This document shows, one piece after another, positions 1 through 64,000 of a stretch of 64,000 nucleotides of DNA. Below the pieces are notes generated by a model. That model saw only the letters and a program-made list of their open reading frames with translations, ran no database searches and had not been told where the DNA came from. The translations under genes were made by a program, and so were the position numbers. The stretch's first letter is position 1. Every line of letters starts with the position of its first letter. This stretch comes from Oscillospiraceae bacterium (GTDB lineage: Bacteria; Bacillota; Clostridia; Oscillospirales; Acutalibacteraceae), in the NCBI GenBank assembly GCA_910574995.1, contig CAJTCS010000008.1, positions 1 through 64,000 on the forward strand, in the 5' to 3' direction.

Positions 1-53
1 GAAAACATAAAGTCGTCCACAAGGCTTAAATCCTTAAACGGCTTAATGGGCAT
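1..53 (-). CDS. Rpn family nuclease/putative transposase, N-terminus only (runs off window)
   Basis: Reading leftwards from an ATG at 53, the frame is open to the window edge and begins MPIKPFKDLSLVDDFMF. This closely resembles the N-terminus of the Rpn/PD-(D/E)XK recombination-promoting nuclease and putative transposase family, which is abundant in Clostridia. An AGGAAG Shine-Dalgarno lies about 9 bases upstream and a good promoter lies further upstream. Only about 17 codons are visible, so the call rests on this N-terminal signature and on the start signals; the catalytic region is outside the window. Confidence 0.6.
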   Translation of the reverse strand, partial: MPIKPFKDLSLVDDFMF

Positions 54-75
54 GGGCCTCACTTCCTTTACTTAT

Positions 76-104
76 AGTATACTATCTTTCGGGCCGGTTT
101 GCAA
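76..104 (-). promoter_or_regulatory. Sigma-70 type promoter for the Rpn-like gene
   Basis: On the minus strand TTGCAA (99-104) and TATACT (76-81) are separated by exactly 17 bases, upstream of the ribosome site of the gene starting at 53. The -35 box lies within the 5' end of the integrase fragment, so the two genes meet in this short tract. Confidence 0.55.
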
Positions 105-950
105 GAGTATTGGATGGGGGAGGGTTACGCTTATACCACGGTGAAGAAAGTGTACATTGTCCTTAACGAGTATTTCCGCTACCTGACCCAGCAGGAAATC
201 TTGCAAAAGAACCCCATGAACAGCGTACCCATGATAAAGAAGTCAAACTTTATGGCAGCGCAGAACAAGGAAGATTTACCCACGCAGGAAACCGTCACAG
301 TTTTCACGCCAGAAGAAATCGAGAAATTCAAGTCTGAGGCGTTCAGCACCTACTCCAACGGTAAGCCCAAGTACCAACAGCCAGCAGCCTACATTCTCAT
401 GCTGAACACTGGCCTGCGCACCGGGGAGTTGCTTGGCCTCCTCAACAGCGACATCGACCTAGAGCATAAATATTTTGAGGTGCACCAGAACGTAAAGGAA
501 GTTTGTAGGCGCGCTGGAACAGACTACGTCCCGGGCCGGGAAGTGAAGGTGGGCAAAACAAAGACCGCCACCAGCAAACGCCGTGTGCCGCTGAATCAGG
601 CCGCAGTTGAGGCGGTAAGGGAGTTGCGCCAAGAACGCGATTTCGGCCCCACAGCGCCCCTCGTGAGCGACGAGAAAGGCGGCTACACCAGGCCGGTGAA
701 CTTCCGAAAGAGGTACTACCGGATTTTGAAAGCAGCGGGCATAGAGCAGAAAGGATTGCACAGTTTAAGACATCATTTTGCAACCCAACTGATAAACGGG
801 GTGAAACAGCCCGACGGCACCATCAAAGCACTCTCGCCCCGGCAGGTGGCCGACCTCCTGGGCCACAGTACCTCACAAATCACTGAGATGTATTACGTCA
901 AAAAAGACACGACCCGCCTGCAAGGAATCACAGACGGGTTCATTTTTTAG
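99..950 (+). pseudogene. Tyrosine recombinase (phage/ICE integrase), 5'-truncated
   Basis: The 283 residues cover the end of the core-binding domain and the whole catalytic domain of a tyrosine integrase. Visible catalytic residues are Arg107 (NTGLRTGELL), the HxxR box at 221-224 (HSLRHHFAT), His256 (LLGHS) and a tyrosine at 265-266 (TEMYYV). Family members on ICEs are usually about 380-400 residues, so the N-terminal arm-binding domain and part of the SAM-like domain are missing. A stop at 75-77 blocks upstream extension and the only start is a TTG without a ribosome site. It lies just left of an attachment-like tRNA fragment, as integrases often do. The catalytic domain could still fold, but a defective remnant is the better reading. 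Confidence 0.8.
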
Positions 951-984
951 CGAGAGCAAGGCGGCACAAGGGAGAGCGCCCCGG

Positions 985-1007
985 ATTTTTGATGATTTAT
1001 TGATGAT
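985..1007. repeat. 23-base direct repeat, copy 1 (possible integrase arm site)
   Basis: A 23-base A/T-rich sequence containing GATGATTTATTGATGAT is repeated without mismatch at 1289-1311 in the same orientation. The copies lie 304 bases apart on either side of a tRNA 3' fragment, as expected for arm-type sites flanking a recombination core. This role is inference. Confidence 0.6.
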
Positions 1008-1117
1008 GTACCAGACGGAAAAGCTAGAGACGGATACGAACAGAAACGAAAAAAGCGCAAAACACACGCCATAGAGAGCGACATCGTAGACCGCATCCCA
1101 CCACCCCAAAACACAAG

Positions 1118-1149
1118 AAAAGCCCGGAATTCCAAGGAATTCCGGGCCA
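1118..1149 (-). terminator. Rho-independent terminator downstream of the tRNA fragment
   Basis: An inverted repeat of about 12 bp (GCCCGGAATTCC and its complement, four-base loop) is followed on the minus strand by a short T run. It lies just downstream of the CCA end of the tRNA-like sequence at 1156, the usual place for a tRNA terminator. Confidence 0.65.
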
Positions 1150-1155
1150 AATCTT

Positions 1156-1203
1156 TGGCAGGGGCAGAAGGATTCGAACCCTCGGCACGCGGTTTTCGAG
1201 TGG
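1156..1203 (-). other. 3' part of a tRNA gene (attachment-site-like core)
   Basis: On the minus strand an anticodon-loop-like CTCGAAA is followed by a T-arm (GAGGG, TTCGAAT, CCTTC), an acceptor 3' strand and CCA ending at 1156. The upstream sequence cannot pair with either the anticodon stem or the acceptor strand, so the 5' half of the tRNA is missing. A tRNA 3' fragment next to an integrase gene is the classic product of integration into a tRNA. Identity is unclear: the anticodon would read CGA (serine), but the variable region is too short for a serine tRNA. Confidence 0.6.
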
Positions 1204-1288
1204 ATGTGGAAAAGGCATGGGCAAATATATAACAGCCAGTTTTCCGCACGGTTGAGCCGTTTGTGTTTCCAAAAAGGTGCTCAAAAAA

Positions 1289-1311
1289 ATTTTTGATGAT
1301 TTATTGATGAT
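1289..1311. repeat. 23-base direct repeat, copy 2
   Basis: Perfect second copy of the repeat at 985-1007, same orientation. Together the copies bracket the terminator and the tRNA fragment. Confidence 0.6.
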
Positions 1312-1366
1312 ATCCGAAATTATTCCCCGCAGAAAAGAGGGAATTACGCCTCGAAATCGAAGAAAC

Positions 1367-1984
1367 TTATGATAAGGAGAGGGTAAAATCTTCTCCTCCT
1401 GACAAGTTCTGTTGGAAAAGTCTAAAAAGGTTATCCCGAACTCCATTAGCTGACTGAATGGTAGCAATCATCAGTTCATCAGGATCAATAGCAGAGAAAT
1501 CAATATCATATCCAGCATAGCGGATCAACTGAGAAATAAAAATACGTTGTGTTCGCCCATTTCCTTCGCGGAAAGGATGTAGCATATTGGTAACGTAATA
1601 AAAATCGACTATTGCATCGCAAAATGTATCAAACGAATAGCCTCTGAAAAAATCCTCTGATTTCAGCCGCGTGAAACAACTGTTTGCAATTTGCTCAATG
1701 TCCTTTGCTAACACAAAAACTGTACCTTTCTTAGAAATATCGATTGTGCGAATCGTACCAGCCCAATCATAAATATCTCCGAAAAGATGTTTGTGAATAG
1801 CTTTATAATGTTCAAAATTAAATGAACCCTTGATGGGTAAACGTTCCAGTTCAGCAGATTTTGCGAATGTAATGGCCGCTTCCATCTCGGCAAGCTGAGC
1901 GCTGTCGCGGATACCAAACTTATTGATCAGGCAAGTTGTACTCTCATAACAGTCATCGGTTAGTGTATCTAAATCATAAGCCAT
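1367..1984 (-). CDS. fic: Fic/DOC family protein (AMP-transferase toxin)
   Basis: This 205-residue protein carries the complete Fic motif HPFREGNGRTQR at residues 136-147, with the catalytic histidine and the phosphate-binding loop. The preceding beta-hairpin region contains DIYDWAGTIRTIDI. Fic proteins transfer AMP to target proteins; small stand-alone forms paired with a VbhA-type antitoxin target gyrase and topoisomerase IV in known cases. I chose ATG 1984 because it overlaps the stop codon of the antitoxin gene by one base, giving translational coupling. A longer upstream frame would run through the antitoxin gene. The active motif is intact, so an active toxin held by its antitoxin is likely; the target is inferred only from family knowledge. 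Confidence 0.9.
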   Translation of the reverse strand: MAYDLDTLTDDCYESTTCLINKFGIRDSAQLAEMEAAITFAKSAELERLPIKGSFNFEHYKAIHKHLFGDIYDWAGTIRTIDISKKGTVFVLAKDIEQIANSCFTRLKSEDFFRGYSFDTFCDAIVDFYYVTNMLHPFREGNGRTQRIFISQLIRYAGYDIDFSAIDPDELMIATIQSANGVRDNLFRLFQQNLSGGEDFTLSLS

Positions 1985-2148
1985 TAGGCAGGCACTCCAA
2001 TTTTGTCTTTCGTCAGTAGGATATACTGCTCCATGCTGATTTCCCCCTGGAGAAACAGTTGGCACCACTCTCGGCTTTTCTCGTCAATTTTGAATCCTTC
2101 CATCTCAACCGAAGCTGCCGCAATTTCGATAGCTTTCTCAATAGACAT
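1984..2148 (-). CDS. VbhA-like antitoxin of the Fic pair
   Basis: A 54-residue protein encoded directly upstream of the Fic gene. It contains SVEMEG, which fits the inhibitory-helix motif [S/T]xxxE[G/N] of VbhA/AntA antitoxins; the glutamate blocks the gamma-phosphate site of the Fic ATP pocket. It is followed by the small antitoxin domain ending EQYILLTKDKIG. ATG 2148 has a GGGAGGG ribosome site about six bases upstream. The stop overlaps the Fic start by one base, so toxin and antitoxin are made together from the promoter at 2168-2196. Confidence 0.8.
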   Translation of the reverse strand: MSIEKAIEIAAASVEMEGFKIDEKSREWCQLFLQGEISMEQYILLTKDKIGVPA

Positions 2149-2167
2149 GAAAATCCCTCCCGCTTGT

Positions 2168-2196
2168 AGTGTACCACAAAGTGGATGTTTATTCAA
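2168..2196 (-). promoter_or_regulatory. Promoter with palindromic operator for the Fic/antitoxin operon
   Basis: TTGAAT (2191-2196) and TACACT (2168-2173) are 17 bases apart on the minus strand. The spacer contains the palindrome CCAC-AAA-GTGG (2174-2184), a plausible autorepression operator. Binding by the antitoxin complex is inference. Confidence 0.5.
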
Positions 2197-2444
2197 GTTG
2201 TTTTTTTCTCATAGATATTTTTACTGATTTGATTTCCAAATCTACGGAAAGTCGAAACAGCAAATGCATAGCTCAAAATTTGAGCCGCAAAACAAAGAAA
2301 GAACTTTATTGACACAGGTAAAAAGCAAGTCGGATATTTCGGTAGTTTTCACGAAGAAAAAAGTCTGGACTTCCGCAGAGGTTTCGGGTATTGTGGTGGC
2401 AAAGGCAGAGAAAGAGTCTCTACCACCAAGGAGGAGATCATGAA

Positions 2445-2729
2445 ATGAAAAGCGTAATCAGCAAGCTGTACAACGGTGAAATATTTCCAGCAGAAACTGT
2501 GGTGCCTACCGATAGCGGCTATCGTTCCAGTGTGAATAAGGTCGGTCAGGAAATCAATGGATTGCAGGAAGTGCTGACCAGAGAGCAATACAAAAAACTA
2601 GAAAACGTAATGGATATGAACGCAGAAATAGTCAACATGGAGAACAAAGCAATTTATGCAGAGGGTATCCGATTCGGGATCGAACTCATGATTGAGGTTT
2701 ATAGGATGGATGAAAACGCAAGGCGTTGA
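2445..2729 (+). CDS. DUF6809-like small protein
   Basis: A 94-residue soluble protein beginning MKSVISKLYNGEIFPAE. It is mostly helical (LQEVLTREQYKKLENVMDM, then a helix with YAEGIRFGIELMIEVYRM) and has no membrane segment. It resembles small DUF6809-type proteins common on clostridial ICEs and in prophage-like regions; their function is unknown. ATG 2445 is preceded by an AAGGAGGAG site. It stands alone between the Fic operon and the end of ICE1, on the opposite strand to both. The family assignment is from recall of the N-terminal pattern. Confidence 0.55.
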   Translation: MKSVISKLYNGEIFPAETVVPTDSGYRSSVNKVGQEINGLQEVLTREQYKKLENVMDMNAEIVNMENKAIYAEGIRFGIELMIEVYRMDENARR

Positions 2730-3159
2730 AATTTGAGAAAGCCGTGGTAAGGGTTTGCGCCGAAAGACGCAGCCCTTTGGCTTTTCAGAGGGGTTGAGCT
2801 GTGTGAGAACCGTGTCAGGCACTTTAGAGAAACAGTTGAGGAAGTTGACGGGCACTGGCAAAGAACGCCATGTGAAAGCATTCAATTTGTGAAAGCCGTG
2901 TTTGTTGAGAGGAATAACGTGGCCAAAGTAGAGTCCATATCCTGCACAAACAGCGCAGATTCTCAGACGTCCGATTTTTAAGCAGGAGAAAGAGTAGGGG
3001 TCGCGGTGCGTCCCCTACTCGATTCACAACGCCAGGCGTTTCAAGGGATTCCGGGATTCTTAGTGCAAAATCACGATAAGGGTTGCTAATGACAATTTGG
3101 AGTGAAGAGAGGGGTTGCTATCACGATAAACGGCGGTGCTGTGAGGGATTGCTAAGGGG
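2730..3159. other. Intergenic region at the ICE1 end; hairpin and short repeats
   Basis: No convincing gene is present. The stretch has a 9-bp perfect hairpin at about 2993-3021 (GAGTAGGGG and its complement, no T run), two near copies of TGAGAAAGCCGTG (around 2729 and 2890), and three copies of a GGGTTGCTA-like word between 3075 and 3160 next to the last ICE1 gene. The short repeats could belong to an element end or a replication site, but nothing proves it. Confidence 0.4.
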
Positions 3160-4983
3160 TTACATAAGGTCGGCAACCTTGTGATAGTCCCGGATAACAT
3201 TGGCGTAGTCCACGATCAGGCGGCGTTCGCCGTTGCCCAGCCGCTGGCCGTCGCGCTCGGCAAAGTCGATCAGGGCGTTGGCCTGCTGCTCCGGGGTGGC
3301 CCCCGGCATGAAAGGCTTGTCGTTGATAAGCCCATCCAGCCCGTTCCAAATGGCCGGGGCCTGCTCCTGCCGGGCCTCCCTCTCCTGCTGAAGCTGGGCC
3401 AGGTGGCCGTCGATCTTGGTAATCAGGTCATTGGCCGTAGCCCGGATGGTTTCAAGGGAGGCTTTCAGCTCGGACAAGTCCTTGCCAGAACTCCAACCGG
3501 CCACATAGCCGAAAGAGTAGTCGGAGGTGTCCAGGCCGTAGTGCTGGCAGACGGCGTAGGCCACGCTCTCGGCCTGCACCTCGCGGGTACGGCGGTCGGG
3601 GCGGTCGGCCAATTCCTCCGGCGTGGCGTCCTTGTCGATGGCGTGGAGGGTGGCATGGGCGATCTCATGGATGGCGGTTTTCAGGTTTTGCAGCTCACTC
3701 ATGCCCTCGTCAATGGCGATGCGCTTTTCCTCCAGGTGGTAGTAGCCGTGCGCCCCGCTCTCGATGTTCTCAAAGGCGATAGGGACAGGGGAAGTCCGCT
3801 CCAGGGCGGCGAAGAAATCCTGATACCGCTCCACGCTGCCGGTCAGCTCGTCCACGGCGATGTCGGGTATCTCCCGGCCCTCGGTCTGTGACACATCGAA
3901 CACCGACACCACCTTAAAGGCGGGGACGGTCACTTCCTGTTCCTCGGTCAGCGGCTTTCCGTCCGGGCCGGGGATGGTCTTGCCGCTGGTGTCCAGCTTT
4001 TCCACCTGCCGCCGCACCTTGTAGGGGGCCGGGGCCAAAATCTTGATGGCCTTTTCGCCCCGCTTCACATGGCGTTCAAACTCGTCCTTCCACTTATTGT
4101 AGCCCGCCACCAGGGAGGCGTCCGGCTTCTGCATGGCGATCAGAAGGGTATTGTTGAAGCTGTAATTGTGGAACTTGGACATGGCGGTGAGATAGTTTTT
4201 ATACCGCTCACTCTCAAAAAGGGCCTGAATACCGGCTTCCAGTTTATCGGTGATCTCTTTCATGCGCTCGGCATTGTTCCTGCCGGTCAGCACAATGGGA
4301 ATGACGGGCTGGGAGGCCGGGGCGGTCTGCTCCGGCTGGGGCTGGGGGCGGCTGGCCTCGTCACGCTCCACCTGCGGGGGCGGAAAGGACAACACCCGGT
4401 ATTCCTCCGGCACGGGCTGGCCCTCATAGACCTGCCGCCACTGGTCGCCGCTCTTGACGATATAGCCGTACTCGGTAAAGGCCCCCTGTTCCAGTCCGGC
4501 GATGTGCTTTCCCAGCGCCGCCGTGTCGATGGCGGGCTTCCACTCGTCCGGCATATCCACCATCCCGGAACGGTTCAGGTAGTAGTCCCCCAGCGCCGCC
4601 ACGGTATGGATGTCGGGGAGATTGACATAGTAATCCAGATTGTCGGGATAGTCGATGATGCGGCTGATCGTCCGCAATTCGGTGTTCTTCTGCTGCAAGG
4701 CGGCGTTCAGTGTGCCGATCTCGTAGGCGTCCAGCTTTTCCAGCCGGGCGGCAAGGAAATTCAGCTCGTTCACGCCGGAGGCCAACGCCAGGTCATAGGG
4801 GATAGCCAGATGTCGGCCCTCTGGGACAGAAAAACCGCTGACGGTATAATCCCACGGATTGTCCCGCGTGACGCCGATCTGTCCCATCGCCGCCGCCACC
4901 TGTTCCGCCGTGGTGGGCAAGTCCAGCCAGATATGCCGGTCAGTCCCGTGTTTGCTGATCTGTATCGAAAATACTTCGCTCAC
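3160..4983 (-). CDS. ArdA/ArdC-type antirestriction protein with zincin motif
   Basis: A 607-residue protein in two parts. Roughly residues 1-205 resemble ArdA-type antirestriction proteins (a conserved acidic domain ending GYIVKSGDQWRQVY). After a proline-rich linker, about residues 235-600 resemble ArdC: an N-terminal ssDNA-binding domain (SKFHNYSFNNTLLI, then GYNKWKDEF) followed by a metalloprotease-like domain with HEIAH. ArdA mimics DNA to block type I restriction, and ArdC protects incoming DNA, so the protein probably shields the ICE after transfer. The GTG start at 4983 has an AAAGGAG site. It lies 68 bases downstream of topB in the same direction. The ArdC half is more certain than the ArdA half. 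Confidence 0.75.
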   Translation of the reverse strand: MSEVFSIQISKHGTDRHIWLDLPTTAEQVAAAMGQIGVTRDNPWDYTVSGFSVPEGRHLAIPYDLALASGVNELNFLAARLEKLDAYEIGTLNAALQQKNTELRTISRIIDYPDNLDYYVNLPDIHTVAALGDYYLNRSGMVDMPDEWKPAIDTAALGKHIAGLEQGAFTEYGYIVKSGDQWRQVYEGQPVPEEYRVLSFPPPQVERDEASRPQPQPEQTAPASQPVIPIVLTGRNNAERMKEITDKLEAGIQALFESERYKNYLTAMSKFHNYSFNNTLLIAMQKPDASLVAGYNKWKDEFERHVKRGEKAIKILAPAPYKVRRQVEKLDTSGKTIPGPDGKPLTEEQEVTVPAFKVVSVFDVSQTEGREIPDIAVDELTGSVERYQDFFAALERTSPVPIAFENIESGAHGYYHLEEKRIAIDEGMSELQNLKTAIHEIAHATLHAIDKDATPEELADRPDRRTREVQAESVAYAVCQHYGLDTSDYSFGYVAGWSSGKDLSELKASLETIRATANDLITKIDGHLAQLQQEREARQEQAPAIWNGLDGLINDKPFMPGATPEQQANALIDFAERDGQRLGNGERRLIVDYANVIRDYHKVADLM

Positions 4984-5051
4984 TCGGTCGCTCCTTTCTG
5001 ATTACAGCACAAGGCCCCATCCAATCGGACAGGGCCTTGCGGCTGAAAATA

Positions 5052-7130
5052 TTATTGCTTTTTCCATTCCATGCGGAAATTGACATACTTGCCGCCGGTA
5101 TCGGCCAGAAGCACCGTGCCGTCGTAGGTCTTGCCGGTCTTGGGGGAGAACAGGCCCTTGATCTTCACCTTTCCATGTTTGAGCAGGGCGGCGGCGATCT
5201 TCGGGGTGAACGCCTTTTTCCGTTCCTCAAAGAAGCGGTCATTCTTCCACATGACAAACTGACAGGTCCGGTTGCCGCAGTAGTAATTTTTCTTGCCCTC
5301 GTAGACGGCTTCGCCGCACCGGGGACACGTCCCAATGGCGACACGCTCGGACTGAAACAATTTCTGCTTGTCCTCGCTGATGCAGGAATAGGTTTTCACC
5401 AAGCCGCGGGCCTGCGCCTCAATACCGGCCATGAACTCGTCCGGGTCGGCCTCCCCCTTGGCGATCTCGGACAGTCGGGTTTCCCATTCGGCGGTGAGGG
5501 CCGGGGAGGTCAACGCCTCCGGCAGAACCGCCGCCAGATTGATGCCGTCCTTGGTGGGGAGAAGCTGCTTGCCCTTGCGCTGGACAAAGCCCATCTGCAC
5601 CAGCTTTTCCAGAATGGAAGCGCGGGTAGCGGGCGTCCCCAGCCCCTTGCGCTCGGCGTCGTCAGGCATATCCTCCGCCCCGGCCCGCTCCATAGCCGAC
5701 AGCATGGTATCTTCCGTGTAGGGCTTGGGGGGTGACGTGTAATGCTCGGTGACGGAAGCGGCCACATCCTCGAAAACCTGCCCCTCGGCCAGCTCCGGCA
5801 ATTCCGCCATGTCCCCGCTGTCCTCGTCGGCATCGGTTTTCAGGGAGGCCCGGAAGCGGCGGTCGATGTCTTTCCAGCCAGCGGCCAGGACAGTCTTGCC
5901 CTTGGCGGTGAACTCCTGCCCGGCGCAGGTGAAAACGGCGGTGACGGCCTCGTACTCATGGGCCGGGGCCACGGCGCACAGCAGCTTGCAGCACACCAGG
6001 GACAGCAACTTCCTTTCGCTGTCCGCCAGCCCGGAAAAGCCCTGTTTCACAAACTCCGCCGTGGGGATGATGGCGTGGTGGTCGCTCACCTTGGCGTTAT
6101 TCAGGATGCGGCGGATCTCCGCAGAGAACACCGCGCCCTCCATGAACGCCAGCAGGGGGACGATACCGGCCACGATGTCCACCGCCGTCTGCTCCATGTC
6201 GTTGGTGAGGAAACGGCTGTCCGTCCGGGGATAGGTCAGCAGGCGCTTTTCATACAGCGTTTGGGCGTAGTCAAGGGTCTGTTTGGCGGTGAAGCCGAAA
6301 AGCCGGTTGGCCTCCCGCTGTAAGGTGGTGAGGTCGTAGAGCTTGGGCGGCTGTTCGGTTTTCTTCTCCCGCTGGATGGAAGCGCAGACGGCCCGCGCTC
6401 CCATGCAGGCCGTCTTGACGCTCTCCGCTCCGGCGGGGTCGGGGAAGCGGTCGCTTGCCGCCTCCATGCTGCCCCCGGCGATATGGACGATGTGATATTT
6501 CTCTTTCTGGAAGCCGGTGATCTTGGCGTCCCTGTCCGCCAGCATTTTCAGGGTGGGGGTCTGGACGCGGCCCACGGTCAGGGTCTTGTGGTACAGCACA
6601 GAGAAAAGCCGGGTGGCGTTAATGCCGATCAGCCAGTCGGCCTTGGCCCGGCACAGCGCCGATTGATGCAGGGGGTCATAGTCCCGGCCCGGTTTCAGGT
6701 GGGCGAAGCCCTCCCGGATGGCGCTGTCCTCCATGCTGGAAATCCACAGCCGCTTCATGGGCTTGGTACAGCCCGCCAGGTGGTAGACCGTGCGAAAGAT
6801 CAATTCACCCTCCCGCCCGGCGTCGCAGGCGTTGATGACCTCGCTGACTTCCTCGGAGCGAAGCAGCGTCCGCAGGGTGTCGAACCGTTCCCGCTTGTCC
6901 GGGGGGACGGTCAGCCGCCAGCTCTCCGGGATGATGGGCAAATCCTCATAGCGCCACTTCCTGAAACGCTTGTCGTACATCCCGGCGTCGGCAAAGGACA
7001 CCAGATGCCCGATGCACCAGGACACGATATAGCCGTTGCCCTGCAAATAGCCCTCCTGCCGGTCGGTCGCCCCGATCACGGCGGCGATGCTCCGGGCCAC
7101 GCTGGGCTTTTCCGTGATTACTAATTTCAT
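5052..7130 (-). CDS. topB: DNA topoisomerase III, ICE-encoded
   Basis: A 692-residue type IA topoisomerase. The TOPRIM domain begins MKLVITEKPSVARSIAAVIG and has the acidic DAGREGELIF box. The active-site tyrosine is in LLTYPRTDSRF near residue 305. A C-terminal zinc ribbon carries CPRCG and YYCGNRTCQF. Such TopB enzymes are standard in Tn1549-type ICEs and are thought to handle single-stranded intermediates during transfer or replication. Two ATGs compete: 7136 is only two bases from the AAGGAG site, while 7130 has eight-base spacing, so I chose 7130. Its 5' neighbour would normally be DUF4366, but a plus-strand cassette lies between them. Confidence 0.92.
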   Translation of the reverse strand: MKLVITEKPSVARSIAAVIGATDRQEGYLQGNGYIVSWCIGHLVSFADAGMYDKRFRKWRYEDLPIIPESWRLTVPPDKRERFDTLRTLLRSEEVSEVINACDAGREGELIFRTVYHLAGCTKPMKRLWISSMEDSAIREGFAHLKPGRDYDPLHQSALCRAKADWLIGINATRLFSVLYHKTLTVGRVQTPTLKMLADRDAKITGFQKEKYHIVHIAGGSMEAASDRFPDPAGAESVKTACMGARAVCASIQREKKTEQPPKLYDLTTLQREANRLFGFTAKQTLDYAQTLYEKRLLTYPRTDSRFLTNDMEQTAVDIVAGIVPLLAFMEGAVFSAEIRRILNNAKVSDHHAIIPTAEFVKQGFSGLADSERKLLSLVCCKLLCAVAPAHEYEAVTAVFTCAGQEFTAKGKTVLAAGWKDIDRRFRASLKTDADEDSGDMAELPELAEGQVFEDVAASVTEHYTSPPKPYTEDTMLSAMERAGAEDMPDDAERKGLGTPATRASILEKLVQMGFVQRKGKQLLPTKDGINLAAVLPEALTSPALTAEWETRLSEIAKGEADPDEFMAGIEAQARGLVKTYSCISEDKQKLFQSERVAIGTCPRCGEAVYEGKKNYYCGNRTCQFVMWKNDRFFEERKKAFTPKIAAALLKHGKVKIKGLFSPKTGKTYDGTVLLADTGGKYVNFRMEWKKQ

Positions 7131-7142
7131 TGTCATTGCTCC

Positions 7143-7171
7143 TTGTGAAACTTAATTGGATTTGGTATAAT
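7143..7171 (+). promoter_or_regulatory. Sigma-70 promoter of the zincin/CHAT cassette
   Basis: TTGTGA (7143-7148), a 17-base spacer and a perfect TATAAT (7166-7171) lie 36 bases before the first cassette gene and point away from topB. The cassette is therefore independent of the ICE operon. Confidence 0.75.
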
Positions 7172-7207
7172 AGAAGGAAAGATTGAGATTAAAAACGAGG
7201 GTGCAAT

Positions 7208-7981
7208 ATGGAGAATAAACTTAGTGAACTGATAAATCAGATAGTGGCCGATTATTTTCACTTCTATAACTGTGAACCTATAAATCTGTCAATCATTTTC
7301 TCTGATGATATATGGAAAACATATTTTGAAATTCGGCCTGACCATAGAAGCAAGCGTACCGAACAACTTCCCTCCTTTAATGGTACAATAGCCGCTCCTT
7401 TAGAACTGGATGGAACATTTACTGTTATCGTAGATAATCAGTATTTTTTGAGTGAAGTTAAAAATAACCGACTATCATGGATTGGAACTATAGCCCATGA
7501 GATTACCCACGTGCGCGATTATAAGGAATATGCACAAATGCTTTCCGCCGCCAGTTACGATGAAGTTTTAACTGCTGAACACCGGATGTTCCAACTATGG
7601 ACAGAATTTAATGCCAAACGGCATGGCTATTATTTTTTGAGAAAATATTATTTTGATGATATGACTGACCCCGCACAAATACCAGATATTATCAATACAG
7701 AATTACCGGGACAAATTTCGTTTATGAGCAACGAGTACAGCTCAACATCAGACGGCTGGCATCAAATCTATACTGTGAGCCAATTTTTGGGTCGGCTTGC
7801 GGTCTGGGAAGATTTATTCCCTACATACTTTACTGCTGACTATATAGCACGTCTTTTAACGCCCAATCCATGGATGCTTGATTTGTATGAATATCTTAAT
7901 AAGCATCGAGAGTTAAAGACAGCTATAAATAGTTTTTCTGAATTACATGAAATTGCGCTACAAAACTTTCCAGGAATATAA
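7208..7981 (+). CDS. Putative zincin metallopeptidase (HEITH), CHAT-cassette gene 1
   Basis: A 257-residue protein with a zinc-metalloprotease motif HEITH in GTIAHEITHVRDYKEY (around residues 98-102), and a downstream helix with LTAEHRMFQLWTEFNAKRHG that could supply the third metal ligand. There is no signal peptide or membrane segment, so it should act in the cytoplasm. I do not recognise a named family. It is AT-rich compared with the GC-rich ICE genes on both sides and is transcribed against them. It has its own promoter and a GAGGG ribosome site, and is followed 15 bases later by a CHAT protease gene. The pairing suggests a two-protein conflict or defence module, which is inference. The HExxH motif is the only firm functional clue. 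Confidence 0.6.
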   Translation: MENKLSELINQIVADYFHFYNCEPINLSIIFSDDIWKTYFEIRPDHRSKRTEQLPSFNGTIAAPLELDGTFTVIVDNQYFLSEVKNNRLSWIGTIAHEITHVRDYKEYAQMLSAASYDEVLTAEHRMFQLWTEFNAKRHGYYFLRKYYFDDMTDPAQIPDIINTELPGQISFMSNEYSSTSDGWHQIYTVSQFLGRLAVWEDLFPTYFTADYIARLLTPNPWMLDLYEYLNKHRELKTAINSFSELHEIALQNFPGI

Positions 7982-8020
7982 TTCATTTGATTTGAGGTGA
8001 TTTTTACGGCCCAAATAGAT

Positions 8021-9061
8021 ATGTATAGAAGTACCCTGTCCAGAAAGCGAGATGAACTGGTAAAGCTAAAACAAGATTTTGCCCGAGAGCAGGGCAAAAT
8101 CGCACCGTTGCAACGAAAAATCATATCTGCAAACGATGCGATTAGACGAACTAAAATTGCATCAACAGTTAAATCCAAACTAAGAGAGATTGAGCAAGCC
8201 AACAAATCCATCGCTGATATTCAGAAAAAATGCGGAAGCATTCAGGATAAGATAGCAAAAAAAGAAAAGGAAGTGGCTACTGCTGAAAAGAACTGCCAGA
8301 ATGAGGAAGCTAAATTAAGTAAGAAAGCAGCAGATGCAGAAAAAAAGAGATTACAGGAAGCCGCACGTCAGGCCGCAGCATTAGAGGCATCCATACAGCA
8401 ACAAGGAGAAGCGCAGGAGCAAATGAAGATGGAAATTGAAAGATTAAAGGCTGTACCTGAAAAAATATCGGTCTTATTTTTGGCAGCTAATCCTATTGAT
8501 ACTCCACCATTACGGCTTGACGAAGAAGCCAGGGCAATTCAAGAAAGAATTAGATTATCGGAGTATCGCGACTCGGTTGATTTTGAAAGCCGATGGGCCA
8601 CTCGTTCTTCTGATATTCTGCAAGCGATCAATGAAACCAATCCAACAGTAGTTCATTTTAGCGGGCATGGCGCACCATCAGGAGAACTTGCACTTCTAAC
8701 CCCAGACGGCACTACAAAAATCGTGCGTAAGGAAGCTATTTCAATGGCGATGTCTACTGCATCAGACACCATTAGACTTGTCGTGTTCAATGCGTGCTTC
8801 TCAGAAGCACAGGCGCAAAGCGTGGTCGATTATGTGGATGCTGCCATTGGAATGTCTGCATCTATTGGGGATGAAGCGGCTTGCGTGTTTGCATCTCAAC
8901 TTTATTCAGCTATTGGCTTCGGTCTTTCGCTTCAAACAGCATTTAGGCAGGCAATCGCACAACTAATGCTTGAGGGCATCAAGGAGGAAAATACTCCCAA
9001 GCTGTATGTTAAAAATGGCTTGGATGCTAATGACATTGTACTTGTTCAGCCACTTTCATAA
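8021..9061 (+). CDS. Coiled-coil CHAT-domain protease, CHAT-cassette gene 2
   Basis: From ATG 8021 this is 346 residues. Residues 1-145 are a long charged, alanine-rich coiled coil (KIAKKEKEV, KAADAEKKRLQEAARQ). The rest is a CHAT caspase-like peptidase with the catalytic dyad His216 (VVHFSGHG) and Cys259 (VVFNACFS). CHAT proteases act in bacterial programmed death and antiphage modules, for example TPR-CHAT with type III-E CRISPR. The start is unclear: the strong GAGGTG site (7994-7999) is spaced for an ACG at 8006, while ATG 8021 has no ribosome site and GTG 7997 lies inside it. It probably forms an operon with the zincin gene and ends at a hairpin at 9072. The substrate is unknown. Confidence 0.8.
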   Translation: MYRSTLSRKRDELVKLKQDFAREQGKIAPLQRKIISANDAIRRTKIASTVKSKLREIEQANKSIADIQKKCGSIQDKIAKKEKEVATAEKNCQNEEAKLSKKAADAEKKRLQEAARQAAALEASIQQQGEAQEQMKMEIERLKAVPEKISVLFLAANPIDTPPLRLDEEARAIQERIRLSEYRDSVDFESRWATRSSDILQAINETNPTVVHFSGHGAPSGELALLTPDGTTKIVRKEAISMAMSTASDTIRLVVFNACFSEAQAQSVVDYVDAAIGMSASIGDEAACVFASQLYSAIGFGLSLQTAFRQAIAQLMLEGIKEENTPKLYVKNGLDANDIVLVQPLS

Positions 9062-9071
9062 ATGTGAAGAT

Positions 9072-9101
9072 CAGCCCGCCGTTGAGGTAAACGGCGGGCT
9101 G
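9072..9101. terminator. Hairpin between convergent genes (probable bidirectional terminator)
   Basis: A perfect 12-bp stem (CAGCCCGCCGTT and its complement) with a six-base loop lies 11 bases after the CHAT stop codon and just before the end of the DUF4366 gene on the other strand. The T runs are weak on both sides. Confidence 0.55.
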
Positions 9102-9108
9102 ATTGCGT

Positions 9109-9807
9109 TTATTCGCCCTCCATTTCTCCATCCTCCGGCTCATCCTCGTCGTCAAAGTCGTATTCGGACAGGTCGGAACTGCCGGACACATCGGCCTTGG
9201 GCTTGCGGAGCTTGAAGTAGTACAGCGTCCCGCCGCCGCCAGCTAGGGCCACGATCAGCAGCACCAGCAGACCGCCCATGCCGCCCTTGTTCTCCTTGGC
9301 CGGGGGTTCGGGTTCTTCCGGCTCCTGCGGTTCCGGTGCTTTCCCGGCGCAGGCGGTCATATTGTTGGCGCAGACAGGGCAGGCGGTATTGACGGCCCCG
9401 GCCTCACATTTCACTGTGCAGGAACAGACGGCGGGCGGTTCTTCCTCCACCTCCATCAGCGCCAGCAAGTCAGCCTCGTCCACCTGATTGAGAAAATGCA
9501 CCGTATTTTCGCCGTCCCCGGCCCGGTCGATGATGATATAAAAATAGTTGCCGGTTTTGGAAACGACGGTGATAAACTGCTTGTCCTCGGACGCCTCGCC
9601 GTCGATGTCGTCCACCAGGGACATATTGCCCTCCGGGGTCAGGGGCTTGGGGTCAGGTGTGGACACCACTTCCCCGGTCGGCTCGGTGGGTATGACCTCC
9701 CCTTCCTCGTCGCCGCCCCCGGCAAAGGCCGTCGTGGTGAACATGGCGGCGGACAGGCCCACAGCCAGAATGACAGAAAGAAAACGGGAAATGATCTTAT
9801 TCCTCAT
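9109..9807 (-). CDS. DUF4366 (CD1107 family) membrane protein of the ICE
   Basis: A 232-residue membrane protein. It has an N-terminal signal peptide (ISRFLSVILAVGLSAAMF, cleavage after AFA), an extracellular part with a cysteine cluster (CSCTVKC, CPVCANNMTAC), a proline/glutamate-rich linker, one transmembrane segment (GGLLVLLIVALAGGGG) and an acidic cytoplasmic tail. This matches the CD1107/DUF4366 mobile-element family found on Tn1549-like ICEs, probably an envelope component of the transfer machinery; the exact role is unknown. The start at 9807 overlaps the DUF4315 gene by 11 bases and has a GGAGG site, so the two are coupled. Confidence 0.85.
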   Translation of the reverse strand: MRNKIISRFLSVILAVGLSAAMFTTTAFAGGGDEEGEVIPTEPTGEVVSTPDPKPLTPEGNMSLVDDIDGEASEDKQFITVVSKTGNYFYIIIDRAGDGENTVHFLNQVDEADLLALMEVEEEPPAVCSCTVKCEAGAVNTACPVCANNMTACAGKAPEPQEPEEPEPPAKENKGGMGGLLVLLIVALAGGGGTLYYFKLRKPKADVSGSSDLSEYDFDDEDEPEDGEMEGE

Positions 9808-10048
9808 GGCCGGTGTCCTCCTTTTCGTGATAGGGCGTCAGGGTGGGGGCGGTCTGCAAGGCCCCGCCCCGCAGGAACGCCGCAAATTCCTCCCTCGTCA
9901 TGTTCATGCCCCGGACAAGCTGGATGATCTGCAAATTCTCCTGCTCGGTTTTCTGCCCCTCCAGATCCCGAAGCTGCTTGTTGTACTCCGCGATCTTGGA
10001 CTTCACTTTCTGGATGTCCTTTTCGATGCGGTCAAGTTTGTTCGCCAT
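9797..10048 (-). CDS. DUF4315 family protein
   Basis: An 83-residue highly charged protein forming a coiled coil (LDRIEKDIQKVKSKIAEYN, then KQLRDLEGQK) followed by a short helical end (MTREEFAAFLRGG). It matches DUF4315, which regularly precedes DUF4366 in clostridial ICEs; its function is unknown. ATG 10048 is preceded by AAAGGAG at good spacing, while the upstream TTG in frame lies closer to the site. It overlaps the DUF4366 start by 11 bases and begins 3 bases after the XF1762 stop, so it is part of one transfer operon. Confidence 0.85.
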   Translation of the reverse strand: MANKLDRIEKDIQKVKSKIAEYNKQLRDLEGQKTEQENLQIIQLVRGMNMTREEFAAFLRGGALQTAPTLTPYHEKEDTGHEE

Positions 10049-10050
10049 AG

Positions 10051-10503
10051 TCAAAACTCCTTTCCGATGGATTTTTCATAGCGGTATTTCATCTGCGCCG
10101 GGTATAAGTCCTCCTTGGGGCGGCGGCTCCCCGTCCAGCGTTTGCCGCCAGCCAGCCCAGCGCACACCCAGCCAGCGGCCCGCAGACTGGCCCCGCTCTC
10201 CGTGTCCAGAATGTAGGTGACGATCTTTCGATAGCCCATCGCCCGCGCCGCCCTCCACGCTGCGGCATAGAGGAAACTGCAAGCGTTTTTCGTGCCGTCC
10301 GTGCAAAGCCGGTTGGCTTCCAGAGTATGGCCGTCGTCCAGATACCGGCTGACGGGTCGGCCCACGATAGCCACGCCAGCCAGCCGCCCGGCCTCGGTGC
10401 AGGCGATAGAAAACTTGTGGCCGGTGACGGGGCGGTGGTGGCGGTGATGCTGGGCGACAAAGGCGTTGGCGTTTTTCAGGGATATGGGCGTCAGCGTTAG
10501 CAC
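10051..10503 (-). CDS. XF1762 family protein
   Basis: A 150-residue protein starting at a GTG (10503) that overlaps the end of the PAPS-reductase-like gene. It contains AFVAQHHRHHRPVTGHKF, VGRPVSRYLDDG and a GNAT-like core (FLYAAAWRAARAMGYRK, then TYILDTESGASLRAAGW). This is the pattern of the XF1762 family of phage and ICE proteins, probably a diverged acetyltransferase fold. It is regularly found next to PAPS-reductase-like genes in these elements. No activity has been assigned; acetyl transfer is inferred from the fold pattern only. A longer upstream frame exists but would overlap the neighbour by more than 200 bases. Confidence 0.75.
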   Translation of the reverse strand: MLTLTPISLKNANAFVAQHHRHHRPVTGHKFSIACTEAGRLAGVAIVGRPVSRYLDDGHTLEANRLCTDGTKNACSFLYAAAWRAARAMGYRKIVTYILDTESGASLRAAGWVCAGLAGGKRWTGSRRPKEDLYPAQMKYRYEKSIGKEF

Positions 10504-11279
10504 GTCCCCGGCCCTCCCTCCACCGCCCCGAACCGTTCCCGCCAGGCGTAGCTGCGGCCCAGCCCCTTGACGCTGGTAAGGTGGGGCATGGCCCTGTCCT
10601 CCATAGCGACGGCCCGCCGGTAGAGGTCGGGGTACTGCTCTTTCAGCGCCAAAATCTCCGGCTGTTTCATGCTGGGGCAGAAAAAGCAGGAGGACTTGCC
10701 CGGAAGCGGCAGGCCAGCCGCTAATATCTCCCGGACACAATCACTCCTGTCCCAACCCCAATCTTCGATCAGGGGATAACGGTTGATGTACTTCTTGTCG
10801 GTGTCGTTGAATTTCTTGGAATGTTCGTACCGCCGCATTTCCCCGGCGTCGTAGCCCAGGAAGCGGGTGATCTTCTCCCCCCGCGCCCATACCGCCCGGC
10901 AGGGCGGATAGTGATTGCAGAATTTTTCCTGCGGCCCGATCTTATGTTTCTGGGAACATCGCTTATGGCCGTAGGCGATGGACGGCAGGGTGCGGGAGCG
11001 TAAACACTCCATTTCCAGGGTTAGCCGGTGGCCGCTGCGGTCGTACTTCTCCACCACCGTGATCTGCGGCATACCGTGAGCGGCCAGCCAATCATCCATC
11101 GTGCGGATGAATTGATAGGTGTGGGGCTGTTCTCCGCCCGTGTCGGCAAATAAGATCAGGTCAACGGGGATGATGTGCTTGTGAAGTCCAACAAGAACGG
11201 CGGCGCTGTTCGTGCCGCCGCCAAAGGATACGATATTGATAGATTTACCTCCAATTCTCCATAGATTTTTTAATCCCAA
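10497..11279 (-). CDS. PAPS reductase-like PP-loop ATPase family protein
   Basis: About 260 residues. Near the start the sequence NIVSFGGGTNSAAVLVG is the PP-loop of the adenine-nucleotide alpha-hydrolase/PAPS reductase superfamily. Further on it has paired cysteine motifs (HKRCSQKHK, and SSCFFCPSMKQ) typical of phage and ICE members that may bind metal. ICE and defence-island members such as DndC-like proteins modify nucleic acids, but this one is alone. Start choice is awkward: a GGAGGT site at about 11247-11252 is correctly spaced for ATC 11240 rather than ATG, while TTG 11279 overlaps the upstream CHAP gene stop. I use TTG 11279 as a coupled start. Confidence 0.75.
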   Translation of the reverse strand: MGLKNLWRIGGKSINIVSFGGGTNSAAVLVGLHKHIIPVDLILFADTGGEQPHTYQFIRTMDDWLAAHGMPQITVVEKYDRSGHRLTLEMECLRSRTLPSIAYGHKRCSQKHKIGPQEKFCNHYPPCRAVWARGEKITRFLGYDAGEMRRYEHSKKFNDTDKKYINRYPLIEDWGWDRSDCVREILAAGLPLPGKSSCFFCPSMKQPEILALKEQYPDLYRRAVAMEDRAMPHLTSVKGLGRSYAWRERFGAVEGGPGTC

Positions 11280-13288
11280 TTCATCAATCCGTAACCTCGG
11301 ATAACGCTGCTGTTCAGGGGATAGCTCTTGATCTTGCAGGCGTTTCCGCTGTTGCCCTCCACGGTATAGACGTTCGTGCCGTCCGTGCCGATCACGATGC
11401 CCACATGGTCGGCGTTGCCGCTGTTGTCCCAATCGAAGAAAATCGCGTCGCCGGGGGCGATGTCGCTGTACCCCCGGTTGGCCCACTGGCCCCGTGACTG
11501 GAACCAGGCCATGCCCCCGGACGTGCAGCCAGCAAATTTTGGCTCGGTCAAGCCCATTTGGTTATAGCACCAGGACACGAAGCAGGCGCACCACTCCACA
11601 CGGCTGTCAAAGCCGTACCAGCTCCAATAGGGCTGGCCGTTCACATTCCCCACCTGTGATTTCGCGATGTCCACCACAGCGGTATTTCCGGGCCGTGCGC
11701 CGTCCACAAAATGAACGCCGCTGATGTCCTCGGACGCGCTGATGTCGTAGGAACCGCCGCCAAACACAAGGGGATTGTTGCCGCTTGTTTCCAGATAGAT
11801 ATTGAACATTTCCAACTGCTCCGGGGTCAGCAGCTCCGGGGCGATGGACACGATAGAGCGGGCGGTCAGCTTCACATTCAGGATGTAATAGTTATAGGGG
11901 ACTTGGACGGTGTAGCTGTTGCCCTCGCTGTCCGTTCGGGTTTCTGTGCGGTAGCGGACTTCAACCGTCGTGGTGGTGATAAGGGTGTACTGCTTGTTGA
12001 ATACCCGCTGCAACTCCGCCTGAACCTCGGCCAGCGTGTAGCGCGGGAGGATGGATGTCAGGAAAGAGGCCAATTCGTGGGGGTTGTGGATGATCTCGTC
12101 CAGATCGTAGCGGTATTCGTCATAGCCGGGGTAACTGCTTGGGATGTTGTCGATCTGCCGCTGCAAGTCGTTTTCCATGCCCACATAGGCGTTTTCCACG
12201 GCAATCAGGTCGGCGTCGTCGGAGAGGTAGGAGGTAGCCGTGAAGCCGGAACCAAACCCGCCCACGATGGAGGAACAGGACTGTAAGCCGCCCATCAGGA
12301 ACGCCGTCATAATCAGCAGGGCCAGGGCCACAAGACAGCCTTTCCAGTGCCGGACGGCAAACGAGGCCAGCCGTTCGCTTTCCTTGACCGCTTCCTTTGC
12401 GGCTTTACTGCCGGACTTGGCCGCTTTCGCTGCTCCCTGCGCAGCTCCGGCCCCCGTCTGGCCCGCCGCCCTCGCCGCCTTGACATACTGCTGCTTGATC
12501 TGCCGCTTCTGCCAGAACCGGGAAATGGGGTTGCTGGCCGCTTGTGCAAGCTGGGGGTTATCATGGAGGGCCTTTTGATAGAAATATTCGATATTCGCTT
12601 TTTCCGCCAGGCGTTCAGCCTTGGACAGCTCCCGATAGGGTTTCAGCCGGTGACGGCGGATAGCGCCCCGGACGGCCCGGCCCGCCTGTCGCTCGGCCAA
12701 TTCCTCCCCCTTGTGACCGCCCTCCACGCCCACATTCTCATGCTCCACCTCATGGATTTTGCCGTGGGCGAACAGTAAAACTTCCTGAACGGGGCGGCTG
12801 GCCGGGTTGGGCTTCATGGCGGTCGGCGGCTTGTCCCTCGTTTCTCGGCGTATATGGGTCTTGGCCCTGCCGGTGGCCTCGTCAAAGACCTTTTCCTTGA
12901 TTTTCACGGTTTCTTTCGGGATAGCGGCCCGCGCCGCGTCCAGACGGTCGGCCCGCCGGTCGGACTTGCGGATATACTTCTTCAGCTCCGGCGTGGAGCG
13001 TTCTTCCTCGGAGAATTGCAGGCGGGCGGACGGGCGGGGGCCGGTGTCGGCCTCCACCTGCCCGGCCTGTTTCGCCGCCCGCTTCCCGGCCCGGCGCTCC
13101 CGCACTTGGTCGGCACGTTCCAGCACCTTTTCGGCCCTGCCGGTGGCCTCGCTGGGGGTGAAGTCCTGTTCCGCCTCCCGGTCGGAGATATTGATTTCCT
13201 CGCCGGTGGTCTGATTTTCCAGCACCACGCCGTCACGGGTCATGCGCTGCGTCACCTTGTCACGGGGTTTCAGGTGCTTCCTGCTCAT
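11270..13288 (-). CDS. CHAP-domain cell wall hydrolase of the conjugation apparatus (CD1108 family)
   Basis: A 672-residue VirB1-like transfer protein. Residues 1-305 are a basic, charged cytoplasmic region. One transmembrane segment lies near 318-337 (CLVALALLIMTAFLMGGL), followed by a linker. The C-terminus (about 530-672) is a CHAP amidase/endopeptidase domain with Cys around 566 (EWCACFVSW), His around 628 (DHVGIV) and the later acidic residue (VEGNSG). It should cut peptidoglycan locally for the mating channel. It overlaps the VirB4 gene upstream by 4 bases (ATGA), a coupled operon arrangement. It is normal in Tn1549-type elements. Confidence 0.9.
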   Translation of the reverse strand: MSRKHLKPRDKVTQRMTRDGVVLENQTTGEEINISDREAEQDFTPSEATGRAEKVLERADQVRERRAGKRAAKQAGQVEADTGPRPSARLQFSEEERSTPELKKYIRKSDRRADRLDAARAAIPKETVKIKEKVFDEATGRAKTHIRRETRDKPPTAMKPNPASRPVQEVLLFAHGKIHEVEHENVGVEGGHKGEELAERQAGRAVRGAIRRHRLKPYRELSKAERLAEKANIEYFYQKALHDNPQLAQAASNPISRFWQKRQIKQQYVKAARAAGQTGAGAAQGAAKAAKSGSKAAKEAVKESERLASFAVRHWKGCLVALALLIMTAFLMGGLQSCSSIVGGFGSGFTATSYLSDDADLIAVENAYVGMENDLQRQIDNIPSSYPGYDEYRYDLDEIIHNPHELASFLTSILPRYTLAEVQAELQRVFNKQYTLITTTTVEVRYRTETRTDSEGNSYTVQVPYNYYILNVKLTARSIVSIAPELLTPEQLEMFNIYLETSGNNPLVFGGGSYDISASEDISGVHFVDGARPGNTAVVDIAKSQVGNVNGQPYWSWYGFDSRVEWCACFVSWCYNQMGLTEPKFAGCTSGGMAWFQSRGQWANRGYSDIAPGDAIFFDWDNSGNADHVGIVIGTDGTNVYTVEGNSGNACKIKSYPLNSSVIRGYGLMNWD

Positions 13289-15684
13289 GCGCCGCCCTCC
13301 ACCACCTCGGAAAGCCGGGTCGTCATAATTTTATACAGCTCGGTATTGCCGGGGATAGGGTTGGTAAAGGGCAAGATCACATTCTCAAAAATCAGAAGCC
13401 CGGCCCCCGGCTCGGAGTTGTCGATGTACTTCTGATGGTCGGGGGACAGGTTCAGCCGTTCGGCCAAAATCCTGCGGTCGCCGCTGGCCTGATTGAGCAG
13501 GGTAATGAAGTCGCTGTTTTCCAGGATATTTTCGATCTCCGGGGAGGAAAGCAGGTCTTTCACGTTCTGCGTGGCCCCGGTCGGAATACCGCCCCATTTA
13601 CGAAAACGCTTCCAGATTTCAGCGGAATACGCCGCCGTCTGTTCCTCTTTCAGAAGCAAATGGAACTCGTCGGCAAAGTACCAGGTGGCCTTACCCATGC
13701 TGCGGTTAGCGGTGACGCGGCCCCAAATCTGATCTTGGACAATGAGCATCCCCAATTTCTTCAACTGCTTGCCCAAATCCTTGATGTCGAAGCACACAAG
13801 CCGGTTTTCAATGTCCACATTCGTCCTGTGGTTAAACACATTCAGGCTGCCGGACACATAGAGGTCAAGGGCCTGCGCCACCCGGTCGGCCTCCGGGATG
13901 TGCTGGGCAAGCAGGGCGGCATGGAGGTCGGAGAGGACAGGCATTTTCTCCGGGTTGGGGTCTGCCAGGTAGGGCCGGTAGATCACCTGCACGGCCCGGT
14001 CAATCACCGTCTTTTCGATAGGCTCCAAACCGTTCTTGCCGCCCATGACCAGCTCGCAGAACGACAGCACGAAGTCGCTTTTCAGGGCCAGCGGGTTTTC
14101 GTCCTCGCTGTAATTCAGGTTGATGTCCAGCGGGTTCACATAGTCCCTGCTGGTGGGGGACAGCTTGATGACCTGCCCGTGAAGCCGCTGTACCAGGGGA
14201 AAATATTCTGCCTCCGGGTCGCAGACAAAAATATCGTCCGGGGTGGTGAGGAACACGCTGACGATCTCGGACTTGCAGGACATGGACTTGCCGCTGCCGG
14301 GCGTACCCAGCTTTAGACCGTTGGGACACCGCGCCCGTTTCCTGTCCAGCATAATCATGTTGTGGGTCTTGGCGTTGACGCCGTAGTACATGGCCCCGCC
14401 GCCCTGAAAAAGCTCCTGCGTCACAAAGGGGACGAAGATTGCGGCGCTGGACGTGGTAAGGCCCCGCTGGATGTTGATATGGTTCTGCCCCAGGGGGAGG
14501 GAGGCCATTAGGCCCTGCTCCTGCTGGTCGTCCAGCCGCACCAGGGCGCAGTTATATTTCTGCGCCACGCCAGCGGCCCGGAATACCTCGTTGCTCAACT
14601 TCCGCTGGGTGTCGGCCATGTTCAGGACAAGGAACGTCACCATGAAAAGACGCTCGTTCCGGGTCTGCAATTTGGACAAAAGCTGCTTGGCGTCCGTGCC
14701 GTAGGTGGCAAGGTCGGAGGGCAGAATGTCCATATCGTAGCCGGAGCGCACCGCCTTTTTCTGCTCCTGTATCTTCATGGCGTCCAGGTCGGTGATCTTC
14801 CGTTTTACCCGCTTGATGGCCTCGGTCTGCTCAATGGCCTGCACATGGAGGTTGACGACGATGCCGTTTTCCGTGTTGAGGAAATCCGCCAGCATTTCAT
14901 CGGACAGCTCCGGGGCCAGGATTTGCAGGAAGCTCACCGCCCCGTACTTGCCGCTGATGCCGAATACCCGGCTGTTCCCGAAGCGGAGAGAGGACGGAGC
15001 GATGAAGTCCTTGGTGGACAGCCCCGCCGTGGGAAGCCACTTCCAGTCGAAGCGGAACAATTCACCGTCCGGGTGGAAAACGCCGTGCAGAACTTCCAGC
15101 CGTTCGGCCCCGTCCAGCACACGGGCGGCGGCTCCCATCATCTTGAAGTAGCCCAGCAGGTCGGTTTCGATGCGTTCCAGTCTCGCCCGCGCCGCTTTCA
15201 GGTTGTCCGCCTCAATAGTGAACGTCAGATACTTGGTCTTGACAATGCCGTTGTTGCCCCTCGTCAACTGCCGCTGTAAGATGCCGGTGTACTCGGCCCG
15301 GATGTCGTCGAAGTCGTCCCGTTGCGGAGCGATCTCGAAGCTGCGGGCGTACTGCGCCGGGTCTGTTCTGCGGTTGACAAAGGAAAACTGGACATGGATA
15401 GAGGCGTCCACATAGTTATAGAGGTCGCACAGATATTCAAAGGTGGCCGTGCGGTCGTCCGGCTGGGCAAGCTGGTAATTGGTATCGGAGAACTCAACGC
15501 ACTTGGAGAAAGAACGCTGGTTCAGCCTGCAAACACCGTCCTGATACATGACCTCATAGGGGATGCTCTCTTGGGCGGTATGGGGCTTGCCGTCGCCCTT
15601 ATACCTGCGGATGATGGCTTGTATCTCCCGCTTTTCGGCGCGGGACAGCTTTACCGGCCTGCCGCCGTTTTGCTTTCTGGACAA
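13285..15684 (-). CDS. virB4: VirB4-family conjugation ATPase
   Basis: A 799-residue VirB4/TraE-type ATPase that energises the type IV secretion channel at the inner face of the membrane. Walker A is GTPGSGKS near residue 461, Walker B is WYFADEFHLLL near 671, and a late GATQNVKDLL motif follows. The N-terminal half has the VirB4 adaptor pattern (QDGVCRLNQRSFSKCVEF). The start is TTG 15684 with a GGAGGTG site. Its first 86 bases overlap the PrgI gene and its end overlaps the CHAP gene, so the three are tightly coupled. Length and motifs are normal for Gram-positive ICE VirB4. Confidence 0.93.
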   Translation of the reverse strand: MSRKQNGGRPVKLSRAEKREIQAIIRRYKGDGKPHTAQESIPYEVMYQDGVCRLNQRSFSKCVEFSDTNYQLAQPDDRTATFEYLCDLYNYVDASIHVQFSFVNRRTDPAQYARSFEIAPQRDDFDDIRAEYTGILQRQLTRGNNGIVKTKYLTFTIEADNLKAARARLERIETDLLGYFKMMGAAARVLDGAERLEVLHGVFHPDGELFRFDWKWLPTAGLSTKDFIAPSSLRFGNSRVFGISGKYGAVSFLQILAPELSDEMLADFLNTENGIVVNLHVQAIEQTEAIKRVKRKITDLDAMKIQEQKKAVRSGYDMDILPSDLATYGTDAKQLLSKLQTRNERLFMVTFLVLNMADTQRKLSNEVFRAAGVAQKYNCALVRLDDQQEQGLMASLPLGQNHINIQRGLTTSSAAIFVPFVTQELFQGGGAMYYGVNAKTHNMIMLDRKRARCPNGLKLGTPGSGKSMSCKSEIVSVFLTTPDDIFVCDPEAEYFPLVQRLHGQVIKLSPTSRDYVNPLDINLNYSEDENPLALKSDFVLSFCELVMGGKNGLEPIEKTVIDRAVQVIYRPYLADPNPEKMPVLSDLHAALLAQHIPEADRVAQALDLYVSGSLNVFNHRTNVDIENRLVCFDIKDLGKQLKKLGMLIVQDQIWGRVTANRSMGKATWYFADEFHLLLKEEQTAAYSAEIWKRFRKWGGIPTGATQNVKDLLSSPEIENILENSDFITLLNQASGDRRILAERLNLSPDHQKYIDNSEPGAGLLIFENVILPFTNPIPGNTELYKIMTTRLSEVVEGGA

Positions 15685-16036
15685 CCGCTTTCACCTCCGT
15701 TTCCATTTGACGCTGCCGTTCCAACACGGCGTAAAGGTTATTGGTCTGATAGGGCCGGACTTTCGGCATGGTGAAGCGGTTGCGGACGATCTGCCCGATC
15801 ACCACCTCCAACGGCTGGCCGTGCTTCTCATACAGCCCGAACAGCAGGCCGGGGAGCATGGCGAAGATCATCACCAGGGCGGCGGCGCTGGTGGGGACGC
15901 TGCCCCGGAGAACAAAAAAGAGCGGCAAGCCCATCAGGAGCGCCGCGCCGAAGCATACGATCTGCCGTTTCGTCAGGCCGAACAGCATCTTGCTTTTTAC
16001 ATGGGTCAAGTCCTTGGGGACGGACACATAGGCCAT
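15599..16036 (-). CDS. prgI: PrgI family membrane protein of the transfer channel
   Basis: A 145-residue protein with the PrgI pattern: a short cytoplasmic start (VSVPKDLTHVKSKMLFGLTK), two adjacent transmembrane helices (about residues 27-46 and 49-67), then a basic cytoplasmic tail. PrgI proteins sit beside VirB4 in Gram-positive type IV secretion systems and are probably the VirB3-equivalent anchor for VirB4. ATG 16036 has an AAAGGAGG site. It overlaps VirB4 by 86 bases and begins 4 bases after the methyltransferase frame ends. Confidence 0.88.
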   Translation of the reverse strand: MAYVSVPKDLTHVKSKMLFGLTKRQIVCFGAALLMGLPLFFVLRGSVPTSAAALVMIFAMLPGLLFGLYEKHGQPLEVVIGQIVRNRFTMPKVRPYQTNNLYAVLERQRQMETEVKAVVQKAKRRQAGKAVPRRKAGDTSHHPQV

Positions 16037-16039
16037 AGG

Positions 16040-16723
16040 TCAATTCCTCCTTTCCAGAGCGTGATAGATGCCCTGCATGATGTAGGCCACGCAGGGGACG
16101 GCGATAGAATTTCCCAGCATTTGATAGCGGCTGGTGTCGCTGATAGCCCGCCCGCCGCCCTGCTCCGTCCAGAAGTCCGGGAAGCCCTGCAACCGCTCAC
16201 ATTCCAGGGGCGTCAGGCGGCGCACGATCAGGTCGGCGTAATGATGATGCAGTACGCCGCTTTGCTGTCCGGCAAGCAGGGTCGGGGCGGTTTCCTCCTG
16301 ATAGCCCAGGCTCCCCGTCGCGCTCCCGGCCTTGTAGCGGAAGCCCGCGCTGGTGATGCAGAAGTCGGTTTCGCTCCCCATGCCAGCGGGCCGGGAGAGG
16401 CCAGCGCCGGAGGCGCACAGCGTCCCGGCGATCTGCGGATGCACCAAAAGGGGCTGTTCGTGGTTGCAGTTGAGGGTGGGGGCGATGTCCGCCAGCACTT
16501 CCGCGTTGGCCTGCCCCGTTGCCATCGTCAGCACATGGGGCTGTCCCGTTTCGCATAGGGTAGGCTGGACGGGCCGCAGGGTGGAGCGGTTGGTCTTGCT
16601 GGTGATCTGCTGTAAGTCAAAGCCAGCGGCCACCACTGGCAGATTGCCGTGGGTCTGGCTGCGGAGGGTGGGGGAGATGCCGGAACGCTCCACTGTCAGC
16701 GACGCCCCGCCTTGATCGTTCAA
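16040..16723 (-). pseudogene. C-terminal half of frameshifted DNA (cytosine-5) methyltransferase
   Basis: This frame holds the target-recognition region and the last conserved motifs of a C5 methyltransferase (LTPLECERLQGFPDFW as motif IX-like, MLGNSIAVPCVA as motif X). It has no ribosome site of its own, and its TTG start lies inside what should be continuous coding sequence: reading back, the frame gives EIVVLNDQGGASLTVE, directly continuing the upstream half. A single extra G in the G4 run at 16735-16738 would join the two into one enzyme of about 460 residues. It could be true loss of function, slippage during expression, or a sequencing indel. Confidence 0.8.
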
Positions 16724-17433
16724 AACAACGATTTCCCCGCCTCTGTATCAGGGCGGCTTTCAGCAAAGGCGGCAAGTCCTTGCCTCGGCGTTCCGCCCGC
16801 CTCAAAATACCCGCGCAGGCTTTTGGGGACAAAGAGTATTTCTCCGGCACATTTTCCTGCAAAATCGCAGACAAGAAACAGGCGCCTGCGCCGCTGTGCT
16901 GTGCCGAAATATTGGGCGTCGTACATGCACCAAGCGAGATCAACTCCGACCCCTCGTACCATCCCGGCGTTTGCCCACCGTCCAGAATAAGGCATTGGAA
17001 TTTTGGCCTTTGTGAACGATTGCAGCACAGCCGCAAAGTCACGTCCTCCTGCGGACGACAGAGCGCCGGGGACGTTCTCGAACAGCGCGAACCTTGGGTA
17101 TCTACCATGTGTCGCCTCCCTCATTTCATCAATTATCCGTATGGCCTCCATGAAAAGGCCGCTCCGTTCGTCCGCCAGCCCCCGGCGCTGGCCCGCCATC
17201 GAAAGCCCCTGACACGGGCTGCCGAATGTCACGATGTCCACAGGCGGGAGTTTTCCGCCGTGGAGTTGGGTCACGTCCCCGGCGTGGGCCATATCCGGGA
17301 AATGCCGCTTCGTCACCGACACGCAGGCCGGGACGATCTCGCTTGCCCACAGGGATGTGATATTGTAAAAAGAAGCGGCGTAGGGAAAGCCCCCTATGCC
17401 GTCGAAAAGTGACGCTAATGTGTACTGCGGAAT
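16720..17433 (-). pseudogene. N-terminal half of frameshifted DNA (cytosine-5) methyltransferase
   Basis: This half carries motif I (LASLFDGIGGF), the catalytic motif IV (GSPCQGLSMAG), motif VI (FENVPG) and motif VIII (QRRRRLF), so the SAM-binding and catalytic core is intact. It ends after a frameshift at the G run at 16735-16738 with EAGKSLF and a stop. ICE methyltransferases without a cognate nuclease usually protect the element from host restriction. The start is not clear: an AAAGGAGG site lies before GTT-ATT at about 17433 with no ATG, GTG or TTG correctly placed. The more distant ATG 17523 would overlap the N6 methyltransferase gene by 68 bases. Confidence 0.8.
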
Positions 17434-17455
17434 AACGAAAAGCCTCCTTTCCGCC

Positions 17456-18007
17456 TCATAGTGTGATGTCGCTGTCCACTTCGTTGCCCCACACGTCCCA
17501 GCCTGGGGGCGACTGTCTGGCAAACAGCTCTATCCGGGGCAGGTCGCCCGCCAATTCCACAATCTTGTCACGGGCTACATCCGGCTTTTTGCTGTGCCGC
17601 TCTATGGGGCTGATGATAAATTGGTGGACAGCGTTGGAGTATCTTTTGGGCTTGCCCCGTTTGGCAAGCAGGCAGATTTCCGCGTTTCCCCGTGTCCAGT
17701 AGCCCAAGCCGTAGAACCAAGTCGGACTTTTTCGGTTCTGTTTCAGCCAGACAAAGGCCACGGTCTTATAAGCAAAGCCCCACGCCTTGATAAGCCGCAG
17801 GGCTTCCGGGAGTTGGGGAAACGTCGTCCACAGGAACAGCAGACTATCCTTTGCCGCCAGTTCTTCCACAGGCAGGGCGCACAGCTCGTCAATACTCATG
17901 GTGGGATAGTGATTTTCCGCCGCTCCCTGAATGTTCTTGCACTCGTACCGCCAGGGCGGGTCAGCGTAGATAATGCTGTATTTTTTGATAGCTTGTCCTC
18001 CCTCCAT
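17456..18007 (-). CDS. MT-A70 family N6-adenine DNA methyltransferase
   Basis: A 183-residue MT-A70-type methyltransferase with the catalytic DPPW at residues 16-19 (IIYADPPWRY), FLWTTFPQLPEAL and the SAM-binding end. It should methylate adenine N6 in DNA, probably to protect or mark the ICE. The start ATG 18007 overlaps the stop of the VirB6 gene in a TGATG arrangement, so reinitiation is likely; a GGAGG lies just after this ATG. It is followed by a cytosine methyltransferase, so the ICE once carried two orphan modification enzymes with no visible nuclease partner. Confidence 0.85.
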   Translation of the reverse strand: MEGGQAIKKYSIIYADPPWRYECKNIQGAAENHYPTMSIDELCALPVEELAAKDSLLFLWTTFPQLPEALRLIKAWGFAYKTVAFVWLKQNRKSPTWFYGLGYWTRGNAEICLLAKRGKPKRYSNAVHQFIISPIERHSKKPDVARDKIVELAGDLPRIELFARQSPPGWDVWGNEVDSDITL

Positions 18008-18870
18008 CAGTGGGCGGCAAACACGGCCTTGGCGATGCTCCCGGTCTTGAACAGGCAGAAGCACAACAGCACCGTATAGCCCATACACCCCCATATCGCC
18101 CCGGAAACGTCCCCGTCAAGGGCGATATTCTGTATCAGGACGGCGTAGATGCCCGTTACCACCATGATAAGGAACGCTTGGAAGCCCAGGGCAAAAAGGG
18201 ATTTCAAATAGCCCTGCCCCATGCCCCGCCACTCGCTGTTCCCAATGGTGGCAAGGGGGATAGGCCCCAGCGAGGTCACAAGGTATATTTCAATCAGCCT
18301 GCCATAGACCACAAGCATGATGCAGATGGAGAGAATATTCATCGTCAGCCCTACAAAGAGGGACTGGAACCACAGGCCCAGCAGACCGCCGATGTCCATA
18401 TCCGAAAGCCGGTTTTCCAGGTCGGTGACAACGGCTGTAATGTCGATGCTGGTATTGCCGATGATAACCCCGGCGCTCTGATTGACAACGCTCTGCGTCA
18501 GGTCGAACACGCCCATAACGATGTTCCAGGTGTTGGCTACCAGCAGGACAGCGGCGGCGGACTTGAACACCCAGCGGAACAGCATCCAACTGTCCATGTC
18601 GTGCATACTGTTCCGTTCCGCGATCAACTGTATCAGCTCGTAGCACATGATAAGGGCGAGGATAGCCCCGGCGATGGGGACGATCACCGTTTCCGACAGG
18701 CTGCGGAGCATATTGAACACGCCGCTGTTCCAGTCCTGCGGCGTGGCTCCCACGTCGGCGACGATCTCCCCCACTTTTCCGTTCACCGTGTCAAAAAGGC
18801 CGGTGAGGTTGCTGGTGATGCCGTCGATCAGCACACCCTTGAACCATTCTTCCAGCCAGTCAAGTATCAT
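18007..18870 (-). CDS. VirB6/TrbL-like polytopic conjugation protein (CD1112 family)
   Basis: A 287-residue protein beginning MILDWLEEWFKGVLIDGI, with an amphipathic start and about six transmembrane segments (for example IVPIAGAILALIMCYELI, SAAAVLLVANTWNIVMGV, LFVGLTMNILSICIMLVV). This is the pattern of the VirB6/TrbL-like CD0415/CD1112 family that forms the inner membrane channel of Gram-positive T4SS. It has an AAAGGAGG site. It lies between the interrupted Maff2 gene and the N6 methyltransferase, as expected for Tn1549-like ICEs. Confidence 0.85.
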   Translation of the reverse strand: MILDWLEEWFKGVLIDGITSNLTGLFDTVNGKVGEIVADVGATPQDWNSGVFNMLRSLSETVIVPIAGAILALIMCYELIQLIAERNSMHDMDSWMLFRWVFKSAAAVLLVANTWNIVMGVFDLTQSVVNQSAGVIIGNTSIDITAVVTDLENRLSDMDIGGLLGLWFQSLFVGLTMNILSICIMLVVYGRLIEIYLVTSLGPIPLATIGNSEWRGMGQGYLKSLFALGFQAFLIMVVTGIYAVLIQNIALDGDVSGAIWGCMGYTVLLCFCLFKTGSIAKAVFAAH

Positions 18871-18890
18871 GGGTCAAGCACCTCCTTTCC

Positions 18891-18923
18891 CGCGGCCCCC
18901 CGCCGGAGGGGCGGGAGGCCGCG
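18891..18923. promoter_or_regulatory. GC-rich hairpin between Maff2 and virB6-like genes
   Basis: CGCGGCC (18891-18897) pairs with GGCCGCG (18917-18923), with further G/C pairing inside. It lies just upstream of the ribosome site of the VirB6-like gene and has no T run. It may protect or process the mRNA. Confidence 0.4.
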
Positions 18924-18943
18924 AGGGGATTTAGCGGGGAACA

Positions 18944-19036
18944 TCAGCCCAGCAAGCCGGACAGCAGGGGAACCAGGGTAATGCCGATCAGGGCCACCCC
19001 TCCCCCGGCGACAAGCTGCTTGACGCCCTGCGATTT
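18944..19036 (-). pseudogene. Maff2 family protein, C-terminal half (cut by IME1)
   Basis: Reading leftwards from the IME1 end, the frame gives KSQGVKQLVAGGGVALIG followed by LVPLLSGLLG and a stop. This is the second transmembrane half of a Maff2 protein. The first half is at 28733-28857, beyond the insertion. Joined across the insertion the gene reads ...DNPGS-KSQGVKQ..., a normal Maff2 of about 75 residues. Maff2 proteins are small ICE membrane proteins (VirB2-like position) next to VirB6. Confidence 0.85.
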
Positions 19037-19118
19037 TGCTCATGTGAGATAAAGAAGTAAAAGAAGTGTAAAAAATTTTGCCGTTCCCTGTCCGGCTGAC
19101 TGCCGGACGGGTCGGGCT

Positions 19119-20741
19119 TTAGTCGGGCAACTCTACCTTGCCGACAAAAGAGTAATAGATTTCGATTTCCTGTCTGCGGAGCTTCCCCCGGCGTTTCCCG
19201 TCAAGGGCTTCCGATTCGTGGATAACGATTTTCTCCACAAACTCCCGTAACAGGGTAGGGGTGAGTTCCTCAAAGCTGGTGTACTTGCGTACCACTTTCA
19301 TAAACTTTTCAGCGTTTGCCGTGGCTTCCAGTGTCCTTGAAAGCTCGCCCTGCAGAACGGCGGCACGTTCTTTCAGTTCCTTTTGCTCGGCTTCGTAGTC
19401 TGCCGAAAGCTCCGTGAAACGCTCGTCCGATATGCGCCCGGTCACGCTGTCCTCATACAGCCGCTTGAAGATAGCGGAGAGTTCCGCAATCCTTTTTTCT
19501 GCCGCTTCCAGCTCTTTCTTCTTGGCGGCGTTCCGGCGTTTGCTCCCGTCCTCGGTCTGCTCGGTCAACAGCTTCATAAACCGGGCTTCGTGCTTGGTGG
19601 CGTAGCTGGTGACTTTCCGTAGGTTCTCGGTCACGCCCTCGGTCAAGAGGTCGGTGCGGATAAAGTGCGCCGTACAGTCTGCCGTGCGCTTCTTGTAGCT
19701 GCCGCATATGTAGCAGTCCTGCCGCCGTTTGTCCGTCTGATACCTCTGTTGGTACATGACGCTGCCGCAGTCGGCACAAAAGAGTATGCCGGAGAACAAG
19801 CCCACTTCATCATAGCGGTTGGGGCGTTTGCGCTGCTTGCGTAACTCCTGCACACGCTCCCATGTGTCACGGTCTATGATTGGCTCGTGGTGGTTCTCAA
19901 AGACTGCCTGTTTTTCTTTGGGGTTCTCCTTGCTCTGCTTTACCTTGTAGGACACTTTCTCGGTCTTGAAGTTCACAAGGCAGCCCGTGTACTCCCGGTT
20001 TTCAAGGATATGCGCCACGGTGTTTGTCGCCCATTTGCACTCATAGCCGGGGTGGTAGCGGCGTGTGCTTCCCGTCCGGCGGTATTCCAGCGTTCCCGGC
20101 GTGGGTGTCTGCTGCTCCGTGAGCATACGGGCTATCTTGGTCGGACCGTTCCCGGCAAGGCAAAGGCTGTAAATCTGCTTCACCACGGGGGCGGCTTCCT
20201 CGTCAATGATGAAATTTTCGTCCTCGTCCATGAGGTAGCCGTACACGGGCTTGCTTGTGACGGGCTTCCCGCTCATGCCTTTTGACCGTTTCACGGCTCT
20301 GATTTTCTTGCTCGTATCTCTCACCAGCCATTCGTTAAAAATGTTACGCAAGGGGGCAAAATCGTTGTCGCCCTGTGCGCTGTCAACGCCGTCATTGATT
20401 GCAATGAAACGGACGCCGTTCTGTGGGAAAATCATTTCCGTGTACATTCCCACTTGCAGATAGTTTCGCCCTAACCGTGACATATCCTTTACGATAACCG
20501 TTCCCACAAGCCCCGCTTCAATGTCGGCAAGCATGGACTGGAAGCCGGGTCTTTGGAAATTTGCCCCGGAGAATCCGTCGTCCGTGTACCATTTGAGGTT
20601 GGAAAAGCCGTTCTGTTTTGCGTAGGCTTCCAGGATTCGCTTCTGGTTGCTTATGGAGTTGGATTCGCCTTGAAGCGTGTCCTCGTGCGACAATCTCGGA
20701 TAAAGGGCGGTAATGAGTTTTTGGGTGGTCTGTCTTGGCAT
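19119..20741 (-). CDS. Large serine recombinase of IME1 (TnpX-like)
   Basis: A 540-residue serine recombinase. The resolvase domain starts ITALYPRLSHEDTLQGES with the catalytic serine in PRLS, followed by SRLGRNYL and [10 protein letters not shown] recombinase domain (about 170-280), a zinc ribbon (CADCGSVMYQ, CYICGSYKK) and a long C-terminal coiled coil follow. It ends YYSFVGKVELPD only about 70 bases from the element end, the usual arrangement for TnpX/TndX-type enzymes, which insert and excise without host factors. ATG 20741 has GGAGG at good spacing. The matched Maff2 insertions of IME1 and IME2 suggest it is site-specific for that gene. Confidence 0.92.
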   Translation of the reverse strand: MPRQTTQKLITALYPRLSHEDTLQGESNSISNQKRILEAYAKQNGFSNLKWYTDDGFSGANFQRPGFQSMLADIEAGLVGTVIVKDMSRLGRNYLQVGMYTEMIFPQNGVRFIAINDGVDSAQGDNDFAPLRNIFNEWLVRDTSKKIRAVKRSKGMSGKPVTSKPVYGYLMDEDENFIIDEEAAPVVKQIYSLCLAGNGPTKIARMLTEQQTPTPGTLEYRRTGSTRRYHPGYECKWATNTVAHILENREYTGCLVNFKTEKVSYKVKQSKENPKEKQAVFENHHEPIIDRDTWERVQELRKQRKRPNRYDEVGLFSGILFCADCGSVMYQQRYQTDKRRQDCYICGSYKKRTADCTAHFIRTDLLTEGVTENLRKVTSYATKHEARFMKLLTEQTEDGSKRRNAAKKKELEAAEKRIAELSAIFKRLYEDSVTGRISDERFTELSADYEAEQKELKERAAVLQGELSRTLEATANAEKFMKVVRKYTSFEELTPTLLREFVEKIVIHESEALDGKRRGKLRRQEIEIYYSFVGKVELPD

Positions 20742-20870
20742 AATGTCCTCCATTTCCGACAGCCAGCCCCACTATTCCGTATGTTTATTATACCATAGGG
20801 CGGGGCTGGCTGTACAGTCTTTTTTGCTTCTTTACCGCCCGTCAAAATGACGGTTTTTATCTGCGGGTTG

Positions 20871-21062
20871 TCATGCGCTGTAAATCGGCTTGTGTCCGGC
20901 TGCGCTTTCGGCTTCCAGCACTTTCATCATCTTGTCGGCGGCGGTGGCGGTAGTGCCTTGTTTGAAATAGCCGGAAACCACAAGGACGGTGTTCCCCCGG
21001 CGTACTTCTGTCACGCAATCCGGGCGGCGGGTGGGGCGGTCTTTTTTCATGGTGTCGGTCAT
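20871..21062 (-). CDS. tnpW: TnpW family transposon-encoded protein
   Basis: A 63-residue basic protein (MTDTMKKDRPTRRPDCVTEV, then GNTVLVVSGYFKQG and a helical end with ADKMMKVLEAE). The beta-strand plus helix pattern fits TnpW proteins of Tn4451-like elements, which lie next to the recombinase and have no proven role. ATG 21062 overlaps the DnaC-like gene stop (ATGA) and has an AAGGAG site eight bases upstream. Confidence 0.7.
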   Translation of the reverse strand: MTDTMKKDRPTRRPDCVTEVRRGNTVLVVSGYFKQGTTATAADKMMKVLEAESAAGHKPIYSA

Positions 21063-21913
21063 AGGCAAATCTCCTTTCCGTTCAGCAGCTTTTTAAGGCG
21101 TTCCATTTTCTCCCTTGCTCTGGCTTTTCTGAAATTTTCCCCGGTAATGCGGACGGGGGTACACATTTCTGTAAGGCGGTCATAAATGCGGGCGTGGGCG
21201 GTGTCCTCCGGGTTCTGCAATTCCTCCAGCGTCAAATTTGTGGTGACAATCAGCGGCTTTTGGCTGCGGTATCGGCTGTCAATCACGTTATAGACTTGCT
21301 CTAAGCCATATTCCGTGCCACGCTCCATGCCGAAATCGTCAAGGATAAGCAGAGGGAAGCTGCAAAGGCGGGCTATGTACTCGTTCCTGTCCTTGTAGCT
21401 GGCGGCAAGGTCGTTGAGTATCAAGGCAAAGTTTGTCATGCACACGGAAACCTCTTTCTCCATAAGGGCATTGGCAACACACCCGGCAAAATAGCTTTTG
21501 CCTGTGCCGACATTCCCCCACAAAATCAATCCATAGTTCCCGGTGCTTACCCGTTCCCATTGCTCCACATAGGAATAGGCTTTGTGCATTTGGGGGCATT
21601 TCCCGTTGTCGTTTTCAAACGTCCATTCCCGCATAGCCGGGTCTGTAAATCCCTTTCGTTTCAGCCGTTCCACTTCCTCCCGGTGCTTGTATTCCCGGTG
21701 GCTGGCTTCCAGCGTTTCCCGGCGTTTGCGCTGGCAGTCACATTCTTTCGGGTGGCGGTCACGTCCGAAAAGGTTTTTCCCCTCGGTGAAGTAGGCTTCT
21801 TTGGGCTGGCGGCAGCTCCCGCAGTACAAAAGCCCGTCCTCGCCCGTGTAGTCCTCCGGCTGTGGCTCTGCTTCTGTGGCAAGCCGGAAAATGGCGTTAT
21901 CATAATCACACAT
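21059..21913 (-). CDS. DnaC/IstB-like AAA+ ATPase (helicase loader)
   Basis: A 284-residue protein with an N-terminal zinc-finger-like cluster (LYCGSCRQPKEAY, ECDCQRKRR) and an AAA+ core: Walker A GNVGTGKS near residue 134, Walker B LLILDDFGMERG, and sensor-I TTNLTLEEL. This is the DnaC helicase-loader type. Next to a replisome-organizer gene, it suggests that the excised IME can replicate autonomously by loading the host helicase, and the DnaA-box palindrome at 28487 would suit this. ATG 21913 has an AAGGAGG site. It is coupled to TnpW by a 4-base overlap. Confidence 0.85.
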   Translation of the reverse strand: MCDYDNAIFRLATEAEPQPEDYTGEDGLLYCGSCRQPKEAYFTEGKNLFGRDRHPKECDCQRKRRETLEASHREYKHREEVERLKRKGFTDPAMREWTFENDNGKCPQMHKAYSYVEQWERVSTGNYGLILWGNVGTGKSYFAGCVANALMEKEVSVCMTNFALILNDLAASYKDRNEYIARLCSFPLLILDDFGMERGTEYGLEQVYNVIDSRYRSQKPLIVTTNLTLEELQNPEDTAHARIYDRLTEMCTPVRITGENFRKARAREKMERLKKLLNGKEICL

Positions 21914-21975
21914 AAAATCGTCCTCCTTGTTCATGGTCTTTTACGCCCTGTTTACGGGGCGTTGTGTCTATGCGG

Positions 21976-22740
21976 TCAAAGGCTCTCGCCCTCTTTGTAG
22001 GAATAATCGGGGATTCCTTTTTTCGGCTTCCCCTTTGCCTTGTCATCAGCCGCCCAACGCCGGATAGTGGCGGCATGGTTCTTGTATTTCTTCCCGCTGG
22101 AAGCGATATAGCCGGATAAGCGGTCTATGTAATACTCCCATTTGCCGGGAAGTTCCTCTTGCAGCTCCGCAAGCTCTTTTTCTGACAAAAATACGTTTTC
22201 ATATCTGCCAAAAGGGGCGGGGGCTGTCTGTCCTTTCTTTAGCTCTCCCTCTCTCTTTATCTCTAACTCTATATCTATCTCTTTCTCTATCTCTATCTCT
22301 GGTGGACAAATGTCCGCCCCGTCTGGTGGACGTTTGTCCGCCACGGCTTCCGGCAAGGCTTTCTGTTCCTGTAAAGCCAGCCTTGCACGGCGTTTCCTCT
22401 CCCCCTCGGTAGAGGACTGACCGATTAAGAGTTCTATGTTGCTCATGTACAAAGCCCCATTCTGCAAGGGTTCTACAAGCCCCAGTTTCATAAAAATCTG
22501 CAAAGCCCTTTCTACTGTGCCGACTTGCTGGCGGGTGATGGTGGCTATCATCTGTGCGGTGTAGGGGATATTCTCGGCAAGCTGGAGCTTTCCCCCGTTT
22601 TTCAGCGATTTTAGGTACATCTTCAAGAGAATGTTTGAGTAGAGCATACCGTCCTGCATACTTTCCAGCAGCACGATAGCGTCCTCGTCAAAATAGCTCT
22701 CTTTCAGCTTTAGGTAGTAATATTTGCGGTTGTCTGCCAT
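21976..22740 (-). CDS. Phage replisome organizer / DnaD-like replication initiator
   Basis: A 254-residue protein. Residues 1-120 form the phage replisome organizer N-terminal winged helix (YYYLKLKESYFDEDAIVLLE, RQQVGTVERALQIFMKLGL). A variable acidic linker follows, then a C-terminal DnaD-like helical domain (WEYYIDRLSGYIASSGKKYK, AATIRRWAADD). It probably binds the element origin and recruits the DnaC-like protein encoded next. The linker (around residues 145-167) is encoded by a run of CTATCT-like hexamers at 22255-22310, so its length could vary by slippage. It starts at ATG 22740 with GGAGG. Confidence 0.8.
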   Translation of the reverse strand: MADNRKYYYLKLKESYFDEDAIVLLESMQDGMLYSNILLKMYLKSLKNGGKLQLAENIPYTAQMIATITRQQVGTVERALQIFMKLGLVEPLQNGALYMSNIELLIGQSSTEGERKRRARLALQEQKALPEAVADKRPPDGADICPPEIEIEKEIDIELEIKREGELKKGQTAPAPFGRYENVFLSEKELAELQEELPGKWEYYIDRLSGYIASSGKKYKNHAATIRRWAADDKAKGKPKKGIPDYSYKEGESL

Positions 22741-22854
22741 TCGTTCCTCCTTTGGTCTGTTCTGTGGCTTCTGTTACGCAATTAAAGCGGCTTTTGTGGG
22801 GGTAAAGGATAAATGTACCGCCTACCCGTTGAGGGCGGTCAAAAAAGCCTTGAT

Positions 22855-23241
22855 TTACGGGGGTTTGGAATATCCTAAAGCGTGACATTTATCCCTCTGT
22901 TTCCGCTTGCGCTGTGCGGCTCTGATTCTTTTCATGCGTCCGGCGCAATCCGGGCAGTATTTCCCCCGGTTTGACTTGGGGAGAAAATAGCCGCCGCACT
23001 CGGTACAGCGTTTCCTGTCTGCCCGGTGGAGTAGGGCGGCTTCCAGTTTCCCGTCCAGCGGCAGCACGGCGGCTATGAACCAGCGGCATATAAGCGAATA
23101 GCTGATACTCTGGACGCATACGCAAGGCTCGCCGTTATCCAGCAAGATACAGTTGCCGTTATCGTAGTTGCAGCACTCATGCACAAGGCGGCGGGCGGCT
23201 CTGTGTTGCTGGTAGTCCATGTATGGGCGTTTACCGTTCAT
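22855..23241 (-). CDS. Cysteine-rich VLP domain protein
   Basis: A 128-residue protein (start MNGKRPYMDYQQHRAARRLV) with an N-terminal Cys-rich part (HECCNYDNGNCILL, EPCVCVQS) and a C-terminal zinc ribbon (CTECGGYFLPKSNRGKYCPDC) followed by a basic tail. It matches the Cys-rich VLP family found in Gram-positive IMEs just after the relaxase gene; its function is unknown, possibly DNA binding in relaxosome or copy control. ATG 23241 lies inside the end of the relaxase gene, overlapping it by 11 bases. Confidence 0.8.
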   Translation of the reverse strand: MNGKRPYMDYQQHRAARRLVHECCNYDNGNCILLDNGEPCVCVQSISYSLICRWFIAAVLPLDGKLEAALLHRADRKRCTECGGYFLPKSNRGKYCPDCAGRMKRIRAAQRKRKQRDKCHALGYSKPP

Positions 23242-24871
23242 TTTCCCGCCCCTTTCCCCGTTCCGGCTCACGGCGCAATATTTTGTCAAGATTGCTTTTC
23301 ACGGTCTGCAATTCCCGGACGTTCTCTTTCTTCTCCCGGTACTCGTTGTAAAGGGCGTTTTTCTCTTTGGTAAGCTGCTCAATCTCCGTTTGTAAGGTCT
23401 TGGAAGCTGGCAGTTTGGTAATGCCCTGTGCCTTGAAATACCGGGCGGCAGATTCGGAAATGATAAACTTGCTTTCGTGCTGCTCCCGGTAGGCTCTCCG
23501 GGCTTTCTCCGTTTTCTGCGCCCTAAGTCCATCACGGGCTGGCTTGGTCTTGATGTAGGCTAATAGCTGTTTCTGCAAGTCCTTTTTCTCCCGCAAGGTG
23601 CTTTCCACGGCTTTCAGCTTCCCGGTCACTTCATGCAGCCCGGCACTGGCGGCGGCAAGGGCGGTTTCCAGTTCCTCCGGGGAAGAAAAGCCGGATTCCT
23701 CGTAAACGCTCATGGTCGCCGCCATTTGCTTTAGATTGTGAACAGCCGCCCAGCGGTCATATCCTATACCCTTGCCCTCGGCTCGTTTCGCTTCCCGGTC
23801 TACCATGCGTTGTACTCCGTCATTTTTCGGGGCGTTTACAGCGGCTTTGTTGCGCTGTAAGCGGTCTTTTATGCTGCGGGGGTATTCCTGTTTGGGTAGG
23901 GGCGTTTCGGCGGCTCTGGCGGCGTTCTGTGCGTTTATGGTGAGTGCTTCCAGTACGGCGGCACGGTCAAAATCATCACCCAGTTTCCGGGCGGTGATGG
24001 GCTTCGTCCTGTCCGGCGTGAGATAGCTCAATCTCCCCCGGCTCTCTTTGACGGTCACGCCCTCCCGGAGCAGCAGAGAGGAAAAGTCGTCAAAGGTGGC
24101 AGCGGCGGCAAGGGCTTTCCGTATGGTCTTCCTTAGCTTTTCCTTGTCGGTTTCAAACTTGGTCTGTTTGGGCGGCTCTCCCGTGGCGGCTTGGGAAGCG
24201 TTCTCCTTATCCAGTGCGGCTTGTCCTTTCCGCTTCGCCCAATACTCACGCTCGGTAATGCGGTTCTTGCTCCCGTTCAGCAAGTCAATCTGATAGAGGT
24301 TTTCCCGGTGGCACATCTCCATGACTTCCGCTTTGAAGTATTCCATAGCTGCGTCCGTACAGCGGTACTTACAGCCCTCCCTTGTGTCCGCTGGTCTTTC
24401 CATGTACGGCAAAAGTGGTACTTCCGCAATCCGCAAAGAATTGATTACGATATGCACATGAATGTTGCCGCTGTGGTTATGCCCGTCCGGGTGGGTGCAT
24501 ACAAGGGCTTGGTGTCCGGGAAAATGTTCTTTACAGAACTGCTCGCCTAACTGTTGCGCCCGGTCAACCGTCAAGCCGTTGTCGGGTGCGTCACGGGGGT
24601 CAAAACTGATAATGTAATGGTGGCTTTTCACGTCCTCCCGTTTCTGGTTCTTGCCGTATTTCAGATTGGAGCGCATACACGCTATGGCGAAATCTTCCCC
24701 GCCGCAATTCAGAGAGGAAATGCGGTAATCGTCACGGGGGAGAAGCCGCCTATTTTTATCAAGGGTGGGCTTCATGGTAAACTCGTCATGCTCAAAAGTT
24801 AGGTACTGCTCGGCAGCTCCATAGTCGGCATTTTTAGAGCTGATATGTTTGAATGTTGCCAACGGCTTCAC
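23231..24871 (-). CDS. Relaxase/mobilization nuclease of IME1 (MOBP type)
   Basis: A 546-residue relaxase. The N-terminal nuclease domain has the tyrosine-containing start (KPLATFKHISSKNADYGA), the second motif and the metal-binding histidines (HPDGHNHSGNIHVHIVI, about residues 130-145). The C-terminal half is a long helical, charged region. It nicks oriT and pilots the strand into a conjugation channel. It begins inside the MobC gene (overlap 38 bases) and is followed by the Cys-rich gene. The same family is cut short in IME2, where only the nuclease domain remains. Confidence 0.9.
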   Translation of the reverse strand: MKPLATFKHISSKNADYGAAEQYLTFEHDEFTMKPTLDKNRRLLPRDDYRISSLNCGGEDFAIACMRSNLKYGKNQKREDVKSHHYIISFDPRDAPDNGLTVDRAQQLGEQFCKEHFPGHQALVCTHPDGHNHSGNIHVHIVINSLRIAEVPLLPYMERPADTREGCKYRCTDAAMEYFKAEVMEMCHRENLYQIDLLNGSKNRITEREYWAKRKGQAALDKENASQAATGEPPKQTKFETDKEKLRKTIRKALAAAATFDDFSSLLLREGVTVKESRGRLSYLTPDRTKPITARKLGDDFDRAAVLEALTINAQNAARAAETPLPKQEYPRSIKDRLQRNKAAVNAPKNDGVQRMVDREAKRAEGKGIGYDRWAAVHNLKQMAATMSVYEESGFSSPEELETALAAASAGLHEVTGKLKAVESTLREKKDLQKQLLAYIKTKPARDGLRAQKTEKARRAYREQHESKFIISESAARYFKAQGITKLPASKTLQTEIEQLTKEKNALYNEYREKKENVRELQTVKSNLDKILRREPERGKGRENER

Positions 24872-25229
24872 CTACTTTCTGCAAGACTTCAAACTTCAAG
24901 GCGGCAAGCTCCGCTGTGGCGGCTCGTACCTCTTGGGAGAGGGCGTTATAAGGTGCGCTGTACTCATTCAGACAGCGGGCAATCTGATTCAAGTTGCCGC
25001 CGATTTTCCCGTACTCGGTTGTGAGTTTCCCAACGGCAGATAATAATTCATCATTGACCGGGGAAACGGTGATAACCGGGCGTATGCTTGACTTGATAAG
25101 GGCTTGCCGGATAAACTCGGCTTGGCTCATTTTGCAGAGGGTGACACGCTCGGAAAACTCGGCGTATTCTTCCTCGGTCAAGCGTGTCTTGATTACCCGG
25201 TGACGGTGTGGCGTGTTGTATCTTTTCAT
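24834..25229 (-). CDS. mobC: MobC-like relaxosome accessory protein
   Basis: A 131-residue protein with an N-terminal ribbon-helix-helix type pattern (HRVIKTRLTEEEYAEFSERV, KMSQAEFIRQALI) and the conserved MobC domain (GGNLNQIARCLNEY). It helps the relaxase open oriT. ATG 25229 has an AAAGGAGG site; a longer upstream frame overlaps the conserved mob leader and lacks a ribosome site. It overlaps the relaxase gene. The IME2 homologue at 40951 is nearly identical. Confidence 0.88.
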   Translation of the reverse strand: MKRYNTPHRHRVIKTRLTEEEYAEFSERVTLCKMSQAEFIRQALIKSSIRPVITVSPVNDELLSAVGKLTTEYGKIGGNLNQIARCLNEYSAPYNALSQEVRAATAELAALKFEVLQKVGEAVGNIQTYQL

Positions 25230-25261
25230 GGCTGTGAACCTCCTTTCGTGGGTGGATTTTT

Positions 25262-25489
25262 TCAAGCGGCGCAAGCCGCAAAAAGGCGGGCTTGGGGTGG
25301 CAACCCCAACAAGATTCCCATAGGACAAAATGAGCGATTAGCGAAATTTGGTACTGTGGTAGAATCTTGCTCTAAGAAAGTGGCGGCTTCCTCTGTGTGG
25401 GCTTCCGTCAATACCTTTAGTGCCGCAAGCGGGGATTTTGCCAAAGCTGCGGCGATATTTCTCCCCCTACTACCTACAACACCACGCAA
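25262..25489 (-). other. Conserved mob-operon leader of IME1 (candidate oriT or small ORF)
   Basis: The 5' leader of the MobC/relaxase operon is strongly conserved in IME2 (about 40700-40915), including a GGGGTTGCCACCCC hairpin close to MobC. In IME1 it could encode a short peptide with AAALAKSPLAALKVL, but IME2 has a stop inside this frame and base identity is high at all codon positions. Conservation as DNA fits oriT better than a protein. Strand given is that of the operon. Confidence 0.45.
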
Positions 25490-25580
25490 AGCAAAAATGA
25501 CGGTGATTTACGGAAATTCCTTTCTATCTTCTTTGCACGGCATAATACTGACGATTTTTCAAAATGCCAAAAATGGACGC

Positions 25581-25639
25581 AAAAAAACAGGAAACCTTTT
25601 CTTGATTTCCTGTCTTGGTGTGCCGTTCTATGTAGCGGC
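25581..25639 (-). terminator. Conserved hairpin pair ending in a T-run terminator, IME1 copy
   Basis: On the minus strand a small hairpin (GCCGCT...ACGGC) is followed by GGCACACC and a terminator stem CAGGAAA/TTTCCTG with seven Ts. The same module is present at 40483-40541 and 47168-47225. Here it directly follows the HTH gene and precedes the mob operon. Confidence 0.7.
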
Positions 25640-25641
25640 GG

Positions 25642-25866
25642 TTATTCAGTTTTGATATATGGCTGTTCATCAAAGCGGAACTTGAACAGGGAAGCGACAA
25701 GCCGCTGTTTTATGCTGTCCTCGGTATCCCTGTCGATATGTCCGTTTTCAATGGCAGCTATCCGGATGCGCTTGCTGTAATGCCGCAAAACCTCGTCCAC
25801 GGCTTCCGGCTCTCCGCTGGTCGCCCGGACAATCGTTTCATAGGGCAAAAGATTCGGATTTCCCAT
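25642..25866 (-). CDS. Conjugative-transposon HTH protein (HTH_16 type)
   Basis: A 74-residue protein (LLPYETIVRATSGEPEAVDE, VLRHYSKRIRIAA, IDRDTEDSIKQRL) of the helix-turn-helix family found after sigma-like genes in Tn916/Tn4451-like elements. It probably acts with the sigma-like protein in expression of the element. ATG 25866 has GGAGG and lies inside the end of the upstream sigma-like gene (29-base overlap). The IME2 copy at 40256 differs by only a few residues. Confidence 0.75.
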   Translation of the reverse strand: MGNPNLLPYETIVRATSGEPEAVDEVLRHYSKRIRIAAIENGHIDRDTEDSIKQRLVASLFKFRFDEQPYIKTE

Positions 25867-26296
25867 GCGAAAGCACCTCCATTTTCCTTTGCAGGAGTTT
25901 TAACGTCCTGCGGATTATATACCCGGTCGTACTCCGGCAGCGTCCATACATTTTCCCGATTTCCTGTTGTGTATAATCCCCGAAAAAGTAAAGGAATATG
26001 ATTTCCCGGTTTCTCTCCAGCAAGGATAACAGGGCGGCGGCAAGCTCCCCATTGGTGAGGATAACGGTCTGACCGCATATCGTTATAGGGTATTCTTCAT
26101 AAGGTGCTTCAAAATATTCGTCTGTTGTGCCTAAAGGGTAAAACTTTTCTTCTGTGAGGTATTCAAGGGATATTTCTTTCTGCCGCCGTCTGCTCCTGTC
26201 ACGCCATGCGTTGAGTGCTGCATAGCGTATGACGGTCTTGCAAAAGCCGTTGAAGGTATACATGATGTGTTCCTTGTATGCTTCTGTGCAAGGCAT
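25838..26296 (-). CDS. Sigma-70 family (region 4) regulator of IME1
   Basis: A 152-residue protein that starts MPCTEAYKEHIMYTFN and has a C-terminal sigma region 4 helix-turn-helix (LERNREIIFLYFFGDYTQQE, IGKMYGRCRSTTGYIIRR). Such ECF-like or RpoD-like regulators are standard in these IMEs and probably drive excision or mobilization genes; no promoter target is visible. ATG 26296 has an AAAGGGGGA site. An IME2 homologue lies at 39826-40284. Confidence 0.8.
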   Translation of the reverse strand: MPCTEAYKEHIMYTFNGFCKTVIRYAALNAWRDRSRRRQKEISLEYLTEEKFYPLGTTDEYFEAPYEEYPITICGQTVILTNGELAAALLSLLERNREIIFLYFFGDYTQQEIGKMYGRCRSTTGYIIRRTLKLLQRKMEVLSHGKSESFAL

Positions 26297-26382
26297 AGGT
26301 GATTTCCCCCTTTCTCCCACATGGGCGTTTTATGGTTGACAGTTACATTTAATAATTCAGAGAAATAACAGCACGTAGTCTG

Positions 26383-27774
26383 TCATATCTTGAATATTGC
26401 AAAAAATATTTTGTATAAGCCTATAACCAAAAGCAAACTTGCATTTAACAGCAATACAATGAACAAGTCTTTTACAAAATACCATACTACCCATAATGGA
26501 ATACCTACCATATAGGGCAAACAGAGTAACAGTAGTGGCAATATGCCATGCCTTGTAATGTCAAAGAGTATCAGTCTTGTTGTCTGTTTCTTTTTCTTCC
26601 ATTTTCTTATTGTTGCTATCGGATATACTGCCACTGCAACCAACGCTAAATATGCTCCATTCAGCAACAGGTGTCTTACAATATACGGGCTGCCAGATAT
26701 ATCATATTGTTCTCTGCCCAAAAGAGCAAATATCACATTTTGGGAGATAATATCTGCCAGTTGATTCGTGACAAGATAATCGTTCATATTGATAAGGAAA
26801 ATGATTCCTAATCCGCTTTCCGGCAATAGATACATATTAGACATATAATTCTCAACCAGCCCTGAATGCCCCAATACAGGCTCTGTATATTCTTCTGTCA
26901 AAGTCCACCCCATTCCGTAATAATAGGGAGTGTTATCATCTACATATACATTGTCATAAAGCATAGTATTTAAACTATTCTGATTGACTATTCCCATTCC
27001 TCCATTTAGATACATTTGCAGATATTTTGCCATATCTGATACACTGGAACTTAAATAACCTGCCGGAACGGTAGACCATGAATGTTTATCGGGATAGTCC
27101 GGCTCTCCCGCAATCGGAAGTCCAAAATAATTTCGATATCCTGTTATCAATCCGTTTTCTTTGCTTTGTACAAGTGTTGCTGCCGTATGATTCATACTTA
27201 GTGGAGAAAAAATGTTTTTATCCATATACTCTGAATAGCTAATTCCGCTGACTGTTTCTATGATTTCTCCTAACAATCCATAATTGATATTTGCATATTG
27301 ATGTTGTCCGTAACTTTCTGTTATTTTTGCATTTCCAAAACGCTGATATATCCCTAAACCGCTTGTCTGATTCAAAAGCTGTCTTACAGTAATTTTATCT
27401 CCGTCGGACACATTTATAAAATAATCAGATGTATCAATATAATCAGATATTGTCGTGTCTAAATCTACTTTTTCTTCTTCCACAAGCTGCATAACAGCTA
27501 ATGCTGTAAATGATTTGCTCAATGAGCCTATAATAAAAGGCGTATCTAAATTATCGCAATTTCCATAAGCTTCAGAAAACAGAACCTCTTTAGAGTCTAC
27601 AATGGCTATCGCCATTCCGGGAATATGTAATTCCTTTATTTCTTTTTTTATCTGGCTGTCAATATCGCTATAATTGCTACTTTTTTCATATGCCAAAACA
27701 GGCTTATCCCATATAGCAATAACACAAATTAGTGACAGTATTACACAAATGATTTGCCTGATTTTTCGATTCAT
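26383..27774 (-). CDS. Membrane-anchored serine hydrolase (class C beta-lactamase/PBP4* fold)
   Basis: A 463-residue protein from ATG 27774. It has a signal peptide (ICVILSLICVIAIWDKPVLA) and an extracellular beta-lactamase-type domain with SxxK at Ser84-Lys87 (GSLSKSF), YxN at Tyr160 (QYANINYG) and a third box HSG (LGHSGLVENY). The C-terminal part has about three transmembrane helices. This is the serine hydrolase/D-aminopeptidase type rather than a proven beta-lactamase. An alternative ATG at 27819 overlaps the TetR stop. It is AT-rich cargo in a slot that in IME2 holds BlaI/M56 genes. The substrate, perhaps peptidoglycan or a peptide, is unknown. Confidence 0.8.
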   Translation of the reverse strand: MNRKIRQIICVILSLICVIAIWDKPVLAYEKSSNYSDIDSQIKKEIKELHIPGMAIAIVDSKEVLFSEAYGNCDNLDTPFIIGSLSKSFTALAVMQLVEEEKVDLDTTISDYIDTSDYFINVSDGDKITVRQLLNQTSGLGIYQRFGNAKITESYGQHQYANINYGLLGEIIETVSGISYSEYMDKNIFSPLSMNHTAATLVQSKENGLITGYRNYFGLPIAGEPDYPDKHSWSTVPAGYLSSSVSDMAKYLQMYLNGGMGIVNQNSLNTMLYDNVYVDDNTPYYYGMGWTLTEEYTEPVLGHSGLVENYMSNMYLLPESGLGIIFLINMNDYLVTNQLADIISQNVIFALLGREQYDISGSPYIVRHLLLNGAYLALVAVAVYPIATIRKWKKKKQTTRLILFDITRHGILPLLLLCLPYMVGIPLWVVWYFVKDLFIVLLLNASLLLVIGLYKIFFAIFKI

Positions 27775-27815
27775 AAAACCTTTTCCCTTGTTTTTTTCTG
27801 ATATACCATGCGCTA

Positions 27816-28385
27816 TCATTTCCCCTCTAATTTTTTTGCTCCCTCAATTAAAATGTCTATTGATAATTCAAAACTATCTTTTATCAACTGTGTATTACCA
27901 AAGGCGTTATGATTTTCAAGTAATGCAAAGCCCTCTAAAAAACTTCTAAACATTCTGACTAAATGAATGCAATTATCTTGTGAAATATTTAGTGACTTAG
28001 TTATTTTGAAAAAAATTGAAAACATTTTTGAAGTCACTTCATTCATCTGTTCATTCTCAAATTGATTGTACCAAAGCATTGTGCTAAAAACTCCTTGATT
28101 CTCTATTGCATATTCATGAAAAGCGTAGCACATAGCTCTAATCGCATCATATCCAGAAAATCCTATTACAGATTGAATAATTTTGTCTTCTAATTCTTTC
28201 CAACCATATAGCATAAGCTGCTGTTTTAGGTCGTCAAGCCCATCTATATGGTTATAAAGCGATGGCGACTTAACGCCTAATTGCGATGCAAGCGTTTTTA
28301 AAGATAGGTTTTCTATGCCTATCATATTTGCTATATATGCAGCTTCTTTGATAACCGATTCTTTATCAATTTTTATTTTCGGCAA
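27816..28385 (-). CDS. TetR family regulator
   Basis: A 189-residue TetR-type repressor. The N-terminal HTH is KEAAYIANMIGIENLSLKTL followed by ASQLGVKSPSLYNHIDGL; the helical C-terminal ligand domain has RAMCYAFHEYA. It overlaps the serine hydrolase start in an ATGA arrangement and is transcribed first from the promoter at 28421-28449, which overlaps a likely operator. It probably represses itself and the hydrolase until a ligand binds. The ligand is unknown. Confidence 0.88.
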   Translation of the reverse strand: MPKIKIDKESVIKEAAYIANMIGIENLSLKTLASQLGVKSPSLYNHIDGLDDLKQQLMLYGWKELEDKIIQSVIGFSGYDAIRAMCYAFHEYAIENQGVFSTMLWYNQFENEQMNEVTSKMFSIFFKITKSLNISQDNCIHLVRMFRSFLEGFALLENHNAFGNTQLIKDSFELSIDILIEGAKKLEGK

Positions 28386-28415
28386 AATAAAGCTCCTCCT
28401 TTTTTCTTAATCTAG

Positions 28416-28449
28416 TTTGTATTTTAACAAATTCAATTAGTTATGTCAA
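28416..28449 (-). promoter_or_regulatory. Promoter and operator of the TetR/serine hydrolase operon
   Basis: A perfect TTGACA (28444-28449), 17-base spacer and TAAAAT (28421-28426) lie on the minus strand, 36 bases before the TetR start. An inverted repeat TTTGT...ACAAA straddles the -10 box, a natural TetR-type operator. Confidence 0.75.
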
Positions 28450-28486
28450 GATATTAAGAATTGACAAGGGCTTCCGTAGTAGTCGG

Positions 28487-28634
28487 CATTGTGGGAATGT
28501 GTATAACTGGCTATCTCATGGAATTGTGGGTAACTCTGTTTGCAGGACGTGGGAAAGCTGCACTTTAGCTTTTCCATGTGCTGTGAATAGAGTTATCCAT
28601 GATTCCATAGCCAGTTATGCACATTTCCACAATG
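28487..28634. repeat. 148-base nested palindrome with DnaA-box-like sequences, IME1 copy
   Basis: The outer arms 28487-28514 and 28607-28634 pair over 28 bp with two mismatches. Middle arms (GGAATTGTGG.. and its partner, ending AACTCT/AGAGTT) and an inner stem (GGGAAAGCT/AGCTTTTCC) follow. TGTGTATAA at 28498-28506 and TTATGCACA at 28615-28623 both fit the DnaA box TTATNCACA. A homologous palindrome lies at 37363-37511 in IME2 with compensatory changes. It is about 90 bases from the element end opposite the recombinase. Origin function is inference. Confidence 0.7.
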
Positions 28635-28716
28635 CTTGTCTTTTGGTCTTTGGTTTCTTTGGTTCGGAATAGTGTGGTGCTGGCGGTCTATCTCTTGTTT
28701 TCGGTTGCTTGCTTCT

Positions 28717-28857
28717 TTACCGTACATGAGCATTGGAACCGGGGTTGTCCTGCCCGTAGCCCTCCAGGAGATTGATGCCGCCCCACACGCACAGGCCGCC
28801 GCCCAGGGCTACAACGAGGGTCTGCAAAACTTCGATCGCGCTGTTAAAAAACTCCAT
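28717..28857 (-). pseudogene. Maff2 family protein, N-terminal half (cut by IME1)
   Basis: The frame from ATG 28857 reads MEFFNSAIEVLQTLVVALGG, then INLLEGYGQDNPGS, and passes into IME1 after 28733, ending NAHVR and a stop at 28717. It is the N-terminal half of the gene whose remainder is at 18944-19036. The first transmembrane helix and GYGxDNPG box are intact. A 46-residue truncated product could still be made. Confidence 0.85.
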
Positions 28858-28901
28858 AAATCTACCTCCATAATTTCAGAAATGTTGTTGGATTTGCCGC
28901 C

Positions 28902-30710
28902 TCATTCCTCGGCGACGTCGGCTTCGCCGGTTTCTTCTTCGTCCGACAGGTCGATTTCGTAGAAGTCAAAGACTTCCTCCTGCGTCACCACCTGCCGCTG
29001 CCTGCGGCGCATGGCGGCAAGATACCCGTCCACATCAAAAGCGTTCTTCTTGTCGGCGTCGGAGAGGTATTTGTACTGCGGATGCCGGGTGATGTCGTAT
29101 TTCTCGCTGAAAAAAGGACGCACACCCCGTATCTGCAAAATACACTTTCCGCCGTCCATTACGGCAATTTCGTCCTGGCTCATCAACTCCTTTCCCAATT
29201 TTTGATAATTCAGTCCGTGGGAGGTCTGGCTGCCCCGGTTCTCCGATGTGTTGTAGCTGTCAATAGTTTCCCGGCCCAGCGCGTCGGAGATTTCCTTGGC
29301 GTTCTTTCCCCGCCCGCTCAAAAATAAAGTACAGTCGCAGTTGTCGCTGATGATGTCGGCGGCGTCCTTGTAGATGGATTTTAACTGCGATTGACTTTGC
29401 AAAATAATAGAAGCCGAGATTTCCCGGCTTCGGATGGTGGCGATCAGCTTGTCAAAGTTGGGTATCTGTCCGATGTTGGCGAACTCGTCCAGTATCAGAC
29501 GCACATGGACGGGAAGCCTCCCGCCGTACACATCGTCGGCCCGGTCGCACAGCAGATTGATAAGCTGGCTTTGCAGCATCGCCAGAATGAAATTGAATGT
29601 CGTGTCCGTGTCCGACATGATAAGGAACAGCGCCGTTTTGCGGTCGCCCAGGGTGTCCAGCTCCATTTCGTCGGTTTCCATCAGCTCACGGACTTCCCGG
29701 ATGTCAAAGGGCGCTAACCTCGCCCCGCAGGAAATAAGGATAGAGCTCCGTGTTTTGCCAGCGGAAAGCAGAAATTTTTGATACTGCCGGACGGCGAAAT
29801 GCTCCGGCTCCTTTTCCGCAAGCCGGGCGAACATTTCATCCACAGGGCTTTGAAATTCAGCGTCGTCCTCTCTGGCCTCGGAAGCGTTAATCATTTCAAG
29901 CAACGTCGTGAAATTCTTTTCGTTCTCCGGGGCCTCGTACCAGATGTAGCCGATTAGGGCGGTATAAAATAGTCGTTCGGACTTCACCCAAAAATCCTCG
30001 GTGGATTTTTCGCCGTCGCCCTTGGTGTTGGCGATGATGGTGTTTACCAGCTTCAAAATATCCTTTTCGCTGTGCAGGTAGGCGAACGGGTTATACCGCA
30101 TGGACTTGGAAAAATTGATGGTATTCAGCACCTTTATCCGATAGCCGCCCCGCCTTAAAAGCTGGCCCACCTCGATCAAGAGGCTGCCTTTCGGGTCGGT
30201 AATGCAATAGCTGCTGTGCATTTGCATAAGCGACGGCTTGACAAAGAAGCGGGTCTTGCCGCTGCCGGAACCGCCGATCACCAGCACATTTTTGTTCCGG
30301 GCGGTCTTGGGGTCTTTGGGCCTGCCGTTCATTGTCAGCCGTTCGGTCTGCGTGAGCAGGATGTTGTTTTCAAACACGGGGTCGATATACGGCGCTATGT
30401 CTTTTGGCCCGCCCCATCTGGCCGAACCATATTCCATCCCGTGGCGGTATTTCTTGGCATTCTTGCCTTTCAGGTACACCGCCAGCCGCACCAGCACAGC
30501 GCCCCCGATGCCGATGCACAGGTCAAAGGGGTGGAGGCTGGGCAGGCCGTTGGCGAACGCCGCCGCCAGACTGTCCATGAAGTGGAGCATCTTTTGGGAG
30601 GCGTCCGCCCCCGCCGCCAGCCGCCACGCCTCGCCCATCTTGCCGAACAGCCACACGAACAGCAGATAGGGCAGGTTGGTGATTATCAGCTTTTTCAGGT
30701 CAGGCTTCAC
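28902..30710 (-). CDS. VirD4/TraG type IV coupling protein of ICE1
   Basis: A 602-residue coupling protein. Two N-terminal transmembrane helices are followed by a TraG/VirD4 ATPase with Walker A GGSGSGKT near residue 148 and Walker B LILDEFANIG near 410. It ends with the acidic tail EIDLSDEEETGEADVAEE. It docks the relaxosome on the T4SS. The start is GTG 30710, overlapping the DUF3801 stop by 4 bases. The end of a second coupling protein of the same family is found at 36528-36793 in the ICE2 fragment. Confidence 0.93.
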   Translation of the reverse strand: MKPDLKKLIITNLPYLLFVWLFGKMGEAWRLAAGADASQKMLHFMDSLAAAFANGLPSLHPFDLCIGIGGAVLVRLAVYLKGKNAKKYRHGMEYGSARWGGPKDIAPYIDPVFENNILLTQTERLTMNGRPKDPKTARNKNVLVIGGSGSGKTRFFVKPSLMQMHSSYCITDPKGSLLIEVGQLLRRGGYRIKVLNTINFSKSMRYNPFAYLHSEKDILKLVNTIIANTKGDGEKSTEDFWVKSERLFYTALIGYIWYEAPENEKNFTTLLEMINASEAREDDAEFQSPVDEMFARLAEKEPEHFAVRQYQKFLLSAGKTRSSILISCGARLAPFDIREVRELMETDEMELDTLGDRKTALFLIMSDTDTTFNFILAMLQSQLINLLCDRADDVYGGRLPVHVRLILDEFANIGQIPNFDKLIATIRSREISASIILQSQSQLKSIYKDAADIISDNCDCTLFLSGRGKNAKEISDALGRETIDSYNTSENRGSQTSHGLNYQKLGKELMSQDEIAVMDGGKCILQIRGVRPFFSEKYDITRHPQYKYLSDADKKNAFDVDGYLAAMRRRQRQVVTQEEVFDFYEIDLSDEEETGEADVAEE

Positions 30711-31195
30711 CGCTCCATCCCCCTTTCTCTGATCTTCTCCTTGGCTGCCAGACGGGCTCCGTCCCTCTGCACATTCCGGCCAGCCGCTTCCCGCAGGGCA
30801 GACAGCGCCTTGCGGATGGAGGGCTTGGCCTCCCGCGACAGCTTCTTGGCGGTGAACTCCTTGAAAGCCTGTTCCAGATTGTCGGCGTCCCCGCTCTTGA
30901 AAATGACGATGTAGTGGGGTGGCTGGGTGGTCTTGTCCTTTCGCAAGGTGAAGTCCACACCGTATTTCTTGGCGCAGGGCTTGAACGCGGCAATATTGGC
31001 GTCGGTGATCTCAATGTTGGACAGCGCCGCTCCGTGCTGCTTCAACTGCTTTAGGCTCTGCTGGCCTTGATGGAGCTTGGGGCAGTGCTTCTGGGCCTCC
31101 AAAAACTTTTTCAGGGCCATTTGAAGCACTTGGGCCGTCAGCTTCCCGGTTTTCATGGATAATGCGATAGTTTTTTGAGTGACTTCCTCCTGCAA
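30707..31195 (-). CDS. DUF3801 family protein (PcfB-like)
   Basis: A 162-residue basic protein with ALKKFLEAQK, EITDANIAAFKPCAKKYGVD and VIFKSGDADNLEQAFKEF. It matches DUF3801/PcfB-type proteins always encoded directly before the TraG/VirD4 gene in Gram-positive ICEs. PcfB of pCF10 is a relaxosome accessory factor, so it probably links the relaxosome to the coupling protein. TTG 31195 has an AAAGGAGG site eight bases upstream. Its stop overlaps the GTG start of TraG. Confidence 0.85.
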   Translation of the reverse strand: MQEEVTQKTIALSMKTGKLTAQVLQMALKKFLEAQKHCPKLHQGQQSLKQLKQHGAALSNIEITDANIAAFKPCAKKYGVDFTLRKDKTTQPPHYIVIFKSGDADNLEQAFKEFTAKKLSREAKPSIRKALSALREAAGRNVQRDGARLAAKEKIRERGMER

Positions 31196-31270
31196 GCGTC
31201 ATACCTCCTTTGCCAGAAGTCGGTGATAAAAACTAAGGCGGCACTACCAGCCGCCGCAGGTAAATCCGCA

Positions 31271-31483
31271 TCAGATACGCACCCGCAGACCGTTCAGATC
31301 GTCGGCCCGGATGCCCACCAGATACCAGTCGGCGGCGTACTCAATGCGGGTAGGTTTCCAGCGGCCTCCCACCATCACGTCGAAGCACTGTCCACAGTGC
31401 AGACCGCCGTAGTAGTCGGCTAGGTCAAAGCGGATGTCGTAGCGGTCTGTCCGCTCGTCGAAGATCAATGCGCCCTGTTTCAT
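31271..31483 (-). CDS. DUF5348 family protein
   Basis: A 70-residue, probably all-beta protein with IRFDLADYYGGLHCGQCFDV, TRIEYAADWYLVGI and LNGLRVRI. This is the DUF5348 pattern seen beside the replication initiator in Tn1549-like elements. Its function is unknown. ATG 31483 has AAGGAGG. It lies between the initiator and DUF3801 genes on the same strand. Confidence 0.75.
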   Translation of the reverse strand: MKQGALIFDERTDRYDIRFDLADYYGGLHCGQCFDVMVGGRWKPTRIEYAADWYLVGIRADDLNGLRVRI

Positions 31484-31503
31484 ATCGGGGCCTCCTTGTC
31501 AGA

Positions 31504-32385
31504 TTAGATTTTTCCCTCCGCCATATCGTGGGCGACGAGGGCGGTGTAGTAGCTTCCCATAGTGCTGGGGGCGTTGAACAGTACCGCCAGCAGGTACTTC
31601 TTGATGTTGCGGATTTTCGTGGTGTTCTCCCGCATACAGTCCATGACGAACTCAATGTGGCCGCTGTTCAGTTTCAGCAGCTTGGCCTTTACCAGCTCGG
31701 CGGGGTAGTCGTCACCGGCGACACGGATTGTCTTGCGGGCCGTGCAGACGGTTTCCACCAGCAATTCCACGATGCCGTCCAATTCCTCTCGGTCGATCTT
31801 GGAATAGTGCAGGAGGTGGTCGTATTCGATATTCTCCTTGATTAGCTCCCGGTAAATCTCAACGGCGCTCTGCGTGGTCGCTTCCGTTCCTTTCCTTTCC
31901 GGCGGCGAAGCCGCAACAGCCGCCCCAGCGGGAGGGGGCGAAAGGGAGGGAATGGAATGGGTAATTGATCGGTCAGTAATAGCTTGGTCTTTAGTTACTC
32001 TATCTTTATTTAATTGCGTTGGATTTTCCGACGTCGGTTTTCCCGTTGTCGGGTTTTCCGACGACGGTTTATCCAACGACGGCGGCAAAGAAACAGGCTG
32101 CTCGTGGATGATGTACTCGTTGCTGCTGAATTTGCCGCTTTCGTCCGTGGTCTGGTGACGCTCGATGTACCCGGCCCGCTCCAATTCGTTGACGGCGGAA
32201 CGAATAGCGTCCTTGCTCTCCCGGTTGATGCAGCACAGGCCGGACAGGGTATAATCCCAATCTTCCGGGAGGGACAAAATCTGCGATAACAGGCCCTTGG
32301 CTTTCAGGGACAGGGATTTGTCCCGCAGGTGGTAGTTGGACATCACCGTGTACCCCTTGTTCCTCTCCACGCGGAATACTGGCAT
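31504..32385 (-). CDS. ICE replication initiator with winged-helix (DUF6017/DnaD-like)
   Basis: A 293-residue protein. Residues 1-100 form the winged helix of ICE/plasmid replication initiators (NYHLRDKSLSLKAKGLLSQI, YTLSGLCCINRESKDAIRSA). A low-complexity linker with repeated SENPTTGKPTSENPT and a C-terminal DUF6017-like helical region follow. It is the first gene of the ICE1 operon and probably starts replication of the excised ICE. ATG 32385 has a GGAG site; an ATG ten codons earlier is less well placed. A terminator-like hairpin lies 30 bases upstream. Confidence 0.8.
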   Translation of the reverse strand: MPVFRVERNKGYTVMSNYHLRDKSLSLKAKGLLSQILSLPEDWDYTLSGLCCINRESKDAIRSAVNELERAGYIERHQTTDESGKFSSNEYIIHEQPVSLPPSLDKPSSENPTTGKPTSENPTQLNKDRVTKDQAITDRSITHSIPSLSPPPAGAAVAASPPERKGTEATTQSAVEIYRELIKENIEYDHLLHYSKIDREELDGIVELLVETVCTARKTIRVAGDDYPAELVKAKLLKLNSGHIEFVMDCMRENTTKIRNIKKYLLAVLFNAPSTMGSYYTALVAHDMAEGKI

Positions 32386-32416
32386 GGTTCTCCGCTCCTT
32401 TCGGTGTCTGGACATG

Positions 32417-32462
32417 AAAAAAGCGGCGTTCCATCTTCCCAGCAGGGAATATGAACGCCGCT
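32417..32462 (-). terminator. Terminator/attenuator upstream of the ICE1 initiator gene
   Basis: A 10-bp stem (AGCGGCGTTC with its complement) encloses a second stem TTCCC-AGCA-GGGAA and is followed on the minus strand by six Ts. It lies 30 bases before the initiator start. It is either an attenuator of the ICE1 operon or the terminator of a lost gene. Confidence 0.65.
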
Positions 32463-32553
32463 CATGCGCCGATATTCGATTTTTTAGTACATATCATGCT
32501 TGTCCGCCGCTCGAAAACCTTGATTTTCCTATACTTTCAGAAGTTACGTTATC

Positions 32554-34031
32554 TAACCTCAGCTTTCAACCGCCCTTCGTTTAAGCGTCTGATTGCCGAC
32601 ATTGAAGCTGGGAAGGTGGGCTGCGTGATAACCAAAGACCTTTCAAGGCTTGGGAGGAACTATATTGAAGCGGGCAGTTATATCGAAATCTTTTTCCCAA
32701 AACACAATGTAAGGTATATAGCGGTCACGGACGGCGTGGACAGCCTGACAAGGCAGGAAATGGATATTACGCCGTTCAAAAATATCCTGAATGATATGTA
32801 CAGCCGGGATATTTCAAAGAAAGTGCTTGCCGGGCGCATGACACGCTCCCGTCAGGGGAAGTTTTGCGGCGGGCAGCCGCCCCTTGGCCTGATGCGTGAC
32901 CCGGAGGAAAAGGGACACCTTATCCTTGACCCGGACACTGCGCCGACTATCCGTAAAATCTATGACCTTGCCTTAAACGGCTGGGGGTGTATGCGGATTG
33001 CCAAACAGCTTATGGAGGATAAAATCCCCATCACACGGGTAAAGGGCAATACGGAATGTGACGTGAATTATTACTCATGGGGGAGCGCACGGATTAGCCA
33101 TATCCTGCGGAACCCATTTTATAAGGGGGCGCATTTAGTCTGCCGGACGCACCAGAAAGGAATCCGCTCCAACACCTATGACATCATTCCCCGTGAGGAA
33201 TGGGAAGTGCTTGAGGGCTGCCATGAAGCTATCGTAAGCCCGGAGGACTGGGAAAAGGTGCAGGAACTGATTGACCGCCGCCCGCCTATCATGGAGGGGA
33301 ACGCTTGCCCCTTCTACAACCTGTTCCACGGCATTATCTACTGTGCCACCTGTGGGAAGTCCATGCAGGTACGCTATGAGAAGGTGGGCAGAACCGGGAA
33401 GAACCGCTTTACCGGCGAGGAACGGGAGCCGATAGACAAGGCGTATTATATCTGCCAGACGTATAACCGGCTTGGGAAGAACTCCTGCACCAGCCATAAG
33501 GTGGAAGCGAGGGATTTGTACAACCTTGTGCTGAAGGATATTCAGGAACTTGCGGCAATGGCGTTGAAAGACGTGGAATCGTTCTACCAGCGGATCAGCA
33601 GCCGCATGGAGCGGCGGTATCTGGCGGACGCTTGGGAGATGGAGAAGGAACGGGAGCGGCTGGAAGCAAGGAACCGGGAGATTGACGATATGTTCCTGAA
33701 CCTGTATACCGACAAGGCAAAGGGAATCCTGTCCGAGCAGCGGTTTGTGAAGCTGACGGCGGCAATGGAGCGGGAACAGGAGGAAAACCAGAAGCAGCTA
33801 AAAGAACTGGCACTCTCCCTGCGCCGCTCCAACGAGCAGGAAAGTGATGTCCGCACCTTTATCCGGGAAATCAGGCAGTACGCCGCAGTCCGGGAACTGG
33901 ACGAGGGTATCTTAAACCGCCTTATCAGCCGGATTCTGGTGGGGGAGGTGAAAAAGGTTGACGGGGAGAAATTTCAGGAAATCAAAATCATTTATAACTT
34001 TGTCGGGGAGATACCGGCGGTAACAGAATAA
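32554..34031 (+). pseudogene. Large serine recombinase, N-terminal catalytic part deleted
   Basis: The recognisable protein begins FNRPSFKRLIADIEAG and then runs through SRLGRNYIEAGSYIEI, the recombinase domain, a zinc ribbon (YCATCGKSM, YYICQTY) and a coiled coil to NFVGEIPAVTE. The first 75 residues or so of the resolvase domain, with the catalytic serine, are absent. The upstream tract still has the AGTACATATCATGCTTGTC leader found before the recombinase at 52227, so the deletion is internal. It ends at a terminator at 34042. The gene is dead unless supplied with a serine domain in trans. Confidence 0.85.
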
Positions 34032-34041
34032 CGGCAATGCC

Positions 34042-34077
34042 CTTCTCTCTTTTTGGGGGAAGGGTTTTCTTTTTGCC
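34042..34077 (+). terminator. Rho-independent terminator after the recombinase remnant
   Basis: CCCTTCTCTC and GGGGGAAGGG form a stem with a short loop, followed by TTTTCTTTTT. It lies 10 bases after the recombinase stop. Confidence 0.75.
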
Positions 34078-34134
34078 CGTACACGAAAAAGAAGCCGGGT
34101 TCCCTATTCTCCGGCTTCCAGAAAAAACTGGGAT

Positions 34135-34503
34135 TTATTTGATAGGTGTCCCAATGCGTTTATCCAATCTCCATTGTGGTGCCATTCCATCATCGGCATA
34201 ATATTCGTCCATTGCTGTAATTTTATCGTTTTTTGTTTGAATAAACGAAGTCACATGAAAAGAAATACTTCTATCTTTGGGATAGATACGAACAACTGTA
34301 ATAATTAAATCATTCACAATTTCTACTCTTTCAACGAGTCCGTCCCATTCTCCGGGGTACTCACAATTCGCAACAATATATTCATCCACCGTAAAATGCT
34401 CGTTGGTGCAATGCCAATTTACATAGGCTTCTGCATGAAAGTATTTTCTAATTTCTCTTTCATCTTGGGCAAGAACGGCTTTCCAAAATTGTTCTATATT
34501 CAT
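34135..34503 (-). CDS. SnoaL-like / nuclear transport factor 2 family protein
   Basis: A 122-residue protein (NIEQFWKAVLAQDEREIRKY, VNWHCTNEHFTVDEYIVANC, SFIQTKNDKITAMDEYYADDG) with the length and pattern of the NTF2/SnoaL-like fold, probably binding a small molecule. ATG 34503 has an AAAGGAG site. It is the last gene of an AT-rich minus-strand block with three acetyltransferases and a small membrane protein. Codon and base use differ sharply from the ICE genes, so the block is a separate acquisition. The ligand is unknown. Confidence 0.7.
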   Translation of the reverse strand: MNIEQFWKAVLAQDEREIRKYFHAEAYVNWHCTNEHFTVDEYIVANCEYPGEWDGLVERVEIVNDLIITVVRIYPKDRSISFHVTSFIQTKNDKITAMDEYYADDGMAPQWRLDKRIGTPIK

Positions 34504-34564
34504 AATTTTCTCCTTTAAATTGCGATTTCCCAGTATGTCAAACTGGAAATGGTTGAGAAAGACA

Positions 34565-35095
34565 CTATATTGAAATCCAAAATCTTTGAATAATGCCACT
34601 TTTACTTAATCCCACTGTATCAACAATTTCATTTTCCATCACTCCACCGTTTTTAATAATCGTCCTTTGCGAAGCTACATTTCGCTTATCGCAGGTTACT
34701 AAAACCTTGCTTTCTCCAAACGCACGGCAAAAAGGTAAAACTAATCCCAGCATTTCAGACGCATAACCTTTTCGTCTTTCTGACGGACGAACACTATATC
34801 CAATATTACCCCCAAAATTTTTGAGAAAATCCGATAATGGGTGTCGAAAATCAATCATACCAACAACAAAATCGTCTTTTCGCCTTACCGCTAAAAACAC
34901 TTCTGATGGAACATATCCGCTTTTATATTTTTCTCTTAATCTTCTCTCAAAGTCAATCCACTCATCAAATGATTGGACATCTTCAAGACCTGCACAACCA
35001 TCAAAACTATCTCCACATTGTAACATTTCTTCTTTATATGACATGACTTGTTTTGCATATAGTTTAGATGGCCTAACCAACATCAATTCACGCAT
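34565..35095 (-). CDS. GNAT family N-acetyltransferase (RimJ/RimL-like)
   Basis: A 176-residue acetyltransferase. The acetyl-CoA binding region is NIGYSVRPSERRKGYASEML, followed by VTCDKRNVASQRTIIKNGG. The length and the conserved RxxGxA-type loop fit the GNAT fold of RimJ/RimL-like enzymes. I chose ATG 35095 since the GTGAGG site lies nine bases upstream; earlier ATGs overlap that site. It is the first of three different acetyltransferase genes in this AT-rich block. The substrate is unknown. Confidence 0.8.
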   Translation of the reverse strand: MRELMLVRPSKLYAKQVMSYKEEMLQCGDSFDGCAGLEDVQSFDEWIDFERRLREKYKSGYVPSEVFLAVRRKDDFVVGMIDFRHPLSDFLKNFGGNIGYSVRPSERRKGYASEMLGLVLPFCRAFGESKVLVTCDKRNVASQRTIIKNGGVMENEIVDTVGLSKSGIIQRFWISI

Positions 35096-35124
35096 CACAT
35101 TCATCCTCACAAATTTGAATTTAT

Positions 35125-35613
35125 CTATACAAGGAAATACAATACCTCTCTTATATCTTTCCCACCGATATTATCATCCCGAAATACTTCTGAATAAATA
35201 AATCCGTTTTTTTCATAAAATTTTCTTGCTCTATGATTATCCTCCAAAACCCATAAAAGCACTTTACTAAATCCGCATTGTTTTAATTCTTTAATACACT
35301 TGTTAAGCAATAACCTACCGTATCCTTTTCCAATGTAATCAGGCAAAAAATATATGGAAACGATTTCTCCATATTCGCTGTATTTTTCCCATCTTGATTT
35401 ACAGAAACTTGCAGTACCTATAAGACGCCCATGTTCTATCAGAACAAGGTTATTCATACCAATTTTATTGATACTATTAGCCCATTGCCCCGTTGGAATA
35501 CTATTAAGATAGTTTTGAGGAATAATGTTTTTATATGCGTATTTCCAACTACTTTCATATATTTTGCTTATTTCAAGAGGATTATCATCTTTGGTGATGT
35601 ATCTAATCTCCAT
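35125..35613 (-). CDS. GNAT family N-acetyltransferase
   Basis: A 162-residue GNAT protein with the acetyl-CoA loop DYIGKGYGRLLLNKCI (Q/R-x-x-G-x-G/A type) and LEDNHRARKFYEKNGFIY at the end. It starts at ATG 35613 with AAGGAG. It differs from its neighbours in sequence, so the three GNAT genes are not a recent triplication. The likely role is modification of a small molecule, antibiotic or protein N-terminus; nothing here decides which. Confidence 0.85.
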   Translation of the reverse strand: MEIRYITKDDNPLEISKIYESSWKYAYKNIIPQNYLNSIPTGQWANSINKIGMNNLVLIEHGRLIGTASFCKSRWEKYSEYGEIVSIYFLPDYIGKGYGRLLLNKCIKELKQCGFSKVLLWVLEDNHRARKFYEKNGFIYSEVFRDDNIGGKDIREVLYFLV

Positions 35614-35661
35614 TTCAACAACTCCTTAAATACCGATTTGTTCAAATCTATAAACTGGAAT

Positions 35662-36147
35662 CTATCTATTTTCCATAATCAATTCTTTGCACTTCCATTC
35701 CTCACCCAGAATACAATATCTTTCTGTTGTATCAAGAACTACGTCGCTAAAACCGACTGCCTTATAACAGTAATAAGCTGGAAGATTATTCTCAAAAACA
35801 CCCAATGATACTTTTTTTGCTCCATATATTTCAAATGCAAATTTTAGACCTAACTGGAGCATAGCTTTTCCATAGCCTTTTCCTCTCTTGTGAGGATTTA
35901 TAATAACAAATCCAAAGCGTAATTCATCCAAAGATTCATCAGGATTCCTTAGTGTAAAAAAACCAACAATTCCAGTTTCATCAAATGCAGTAAACGGCAT
36001 TAGAGATTCAACAAAGCAAAATTCATTTTGTGTTATTGGGTAATTACCAAGTACACCTGCTGTCCATTGATAAAATGCTTTTTCATCTTGACACCACGAT
36101 AATATCGTATCTACATCCGAAGCTTTATATGGTCTTATTCTAATCAT
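35662..36147 (-). CDS. GNAT family N-acetyltransferase
   Basis: A 161-residue GNAT enzyme with FVIINPHKRGKGYGKAML as acetyl-CoA loop and LGVFENNLPAYYCYKAVGF near the end. It starts MIRIRPYKASDVDTIL at ATG 36147. Third acetyltransferase of the AT-rich block, transcribed with the others and with the downstream membrane gene. Substrate unknown. Confidence 0.85.
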   Translation of the reverse strand: MIRIRPYKASDVDTILSWCQDEKAFYQWTAGVLGNYPITQNEFCFVESLMPFTAFDETGIVGFFTLRNPDESLDELRFGFVIINPHKRGKGYGKAMLQLGLKFAFEIYGAKKVSLGVFENNLPAYYCYKAVGFSDVVLDTTERYCILGEEWKCKELIMENR

Positions 36148-36170
36148 ATATTTTCCCTCGCAAATTTGAA

Positions 36171-36413
36171 TTATAGCAATCGGCTAACCAAATTAAATGC
36201 TGTGACTGCATAAACAAAAATTGCTACTCCGCCAAAAATAGCAGCATCTGTTTTCGATTTTTTATCATAGCATTCTTTCGCATTTAATGACATAACTAAT
36301 CCCATAAACACAAACATAATAGGTAACGTTATATCATAAGGCAGTAATTTCATCAATCCAATAGAACCAAAAACAACTGTCAGAACCGAAAATACTATTT
36401 TCCAAATACGCAT
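36171..36413 (-). CDS. Small two- or three-helix membrane protein
   Basis: An 80-residue protein with hydrophobic helices (WKIVFSVLTVVFGSIGLM, ITLPIMFVFMGLVMSLNA, AIFGGVAIFVYAVTAFNL) and a short charged loop KECYDKKSKTD. It resembles small DUF3953-type membrane proteins of Firmicutes, but I am not sure of the family. ATG 36413 has AAGGAG. It is the first gene of the minus-strand AT-rich cargo block. Confidence 0.6.
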   Translation of the reverse strand: MRIWKIVFSVLTVVFGSIGLMKLLPYDITLPIMFVFMGLVMSLNAKECYDKKSKTDAAIFGGVAIFVYAVTAFNLVSRLL

Positions 36414-36527
36414 ATATATTTCTCCTTATATTCTGATTTGCTATAGTTTAGCACATTTATAGAACATCTACAAGATTCCGTGTATGAAAAAGCAAAAGGA
36501 ATGAATTCTTCACTTGACAATGTGTCA

Positions 36528-36793
36528 AAGAGCTTATGACGCAGGACGAAATTGCCGTCATGGACGGCGGCAAGTGCATTTTACAGGTGCGCGGGGTGCG
36601 CCCGTTCTTCTCGGATAAGTTTGATATAACGAAGCACCCGCAGTATAAGTACCTGTCCGACGCTGACCCGAAGAATAACTTTGACATGGAGAAGCACCTA
36701 AGACGCCGCCCCGCCATTGTCAAGCCTGATGAAGTCTTTGACTACTACGAGATCGACGCGGAGGAATTGCAGGAGGATGGGGACAGTGAATAA
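36528..36793 (+). pseudogene. TraG/VirD4 coupling protein, C-terminal fragment (ICE2)
   Basis: The frame reads ELMTQDEIAVMDGGKCILQV and continues to EVFDYYEIDAEEL and EDGDSE, matching the last 85 residues of the ICE1 coupling protein (SQDEIAVMDGGKCILQI, VFDFYEIDLSDEE). Everything before it is missing and is replaced at about 36527 by AT-rich DNA. It starts a plus-strand ICE fragment that continues with a small ORF and Maff2, i.e. the same order as in a Tn1549-like ICE. Confidence 0.85.
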
Positions 36794-36929
36794 GAAAATC
36801 ATTCCTTTTCCCGTCCGAAAGCCCATGACGGACAGGCATGGACAGGAGCAGCAGCGGCAAGCCGAAATCCGGCAGTTTATCGCCGCTTGCGAAAAGCTCT
36901 ATGAACGGCAGCAGGCGCAGCGCGGCTAA
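36786..36929 (+). CDS. Small conserved ICE protein between TraG and Maff2
   Basis: A 47-residue basic protein (VNKKIIPFPVRKPMTDRHG, then IRQFIAACEKLYERQQAQRG) starting at GTG 36786 with GGAGG, overlapping the TraG fragment by 8 bases. Small ORFs of this type follow TraG in related ICEs. It is not present between TraG and Maff2 of ICE1, so ICE2 belongs to a different subtype. No function is known. Confidence 0.6.
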   Translation: MNKKIIPFPVRKPMTDRHGQEQQRQAEIRQFIAACEKLYERQQAQRG

Positions 36930-37048
36930 ACCCGTCTGCGCCTTTTCCATATCCAGCAGACTTTAAGGAGGTGGTAACACAATCAGAAACGTAAACATCG
37001 GCTACATGATACGCGCCCCCACCGGGCGCAATTATCCATATCCACGCA

Positions 37049-37076
37049 GCCGCCGGAAGCATACGGCGGCTTTTTT
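37049..37076 (+). terminator. Hairpin with T run upstream of the ICE2 Maff2 gene
   Basis: GCCGCCG (37049-37055) pairs with CGGCGGC (37064-37070), followed by six Ts, 64 bases before the Maff2 ATG. Being inside the transfer operon it is more likely an attenuator than an end of transcription. The 36930-37139 gap has no clear gene. Confidence 0.6.
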
Positions 37077-37139
37077 GGCGGCAAGACCGCCCTTGCCCTT
37101 TTGGGGCAGCCGCATAGAGCGGCAGGAAAGGAGCTTTTT

Positions 37140-37280
37140 ATGGCATTTTTCAATTCTGCGGTTGGTGTTCTCCAGACCCTCGTTATCGCGCTGGGCGCGG
37201 GCCTCGGCATTTGGGGCGTTATCAATCTGCTTGAGGGCTACGGCAACGACAATCCCGGTGCCAATGCTCATGTACGGTAA
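37140..37280 (+). pseudogene. Maff2 family protein, N-terminal half (cut by IME2)
   Basis: ATG 37140 (AAAGGAG site) opens MAFFNSAVGVLQTLVIALGA, GVINLLEGYGNDNPGA, then enters IME2 at 37265 and stops after NAHVR. The C-terminal piece lies at 42476. This is the same codon position (GGT-xCC-AA|A) as in the IME1 insertion at 28733, in a clearly different Maff2 allele. Confidence 0.88.
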
Positions 37281-37362
37281 AGAAGCAAGCAACCGAAAAC
37301 AAGAGATAGACTGCCAGCACCACACTATTCCGAACCAAAGAAACCAAAGACCAAAAGACAAG

Positions 37363-37511
37363 CACCGTGGAAATGTGTATAACTTGCTATTCCGTCATGG
37401 AAAAGTCCGTTCACAGAACATGGAAAAGCTAAAGTGCAGCTTTCCCACATTCTGCAAACGGACTTTCCCGCAACTCCATAAGATAGCAAGTTATGCACAT
37501 TACGCACAGTG
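37363..37511. repeat. 149-base nested palindrome with DnaA-box-like sequences, IME2 copy
   Basis: Homologous to 28487-28634 in opposite orientation. Outer arms share TGTGTATAACTTGCTAT and ATAGCAAGTTATGCACA, including both DnaA-box-like words. Middle arms AAGTCCG/CGGACTT differ from the IME1 arms AACTCT/AGAGTT but still pair. The inner GGAAAAGCT...AGCTTTCC part is nearly unchanged. Confidence 0.7.
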
Positions 37512-37648
37512 CCGACTACTACGGAATCCACCCTATCTTTCATATCTTTTTATAAATTCTTAAATTTCCTTTAGGGTATTGCATTATCACCTACAAAGTG
37601 TTAAGATATTCATACACCCACAAAATGTTAAGGTAAAAGGAGGACAAA

Positions 37649-38023
37649 ATGACACAGCAAATTTCTGAATCCGAATTGGTACTAATGAAAATCATTTGGA
37701 GGAATGGAGGGGCAGCTTTATACTCCGTCATCATGGAGGAATTGGAGAAAGACAGGAACGAATGGAAGAATAATACCGTACTCACACTGCTTTCCCGATT
37801 AGGAGAAAAAAAGTTCTTAAAAGTCAAAAAAATCGGCAGGAAGAATGAGTATGTGGCTATGGTAACAGAAGCAGAATATCAGACCATGCAGACCCACAGC
37901 TTTCTTGATAAAGTCTACGGCGGGAATGTGAAAAATTTAGTGTCAACCTTGTTGCGGCAGGATATTCTTTCAGCAGACGAGTTGAAAGAAATTGAATCGT
38001 TTTGGAGAAAAGAAAATGAATGA
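37649..38023 (+). CDS. BlaI/MecI-type repressor (IME2 cargo)
   Basis: A 124-residue winged-helix repressor (ISESELVLMKIIWRNGGAAL, WKNNTVLTLLSRLGEKKFLK) of the BlaI/MecI/CopY family with the C-terminal dimer region ending SADELKEIESFWRKE. ATG 37649 has AGGAGG. Its stop overlaps the M56 gene by 8 bases, so the pair forms the usual sensor/repressor operon. No beta-lactamase or other target gene is nearby, so it may control a distant gene or a self-contained response. It replaces the TetR/hydrolase cargo of IME1. Confidence 0.9.
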   Translation: MTQQISESELVLMKIIWRNGGAALYSVIMEELEKDRNEWKNNTVLTLLSRLGEKKFLKVKKIGRKNEYVAMVTEAEYQTMQTHSFLDKVYGGNVKNLVSTLLRQDILSADELKEIESFWRKENE

Positions 38024-39785
38024 ATTTATGAAAATATTATTGTCGCTGTCTGTTTCCGGCACACTGTTATTACTTCTCATTCTGGGATTGAAACCGCTAT
38101 ATAAAAGTAGATTCAGCAAACGATGGCAATACTATATCTGGATAATTGTTGCGTTGCGGTTTTTGCTTCCTTTTACCCCCGATACTACGATTGTTGGGAG
38201 CCTGTTTGAAAAGCCCGGCACAACAGTGATAACAAATGAAATCCCCACAAGCCCGAATGTACCAGCTCCCGCAAATACAGATAACAGTAAAACAGAGCCA
38301 ATACAGGCAGACCGGGATATAGCCGCCGCTATGCGTGAGCCATTTAACAGATACGTCTGCCTGTTTTTTATCTGGTCAGTATTTGCATTGGTTCTATTTG
38401 TGCGTAAGATAACGATTTACCAAGGCTTTATCCAATACATCAAAGCGGGTAGTACAGAAGTATCGGATATTAAAACCTTGAATTTGCTATCTGATTGTGA
38501 AGAAAAACTGAATATCAAAACAAGAGTGGAGCTATCCCACAATCCGTTGATTGCTTCCCCTATAATGATTGGCTTCTTTCGTGCAAGAATTGTTTTACCA
38601 GCCTGCGAATTGGACGATAAAGAATGGTCTTATATCTTTGTGCATGAGCTGATTCACTACAAGCAGAGGGATATGTTCTACAAATGGCTGATACAGATTG
38701 TTGTCTGCGCCCATTGGTTCAATCCTTTTGTATATTTGTTGGAAAAGGAAGTGAATAAATCTTGTGAATTGTCATGTGATGAAAAAGTTATATCCATACT
38801 TGACGACAAAGCAAGGCGTGAATATGGAGATACTCTGATTTCCTTTTTGCAGTCAAACAATCTCTACAAAAGTTCTTTAGCTTCTGTCACTTTGACAGAG
38901 GGAGCAGAACAGTTAAAAGAAAGGTTAGGTGCTATTATGAAATTTAAGAAAAAATCAAAGGGCATTATTGCCATTACCGCTATTTTCTCTGTTTTAGTTT
39001 GCGTTTGTTTTTTTGTGACTGGTGCGTATGCCGCCTCTCCTGCGACTAACAATAACTTAGTTTTGAAAGATAATGGCAAGCCGAATGAAGTATCAATAAA
39101 AACCGAATCGGATAGAAATATAAAAGAAACTGAAAATAAAACAGAGAAAACGGAGAATCAATATTCCACAGAATACGCACAGCATGGAATCACTGTCACA
39201 GACGGTATTTACTACTATCACGGTGAACGTGTCAGAATTTTTATGGACTTACGAATGAATGGCTCTTTTGAAAATTTTATTTTTGATAACGAGGGAAGTA
39301 TAGATTTGCGTGTGTTACGGGATAAAAATAATTCCATTACAAATGTTGAATATCTTACAGAATCAGAAGCAGATGAATTGCTTTATTATATGGACGAGTA
39401 TTCACCGGACAACCAATTAGAAGTGCCACTGGAAAAAGAAGATTCACTTGATAATTCAGATGTGCCGTTAAAAGACCAAAATATTGGAAGAAGTGCCAGA
39501 GTAACAAAGGAAGAACTTTCAGAAGAACTTAGGGATATTATAAGCTCTTGCGATACAGAAACATGGTATGTAATTAAAAGTGCCGGGTATCAATATATCT
39601 ATTTTGGCGGCTTGCCTTACAATTACGCTTTCCAGCCGGAAATTTACACAGACCGTAATAGTGGTACGGTAAATGTTTTTGATATGGGTACTACAACTGG
39701 AAACTATGTACTGCTTGAGATTCAGCAAAATGTGTCCTTAACTATTAACTATAACGGAACACAAATTTCATATACGGAACTGTAA
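38016..39785 (+). CDS. M56/BlaR1-type membrane metallopeptidase sensor with long extracellular tail
   Basis: A 589-residue protein. The N-terminal half has transmembrane helices around a cytoplasmic zinc-peptidase with HELIH (FVHELIHYKQRDM, near residue 210) and the CELSCDEKV box. A further helix (IAITAIFSVLVCVCFFVTGA) leads to a 240-residue extracellular region. That region lacks the penicillin-binding domain of classic BlaR1; instead it has a GITVTDGIYYYHGERV-type domain I do not recognise. It should sense an external signal and cleave the BlaI-like repressor encoded just before it. Confidence 0.85.
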   Translation: MNEFMKILLSLSVSGTLLLLLILGLKPLYKSRFSKRWQYYIWIIVALRFLLPFTPDTTIVGSLFEKPGTTVITNEIPTSPNVPAPANTDNSKTEPIQADRDIAAAMREPFNRYVCLFFIWSVFALVLFVRKITIYQGFIQYIKAGSTEVSDIKTLNLLSDCEEKLNIKTRVELSHNPLIASPIMIGFFRARIVLPACELDDKEWSYIFVHELIHYKQRDMFYKWLIQIVVCAHWFNPFVYLLEKEVNKSCELSCDEKVISILDDKARREYGDTLISFLQSNNLYKSSLASVTLTEGAEQLKERLGAIMKFKKKSKGIIAITAIFSVLVCVCFFVTGAYAASPATNNNLVLKDNGKPNEVSIKTESDRNIKETENKTEKTENQYSTEYAQHGITVTDGIYYYHGERVRIFMDLRMNGSFENFIFDNEGSIDLRVLRDKNNSITNVEYLTESEADELLYYMDEYSPDNQLEVPLEKEDSLDNSDVPLKDQNIGRSARVTKEELSEELRDIISSCDTETWYVIKSAGYQYIYFGGLPYNYAFQPEIYTDRNSGTVNVFDMGTTTGNYVLLEIQQNVSLTINYNGTQISYTEL

Positions 39786-39825
39786 ACTACGCACCGCCCC
39801 ATGTGGGAGAAAGGGGGAATCGCTT

Positions 39826-40284
39826 ATGCCTTGCACAGAAGCATACAGAGAACACATCATGTATACTTTCAACGGCTATTGCAAGACCGTCATACGCTTT
39901 GCGGCTATCAACGCATGGCGTGACAGGAGCAGGCGGCGGCAAAAGGAAATATCCCTTGAATACCTCACAGAAGAAAAGTTTTACCCTTTAGGCACAACAG
40001 ACAAATATTTTGAAGCACCTTATGAAGAATACCCTATAACGATATGCGGTCAGACAGTTATCCTCACCAATGGGGAGCTTGCCGCCGCCCTGTTTTCCTT
40101 GCCGGAGAGAAACCGGGAAATCATATTCCTTTATTTTTTCGGGGATTATACGCAACAGGAAATCGGGAAAATGTACGGACGTTGCCGGAGTACGACCGGG
40201 TATCTAATCCGCAGGACGTTAAAACTCCTGCAAAGGAAAATGGAGGTGCTTTCACATGGGGAATCCGAATCTTTTGCCCTATGA
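39826..40284 (+). CDS. Sigma-70 family (region 4) regulator of IME2
   Basis: A 152-residue homologue of the IME1 protein at 25838-26296, with only a few substitutions. Region 4 is PERNREIIFLYFFGDYTQQE followed by IGKMYGRCRSTTGYLIRR. ATG 39826 has a GGGGGAA site. It follows the M56 gene after 40 bases, at the edge between cargo and conserved mobilization genes, and overlaps the next HTH gene by 29 bases. Confidence 0.82.
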   Translation: MPCTEAYREHIMYTFNGYCKTVIRFAAINAWRDRSRRRQKEISLEYLTEEKFYPLGTTDKYFEAPYEEYPITICGQTVILTNGELAAALFSLPERNREIIFLYFFGDYTQQEIGKMYGRCRSTTGYLIRRTLKLLQRKMEVLSHGESESFAL

Positions 40285-40480
40285 AACGATTGTCCGGGCG
40301 ACCAGCGGAGAGCCGGAAGCCGTGGACGAGGTTTTACGGCATTACAGCAAGCGTATCCGAATCGCCGCCATTGAAAACGGGCATATCGACAGGGATACCG
40401 AGGACAGCATAAAACAGCGGCTTGTCACTGCCCTGTTCAAGTTCCGTTTTGATGAACAGCCATACCGAAAAACTGAATAA
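40256..40480 (+). CDS. Conjugative-transposon HTH protein (HTH_16 type), IME2 copy
   Basis: A 74-residue near-identical partner of 25642-25866 (NPNLLPYETIVRATSGEPEA, IDRDTEDSIKQRLVTALFKF). ATG 40256 has GGAGG inside the sigma-like gene. It probably works with the sigma-like protein. A conserved terminator module follows directly. Confidence 0.78.
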   Translation: MGNPNLLPYETIVRATSGEPEAVDEVLRHYSKRIRIAAIENGHIDRDTEDSIKQRLVTALFKFRFDEQPYRKTE

Positions 40481-40482
40481 CC

Positions 40483-40541
40483 GCCGCTACATAGAAGCGG
40501 CACACCAAGACAGGAAATCAAAAAAGGTTTCCTGTTTTTTT
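40483..40541 (+). terminator. Conserved hairpin pair ending in a T-run terminator, IME2 copy
   Basis: GCCGCT-ACATAGA-AGCGGC, then ACACC, then stem CAGGAAA/TTTCCTG with seven Ts. It is the counterpart of 25581-25639 and 47168-47225. Confidence 0.75.
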
Positions 40542-40699
40542 GCGCCCATTTTTGGCATTTTCAAAAATCGCCAGTATTATGCCGTGCAAAGGGGGATAAA
40601 AAGAAATTTCTCAAAATTCCCGCCTATTCCGGCTTGCGTGGTGTTGTAAGGAATGAGGGGAAATTTCCACAAATCAACGTCCATTTTGCTTTTTGCTGG

Positions 40700-40918
40700 T
40701 TTGTAGGTATCAGAGGGAGAAATACCGCCGCTGCTTTGGCAAAATCCCCGCTTGCGGCACTAAAGGTATTGAGGGAAGCCCATACAGAGGAAGCCACCAC
40801 TTTTTAAGAGCAAGATTCTACCATAGTACCAAATTTCGCCTACCGGCTCATTTTGTCCTGCGGGAATCTTGTTGGGGTTGCCACCCCAAGCCCGCCTTTT
40901 GCGGCTTGCGCCGCTTGA
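40700..40918 (+). other. Conserved mob-operon leader of IME2 (candidate oriT)
   Basis: Counterpart of 25262-25489: high identity through the AAATCCCCGCTTGCGGCACT region and a GGGGTTGCCACCCC hairpin (about 40873-40886) before MobC. A TAA at 40805 interrupts the frame that is open in IME1, which argues for a DNA-level role. Confidence 0.45.
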
Positions 40919-40950
40919 AAAAATCCCCCCATGAAAGGAGGTTCACAGCC

Positions 40951-41346
40951 ATGAAAAGATACAACACGCCCCACCGCCACCGGGTAATCAAAACACGCTT
41001 GACCGAGGAAGAATACGCCGAGTTTTCCGAGCGTGTCACCCTCTGCAAAATGAGCCAGTCCGAGTTTATCCGGCAAGCCCTTACCAAGTCAAGAATACAG
41101 CCTGTTATCACCGTTTCCCCGGTCAATGATGAATTGTTATCTGCCGTTGGGAAACTCACAGCCGAGTACGGGAAAATCGGCAGCAACTTGAATCAGATTG
41201 CCCGCTGTCTGAACGAATACGGCGCACCTTATAATACCCTCTCCAATGAGGTACGAGCCGCCCTGTCCGGGCTTTCCGCCTTAAAGTTTGAAGTCTTGCA
41301 GAAAGTAGGTGAAGCCGTTGGCAACATTCAAACATATCAGCTCTAA
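40951..41346 (+). CDS. mobC: MobC-like relaxosome accessory protein, IME2 copy
   Basis: A 131-residue homologue of the IME1 MobC, with HRVIKTRLTEEEYAEFSERV and GSNLNQIARCLNEYG. ATG 40951 has AAAGGAGG. It overlaps the relaxase fragment by 38 bases as in IME1. It is intact although its relaxase is broken, so it could act with a relaxase supplied in trans. Confidence 0.85.
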   Translation: MKRYNTPHRHRVIKTRLTEEEYAEFSERVTLCKMSQSEFIRQALTKSRIQPVITVSPVNDELLSAVGKLTAEYGKIGSNLNQIARCLNEYGAPYNTLSNEVRAALSGLSALKFEVLQKVGEAVGNIQTYQL

Positions 41347-42042
41347 AAATGCCGATTATGGAGCTGCCGAACAGTACCTAACCTTTGAGCATGACGAGTT
41401 TACCATGAAGCCCACACTGGACGGAAACGGGCGGCTTCTCCCCCGTGACGATTACCGCATATCTTCCCTTAATTGCGGTGATGAAGATTTCGCCATAGCG
41501 TGTATGCGTTCCAATCTGAAATACGGCAAGAACCAGAAGCGGGAGGGCGTAAAGAGCCACCACTATATTATTTCCTTTGACCCCCGTGACGCACCAGACA
41601 ACGGCTTGACCGTAGACCGGGCGCAACAGTTAGGCGAGCAGTTCTGTAAAGAACATTTCCCCGGACACCAAGCCCTTGTCTGCACCCACCCGGACGGGCA
41701 TAACCACAGCGGAAATATCCATGTACATATCGTAATCAATTCCCTACGGATTGAGGAAGTACCCTTGCTGCCCTACATGGAAAGACCAGCCGACACAAGA
41801 GAGGGCTGCAAGCACCGCTGTACGGACGCAGCTATGGAATATTTCAAAGCGGAAGTCATGGAGATGTGCTACCGGGAAAACCTCTATCAGATTGACTTGC
41901 TGAACGGGAGCAAGAACCGCATTACCGAGCGTGAGTATTGGGCGAAGCGGAAAGGACAAGCCGCACTGGATAAAGAGAACGCTTCCCAAGCCGCCACAGG
42001 AGAGCCGCCCAAGCAAACCAAGTTTGAAACCGACAAGGAGAC
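41309..42042 (+). pseudogene. Relaxase of IME2, C-terminus lost by deletion
   Basis: About 245 residues keep the nuclease domain, including NADYGAAEQYLTFEHDEF and the histidine motif HPDGHNHSGNIHVHIVI. After KFETDKE the sequence jumps to the coding sequence of the recombinase end in another frame and stops at 42070. The full homologue in IME1 has 546 residues. The catalytic domain alone might still nick oriT, but the helical C-terminal part is gone. Confidence 0.85.
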
Positions 42043-42393
42043 TTCAAGCGGCTGTATGAGGACAGCGTGACCGGGCGCATATCGGACGAGCGTTTCACGG
42101 AGCTTTCGGCAGACTACGAAGCCGAGCAAAAGGAACTGAAAGAGAAAGCCGCCGCCTTGCAGAGCGAACTTTCTAAAACGCTGGAAGCCACGGCAAACGC
42201 TGAAAAGTTTATGAAAGTGGTACGCAAGTACACCAGCTTTGAGGAACTTACCCCTACCCTGTTACGGGAGTTTGTGGAGAAAATCGTAATCCACGAATCG
42301 GAAGCCCTTGACGGGAAACGCCGGGGGAAGCTCCGCAGACAGGAAATCGAAATCTATTACTCTTTTGTCGGCAAGGTAGAGTTGCCCGACTAA
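42043..42393 (+). pseudogene. Serine recombinase of IME2, C-terminal 116 residues only
   Basis: The frame reads FKRLYEDSVTGRISDERFTE and ends YYSFVGKVELPD, nearly identical to the end of the IME1 recombinase. The resolvase, recombinase and zinc-ribbon parts are deleted. It follows the relaxase remnant with no spacer, marking a single deletion of about 4.5 kb by comparison with IME1. Confidence 0.88.
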
Positions 42394-42475
42394 AGCCCGA
42401 CCCGTCCGGCAGTCAGCCGGACAGGGAACGGCAAAATTTTTTACACTTCTTTTACTTCTTTATCTCACATGAGCA

Positions 42476-42511
42476 AAAAGCCAGGGCATGAAGCAGTTCA
42501 TGGCTAATTAA
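42476..42511 (+). pseudogene. Maff2 C-terminal remnant after IME2
   Basis: Directly after the IME2 end the frame gives KSQGMKQFMAN and a stop. A complete Maff2 continues with a second transmembrane helix after KQLMAG, so the ICE2 fragment is cut off here by another rearrangement at about 42500. Confidence 0.75.
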
Positions 42512-42574
42512 AGGGAACAAAAAGAAAGGAAAAGCACAATCCAGACGGTATCAGCGGCAAGATACAAGAATAAA

Positions 42575-42603
42575 TTGTGATTACACAAGATTGGTGTTAT
42601 AAT
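42575..42603 (+). promoter_or_regulatory. Sigma-70 promoter of the XRE/TnpV operon
   Basis: TTGTGA (42575-42580), a 17-base spacer and TATAAT (42598-42603) stand 64 bases before the HTH gene. A GGGGCAGCCGCCCC hairpin lies in the leader at about 42620. Confidence 0.7.
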
Positions 42604-42666
42604 AAGAGAAAAGTTCCTGCCGGGGCAGCCGCCCCGGTGGTATGGGTAGAAAGGCAGGAAAACAAT

Positions 42667-42939
42667 ATGCACATCAGCTATAAACCACTCTGGCACACAC
42701 TGTTAGAGCGTAATATGAGAAAAGAGGATTTAAGGCTTGCCGCTGGTATGACAACAAATATGATTGCCAACATGAGTAAAGAGGGAAAGCACATCAGTAT
42801 GGATACATTAGCCCGTATCTGCGAAACGCTGAATTGTGAGATTACCGATGTGATTGAGTTAGTACCAGACGAGCCTGCTTCCACAGGAGGTAAGGAACAT
42901 GAGCGAATTGAAACCAAGAATAACGGAAAACGGAATTGA
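42667..42939 (+). CDS. XRE-like HTH regulator (Cro/CI type, HTH_26)
   Basis: A 90-residue protein whose first 65 residues form an XRE-type HTH (LWHTLLERNMRKEDLRLAAG, MDTLARICETLNCEITDVIE), followed by a polar tail. It starts at ATG 42667 behind a GGCAGGAAA site. It overlaps the TnpV gene by 41 bases. Such small regulators precede TnpV in Tn4451-type and related elements and probably control the following genes. Confidence 0.85.
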   Translation: MHISYKPLWHTLLERNMRKEDLRLAAGMTTNMIANMSKEGKHISMDTLARICETLNCEITDVIELVPDEPASTGGKEHERIETKNNGKRN

Positions 42940-43276
42940 TTATATCCTTGTTGGAGATTACTATATCCCGGATTTGAAGCTGCCGGAGGAACACCGCCCT
43001 ATCGGAAAGTACGGACGGATACACCGGGAATATTTAAGAGAAGCCCACCCAGCCAGATTGAACACATTGATACTGACCGGAGAATTGTGGACATATCTTG
43101 CAGACCTGAACGAACAGGCACAGGAACGGTTAGACACTATCATGGAACAGCTGAAAGCTACCGAGGGCGTGACAGAGGAATTAAAGCGTACCTGTCAAAT
43201 GGAATGGGTACAACGATGTAATAACATCCATAACCAGGCAGAAGAAATTGTTTTGCATGAGATGATTTATTCATAA
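42899..43276 (+). CDS. tnpV: TnpV family transposon-encoded protein
   Basis: A 125-residue protein with the TnpV pattern: PRITENGIDYILVGDYYIPD, GKYGRIHREYLREAHPARLN, then an amphipathic helical end (LADLNEQAQERLDTIMEQL). TnpV is encoded by Tn4451/Tn4453 and relatives, with no proven function. ATG 42899 has GGAGG in the end of the HTH gene. No recombinase belonging to it follows, so this is a fragment of an element. Confidence 0.82.
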   Translation: MSELKPRITENGIDYILVGDYYIPDLKLPEEHRPIGKYGRIHREYLREAHPARLNTLILTGELWTYLADLNEQAQERLDTIMEQLKATEGVTEELKRTCQMEWVQRCNNIHNQAEEIVLHEMIYS

Positions 43277-43325
43277 CGGTGTGGTAGAATGATTATGTAA
43301 ATAAATTTGATTTGGGGTGATAAAT

Positions 43326-43742
43326 ATGAAGGTATTAGTTAGTGCCTGTATTATGGGAACAAACTGTAAATATAACGGAAAAAACAATAAAAATTTAGCA
43401 GTTATCAATTTCTTAAAGGATAAAGAAGTTATTTCTATTTGCCCAGAAATATTAGCTGGCATGAAAATTCCTAGACCTTGTGCAGAAATTGTGAATGGGA
43501 TTGTAGTAGATGAAAATGGAAATGATGTTAATTCTGAATATAATAAAGCAGTGTCAATGGCATTATCAAAAATTCAAAATGAAGATATTGATTTGGTTAT
43601 ATTACAATCCAGAAGTCCTACTTGTGGTGTAAATCAAATATACGATGGTAGCTTTACTGGAAAACTAATTTCTGGAATGGGATTTTTTGCGAAGGCATTA
43701 AAGCAAAGAGGATATAATGTTATTGATGTTGAAGAAGTTTAA
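43326..43742 (+). CDS. DUF523 family protein
   Basis: A 138-residue AT-rich gene product. It has the DUF523 cysteines and loops: LVSACIMGTNCKYNGKNNKN near the start, CPEILAGMKIPRPCAEI, and LQSRSPTCGVNQIYDGSFTG. DUF523 proteins are small cytosolic proteins of unknown function with a proposed role near thiouridine or desulfidase-like chemistry; nothing here decides it. ATG 43326 has a GGGGTGA site. The AT content differs from TnpV before it, so it is cargo. Confidence 0.85.
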   Translation: MKVLVSACIMGTNCKYNGKNNKNLAVINFLKDKEVISICPEILAGMKIPRPCAEIVNGIVVDENGNDVNSEYNKAVSMALSKIQNEDIDLVILQSRSPTCGVNQIYDGSFTGKLISGMGFFAKALKQRGYNVIDVEEV

Positions 43743-43781
43743 GTTTGTCACTTTGAAATTTTAATTGAATAACCACAGCAT

Positions 43782-43829
43782 AAACCGCTGCTACATGGGA
43801 GCCAACAAACCATGCAACAGCGGTTTTTT
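43782..43829. terminator. Terminator between convergent DUF523 and XRE genes
   Basis: AAACCGCTG (43782-43790) pairs with CAGCGGTTT (43818-43826), with inner ACATGG/CCATG-type pairing, then a T run on the plus strand. Confidence 0.7.
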
Positions 43830-43831
43830 CT

Positions 43832-44638
43832 TTACCGTTTTTTCCTCTGGCTGATAGGTGTTCCCATTTTCTTTGATTTTTTGAGAATCCGAATCAGCCA
43901 GCGAAATTCTTCGTCTGACAGATTTTTATAGTTGATACCGAGCTGCTTGCAGTAAAGAACAACCAGCTTTTCATCCCGGCTGCCCTTGAAATTTTCGACC
44001 GCTTCCAGATTTTCTTTCAGTTCATCGGCAACGGTGGTCTGGGGAGCACTTTCGCTGTCTTTTTTGTGAGCTTCCCGAATATCCCGGATAATGAGGTTGA
44101 GGTCATCCAGAACCATGTGACTGAAATATTCATCATCGCTGATATGGGCGGCTTGCAGCACTTTCAAATGCGGGTCATCTTCGCCGGGGCGATACCGTTC
44201 AATGATTTCATGCCGGACGGTATCGACAAGAGCGTTGAGATTTTGAATCTGCATGGTGGCAATCCCATCCACATAAATCTCAATGTCCGCAAGAAACTTG
44301 ATAAAGTCCTTATGGGTGGCAAGTTCGCAGAGCAGGCGGTTGTTAATCCGACCGCTTTTCAGAAGTGCCACCATTTCATCATTCAAATGCAGCTCCGTTA
44401 GTGGCGTGTTGATCTGCTCCCGGTTCTCTGTCCGGCACAGTAGATAATCAACGGAAACCCCATAGAAGTCTGCCAGCGTGATAAGGTTGCCATGATTGAT
44501 TTCCTTATAATCTTCTTTTTCATAATTTCCAAGAGCTGATTTGGAAATGCCCGGCAGCTTTGATAATTCTTCCAGATTTAAGCCTTTGTCCTTGCGGAGT
44601 TCCCAAAGGCGTTCCTGTATGCTTGTTGCTCCTTTCAT
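43832..44638 (-). CDS. XRE family regulator with long C-terminal domain
   Basis: A 268-residue protein. Residues 5-70 are an XRE HTH (IQERLWELRKDKGLNLEELS, LPGISKSALGNYEKEDYKEI) and the remainder is a helical domain (DKLVVLYCKQ-like region near GSRDEKLVVLYCKQLGINYK) of a type common at the start of clostridial mobile elements. It starts at ATG 44638. It is transcribed divergently from the plasmid-like genes at 45122 and could repress them. The intergenic region between them is long and structured. Confidence 0.82.
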   Translation of the reverse strand: MKGATSIQERLWELRKDKGLNLEELSKLPGISKSALGNYEKEDYKEINHGNLITLADFYGVSVDYLLCRTENREQINTPLTELHLNDEMVALLKSGRINNRLLCELATHKDFIKFLADIEIYVDGIATMQIQNLNALVDTVRHEIIERYRPGEDDPHLKVLQAAHISDDEYFSHMVLDDLNLIIRDIREAHKKDSESAPQTTVADELKENLEAVENFKGSRDEKLVVLYCKQLGINYKNLSDEEFRWLIRILKKSKKMGTPISQRKKR

Positions 44639-45121
44639 GGGCGCACGCTCCTTTCCGGCGGTTTGATTGCTGCCGCTTATCTGGATTATATCACACTTTC
44701 CGCAATCGTGGAAATTTCCGCTTTTTACCCCTAATTCCTACTTTGTGGACATACGGCACAGGGCACAAAAATGTTCTATGATACAGGTAGTTCATCGATG
44801 GATTATTCCAATCGAATGACCAGCCTGTGTGGGATATGCTTCCCCGGCGATGTAGCGCCATGACTTTTGGCAGGGATGTGGAGGAACCCTGACCGAAACG
44901 AGCGTACCAAAGGGAGCGATACGCCGCTGTGAGATTCAGGGGAGGAACGACACCGGGGAGAACTGGCGGACTGACACCGAAATGATACCGAAACACGACA
45001 ATCTGATAGGGGGATAGTCTACCCTGTCGCTGATACTTCGGGAGATTTTAGGCGGCTCTATGACCGTAATTTTGCCGAAAATCGCCCCGAAACTATACAC
45101 GAAAACGGGAGGAAGCGCAAT
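44639..45121. other. Divergent intergenic region, possible origin or control region
   Basis: About 480 bases with no convincing gene lie between divergent XRE and small-ORF genes. Short words like ACCGAAA recur (about 44892, 44972, 44986, and CCCGAAAC near 45090), which could be iteron-like or regulatory, but spacing is irregular. A good GGGAGG site for the 45122 gene closes the region. Confidence 0.35.
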
Positions 45122-45310
45122 ATGCCGAGAATGAGCAAAAAGAGGAAGCATGAGCTTTCCTTTTACCTCAATGACCGGGGGCGTGTCACTTACAACGAAT
45201 TATGCCGGAAATGCCAGCATGGGTGCAGGCAGAGCTTCCGGGCGGTTGTGGTTGACTGCCCCCGTTATTTATCCAAACGAGCCAAGAAAAAGGAGGAACA
45301 CACCGAATGA
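45122..45310 (+). CDS. Small basic Cys-containing protein of a mobilizable element
   Basis: A 62-residue basic protein (MPRMSKKRKHELSFYLNDRG, CRKCQHGCRQSF, CPRYLSKRAKKKEE) with a CxxCxxxC cluster that could bind zinc. It starts at ATG 45122 with GGGAGG and overlaps the next gene by 4 bases. Small proteins of this kind open the replication/mobilization operon of Clostridia elements with MOBQ relaxases. Not assigned to a family. Confidence 0.65.
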   Translation: MPRMSKKRKHELSFYLNDRGRVTYNELCRKCQHGCRQSFRAVVVDCPRYLSKRAKKKEEHTE

Positions 45311-45648
45311 ATTTTGAATTTATGACGATAGACACACCATTGCCGCCCTGTATGCCATTTCCCAGAGCGTTGACAGGATTTCCAGTCAGCAGCACCGCAA
45401 AGGTCATGTACTGCCGGATGCTGGACGCTATGCTATCCAAAGGGCAGGAGGACGAGAACGGAATCCTGTTTGTCTGCTTCCCTGTCACAGCCATTGCCAC
45501 TGTCCTGTCCCGCAGCCCCATGACGGTCAAGCGTTCTCTGAATGAACTGGAAACCGCCGGACTTATCATGCGGGTGCGTCAGGGCGTGGGAGAACCAAAC
45601 CGGATTTATGTGCTGATACCGGGAAAGGAGGACGCTGCCCTTGCCTGA
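45307..45648 (+). CDS. Winged-helix replication-initiator-like protein
   Basis: A 113-residue protein with the initiator-type winged helix: FPVSSTAKVMYCRMLDAMLS, VTAIATVLSRSPMTVKRSLN, ELETAGLIMRVRQG. It resembles the N-terminal domain of RepA/replisome-organizer proteins without the C-terminal part, so it could be a short initiator or a transcription regulator. It overlaps both neighbours (4 and 8 bases), implying one operon. ATG 45307. Confidence 0.65.
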   Translation: MNFEFMTIDTPLPPCMPFPRALTGFPVSSTAKVMYCRMLDAMLSKGQEDENGILFVCFPVTAIATVLSRSPMTVKRSLNELETAGLIMRVRQGVGEPNRIYVLIPGKEDAALA

Positions 45649-45928
45649 TACCTCAAAGCTGGAAAAGCTCAACCGGGAGCTGGAAAAAAGCGAAAAGAAA
45701 CTGCGGAAAGCCATCAATGATGAAAAGGCATTGCAGCACCAGTTAAAGCAGCTTACCCGAAAGGAACGGACACACCGGCTCTGTACTCGTGGCGGCATGC
45801 TGGAAAGTTATCTGCAAGAGCCGGAACGCCTGACCGATGATGATGTCATGCTGTTGTTGAAACTCATTTTTCACAGGCAGGACACGCAGGAACTATTGAA
45901 AAAACTTCTGGAACGAGAGAAGCCGTAA
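45641..45928 (+). CDS. DUF3847 family protein
   Basis: A 95-residue protein. A charged coiled coil (LEKLNRELEKSEKKLRKAIN, EKALQHQLKQLTRKERTHR) is followed by TRGGMLESYLQEPE and a helical end. This is the DUF3847 pattern of mobilizable elements, encoded upstream of MobA/MobL relaxases; it may be a MobC-like accessory protein. The start (TTG 45641) overlaps the preceding gene by 8 bases and has GGAGG. Confidence 0.8.
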   Translation: MPDTSKLEKLNRELEKSEKKLRKAINDEKALQHQLKQLTRKERTHRLCTRGGMLESYLQEPERLTDDDVMLLLKLIFHRQDTQELLKKLLEREKP

Positions 45929-45930
45929 AC

Positions 45931-45984
45931 CCCTTAGTTTACTAAGGGCGCAATTATACACCACCCAGAGGTTGGTGCATTGCG
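45931..45984. other. Candidate oriT with hairpins (MOBQ-like nic motif)
   Basis: A perfect hairpin CCCTTAG-TTTA-CTAAGGG (45931-45948) is followed by nested stems CGCAAT...ATTGCG and CACCA...TGGTG (45949-45984). On the minus strand TTGCGCCCTTAG resembles the nic region TAAGTGCGCCCT of MOBQ plasmids. A broken MobA/MobL relaxase follows at 47288. The assignment is inference from this similarity and position. Confidence 0.5.
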
Positions 45985-46231
45985 TTCTCCGAAGGCTCCT
46001 CGCCGGAGGGCTGTGATTTTCCGCAGTCAAGGTCTGCTCCAAATCAAACAGGGGACGCTACGCTTCCCCTGCGCTGGCTGCCGCCAGCTACCCTTTTGTG
46101 GACTTGCCATCTGGGGACACCTTGCAATGCAAGCTGTTCCCAGCCGACAAGTTTCATAAAATATGCTATCTTTTCAGGAGGTAATGAAGTATAATGAAAG
46201 CAGTAATAAATTTAGAAATTGAGGTAAAGTT

Positions 46232-46552
46232 ATGGCATCCAGCAAAGAATATTTAGAATTTATTTTAGGTCAGTTATCTGGCTTGAATGAAATTACCTAT
46301 CGAGCTATGATGGGCGAATTTGTCATTTATTATCGTGGTAAGATTGTAGGCGGTATCTATGATGATAGATTACTTGTTAAACCAGTAAAATCAGCAATAA
46401 GTTATATGCCAACGGTTTCGTATGAGTTACCTTACGAGGGAGCAAAAGAAATGTTGTTGGTAGATGAAGTTGATAATAAAGAGTTTTTGACAGGATTGTT
46501 TAATGCTATGTATGAGGAATTGCCTACCCCTAAATCGAAAAAGAAGAAATAA
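46232..46552 (+). CDS. TfoX N-terminal domain protein
   Basis: A 106-residue AT-rich gene product with the TfoX_N pattern: EFILGQLSGLNEITYRAMMG, EFVIYYRGKIVGGIYDDRLL, then SYELPYEGAKEMLLVDEVDN. Stand-alone TfoX_N proteins are widespread in Firmicutes with unknown function. The start is ATG 46232 after GAGGTAAAG; a TATAAT box lies at about 46189. It sits with an LspA-like gene between the candidate oriT and the relaxase, where the element should be continuous, so this pair is an insertion or cargo. Confidence 0.82.
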   Translation: MASSKEYLEFILGQLSGLNEITYRAMMGEFVIYYRGKIVGGIYDDRLLVKPVKSAISYMPTVSYELPYEGAKEMLLVDEVDNKEFLTGLFNAMYEELPTPKSKKKK

Positions 46553-46583
46553 TAAAATAATAATTTGAGAGGAAGTGTTACTG

Positions 46584-47102
46584 ATGGAAAAGTTTAAGCC
46601 GTTTATTATACCTGTGGCATTATTGGTTTTAATTGACCAGACGGTTAAAATAGTAATTTCAAAAGTATTTATGAAATGCGAATTTGATATAATAGCCAAA
46701 GTTTTAAGATTTAATCCAGAACTAAATACTCGTTTATCTTATGCTGGAAATTTCTTCGAATTATTATCAAGTCCGTTTGTTACCATTTTATTGAATGTGT
46801 TTGTTTTGTTCCTCTTTTTTTCAGGATATATGCTATATCAGGCAAAAAGAGCACATATAAGTTTTTGGGTAAAAATAATAATGATTTGTGGCATATCGGG
46901 ATGTTTATGTAGCTTGATTGATAAGCTGTTTTGGGGTGGAAGTTTAGATTTTTTGCAGATACCTACCCTTTTTATTTTTGATTTGAAAGACTGCTATCTT
47001 ACAGTTGCAGAAGTTATATTTGTTGCTATTGGAATTTTGAATAGCAAAGAAATATCGGTTAAAGAGTATTTACATTTTTGTTGTAACAAATTTAGCTTGT
47101 AA
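46584..47102 (+). CDS. Signal peptidase II-like protein (LspA family)
   Basis: A 172-residue protein with four predicted membrane helices. It has the LspA pattern: VLIDQTVKIVI in helix 1, FNPELNTRLSYAGNFFE, and the two catalytic aspartates in SLIDKLFWGGSLDFLQ and FDLKDCYLTVAEV. LspA cleaves lipoprotein signal peptides and is the globomycin target. This is an extra copy on a mobile region with AT-rich composition, distinct from a housekeeping gene. It might support a cargo lipoprotein or give resistance to an LspA inhibitor; both are inference. Confidence 0.8.
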   Translation: MEKFKPFIIPVALLVLIDQTVKIVISKVFMKCEFDIIAKVLRFNPELNTRLSYAGNFFELLSSPFVTILLNVFVLFLFFSGYMLYQAKRAHISFWVKIIMICGISGCLCSLIDKLFWGGSLDFLQIPTLFIFDLKDCYLTVAEVIFVAIGILNSKEISVKEYLHFCCNKFSL

Positions 47103-47167
47103 ACTTCTGGTTTATTATTTCTTATACATCGGGTCAACTTGCCCCGAACTTTTACAACTAAATACCC

Positions 47168-47225
47168 GCCGCCCACACAGCGGCACACCGAGCAGGAAAT
47201 CTGAAAAGGTCTCCTGCTTTTTTTC
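47168..47225 (+). terminator. Conserved hairpin pair ending in a T-run terminator, third copy
   Basis: GCCGCC...GCGGC, then ACACC, then stem AGCAGGA/TCCTGCT and a T run. Same order and wording as 25581-25639 and 40483-40541, again upstream of a relaxase gene. Base changes in the stem (CAGGAAA to AGCAGGA) keep pairing. Confidence 0.7.
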
Positions 47226-47287
47226 TGCCCCAAATGAGGTGGTAAAACGCCACCCCATCCACCAATTACCGAAAGGAGGGACACGAA

Positions 47288-47497
47288 ATGCCCTGTCCAC
47301 ACAACGAAATCACGATTGTTCAGCGCAGCCAGCGGCAGTCTGCGGTTGCCGCCGCTGCTTACCAGAGTGGCGAAAAGCTGTTCTGTGAATACGACCAGCA
47401 AGTGAAGCACTACCCAGAAAAGCGTGGTATCGTCCACAATGAAATCCTGCTCCCGGCAAATGCCCCACAGGAATATGCAGACCGCAATACCTTATAG
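47288..47497 (+). pseudogene. MobA/MobL (MOBQ) relaxase, N-terminal fragment
   Basis: The frame reads MPCPHNEITIVQRSQRQSAV, AAAAYQSGEKL and HYPEKRGIVHNEILLPANAP, the classic N-terminus of MobA/MobL relaxases, and stops after EYADRNTL. Family members continue for several hundred residues. At about 47490 the sequence switches to an ABC permease frame, so a deletion removed the rest. ATG 47288 has a GAAAGGAGG site. Confidence 0.88.
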
Positions 47498-47844
47498 ATG
47501 CTGGCCTCTTGTATCTGGTGAGCGGACTTCTAATCCCCATAGCCATGCTTCCGATTGTGTTTCTTGCCACGCTGTCAAAAGGATATATCCTGCCTATTGG
47601 CGCAACGCTGCTTTATCTGGTTCCCGTAGTCATTGCTCCGGCCCATTTTATGGGAATACACCCGCTGGCAAGCGTGATGGGAATTTACTCTCACATTTCC
47701 GAAGCAACCGCAGCTATGGTAGAAATCCTGATGCAAGGCGTTTTGCCGGACACTTCACCGTTTATTTGTGCCGGTTCGCTGCTCCTGATCGGCGTCGCAT
47801 CTGCTGCTGCATCCGTAATGGCTCTAAAAAAGCAATCTTACTGA
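47493..47844 (+). pseudogene. Lantibiotic-immunity ABC permease, C-terminal fragment
   Basis: The frame gives YLVSGLLIPIAMLPIVFLA, SKGYILPIGATLLYLVPVV and ends MALKKQSY. It matches the last 115 residues of a MutE/SpaE-type ABC-2 permease such as the intact ones encoded at 48834 and 49578. The N-terminal half was lost in the same junction that cut the relaxase. It may be expressed as a short membrane fragment. Confidence 0.8.
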
Positions 47845-47917
47845 AAGAAAAGACCTATGAGCCTTTACAACTATATTGTTGGAAAAATGAAACATAGTAA
47901 GAAAGTGAGGCATCTCT

Positions 47918-48841
47918 ATGAGCGATTTTGTAATTAAAACCAAAAAGCTGACGAAAATTTACGGGGAGCAAACCGCTGTCAACTCCGTGGATATTCATGT
48001 GAAGCCGGGCCGAATTTACGGGCTTTTGGGGCGAAATGGAGCCGGTAAAACCACCATTATGAAAATGATTTTGGGCCTTACGCCGATCACTTCCGGCGAA
48101 GTGGATGTGTTCAGCCAGAACATCAAAGGCCACGAGAAGCGCATTTATCCCCGCATTGGGGCCATTATCGAAACTCCTGGATTTTATCCCAACCTGACCG
48201 GCACAGAAAATCTTGAAATCTTTGCGAAGCTGCGCGGGACACCCCGGCCCAATGCCGTCAAGAAAGCACTGGAAGTTGTGGGGCTTCCTTATCGGGACAA
48301 AAAGCTGTTCAGCAAGTATTCTCTCGGTATGAAGCAGCGCCTCGGCATTGCTAATGTCATCCTGCATGACCCGGAGCTTTTGATACTCGACGAACCGACC
48401 AATGGGCTTGACCCCATCGGCATTGCCGAAGTACGAAACTTTATCAAGGGTTTAAGCGCGGAGCGCGGTAAAACTATTCTGATTTCCAGCCACATCCTTT
48501 CTGAAATCGCACTTCTGGCGGACGATATTGGCATCATCGACCACGGCGTACTGTTGGAAGAAAACAGCATGGAGGATTTGGAAAAGAAAAATCGGAAATA
48601 CATCCAGCTTCAGGTTTCGGATGTCCACAAAACCTCTTTGATTTTGGAACAGCAGTTCCGTGTGACTGATTATGCGGTGCAGGACGAACATAACCTGCGG
48701 CTCTATGATACCGCACTGGATATGGCAGCAATCAACAAGGCTCTTGTGGTGCAGGACGTGGCTGTTATCAGCTCCCAAATCTGCAATGATACCCTTGAGG
48801 ATTATTTCAAGCAGATTACGGGAGGAGAGGGCATTGCTTAA
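47918..48841 (+). CDS. ABC transporter ATP-binding protein (lantibiotic immunity, BcrA/MutF type)
   Basis: A 307-residue ATPase with Walker A LLGRNGAGKTT (residues 37-46), signature YSLGMKQRLG, Walker B LLILDEPTNGLDP and the H-loop ISSHILSE. The length with a C-terminal extension is typical of BcrA/SpaF/MutF ATPases that pump peptide antibiotics out of the membrane. ATG 47918 has a GAAAGTGAGG site. It overlaps the first permease gene by 8 bases, forming a FEG-type operon. Confidence 0.92.
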   Translation: MSDFVIKTKKLTKIYGEQTAVNSVDIHVKPGRIYGLLGRNGAGKTTIMKMILGLTPITSGEVDVFSQNIKGHEKRIYPRIGAIIETPGFYPNLTGTENLEIFAKLRGTPRPNAVKKALEVVGLPYRDKKLFSKYSLGMKQRLGIANVILHDPELLILDEPTNGLDPIGIAEVRNFIKGLSAERGKTILISSHILSEIALLADDIGIIDHGVLLEENSMEDLEKKNRKYIQLQVSDVHKTSLILEQQFRVTDYAVQDEHNLRLYDTALDMAAINKALVVQDVAVISSQICNDTLEDYFKQITGGEGIA

Positions 48842-49565
48842 ACTGATACAGGTTGAATTTCTAAAGCTGCGTCGGAGAAAGTTTATCTGGCTCATGCTGC
48901 TGGCGGCGCTCTTTATGCCTCTTGCCGCTGTGTTCTACTTTGCAAATATCAAGGGAACCGGCGTGGAACCCATCGAGTTCTACAAGTGGACGGCGTTTAG
49001 CTATACCCCGTGGATTATCCTGCCGGTGGTGCTGGGGATGCTTTGTACCATGCTGATGTATAACGAAAACCAGTATGATATACTTAAACAACTCTGGATT
49101 GTGCCGGTCAATAAAGTGGCGTACTTTTTCAGCAAATTCGTTGTGGTGCTGACATACTCGATCTGCTTTATGCTGATTATTGCAGCCGCGTCCATTCTTA
49201 CCGGCGTACTGCCTGGCTATATCACCTTTGACAGCGCAAGCACCCTTTATCTTCTGCGAAAGTGCATGGAAATCTCCCTGCTGACCGCTTTTGCGGTGTT
49301 GCCGGTGCTGGCGGTTGCTGCGGTGCAAAAGGGCTATATTCTTCCCGTCTGTTTGACGCTGGTTTATACATTTCTTGGCTTTATCCTCTTAATGGTAAAT
49401 ATGTACCTGCATCCGCTCTCCAGCATGACAGCCATTGTTATGCGGGATATTCCAGGTGTCGTGATTACCCAGCCGCTTAATATTCCGGGGGCGTTCCTTT
49501 GCATAGGTGTGTGGAGCGTAGCTTCTGTAATGCTGGCCGGGGCTGTTTTGAAAAAGAGAAAGTGA
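48834..49565 (+). CDS. Lantibiotic-immunity ABC-2 permease (MutE/EpiE type)
   Basis: A 243-residue membrane protein starting at TTG 48834 (GGAGGAGAGG site). It begins LKLIQVEFLKLRRRKFIWLM and has six helices (for example VLTYSICFMLIIAAASIL, AFAVLPVLAVAAVQKGYI). This is the permease type of BcrB/MutE immunity transporters. It works with the ATPase before it and the second permease after it. The specific antimicrobial peptide cannot be inferred. Confidence 0.88.
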   Translation: MLKLIQVEFLKLRRRKFIWLMLLAALFMPLAAVFYFANIKGTGVEPIEFYKWTAFSYTPWIILPVVLGMLCTMLMYNENQYDILKQLWIVPVNKVAYFFSKFVVVLTYSICFMLIIAAASILTGVLPGYITFDSASTLYLLRKCMEISLLTAFAVLPVLAVAAVQKGYILPVCLTLVYTFLGFILLMVNMYLHPLSSMTAIVMRDIPGVVITQPLNIPGAFLCIGVWSVASVMLAGAVLKKRK

Positions 49566-49577
49566 GGTGCATCTGAA

Positions 49578-50309
49578 ATGAAACTTTTGCTTTGGGCGGA
49601 GCGCTGGAAACTCCGCCGCTCCAAAATCCTGTGGATTGCCGGTTTTGCAACGGTTATGGTGGCGTTGATTGTCTTTGCACAGGGGCAATTCATGTTCTAT
49701 GGAAGCCGCTATATCGACAAGGCAGGATGGTTTATGACAGCGACCCAATCCCTTGCTACCTTTTATGTATTGCCTGCGGTGATTGCCCTGCTGGGCAGTT
49801 ATATGATCTGTCGGGAGGAACAGGAGGACACCCTAAAATCCCTGCGCCTTATTCCCGTGGATGAAATGAAACTGACACTTGCCAAGATGGCGCTTACACT
49901 TGTGTTCAGCGTCCTGATCTATCTCCTGCTTTTTGTTATTACCTTTCTCATTGAGGCCGTTCTCCACCTTGAAGCTCTGCCTATTAGCCTTGTTTTAGAG
50001 AACCTGAAAACATATTTTCTGGATGGAGCTGGCGTTTTTTTTGCCATTTCTCCGATTATCGCTTTGGTTTCCCGGATGAAAAAGGGCTACTGGTTGGCGC
50101 TGGTATTTGCTGAAATCTATTCTTTCGCTGGATTGTTTGCAAGTATGTCCAACACATTAAAAACGGTCTATCCTATGACAGCCGTTTTTAACCTTTCTGG
50201 TTATTACCATGCAAGCGTCATTCAGACTTTAATCGGTGTCATAGTTCTGCTGACCTGTATTGTTCTTTCGCTGTTCATTTTGAAAGGACTGAACAAGACA
50301 GCCAAATAA
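49578..50309 (+). CDS. Lantibiotic-immunity ABC-2 permease (MutG type)
   Basis: A 243-residue membrane protein beginning MKLLLWAERWKLRRSKILWI with six helices (ATFYVLPAVIALLGSYMICR, FSVLIYLLLFVITFLIEAV). It is the second permease of the FEG-type immunity operon. It begins 12 bases after the first permease. No bacteriocin structural gene or two-component system is seen nearby, so the operon gives immunity or resistance only. Confidence 0.88.
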   Translation: MKLLLWAERWKLRRSKILWIAGFATVMVALIVFAQGQFMFYGSRYIDKAGWFMTATQSLATFYVLPAVIALLGSYMICREEQEDTLKSLRLIPVDEMKLTLAKMALTLVFSVLIYLLLFVITFLIEAVLHLEALPISLVLENLKTYFLDGAGVFFAISPIIALVSRMKKGYWLALVFAEIYSFAGLFASMSNTLKTVYPMTAVFNLSGYYHASVIQTLIGVIVLLTCIVLSLFILKGLNKTAK

Positions 50310-50381
50310 ACACAATATTTTTAATAATCTGCCGCACGACGGCAAAAGAAAAAAGCCGTCGTACAGCAGTCCATAAAAGCC

Positions 50382-50490
50382 AAGTCTGCCCAGCGGCAGA
50401 AAAGAAAAAAACCGCTGCTGGGCAGACCGATTTCCCGTGCCTATTTGTTCCATGCGGCGGTTTTAAGAGATTAAAGCCGCCGTTCTTTTA
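50382..50490 (+). terminator. Two strong hairpins after the ABC operon
   Basis: Stem GTCTGCCCAG/CTGGGCAGAC (50382-50427, with added CGG/CCG pairing) and stem CGGCGG-TTTAA/TTAAA-GCCGCCG (about 50454-50483) followed by TTCTTTTAT. A third hairpin, ACGACGGC/GCCGTCGT, lies at 50336-50363. Together they close transcription of the ABC operon. Confidence 0.65.
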
Positions 50491-50527
50491 TCCCCCAAAA
50501 GAATGATGCGGTAACGCTGGAAAGTAC

Positions 50528-50551
50528 GGCGGCTGACAGGAGGCAGCCGCC
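50528..50551 (+). promoter_or_regulatory. Perfect hairpin presenting a ribosome site in its loop
   Basis: GGCGGCTG (50528-50535) and CAGCCGCC (50544-50551) form an 8-bp stem whose 8-base loop is ACAGGAGG. The ATG of a small open frame follows directly at 50552. The stem would space or control ribosome entry. Confidence 0.5.
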
Positions 50552-50731
50552 ATGAAGTACATAGCCGTTCGACACGATTTGACAGCGTTTGAACCGTCAA
50601 AAAAAGCCCGTTCCCCACCTGGGAGAATTGCGGCTACGAGATTATACTATACGGTGCAGATAAAGCAAATTATACTGTGCAACTCGCCCGGTGGGTCTGT
50701 GACCTGCCGGGCGAGTTTTGTCGTGTCCTGA
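50552..50731 (+). CDS. Small open frame behind a ribosome-site hairpin (uncertain)
   Basis: Fifty-nine codons beginning MKYIAVRHDLTAFEPSKKAR. The only support is the AGGAGG placed in a hairpin loop with good spacing; the 3' half overlaps a terminator-like stem (CTCGCCCGG/CCGGGCGAG, then TTTT, 50683-50718) and TATACT-rich promoter-like sequence, which speaks against a normal gene. It may be a leader peptide for the element genes at 50853. No family is recognised. Confidence 0.3.
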   Translation: MKYIAVRHDLTAFEPSKKARSPPGRIAATRLYYTVQIKQIILCNSPGGSVTCRASFVVS

Positions 50732-50852
50732 CCGGCCCGAAAAAAATTTTTGCAAATCGGGCCATTTACCGCGCAGATCGGCCCAATCACTTCGCTCTGT
50801 TAGCGGAAAGGGAGAGAACCACCACCATCCCCCGACGAAAGGGGGTGAGAAG

Positions 50853-51281
50853 ATGGGAACTATCCCCCGCTTTAGCAGACCGGGCCAGTTTGACCGCTAT
50901 TGCAAGCTGGTACTGGAACATGAGGCCATTGACTATCTGCGGAAAATGGACAGCCTGCGCGACCGTCATATATCGTTGAGCATCCTGCCGCAGAAAGAAA
51001 TGGACAAGCTCTCCACGGTAGACCGCTATCCCAGCGACAGCCATGTTTTTACGTCGCATGGATGTGACCTGCCGATTGAGAACGAGCTTGTGGCCGATGC
51101 CTTTGCCGCCCTGACGGAGCAGGAACAAAGTATTCTGATACTGCACTGTGTCCTGGGAATGTCAGACGGCAAGATCGGTGAGATCATGGAGCTGTCCCGC
51201 TATGCCGTCCAGCGGCGCAGACGGAAAGCACTGGACGAACTGCGGAACAAGTTGGCGGCGCTGATGCCGAAAGGAGGTTGA
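50853..51281 (+). CDS. Sigma-70 family (region 4) regulator, third element
   Basis: A 142-residue protein starting MGTIPRFSRPGQFDRYCKLV, with region 4 ALTEQEQSILILHCVLGMSD and IGEIMELSRYAVQRRRRKAL. It is the counterpart of the IME1 and IME2 sigma-like genes but distant in sequence. ATG 50853 has an AAAGGGGGTGA site. It is followed after 6 bases by an HTH gene, then TnpW and a broken recombinase, defining a third Tn4451-like element (IME3). Confidence 0.8.
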   Translation: MGTIPRFSRPGQFDRYCKLVLEHEAIDYLRKMDSLRDRHISLSILPQKEMDKLSTVDRYPSDSHVFTSHGCDLPIENELVADAFAALTEQEQSILILHCVLGMSDGKIGEIMELSRYAVQRRRRKALDELRNKLAALMPKGG

Positions 51282-51287
51282 ACGCAA

Positions 51288-51524
51288 ATGTCGGAACCTG
51301 ACTACAAGGGCCGGGCGCTTCTCCCCATGCCGGTGATCGAAGCCGCCCGTGCCGGGGACGCCGAGGCCGTCGAGTGTGTCTTGCGGTACTACGAGGGCTA
51401 CATAAACAAGCTCTGTACCCGGACGCTGTATGACGAGTACGGCTATCCCCATGTGTGCGTAGACGAGTACATGAAGCATCTCCTGGAGATCAAGCTCATC
51501 TATGCCATTGTTGCCGTAGACTGA
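51288..51524 (+). CDS. Conjugative-transposon HTH protein (HTH_16 type), third element
   Basis: A 78-residue protein (LLPMPVIEAARAGDAEAVEC, VLRYYEGYINKLCTR, then VDEYMKHLLEIKLIYAIVA) with the same layout as 25642-25866 and 40256-40480. ATG 51288 lies 6 bases after the sigma-like gene and has AAAGGAGG. It presumably partners the sigma-like protein. Confidence 0.75.
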   Translation: MSEPDYKGRALLPMPVIEAARAGDAEAVECVLRYYEGYINKLCTRTLYDEYGYPHVCVDEYMKHLLEIKLIYAIVAVD

Positions 51525-51961
51525 CGGCAACCGGCCCGGCAGGGCAGGCGGAACACCTTACCCTTTCCATGTTCCCCCGCCTCCGGCCCGGCGCTGCACC
51601 TTGACAAAGAAAGCCCGCAAGATAACGGCGGCGCAGTATAGGGCAACGGACACATTCTGTATGCGCCGCATCGGTGGGTGCGCCATGACCCCGCATCCTG
51701 CGGGAGAGCGAGAACCGCCTACACCGAAAAGCCGGCAGCTTATAATCAGCGGCGCATACGCTAACGATACTCCCTTACAGCCACAGTCCGAGCGTTAAAA
51801 GCGTCGCAGGCAATGGGTAGGGCCGCGTGAGAACCACGCGGGGGTGAAAGTCCCGTGGTGCTGGTCGCCGCCAGCCGTCCGCTTTATGCCCCTTTATCAG
51901 AATAGCGGACAGGCCGCTATTTCATAAATCGAACAATTCATTTGCGAAAGGGGGAAGTCCT
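51525..51961 (+). other. Intergenic region with structured RNA-like segment
   Basis: No clear gene is seen. Around 51815-51885 there is a compact folding tract: CCGCGTG-AGAAC-CACGCGG, then GGGGGTGAAAGTCCCG that can pair alternatively (CCACG/CGTGG). GTGAGAACC and GGGTGAAAGTCCC resemble words of group II intron domain I, so an intron fragment or a structured leader of TnpW is possible. A TTG-started frame at 51601-51798 lacks a ribosome site and is not called. Confidence 0.35.
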
Positions 51962-52126
51962 TTGCCGCAAAATCAGATCAGTGCCACAACGACGCATAAA
52001 ATTGGCAAAACGACTTATTTTGTCTGTGCATCGGCCAGCGAGAAAGCGACCGACACCATAGACAAGAAGATTAAGAAACTTATCCGCAAGGATATGGAGC
52101 AGAACGCCGGAAGCGTCCAGAAATAG
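51962..52126 (+). CDS. tnpW: TnpW family protein of the third element
   Basis: A 54-residue protein (MPQNQISATTTHKIGKTTYF, VCASASEKATDTIDKKIKKL, IRKDMEQNAG) with the GKTTYxV strand and terminal helix of TnpW proteins. The start is TTG 51962 with AAAGGGGGAAG upstream. It lies 100 bases before a recombinase gene, the usual TnpW position, and was missed by length-limited gene calling. Confidence 0.7.
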   Translation: MPQNQISATTTHKIGKTTYFVCASASEKATDTIDKKIKKLIRKDMEQNAGSVQK

Positions 52127-52169
52127 GGCGCTCTTTTTATATTTTTGAGCTGACAAGGACAGCGGTTGA

Positions 52170-54342
<2,173 letters not shown>

Positions 54343-54346
<4 letters not shown>

Positions 54347-55992
54347 ACTGCCTGCCTTTCCGCCACCAGAGCATCGTCCACATTGCCCACATAGCGGTAA
54401 AATACCTTGATGTCGCAAATGCGGAGATTGCCCTCTTTCCTGGCCTCGCCCACTTCAATACGGTCTACCAGCTCAAACAGGATGGTTTCATCCAGCTCGG
54501 TAATCTCGGTATAGCGGCGGATGATTCCGGCCCAGCGATCCGCGTCGTGGCGGTTTTCCAGCTGTGCCTGGACCCGGCGCTCCAGCTCCGGGAGGGCGGC
54601 GGCTTTCTGTGCCCGCTCCGTCTCATACTTCTGCATCAGGGTCTGGAAAACCGTCTGCGGGACCACGCCGGTACACTTATCCTCGTAAAGATTCTGCATC
54701 AGCCTTTCCAGCTCATGGACGCGGGCGGCGGTGACTTTCAGCTCCTGCTCACAGGAGGCCACCCGGCTGTGCTGTTCCTTATCCTTCATGCGGATGATTC
54801 GCGCCAGCAGCCGCTCCCGGTCATATTCGGCATACTGCGCCTTTTCTCGGATGTCCGCCAGAACAAGCTCCTTCAGAACGTCCTCGTAGATGGTATGGAT
54901 GGTGCAGGCGTTCTTGCCGCTGCGGGCGTAGTTGCCGCAGATGAACGAGCTGTACCGCCCCGGCCTGCCGTCCTTGTAGGTAAACCGCTCCACATGATTC
55001 CGCATTTTGAATCCGCAGTCCGCGCAGTAGACGAGGCCGGTGAAAATGCTTTTGATGCCGTCCGCCGTCTCGGACTTCCGCACCTTTTTCTGGTCAATGC
55101 TGACAACCGTATCCCAAATCTCGCGGGTGATGATCGGCTCATGGGTCCCCTCCACTCGAATCCACTGGTCCTTGGGCTTTGCCACCAGCTTCTTGGATTT
55201 ATAGGAGAGGGTCCCGCATTTGCCCTGGACCATGTTCCCGATATAGGCTTCATTGCGGAGCATGACCTTGACGGTGTTCTCGTTCCACAGGTGGTTGACG
55301 CGGCGGGGGTCGGTGCGGCCCTGGCGCTGGTAGTACAACTCACCGGGCGGCTGGATGCCCTCCGCATTGAGGGTGACGGCGATCTTTCGGAACGCCATAC
55401 CGGAGGCCCGCATTGCAAAAATGCGGCGGACCATGGGCGCGGTCTCCTCGTCGATGATGAAGCGGTGCTTGTCGGCGGGGTCCCGCTGGTAGCCGTAGGG
55501 GGCATGGGTTCCCATATATTTCCCGCTTTCCGCGCAGGCTTTCTTTACCGCCTTAACCTTTTTGCTTGTATCCCGGCTGTAAAATTCGTTAAATAGGTTC
55601 AAAAAGCACATAACATCGGTACTTCCATCATTGTTCATGGTGTCGATGCCGTTGTTAAGAGCAATGAACCGGCAGCCAATGGACGGGAACAGGTAGTCCG
55701 TATATTGGCCGAACTCAATATAATTTCTGCCGAACCGCGAGAGGTCCTTGACAAGAATCACATTGATTCGTCCCGCCTTCGCGTCCTCAATCAGCCGCTG
55801 AACGCCGGGGCGCTGGAAATTCGTTCCAGAGTAGCCGTCGTCGATGTAAGTGTCGATCTCGTTCCAGCCCCGCTCCCGGACATACCGTTGAAGCAGGAGC
55901 TTCTGGTTTTCGATGCTGACGGATTCCCCGTCGCGCTCGTCGTCGTTGCTCAGTCTGCAATAAATGCCGACATTGTATGTGTTCTCTGCCAT
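54343..55992 (-). CDS. Large serine recombinase, first of a coupled pair
   Basis: A 549-residue recombinase: AENTYNVGIYCRLSNDDERD with the catalytic serine, SRFGRNYIEFGQYTD, FIALNNGIDT, zinc ribbon (CADCGFKM, FICGNYARS), coiled coil, end FYRYVGNVDDALV. ATG 55992 has GGGAGG. The upstream continuation of the frame to 56517 overlaps TnpW and is not coding. Two complete recombinases in one operon recall CcrA/CcrB of SCCmec, where each enzyme has a separate task. Confidence 0.92.
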
Positions 55993-56129
55993 TTCTTTTA
56001 CCTCCCGGCCTGCCAGATTCATACCCTGTGCGGCGATGGCTCCCGCCGGATTGCTCCGGCAGTATCTATTATAGAATGGGGAGCGCATGACACGCAAGGA
56101 TGCGGCCAGCCGCGAGTGGTGGTCAAAAG

Positions 56130-56297
56130 CTACTCGGCGGGGCAGGGAACCAGCTCCGCCATCGCGCGGCGGACCGCCAGCTGCTCCAGGGTCTCGCCCA
56201 GGTCTTTCTCTCCGGTGAATACGCTGGTTACGCGGTACAGCGTCTTGCCGATCTGAATTTCCTTGTACGAGGTGATGGTCTTGGTCTCGTCTTTCAT
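56130..56297 (-). CDS. tnpW: TnpW family protein of IME4
   Basis: A 55-residue protein starting MKDETKTITSYKEIQIGKTL, YRVTSVFTGEKDLGETLEQL, AVRRAMAEL. It has the GKTxYxV strand and terminal helix of TnpW. ATG 56297 follows a CGGAGG site. It is transcribed toward the recombinase pair, the same arrangement as in IME1 and IME3. Confidence 0.75.
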   Translation of the reverse strand: MKDETKTITSYKEIQIGKTLYRVTSVFTGEKDLGETLEQLAVRRAMAELVPCPAE

Positions 56298-56928
56298 GGC
56301 GTACCTCCGTCCTAAAGACAAACCGATGCTTAAACTGCAAAATGCAGATGATTTTCATAAAAGCAGCCGCGCCGGAAAATGCTGTGTCCGCATAACATAA
56401 GGCGGGCGGTATTCCGGCGCGGCTGATTCGATTATAGCTGCTTCCTAACTCGCCGTATTTGCCACGCAGCCCCGGCGAAGGGGGGATATTGCAGGCCGCT
56501 GTTGGCACAGCTGTCATAACTCCGCAGCGTCGTCACGCCGTCACAAGCTCCATATCGCTCACTTTTGCCCAATGGCAAAAGCTCACTCATTTCGCTGCTC
56601 TGGCTTTTCCCAGCGAATCTCTGATTCGCCGGGAGCCCTTGTGTCGTGCGCCGCAGGGTTCCGTCTCAAGTCTGTGGACGGGCGTGAGCAAGTATCATTA
56701 TCCGCCATGCTGTCATCGCGTCCCGGCCTGCCAGGGCCGGTTGAAAGAGTGCGTAGATCGCTCGGCCAGCTTGTCCGTTCACCTCCTGGAGCTGGCGTCT
56801 TGGCGGCGCATCTTTTACCGCTGTTCACATGAGTTTTGTGCCTGCAATACCGTGTATTCAATTTTGAAGGTTCGTGAAGGTGATGGGGGAAAACGCACCT
56901 TTCACCTAACACGAAAAATCAGCCGTTT
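56298..56928 (-). other. 630-base gap between sigma-like and TnpW genes of IME4
   Basis: No convincing gene is seen on either strand; open frames here have poor composition and no ribosome sites. A small perfect hairpin GCGAATC-TCT-GATTCGC lies at about 56616-56632. In IME3 the matching gap is also gene-free, so the region may carry control sites or a former passenger. Confidence 0.4.
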
Positions 56929-57417
56929 TTATCCCCTGTTTTGGCCCTCCCCCGGAAAAATTTTTTCAAGAATTTTGATAGCGCGGCGCAGAGAGCGGCA
57001 AATTCGCGGCTGGCCCACATGCTCGGCCTCCGCTATCTGGGTTTCATTCATTCCCTTGACGTGGTACATCCACAGACGGCGGTACTGTGTCTCCGTCAGC
57101 AATTCCTTGACCTGTCGGAGCAGAGCGGCCCGCCGTTCCTCCTGTTCCGCTTCCAGCAGCGGCGCAATGAAAATGCCCTCGGCGGAGATGCCGGTGGTCC
57201 CGGCCTCGGACAAGGAAATGCAATAATCGTAGTAGCCGCGACCGGCCTTCTCAATGTCGTGGTAGTCACCGTCAGACCAAACCTTCCAACGAAGAAATTC
57301 TTCCTCACTGGCAAAGTCCTCGCGGGTCAGCCGGATATGTACGCCGGTGGCGCTGGGGCAGACGATGGCATCCTTGTCAAATTTATTCAAAGCAAAATCG
57401 CTCTTGGTATCAAACAT
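56929..57417 (-). CDS. Sigma-70 family (region 4) regulator of IME4
   Basis: A 162-residue protein. After an N-terminal part (FDTKSDFALNKFDKDAIVCP, EEEFLRWKVWSDGDYHDIEK) comes region 4: LLTETQYRRLWMYHVKGMNE, IAEAEHVGQPRICRSLRRA. ATG 57417 has GGAGG. It probably switches on element genes. It differs from the sigma-like proteins of IME1-3 and looks like the type found in Tn6218-like or phage-derived elements. Confidence 0.8.
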   Translation of the reverse strand: MFDTKSDFALNKFDKDAIVCPSATGVHIRLTREDFASEEEFLRWKVWSDGDYHDIEKAGRGYYDYCISLSEAGTTGISAEGIFIAPLLEAEQEERRAALLRQVKELLTETQYRRLWMYHVKGMNETQIAEAEHVGQPRICRSLRRAIKILEKIFPGEGQNRG

Positions 57418-57521
57418 AATTTCCTCCATTTCGTTTGTGGGAACTTGCGGGCAGAGAATCGAAATGGAGGTCAGGCGGGCCGCGACACCCGCAGGAGTTT
57501 ACTTTCTTCCCCAAGATTCGA

Positions 57522-57570
57522 CACAGCAGAAGGCCGGGTACTTCCATTGAGTACCCAGTCTTCTGCTGTG
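57522..57570. promoter_or_regulatory. Hairpin upstream of the IME4 sigma-like gene
   Basis: CACAGCAGAAG (57522-57532) pairs with CTTCTGCTGTG (57560-57570) and GGGTA with TACCC inside. It lies in the 500-base gap 57418-57914, which also has GCACCATAGCC...GGCTATGGTG at about 57708-57742 and no convincing gene. Confidence 0.5.
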
Positions 57571-57871
57571 TGCCTGTATGATAGTTCTTGCTTATATACC
57601 TATACAGTTCCGATTGACAGGTAGAATAGGTTGTACCCGCCGCAAGGATTTTTTTGACAATTCACCTATCTGGAGTAGTCGGAACAACTCCACTATATAA
57701 AACAAAAGCACCATAGCCATCTCCTATACCGGCGGCTATGGTGTTTGAGCGCACAGAAGCGTTCCGCAAAGCTGCCGTTTTTTTGACAGCCTCCCAGAAT
57801 CGTTTTTCTTGAAAAGTTCGGCGAAAATCGGAATTATATTGCTTGATAGTCGGAAGCGTGCAGGGATTCAT

Positions 57872-57900
57872 TTTACACTTTCCGAACTATACAATACAGT
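57872..57900 (+). promoter_or_regulatory. Promoter of the XRE gene at 57915
   Basis: TTTACA (57872-57877), 17-base spacer, TACAGT (57895-57900), then GAGGTG and ATG 57915. Confidence 0.55.
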
Positions 57901-57914
57901 AGAGGTGAAAAATT

Positions 57915-58262
57915 ATGCCGAATGATGTCTTGGTAAACGGTGGGGCGCGGTTAAGGGCGATTCGAAAGGAACGAGGATACACACAGGAACGGTTGGCGGA
58001 GCTGACAAAGCTCTCCACCCGTCATATCGCAGGCATTGAAAAAGGAGAAGCGAATCCGTCATTCGAGGTGCTTTACACGATCATAACGGCGCTTGGCACT
58101 TCCTTTGACGCAATCTTCAATCCGGCAGATGAACAGTCTGAGCGCGAAATCCAGGAAATTGCAGGGCTTTACCGGGCTTGCCCGGAACAAGTACGGCGAT
58201 TGATCCTGGCCTCAATTCGCGCTATGTCATATGAACTAATGGATACCATCATAAAAGAATGA
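57915..58262 (+). CDS. XRE family HTH regulator
   Basis: A 115-residue protein with an XRE HTH in residues 8-66 (LRAIRKERGYTQERLAELTK, LSTRHIAGIEKGEANPSFEV, LYTIITALGTSFDAIFNP) and a short helical C-terminus with RRLILASIRAMSYEL. ATG 57915 follows GAGGTG. It is a single-gene transcript closed by the terminator at 58275. Its position at the IME4 side suggests either element control or a chromosomal regulator; the sequence does not decide. Confidence 0.88.
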   Translation: MPNDVLVNGGARLRAIRKERGYTQERLAELTKLSTRHIAGIEKGEANPSFEVLYTIITALGTSFDAIFNPADEQSEREIQEIAGLYRACPEQVRRLILASIRAMSYELMDTIIKE

Positions 58263-58274
58263 GATAGAATAGGA

Positions 58275-58314
58275 AGCCAGTGGGTAAGGATTGCCTTGCC
58301 CACTGGCTCTTGTT
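58275..58314 (+). terminator. Terminator of the XRE gene
   Basis: AGCCAGTGGG (58275-58284) pairs perfectly with CCCACTGGCT (58299-58308), followed by CTTGTT. Confidence 0.65.
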
Positions 58315-58444
58315 CAATGGAAAAAGATAACCACCAAGACCCTGACGTAGTAGCTTCGTGAGCCGGAAGAATAAAAAATATTTGTGCGGATAGTTCATCC
58401 CAAATAATCCGCCATGCTGCCAGTCAGCGATTTGGGTGGGCCTC

Positions 58445-59335
58445 TTACAGATGCCGCAGATTGACGCGGTACTCCCGCAGCGCTGCTTCATCAGCGGTTT
58501 CAATCAGGTGATTCAAATATTCAACCAGCTTTTCCTTGTCCGCAGGAAGGTGGCCGCGAACCTGGATCAAGTTGGATGCGCCGTCTGTTACAATCCGGGT
58601 GTCAATGCTCAGATTTTCAACGAGGGCTTTCAGTTCCGCCAGCTTTTCAATTTCCCCTTCCTCTTTCCATGTGCCGCGCTGGATTTCCTGGTACAGTTCG
58701 GAGGTCTTGTAAATCGTCAGCATGGACGATTCAATGATTTGTGGGTGAAGCTGATTGAAAAGCTCTGCGCTGGCCTTTGCGCCGATTTCACCCCGGCCAG
58801 CGCCGGAAATGCCGGTGAGATAGAAGAAGTTGTAGCTGATGCCAGCGGCCTCTAACTTTTTGCATTGTTCAAGGACATCACCGGCCCGGAAACCCTTGTT
58901 CATAAAGGCCAGCGCCTCGTCATCGCCCGTTTCAACGCCAAAGGTAAGTCCGTTATATCCCAAAGCGCGAAGCTCTTTCAATTCATCCACGGTTTTGTTG
59001 GTAACGTCGGTGATCCTGCCGAAGCAGCCAATGGACGAATAGTTGGGACAATACTTCTTCACCATTTGCGCCAGTGTTTTCAGCTTGTCGGTGGTCAGAA
59101 CAAAGGGATTTGCGCCAGTGAAGAAAACCCGGAACCAGGGGGCGTCCTGGCAGTAGCGGCTCACCGCAGCCAAATCTTCCTCCACCTCGGACGGCGGGGA
59201 CATTCTGAACTTAAACGGTAAATCCTCGTATAGCGTACAGAATTTGCAGGAGTGGTGTGTGCAGCCCGCAGTAACCTGGATCAGCAGGGATGCGGCCTCA
59301 TAGGGCGGACGCCAGATTGTTCCATCAAAGTGCAT
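58445..59335 (-). CDS. Radical SAM protein
   Basis: A 296-residue radical SAM enzyme with the iron-sulfur motif CTHHSCKFC (Cx4Cx2C spacing, residues about 25-33), then the TGANPFVLTTDKLKTLAQM and VETGDDEALAFMNKGF motifs that bind SAM. The relaxed Cx4Cx2C spacing is usual for this HemN-like/YgiQ-like subfamily. The substrate is unknown. ATG 59335 has AAGGAG. A HxlR-type regulator is divergently encoded 198 bases away with a palindrome between them. Confidence 0.88.
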   Translation of the reverse strand: MHFDGTIWRPPYEAASLLIQVTAGCTHHSCKFCTLYEDLPFKFRMSPPSEVEEDLAAVSRYCQDAPWFRVFFTGANPFVLTTDKLKTLAQMVKKYCPNYSSIGCFGRITDVTNKTVDELKELRALGYNGLTFGVETGDDEALAFMNKGFRAGDVLEQCKKLEAAGISYNFFYLTGISGAGRGEIGAKASAELFNQLHPQIIESSMLTIYKTSELYQEIQRGTWKEEGEIEKLAELKALVENLSIDTRIVTDGASNLIQVRGHLPADKEKLVEYLNHLIETADEAALREYRVNLRHL

Positions 59336-59425
59336 AGATCATATCTCCTTTTCAAAATCAATCAGGAATTTCCTGTTGCCATCATGGTACAACCGGCAAC
59401 AGTTAAATTCAAGTACGCAACTTTT

Positions 59426-59459
59426 TTAGTAGTAGTATTGTTTTCTGTACTAATACTAA
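59426..59459. promoter_or_regulatory. Palindromic operator between radical SAM and HxlR genes
   Basis: TTAGTAGTAGTA (59426-59437) and TACTAATACTAA (59448-59459) form a near-perfect inverted repeat with GTACTAATAC inside, lying between the divergent starts at 59335 and 59533. HxlR regulators bind sites of this type; the pairing is inference. Confidence 0.55.
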
Positions 59460-59532
59460 TTTTGTGGCCTACATTGATTTTGAAATTGAGATGGTATATA
59501 CTACCTATAAAGAAGCGAAGGGAGATAGAGCT

Positions 59533-59919
59533 ATGGCTGGGAATAAATTTCAAACGCAGGATATGATGGCCCGCTGTGTGCCAATGACCAGTGTGCAGGC
59601 GGTTTTGGGCGGCAAGTGGAAAATCCTGATCTTGTGGTATATCGCATTTTATAAAGTTCAACGCTTTGGTCAGCTCATGCGCCGCCTGGACGGGATTACC
59701 CAGTCCTCATTGACAAAGCAGCTCCGTGAATTAGAGCAAGACGGATTTTTGCACCGAGAGATTTACAAGGAAATTCCCCCCAAGGTGGAGTATTCCTTAA
59801 CGGAGCTGGGGCAGAGCTTCACCCCGATTTTGAACCAAATGATGATATGGAGCGAGGCACATCTTTGTCCGCCTGACTATATCAATCCTTTTGGAGAAGA
59901 AAGAATACTGCCTGAGTAA
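59533..59919 (+). CDS. HxlR family transcriptional regulator
   Basis: A 128-residue winged-helix protein (VQAVLGGKWKILILWYIAFY, FGQLMRRLDGITQSSLTKQL, RELEQDGFLHREIYKEIPPK, VEYSLTELGQ) of the HxlR/YodB family, which often senses electrophiles or redox change. I chose ATG 59533 with GGGAG; the earlier in-frame ATG at 59464 lacks a site and lies close to the operator. A cysteine at residue 15 (MMARCVPM) is at the position of the redox cysteine of YodB-type members. Confidence 0.9.
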   Translation: MAGNKFQTQDMMARCVPMTSVQAVLGGKWKILILWYIAFYKVQRFGQLMRRLDGITQSSLTKQLRELEQDGFLHREIYKEIPPKVEYSLTELGQSFTPILNQMMIWSEAHLCPPDYINPFGEERILPE

Positions 59920-59931
59920 TCTATGAAAGAT

Positions 59932-59962
59932 TTACACCAGGAGGGTAGTCCTCCTGGTGTAA
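59932..59962. terminator. Bidirectional terminator between HxlR and nitroreductase
   Basis: A perfect 13-bp stem TTACACCAGGAGG/CCTCCTGGTGTAA with a five-base loop, between two convergent stop codons. Confidence 0.7.
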
Positions 59963-59967
59963 GCAGC

Positions 59968-60486
59968 TTAAATGTTTTCGTAGGAAACTAATTCGTCCAC
60001 AGGGATTCGTGTTTGAGTGTGCCGCTCCGGGTCGGTGAAGTTCTCCCCTGCATAGCCGATTACCAGGATATTTACCGGCTCAAGATTGGCGGGGAGGCCG
60101 AACTCCCGGCGCAGGACATCCGGCTTGAAGTAGCACACCCACACGCTGCCCAGGCCCAGTTCCGTGGCCTGGAGCATCATGTGGTCGGTCAGAACAGAGG
60201 CATCAATGTCCCCGGTTTGCTTTTGGTCAAAGGGCCGCACCCATGCTTTGTTATGGTCGGCACAGACAATGATAGCCAGGGGCGCACCGTAGATGTTGGC
60301 GGCTTTGCCAATCTTCGCCAGCCCGTCCTCGCTCTGGACGGCAATCAGGTGAACCGGCTGGAGGTTGGCGGCGGTAGGGGCCACATGAGCGGCCTCCAAA
60401 ATTTTCTCCAGCTTCTCCGGCTCCACCCTCTTGTCGGTGTAGCTGCGGATGGAGCAGCGAGTTTTCGCAATCGTAATGAAATCCAT
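59968..60486 (-). CDS. Nitroreductase family protein
   Basis: A 172-residue FMN-dependent nitroreductase-fold protein. It has the RCSIRSYTDKRVEPEKLEKI start, AAHVAPTAANLQPVHLIAVQ and TELGLGSVWVCYFKPDVLRR motifs for FMN and NAD(P)H. It ends NILVIGYAGENFTDPERH. These enzymes reduce quinones and nitro compounds. An HxlR regulator is divergently encoded 176 bases upstream, the known pattern for HxlR-controlled reductases. ATG 60486 has AAAGGA. Confidence 0.92.
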   Translation of the reverse strand: MDFITIAKTRCSIRSYTDKRVEPEKLEKILEAAHVAPTAANLQPVHLIAVQSEDGLAKIGKAANIYGAPLAIIVCADHNKAWVRPFDQKQTGDIDASVLTDHMMLQATELGLGSVWVCYFKPDVLRREFGLPANLEPVNILVIGYAGENFTDPERHTQTRIPVDELVSYENI

Positions 60487-60582
60487 GATATGTTGTCCTT
60501 TCTAAAATAGTCTGATGGCTGATAACGGAGAATGCCATCTGCAATGATTTTAGCAACATTCAGTAATCTACACAAGATTGCA

Positions 60583-60614
60583 CTTTTTAGGTAGGTACTT
60601 CCCAAAAAGTAAGT
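60583..60614. promoter_or_regulatory. Candidate HxlR operator (copy 1)
   Basis: On the minus strand the tract contains TACTTTTTGGGAAGTAC, very similar to TACTTTTGGGGAAGGTAC at 62153-62170 upstream of the radical SAM gene at 62088. It lies between the divergent nitroreductase and HxlR genes. Confidence 0.55.
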
Positions 60615-60662
60615 CCTTTTCCTAATCGCAACGATATGATATAATTTTCAAGAGGTGATTCC

Positions 60663-61013
60663 ATGAAACAAACGCAATTCAACTGCCCTGTTGAGGCAAC
60701 TCTATCGCTGATTGGCGGGAAATATAAGCCATTGATCCTTTGGCATCTGGTAGATTGCCCTCTCCACTATATGGAGTTGCAACGAAGGATTCCAAGTGCC
60801 ACACCCAAAATGCTTTCTCAACAGCTCCATGATTTGGAGAACTGCGGTATGGTGCATAGAGAGGTAATTCCTGAGAAGCCTCCCAAAACGGTGTATTCTC
60901 TGACGGCCTTTGGGGAAAGTATCGTCCCGGTTCTGGATGCTATGTGTCAATGGGGAACCAATTATATGGACGGGCTGGATGTTCAAGCGCCATGTTGTAA
61001 CGCCGGGGCATAA
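60663..61013 (+). CDS. HxlR family transcriptional regulator
   Basis: A 116-residue HxlR protein (ATLSLIGGKYKPLILWHLVD, MELQRRIPSATPKMLSQQLH, DLENCGMVHREVIPEKPPKT, VYSLTAFGES). The N-terminal FNCPVEATL carries a cysteine at residue 8, the usual redox-sensing place. ATG 60663 has AGAGGTG and a TATAAT at 60640-60645. It probably controls the divergent nitroreductase gene and, by the shared motif, the radical SAM gene at 62088. Confidence 0.9.
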   Translation: MKQTQFNCPVEATLSLIGGKYKPLILWHLVDCPLHYMELQRRIPSATPKMLSQQLHDLENCGMVHREVIPEKPPKTVYSLTAFGESIVPVLDAMCQWGTNYMDGLDVQAPCCNAGA

Positions 61014-61019
61014 TAAATA

Positions 61020-61054
61020 GGCATAGCTGCCGTTGGGTGGCTATGCCCATTTTT
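61020..61054 (+). terminator. Terminator of the HxlR gene
   Basis: GGCATAGC (61020-61027) pairs with GCTATGCC (61040-61047), followed by CATTTTT. A near copy of the hairpin is found at 62268-62298. Confidence 0.7.
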
Positions 61055-61062
61055 GTATTCGA

Positions 61063-62088
61063 TCAAATTTGTGACTGCCGTATATAGTTACATAGTACCA
61101 TAAAATCGGTGTTAGGATTCTGATTCAAAATCTTCTGCATACTTTCTGTAGCCTGTTGACGCAAAACAGGCTTTTTCAAATCGTCCAGCAGAAGGAAGAT
61201 ATTCAGCCGCCTGCCAACTGCGAACAGGAGCTTTTCATCCGGCGGGAGTTGTAAAAAGCATTCAATCATGGAGAGCATTTTCGTTTTGTCTGTCTGCAAA
61301 TTGCCGCGTACTTCCAAAAGCAAATTTATGATATGCTCGTTCACATAGAAACTGTCCATTGGTTGAAGGCATTGCAAAAATAGTTTCTGTTCCTCTACGA
61401 TTTCTTCCTCTGATTGTAAAGTAAATGAGCCGTTTCGGACAAACTCGCCCAACTTGGATTCCGGCTTTATGCCAGTGGCATGAACGCGGATGTAATCGGG
61501 ACGGATGATATTCAGCGCCTCGGCAGTGGCAGAGGCATTTTCTTCGGACAGTTCTCTGCCGCCGATTCCCAGCAGAATAAACTCGGACAAAATCATACCG
61601 GCCTCTTTTGCCATGCAGCCGCTTTGCACCACTGTATCCGCTTCAAAACCCTTGTTAATGAGTTTCAATATCTGATTGGAGCCGGTTTCCATCCCGCAGT
61701 AAAGATGATTCAGACCAGCTTGCCGAAGGGCCTGCAATTCCGATAATGTCTTGCGGGTGATACTGTCGGCACGAGCATAGGTTGTAATGTATTGCAGGCT
61801 GGGGAAATGATGATTAAGAGCATCCAGTATTCGGAGCAGATAGTCGGTTTTTAGAACCAGCGCATCGCCGTCCTGCAAAAAGCAGGATGTGAAATTTCTC
61901 CCTTTGTAAAACTGGGCCTGTCTCGCTATATCTTCTATGGTTTCCTCGATGGGCCGCATGGAAAACTGCATAGATTTATAGAGGCCGCAGAAATAGCATT
62001 TGTTCCAATGACATCCCCGTGTGACGCGAACCAGCAGGCTGCTACTTTCAGAGGGTGGACGAATCGGCCCGATCTCTACATTTTTCAT
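61063..62088 (-). CDS. Radical SAM protein
   Basis: A 341-residue radical SAM enzyme. The cluster motif is CHWNKCYFC (Cx4Cx2C, residues about 25-33) and SAM-binding motifs include FLQDGDALVLKTDYLLRILD and YCGMETGSNQILKLINKGFE. It is a paralogue of the protein at 58445-59335 with a longer C-terminus. I chose ATG 62088 (AGGAAACC upstream, MKNVEIGPIRPPSE start), matching the paralogue; the frame open upstream to 62199 has no start signals and overlaps the candidate operator at 62150. The substrate is unknown. Confidence 0.88.
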   Translation of the reverse strand: MKNVEIGPIRPPSESSSLLVRVTRGCHWNKCYFCGLYKSMQFSMRPIEETIEDIARQAQFYKGRNFTSCFLQDGDALVLKTDYLLRILDALNHHFPSLQYITTYARADSITRKTLSELQALRQAGLNHLYCGMETGSNQILKLINKGFEADTVVQSGCMAKEAGMILSEFILLGIGGRELSEENASATAEALNIIRPDYIRVHATGIKPESKLGEFVRNGSFTLQSEEEIVEEQKLFLQCLQPMDSFYVNEHIINLLLEVRGNLQTDKTKMLSMIECFLQLPPDEKLLFAVGRRLNIFLLLDDLKKPVLRQQATESMQKILNQNPNTDFMVLCNYIRQSQI

Positions 62089-62149
62089 AAGAGGTTTCCT
62101 TTCGTTGTAATTGCAATAAACATACCATCTTATAAAAAGGAGAGCAAGA

Positions 62150-62176
62150 ACGTACTTTTGGGGAAGGTACTTTCCA
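62150..62176. promoter_or_regulatory. Candidate HxlR operator (copy 2)
   Basis: GTACTTTTGGGGAAGGTAC lies upstream of the radical SAM gene and matches the site at 60583-60614 between nitroreductase and HxlR. The internal GTAC...GTAC spacing is typical of HxlR-type operators. Confidence 0.55.
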
Positions 62177-62267
62177 AAACAATAGCACCTATTTGACATA
62201 GTTAGTAACCGTTTCAGACCTCTTTAGAAGATTGTTGAACATAGGCTGTACCCCTTGATGGTAAACG

Positions 62268-62298
62268 GGCATAGCCGCCATTAGGTGGCTATGCCCGT
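62268..62298. repeat. Hairpin repeat related to the terminator at 61020
   Basis: GGGCATAGCCGCCATTAGGTGGCTATGCCC forms a long near-perfect stem; only a few bases differ from the terminator at 61018-61048. It follows the end of the M56 gene (62321, minus strand), where it serves as terminator. Confidence 0.55.
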
Positions 62299-62320
62299 TG
62301 TTTATCAGAACTGCGGGTAC

Positions 62321-63637
62321 TTACTTCACGATATAGGTGATAGGTGCGGAGGTGTCTATGCCAGCATACATGGTTTCAAAGCCCGCATAGCGATTCAGCC
62401 CTTTTTCTGTGTTTGCATCCAGAGCGCGAAAATGTTCGTCGCGCTGGGCTTCGGTGTCAAAATAGATTACATTGCTATCGGGCAGACCATTTGTTTCAGC
62501 ATCGGTTTTGTCTACGGGCGCACCATAAATGTCGCCAGACTGCACCGGGGTTGCCATTAGAGCCTCACTTGTATCAAATCCAGCGGTCTTGCCATCATCT
62601 TTGAAAAAAGTTCCAAAGGTGTCCGCAATCTGCGGAGCGGAGGCCGGTTTACCCACAATGTTGATATTGTCGTTCTGCTCCACGGGATCAGCCTGCTGTG
62701 CATTTGCGGAGGTTGCAAATGCCGTGGTTACTCCACAAACCAGGGCCAGTGCCAGAACAAGAGAGAAAATAGATGCTTTTTTGATTTTCATAATTGCGGT
62801 TATCCTTTCTTCAATCGCGTTTTTACTAAAATTGCTGCACAAGGGAGCAAAGCCGCTCCGAGTTTCTTCCATGCTAATGAGTGTCCGCGCATAAGCCGCT
62901 CTTGTGTTCTCCCCAAAAAGATGCACCACTGCTTCGTCGCACGATAGTTCAATATCCCGGTTCACAAGGATATACATAACCCAAACCAAGGGATTAAACC
63001 AATGCACACACACCGTCGCAATCAACACTAATTTTGTAATGCTGTCAAACCGCCGGATATGCACATATTCATGCTCCAAAACATATAGAAGTGACTTTGT
63101 ATTAGCCCATTCAGTAGATATTGGCATCAGAATTACGGGGTGAAATACGCCATAGGTGAGCGGAGCAGAAAACCGGCTGGACTGCCGAACGGAAATTGGG
63201 CGCTTCTGTTGATGCTTATTCAGCCAGCTTCTAATGAAGGCATTTTCTACTGGAAATGAGGTTTGAAATTCTTGTCGGCACTTCCAATATGCTACGCCAA
63301 AAACCAAAGCAAAAATCAATGCACCAGCGGCCCAAACAACCACCCAAACAGAAATTATATTTGTGGACATTGTAGCCTTTTGCCCAGCTACTTCGACCGG
63401 CATCAACGCAACCGCAAGGGGGCTTTCTGCAACGTCTATTCCTGATACATGACTGCCTAATAATGAATAGACACTAAATGCAGAGGGGAAAGAGAACGGG
63501 AGCAGCAGGCGCACAACGGCTGTTCCCCAAAGCACCAAAAAGGTCTTTTTCGGGAGACGGTTGATTGCCAAGGTACGAATGACGGTGATTGCCAAAATCA
63601 TCACGCCTCCCGCAAAACTCATTTGCAACAGGCTCAT
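62321..63637 (-). CDS. M56/BlaR1-type membrane metallopeptidase
   Basis: A 438-residue protein. Transmembrane helices at the N-terminus (LLQMSFAGGVMILAITVIRT, WVVVWAAGALIFALVFGVAY) surround a cytoplasmic zinc-peptidase with HEYVH (VLEHEYVHIRRFD, near residue 182) and the IELSCDEAVVHL box. A further helix and a 120-residue extracellular tail follow, with no penicillin-binding domain. It probably cleaves the BlaI-like repressor encoded before it on sensing an envelope signal. ATG 63637 has GAGGTG six bases upstream. Confidence 0.85.
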   Translation of the reverse strand: MSLLQMSFAGGVMILAITVIRTLAINRLPKKTFLVLWGTAVVRLLLPFSFPSAFSVYSLLGSHVSGIDVAESPLAVALMPVEVAGQKATMSTNIISVWVVVWAAGALIFALVFGVAYWKCRQEFQTSFPVENAFIRSWLNKHQQKRPISVRQSSRFSAPLTYGVFHPVILMPISTEWANTKSLLYVLEHEYVHIRRFDSITKLVLIATVCVHWFNPLVWVMYILVNRDIELSCDEAVVHLFGENTRAAYARTLISMEETRSGFAPLCSNFSKNAIEERITAIMKIKKASIFSLVLALALVCGVTTAFATSANAQQADPVEQNDNINIVGKPASAPQIADTFGTFFKDDGKTAGFDTSEALMATPVQSGDIYGAPVDKTDAETNGLPDSNVIYFDTEAQRDEHFRALDANTEKGLNRYAGFETMYAGIDTSAPITYIVK

Positions 63638-63647
63638 TTGCATCACC

Positions 63648-64000
63648 TCATTCCAAGTCGCCAACAATCTGTTTCAGCTTTTCAATTTGCTCGGCGCTCA
63701 ACTTTTTTCGCCCCAACAAAGCCGCAAACAGTTTGTCCGCACATCCGTCATACACCCTGTCGATCAGTTCGTTTGTTTCTGCCTCCTGTATTTCTGTCTG
63801 CGGCACAATAGCGTGACACATGAAACCGGGATCGGAGCGTTCAATCGCGCCCTTTTTGATGCACCGCTTAATCAAGGTATAGGTCGTATTCACATTCCAA
63901 CCCAATTCCTCGGTCAGCAGTTTAGCGATATACTTCGCAGGAACATCGCCATCGCGCCAAAGGACAGACATTACTTTCAGTTCAGAAGCAAACAGTTTAG
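63648..64000 (-). CDS. BlaI/MecI family repressor, N-terminus beyond the window
   Basis: The frame is open to the window edge, beginning KLFASELKVMSVLWRDGDVP and continuing AKYIAKLLTEELGWNVNTTY, TLIKRCIKKGAIERSDPGFM: the winged-helix domain of BlaI/MecI repressors. The C-terminal dimer region ends EQIEKLKQIVGDLE. Although ATG 63971 exists, the residues before it fit the family, so the true start lies to the right of the window. It overlaps the control region of the M56 gene and forms an operon with it. Confidence 0.85.
   Translation of the reverse strand, partial: KLFASELKVMSVLWRDGDVPAKYIAKLLTEELGWNVNTTYTLIKRCIKKGAIERSDPGFMCHAIVPQTEIQEAETNELIDRVYDGCADKLFAALLGRKKLSAEQIEKLKQIVGDLE

Follow-up and report, generated by a model that had tools for sequence, protein, structure and literature searches.

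A Strand-Asymmetric Hairpin Family in Mobile Elements of Clostridia: A Candidate Start Site for Complementary-Strand Priming

The window, a 64,000-nucleotide stretch of a contig from an Oscillospiraceae bacterium, carries a palindrome of about 148 bases near one side of an IME, and this palindrome belongs to a family of hairpins that are directly observed to covary, to be strand-specific and to be distributed over several kinds of mobile elements. With a likelihood just short of even, the palindrome is a single-strand signal, most likely an sso/ssi-like priming start on the T-strand, and not a double-strand origin. Rolling-circle unwinding, or arrival in the recipient, would leave the T-strand (the + strand of the window) single-stranded, and the exposed + strand would fold into a hairpin of roughly 60 bp with fixed G.T wobbles and a short 5' tail, GYAGYAGT. 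Priming of the complementary strand would most likely start at this hairpin, either as an sso or as a primosome-assembly site, and would turn the transferred circle into double-stranded DNA.

How is the T-strand converted to double-stranded DNA in the ICEs and IMEs of gut Clostridia? As far as we found, this step has not been worked out, and in 2015 virtually nothing was known about the conversion for any ICE (PMC4595007, in the part of the text available). If the hairpin is the conversion signal, its sequence models (R1 and R2) offer a handle with which to find and test that step. A description of the hairpin was not found in the literature, which is weak evidence, since most subscription papers were beyond the scope of the search.

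The hairpin and its genetic setting

IME1 is inserted in maff2 of a Tn1549-like ICE and splits that gene, with a GC core on either side (Table 1). Read on the minus strand, the element runs from att through ~95 bp, the palindrome, a 20-bp border, cargo, a sigma-type gene, a small helix protein and oriT to mobC, the relaxase, a Cys-rich protein, the replisome organizer, the DnaC-like loader, the serine recombinase and the other att. It has the relaxase, the serine recombinase and the insertion within maff2 that mark a maff2-integrated IME, and the replisome organizer and DnaC-like loader that the original prediction had attributed to it are both present. IME2 is inverted and incomplete, a remnant in which relaxase and recombinase are fragments. 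Further serine recombinase genes or fragments at 32451-34031 and 52245-55971 point to more nested elements in the window.

Table 1. Coordinates of the hairpin elements and of the associated IME and ICE features in the window.
Feature	Position	Strand	Details
Hairpin element, IME1 copy	28472..28635	+ (folding strand)	5' tail TTCCGTAGTAGTCGG 28472-28486, stem 28487-28634
Hairpin element, copy in inverted IME2 remnant	37362..37526	- (folding strand)	
Conserved IME end	28636..28731	.	~95 bp, from hairpin to att core (GC near 28730) inside maff2
maff2, 5' part	28720..28857	-	host ICE gene, interrupted by IME1
maff2, 3' part	18940..19038	-	with the other att core (~19038)
Predicted IME oriT	25255..25390	+	predicted nick on + after 25369 (GGTAC-N-CTTG|CT)
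oriT motif, IME2 remnant	40800..40835	-	predicted nick 40811 on -
mobC	24834..25229	-	NikA-like
Relaxase	23231..24871	-	MOBP-type
Large serine recombinase, IME1	19119..20753	-	
DnaC-like helicase loader	21059..21934	-	
Replisome organizer	21976..22740	-	Phage_rep_org_N
Sigma-70 region-4 protein	25838..26320	-	conserved leader is the cargo boundary on that side
IME1 cargo	26383..28385	-	beta-lactamase-fold hydrolase and TetR-type regulator; most other copies have different genes here

The palindrome that IME1 and IME2 had been claimed to have in common is real, and both copies fold far better than shuffles. The IME1 copy forms one hairpin of -52.8 kcal/mol (z -14.25, with DNA parameters), equaled by 0 of 200 shuffles, and the copy at 37363-37511 reaches -36.8 (z -8.56 against shuffles) on its weaker strand. 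The arm words had also been read correctly, TGTGTATAA at 28498-28506 and TTATGCACA at 28615-28623, with the same pair in the second copy. Two points of the original prediction have to be revised: the palindrome does not lie at the IME end, the att core being inside maff2 ~95 bp further out, and the genome holds five copies instead of two. Distant members of the family, as read from the alignment, keep TGTGGGAA against TTTTCCA, in steps of 22-24 nt.

A terminator was considered and rejected, as there is no uninterrupted T-run directly 3' of the stem. A search of 28300-28900 against Rfam returned sub-threshold matches only, mostly to microRNA families.

Some hairpins have been altered. One-arm or internal deletions in L041 (10012-10133), L047 (9956-9990) and L075 (5938-6101) look like slippage between short repeats. 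At other loci (L043 8736-9060; L081-L089 5518-5990), the left base of the hairpin is interrupted or replaced by a segment of repeated ATCCAAACTT words, and words similar to these are also found in short hairpins of other IMEs.

Most IME copies have cargo of their own between hairpin border and sigma leader, 0.9-4.7 kb long (n = 21). To judge by the translations, many cargo segments start with a regulator of the TetR, BlaI, GntR or HTH type. The cargo range of these IMEs is wide and presumably includes a ribosomal-protection-like gene and an efflux-like gene, both named from their translations.

Covariation and strand asymmetry

The compensatory arm changes quoted in the original prediction hold across the 63 sequences of alignment A1, in which 99.0% of cells are paired, compared to 34-51% in slid controls. 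A formal covariation check on this larger set of copies found changes on both sides in 16 of 60 pairs (136 cells), a level that 0 of 500 shuffles reach. In the more diverse alignment A3 (21 members), 96.8% of cells are paired, double changes affect 14 of 50 pairs, and covariation is 0.315 versus 0.194; one of five measures, further pair types, was not above shuffles (77/500).

The remaining differences between the arms are distinctly one-sided. Over 62 copies in a strand-neutral alignment there are 642 G.T and 25 A.C cells. The IME1 arms have 10 and 0, respectively, and 19 of 20 further loci likewise have more G.T than A.C (2-16 vs. 0-3), the exception being the short hairpin of L060. Certain wobbles are near-invariant, for example those at columns 87/131 (63/63) and 76/142 (61/63). 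One strand folds better in all 65 rows compared (two of the 67 palindrome rows, with an N or a deletion, were left out), with means of -97 vs. -62 for RNA and -46.5 vs. -34.0 for DNA.

An element that acts at the duplex level or on both strands would give G.T and A.C alike. It is therefore on the + strand that the fold matters, whether that strand is single-stranded DNA or an RNA. Part of the wobble asymmetry could be mimicked by a C-to-T process with a strand bias, yet such a process would itself need an exposed + strand. In the short hairpins of some IME relatives, the other strand is slightly better, in 10 of 10 measured. Wobble asymmetry of this kind offers an easy way to tell which strand of a palindrome is the functional one.

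Distribution of the hairpin family

How widespread is the hairpin? Among 79 IME loci, taken from the best 80 of more candidates by IME relaxase and, to judge by their titles, mostly from mouse-gut Clostridia, 55 have the long palindrome, 6 have a short hairpin only, 7 have the maff2 side without either, and in 11 this side is out of view. A covariance model built from the 63 sequences detects the family in 14 of 394 genomes of the order, and a second model, with diverged members added, in 12 of 395 genomes of the family, 7 of 393 of the class and 3 of 378 of the phylum, the window's own genome being counted each of the four times. The phylum-wide search gained two weak matches only (39.9 bits).

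The diverged copies sit in Tn1549-like ICEs. Their position relative to the relaxase varies, from 415 bp downstream in the L188-type ICEs to 9 kb; in IME1 the hairpin lies 3.1 kb out, on the leading side. In genome G498, six members (L206-L211) are carried by an IS240-like insertion sequence (~1.97 kb, ends GGTAGTGTCAAAA), in which they lie between the transposase and the right end. These hairpins are on the coding strand, 3' of the transposase. Such copies cannot use conjugation, and the hairpin is either a signal with a wider single-strand role or a passenger picked up by the insertion sequence.

Among 72,556 plasmid records searched by blastn, there was no match to the palindrome beyond its last dozen bases, and two exact patterns had no match in viral_contigs. 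An 82.7% match to the palindrome and the IME end is found at 2707-2992 of MT839717.1, a "Bacteriophage sp." record from human feces that may be a mislabeled mobile-element fragment. The short-hairpin relatives L056-L060 have an IME end in common with plasmids H1-H9 of Limosilactobacillus, Lactobacillus, Cutibacterium and Corynebacterium.

Which strand is transferred?

In the diverged ICEs, an inverted repeat and TGTGCTTG|CTA lie just upstream of mobC, on the strand opposite to relaxase coding. The nic site of Tn1549 is RYGCTTG|C (PMC7755788), and since the word in the diverged ICEs fits it, the nick is placed on the strand opposite to the relaxase coding strand. The IME oriT, on the + strand of the window, has the same layout, with GGTACTGTGGTAGAATCTTG|CTCT. 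More broadly, the motif GGTAC-N10..13-CTTG|YT has 120 matches in 2.69 Mb of loci that are in part redundant, versus 8 in shuffled DNA. Other nick-like words occur on the opposite strand of the IME oriT region, and pCF10 provides a counter-geometry, the nicked strand being the relaxase-coding strand in some MOBP elements. A nick on the relaxase-coding strand, as those words might suggest, would speak against transfer of the folding strand; the diverged oriTs and the GGTAC-N-CTTG motif favor the other strand instead. By homology, the folding strand (window +) is predicted to be the transferred strand of the IME.

With the nick so placed, 49 of the 50 close copies with an oriT motif no more than 8 kb away have it on the folding strand, as do the ICE loci whose own oriT was read (12 of 12), although these counts are mostly not independent, because flanks are shared, and amount to about seven separate placements. 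The 50 exclude 12 of the 62 close copies, which have no motif within 8 kb, and four of the 49 agreeing copies are ICE copies whose nearest motif belongs to a neighboring IME. In L130, the sole close copy with its nearest motif on the other strand, the hairpin and the oriT seem to come from different elements. The 12 ICE loci are L185, L186, L188, L191-L194, L205, L217 and L218, plus L187 and L189 via L231 and L232, which were fetched later; in the first 10 the motif is upstream of mobC, and it is on the folding strand in all 10. L190 agrees when judged by its relaxase strand; its single motif match lies at 10 kb and on the other strand. In the short forms L214 and L220, a match ~5 kb away is on the folding strand and may be due to chance.

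The five ICE copies located between virD4 and maff2 are a different matter, since in the four examined the folding strand is the complement of the T-strand that the relaxase-linked oriT would give. They agree only with a second, inverted oriT, in 4/4 cases (L223, L225, L235, and L234 with L224), an agreement that is post hoc, covers four of the five such ICEs (not L140) and takes a relaxase and a hairpin tens of kb apart as parts of one ICE. The two inverted motif copies are ~9-11 kb apart (L223 2256/10707, L225 4772/13672, L235 5085/13932, and L234 4461 with L224 8666). The six IS240-like copies have no oriT, and there is no T-strand there.

A priming site on the transferred strand

What does the hairpin do? 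The original prediction had offered, among other things, a single-strand origin used after transfer. That suggestion is supported by the strand-specific folding and by the folding strand being the predicted transferred strand in most placements, the function itself being a proposal; the priming role, and a protein that would recognize the hairpin, are what we infer. A priming site has to be on the right strand but can otherwise be placed freely, and since the positions vary and the strand relative to oriT is mostly constant, an sso or ssi is favored. The L188-type hairpin, 3' of the relaxase, counts for an sso because sso1 of ICEBs1 also lies downstream of nicK (PMC4595007). The loci with the maff2 side and no hairpin (7/79) and those with a short hairpin only (6/79) count against it.

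Like sso1 of ICEBs1 and the sso of rolling-circle plasmids, the hairpin is non-coding and folds in an orientation-specific way, in most placements on the strand that is predicted to become single-stranded; like sso1, it lies just downstream of the relaxase in the L188-type ICEs (PMC4595007). On the other hand, sso1 has three stem-loops instead of one hairpin of roughly 60 bp, and, unlike an sso (PMC4595007), the hairpin has no sigma-70-like sites in its stem, no sigma-70 promoter being present there in the 75 copies scanned. Nor did the blastn search of plasmids reveal similarity to a known sso. A more specific and doubtful proposal is that the hairpin defines a new ssi family, a wobble-rich ~60 bp hairpin with a GYAGYAGT tail that would assemble a primosome without RNA polymerase. 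In such a family, the fixed G.T pairs would allow the transferred strand alone to fold and leave the duplex an imperfect palindrome, and its members would be spread over Tn1549-like ICEs, maff2 IMEs and an insertion sequence in Clostridia.

Other explanations

It is unlikely that the + strand gives rise, antisense to the IME genes, to a structured non-coding RNA that forms a long hairpin. G.U pairs and tandem UG/GU steps kept on one strand are what would be expected of an RNA helix, and the IS-borne copies would be coding-strand hairpins 3' of a gene, the transposase. Promoter-like sites on the folding strand (at least 9/12 matches, at most 110 nt upstream) are present in 33 of the 75 flanks (28 of the 65 that are distinct), versus 29-31% of shuffles. 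However, the mean best upstream site is barely over that of shuffles (8.31 vs. 8.15-8.18), the opposite strand of the same flanks is higher (39/75, mean 9.00), and the sites are at scattered distances, 13-85 nt from the hairpin. Moreover, variable cargo makes up the IME flank as far as the 20-bp border, a terminator-like hairpin lies immediately upstream in type-B loci, and no Rfam family reached threshold. The excess of promoter-like sites and the reversed bias of the short hairpins slightly lowered the likelihood given to an sso and raised that of an RNA.

It is improbable that the palindrome is a mobile or recombination signal, a REP-like or attC-like single-strand hairpin that aids cargo exchange with the 5' GYAGYAGT as a guide. 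Different cargo does lie just beyond the hairpin border in most IME copies, right flanks change at or a few bases from the stem end (L042, L043, L048, L049), and copies occur in an insertion sequence and at several ICE positions. However, ICEs that lack the virD4-maff2 copy have a replaced segment and not a clean empty site, the six G498 copies travel with their IS, and no second family hairpin was seen at the sigma side in the cargo ends of 21 IME copies. That the hairpin had inserted cleanly between virD4 and maff2 was likewise rejected, the alignment showing a replaced segment.

There is little probability that the hairpin is a Frpo/ssi-type single-stranded promoter that drives cargo genes from the incoming strand. 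The Frpo/ssi promoters of F and ColIb-P9 are also long hairpins of the transferred strand in the leading region (PMC11541004); the present hairpin is on the predicted T-strand and adjoins cargo in the leading region, and ColIb-P9 has the same gene layout around oriT. Cargo genes mostly use that strand as template, as do 34 of 45 distinct first ORFs, a count that leaves out 17 of 62 rows (15 repeats, one without an ORF and one with a short flank) and includes ICE copies and doubtful ORFs. However, the first cargo ORF is not always on the template strand, 11 of 45 being in the other direction, and the stem, unlike that of Frpo in the accessible text of PMC11541004, is without -35/-10 elements: a pair with at least 9/12 matches is found in neither arm (0/75, vs. 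8.5% and 4.0% in shuffles). The mean best score is 7.24 for the 3' arm (shuffles 7.44) and 7.13 for the complement of the 5' arm (shuffles 7.11), and on double-stranded DNA, promoter-like sites on the cargo side are above shuffles (9.35 vs. 8.62).

The double-stranded, DnaA-dependent origin of the excised circle that the original prediction had also put forward is unsupported and very improbable: 60 of 62 close copies have TTATNCACA (N being the variable position) in their right arm, and the replisome organizer and DnaC are encoded by the same IME as the hairpin, but TTWTNCACA is missing from 9 of 19 more distant members in which the hairpin stays, hairpin and rep genes are uncoupled, and one-strand G.T wobbles are not what a double-strand origin would select. 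The uncoupling goes both ways, since L057, L058 and L060 have replisome organizer and DnaC matches with only a short hairpin lacking DnaA-like words, and in the ICE loci L188 and L191 the hairpin occurs with no match to a replisome organizer or dnaC in 20 kb. Homologues keep the pairing (as in A1), but the DnaA-like words are not conserved among the distant ones. The ABC primosome is a hairpin carrying a DnaA box, and the close copies resemble it in having a DnaA-like word in a single-stranded DNA hairpin; unlike the ABC primosome, the distant members that lose the word retain the hairpin.

Relation to known maff2 IMEs

IMEs with such modules in maff2 are already known, namely IME_Rho_tet (PMC12904643) and IME_ScoC232_maff2 (PMC5704250), and it is the one-strand wobble asymmetry of the hairpin that is new. 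IME_Rho_tet and the maff2 IMEs are similar to the present elements in their relaxase, MobC and serine recombinase, in their integration in maff2 and in having cargo upstream of the mobilization genes (PMC12904643, PMC5704250), and IME_ScoC232_maff2 also has a replisome organizer and DnaC (PMC5704250). A word search for "palindrom" gave no hit in the accessible text of PMC12904643. The loci L057-L060, which were taken for that IME type, differ from the window's elements in having a short hairpin that is slightly better on the other strand. They carry a ribosomal-protection-like gene that is 69% identical to the ribosomal-protection-like cargo of L109.
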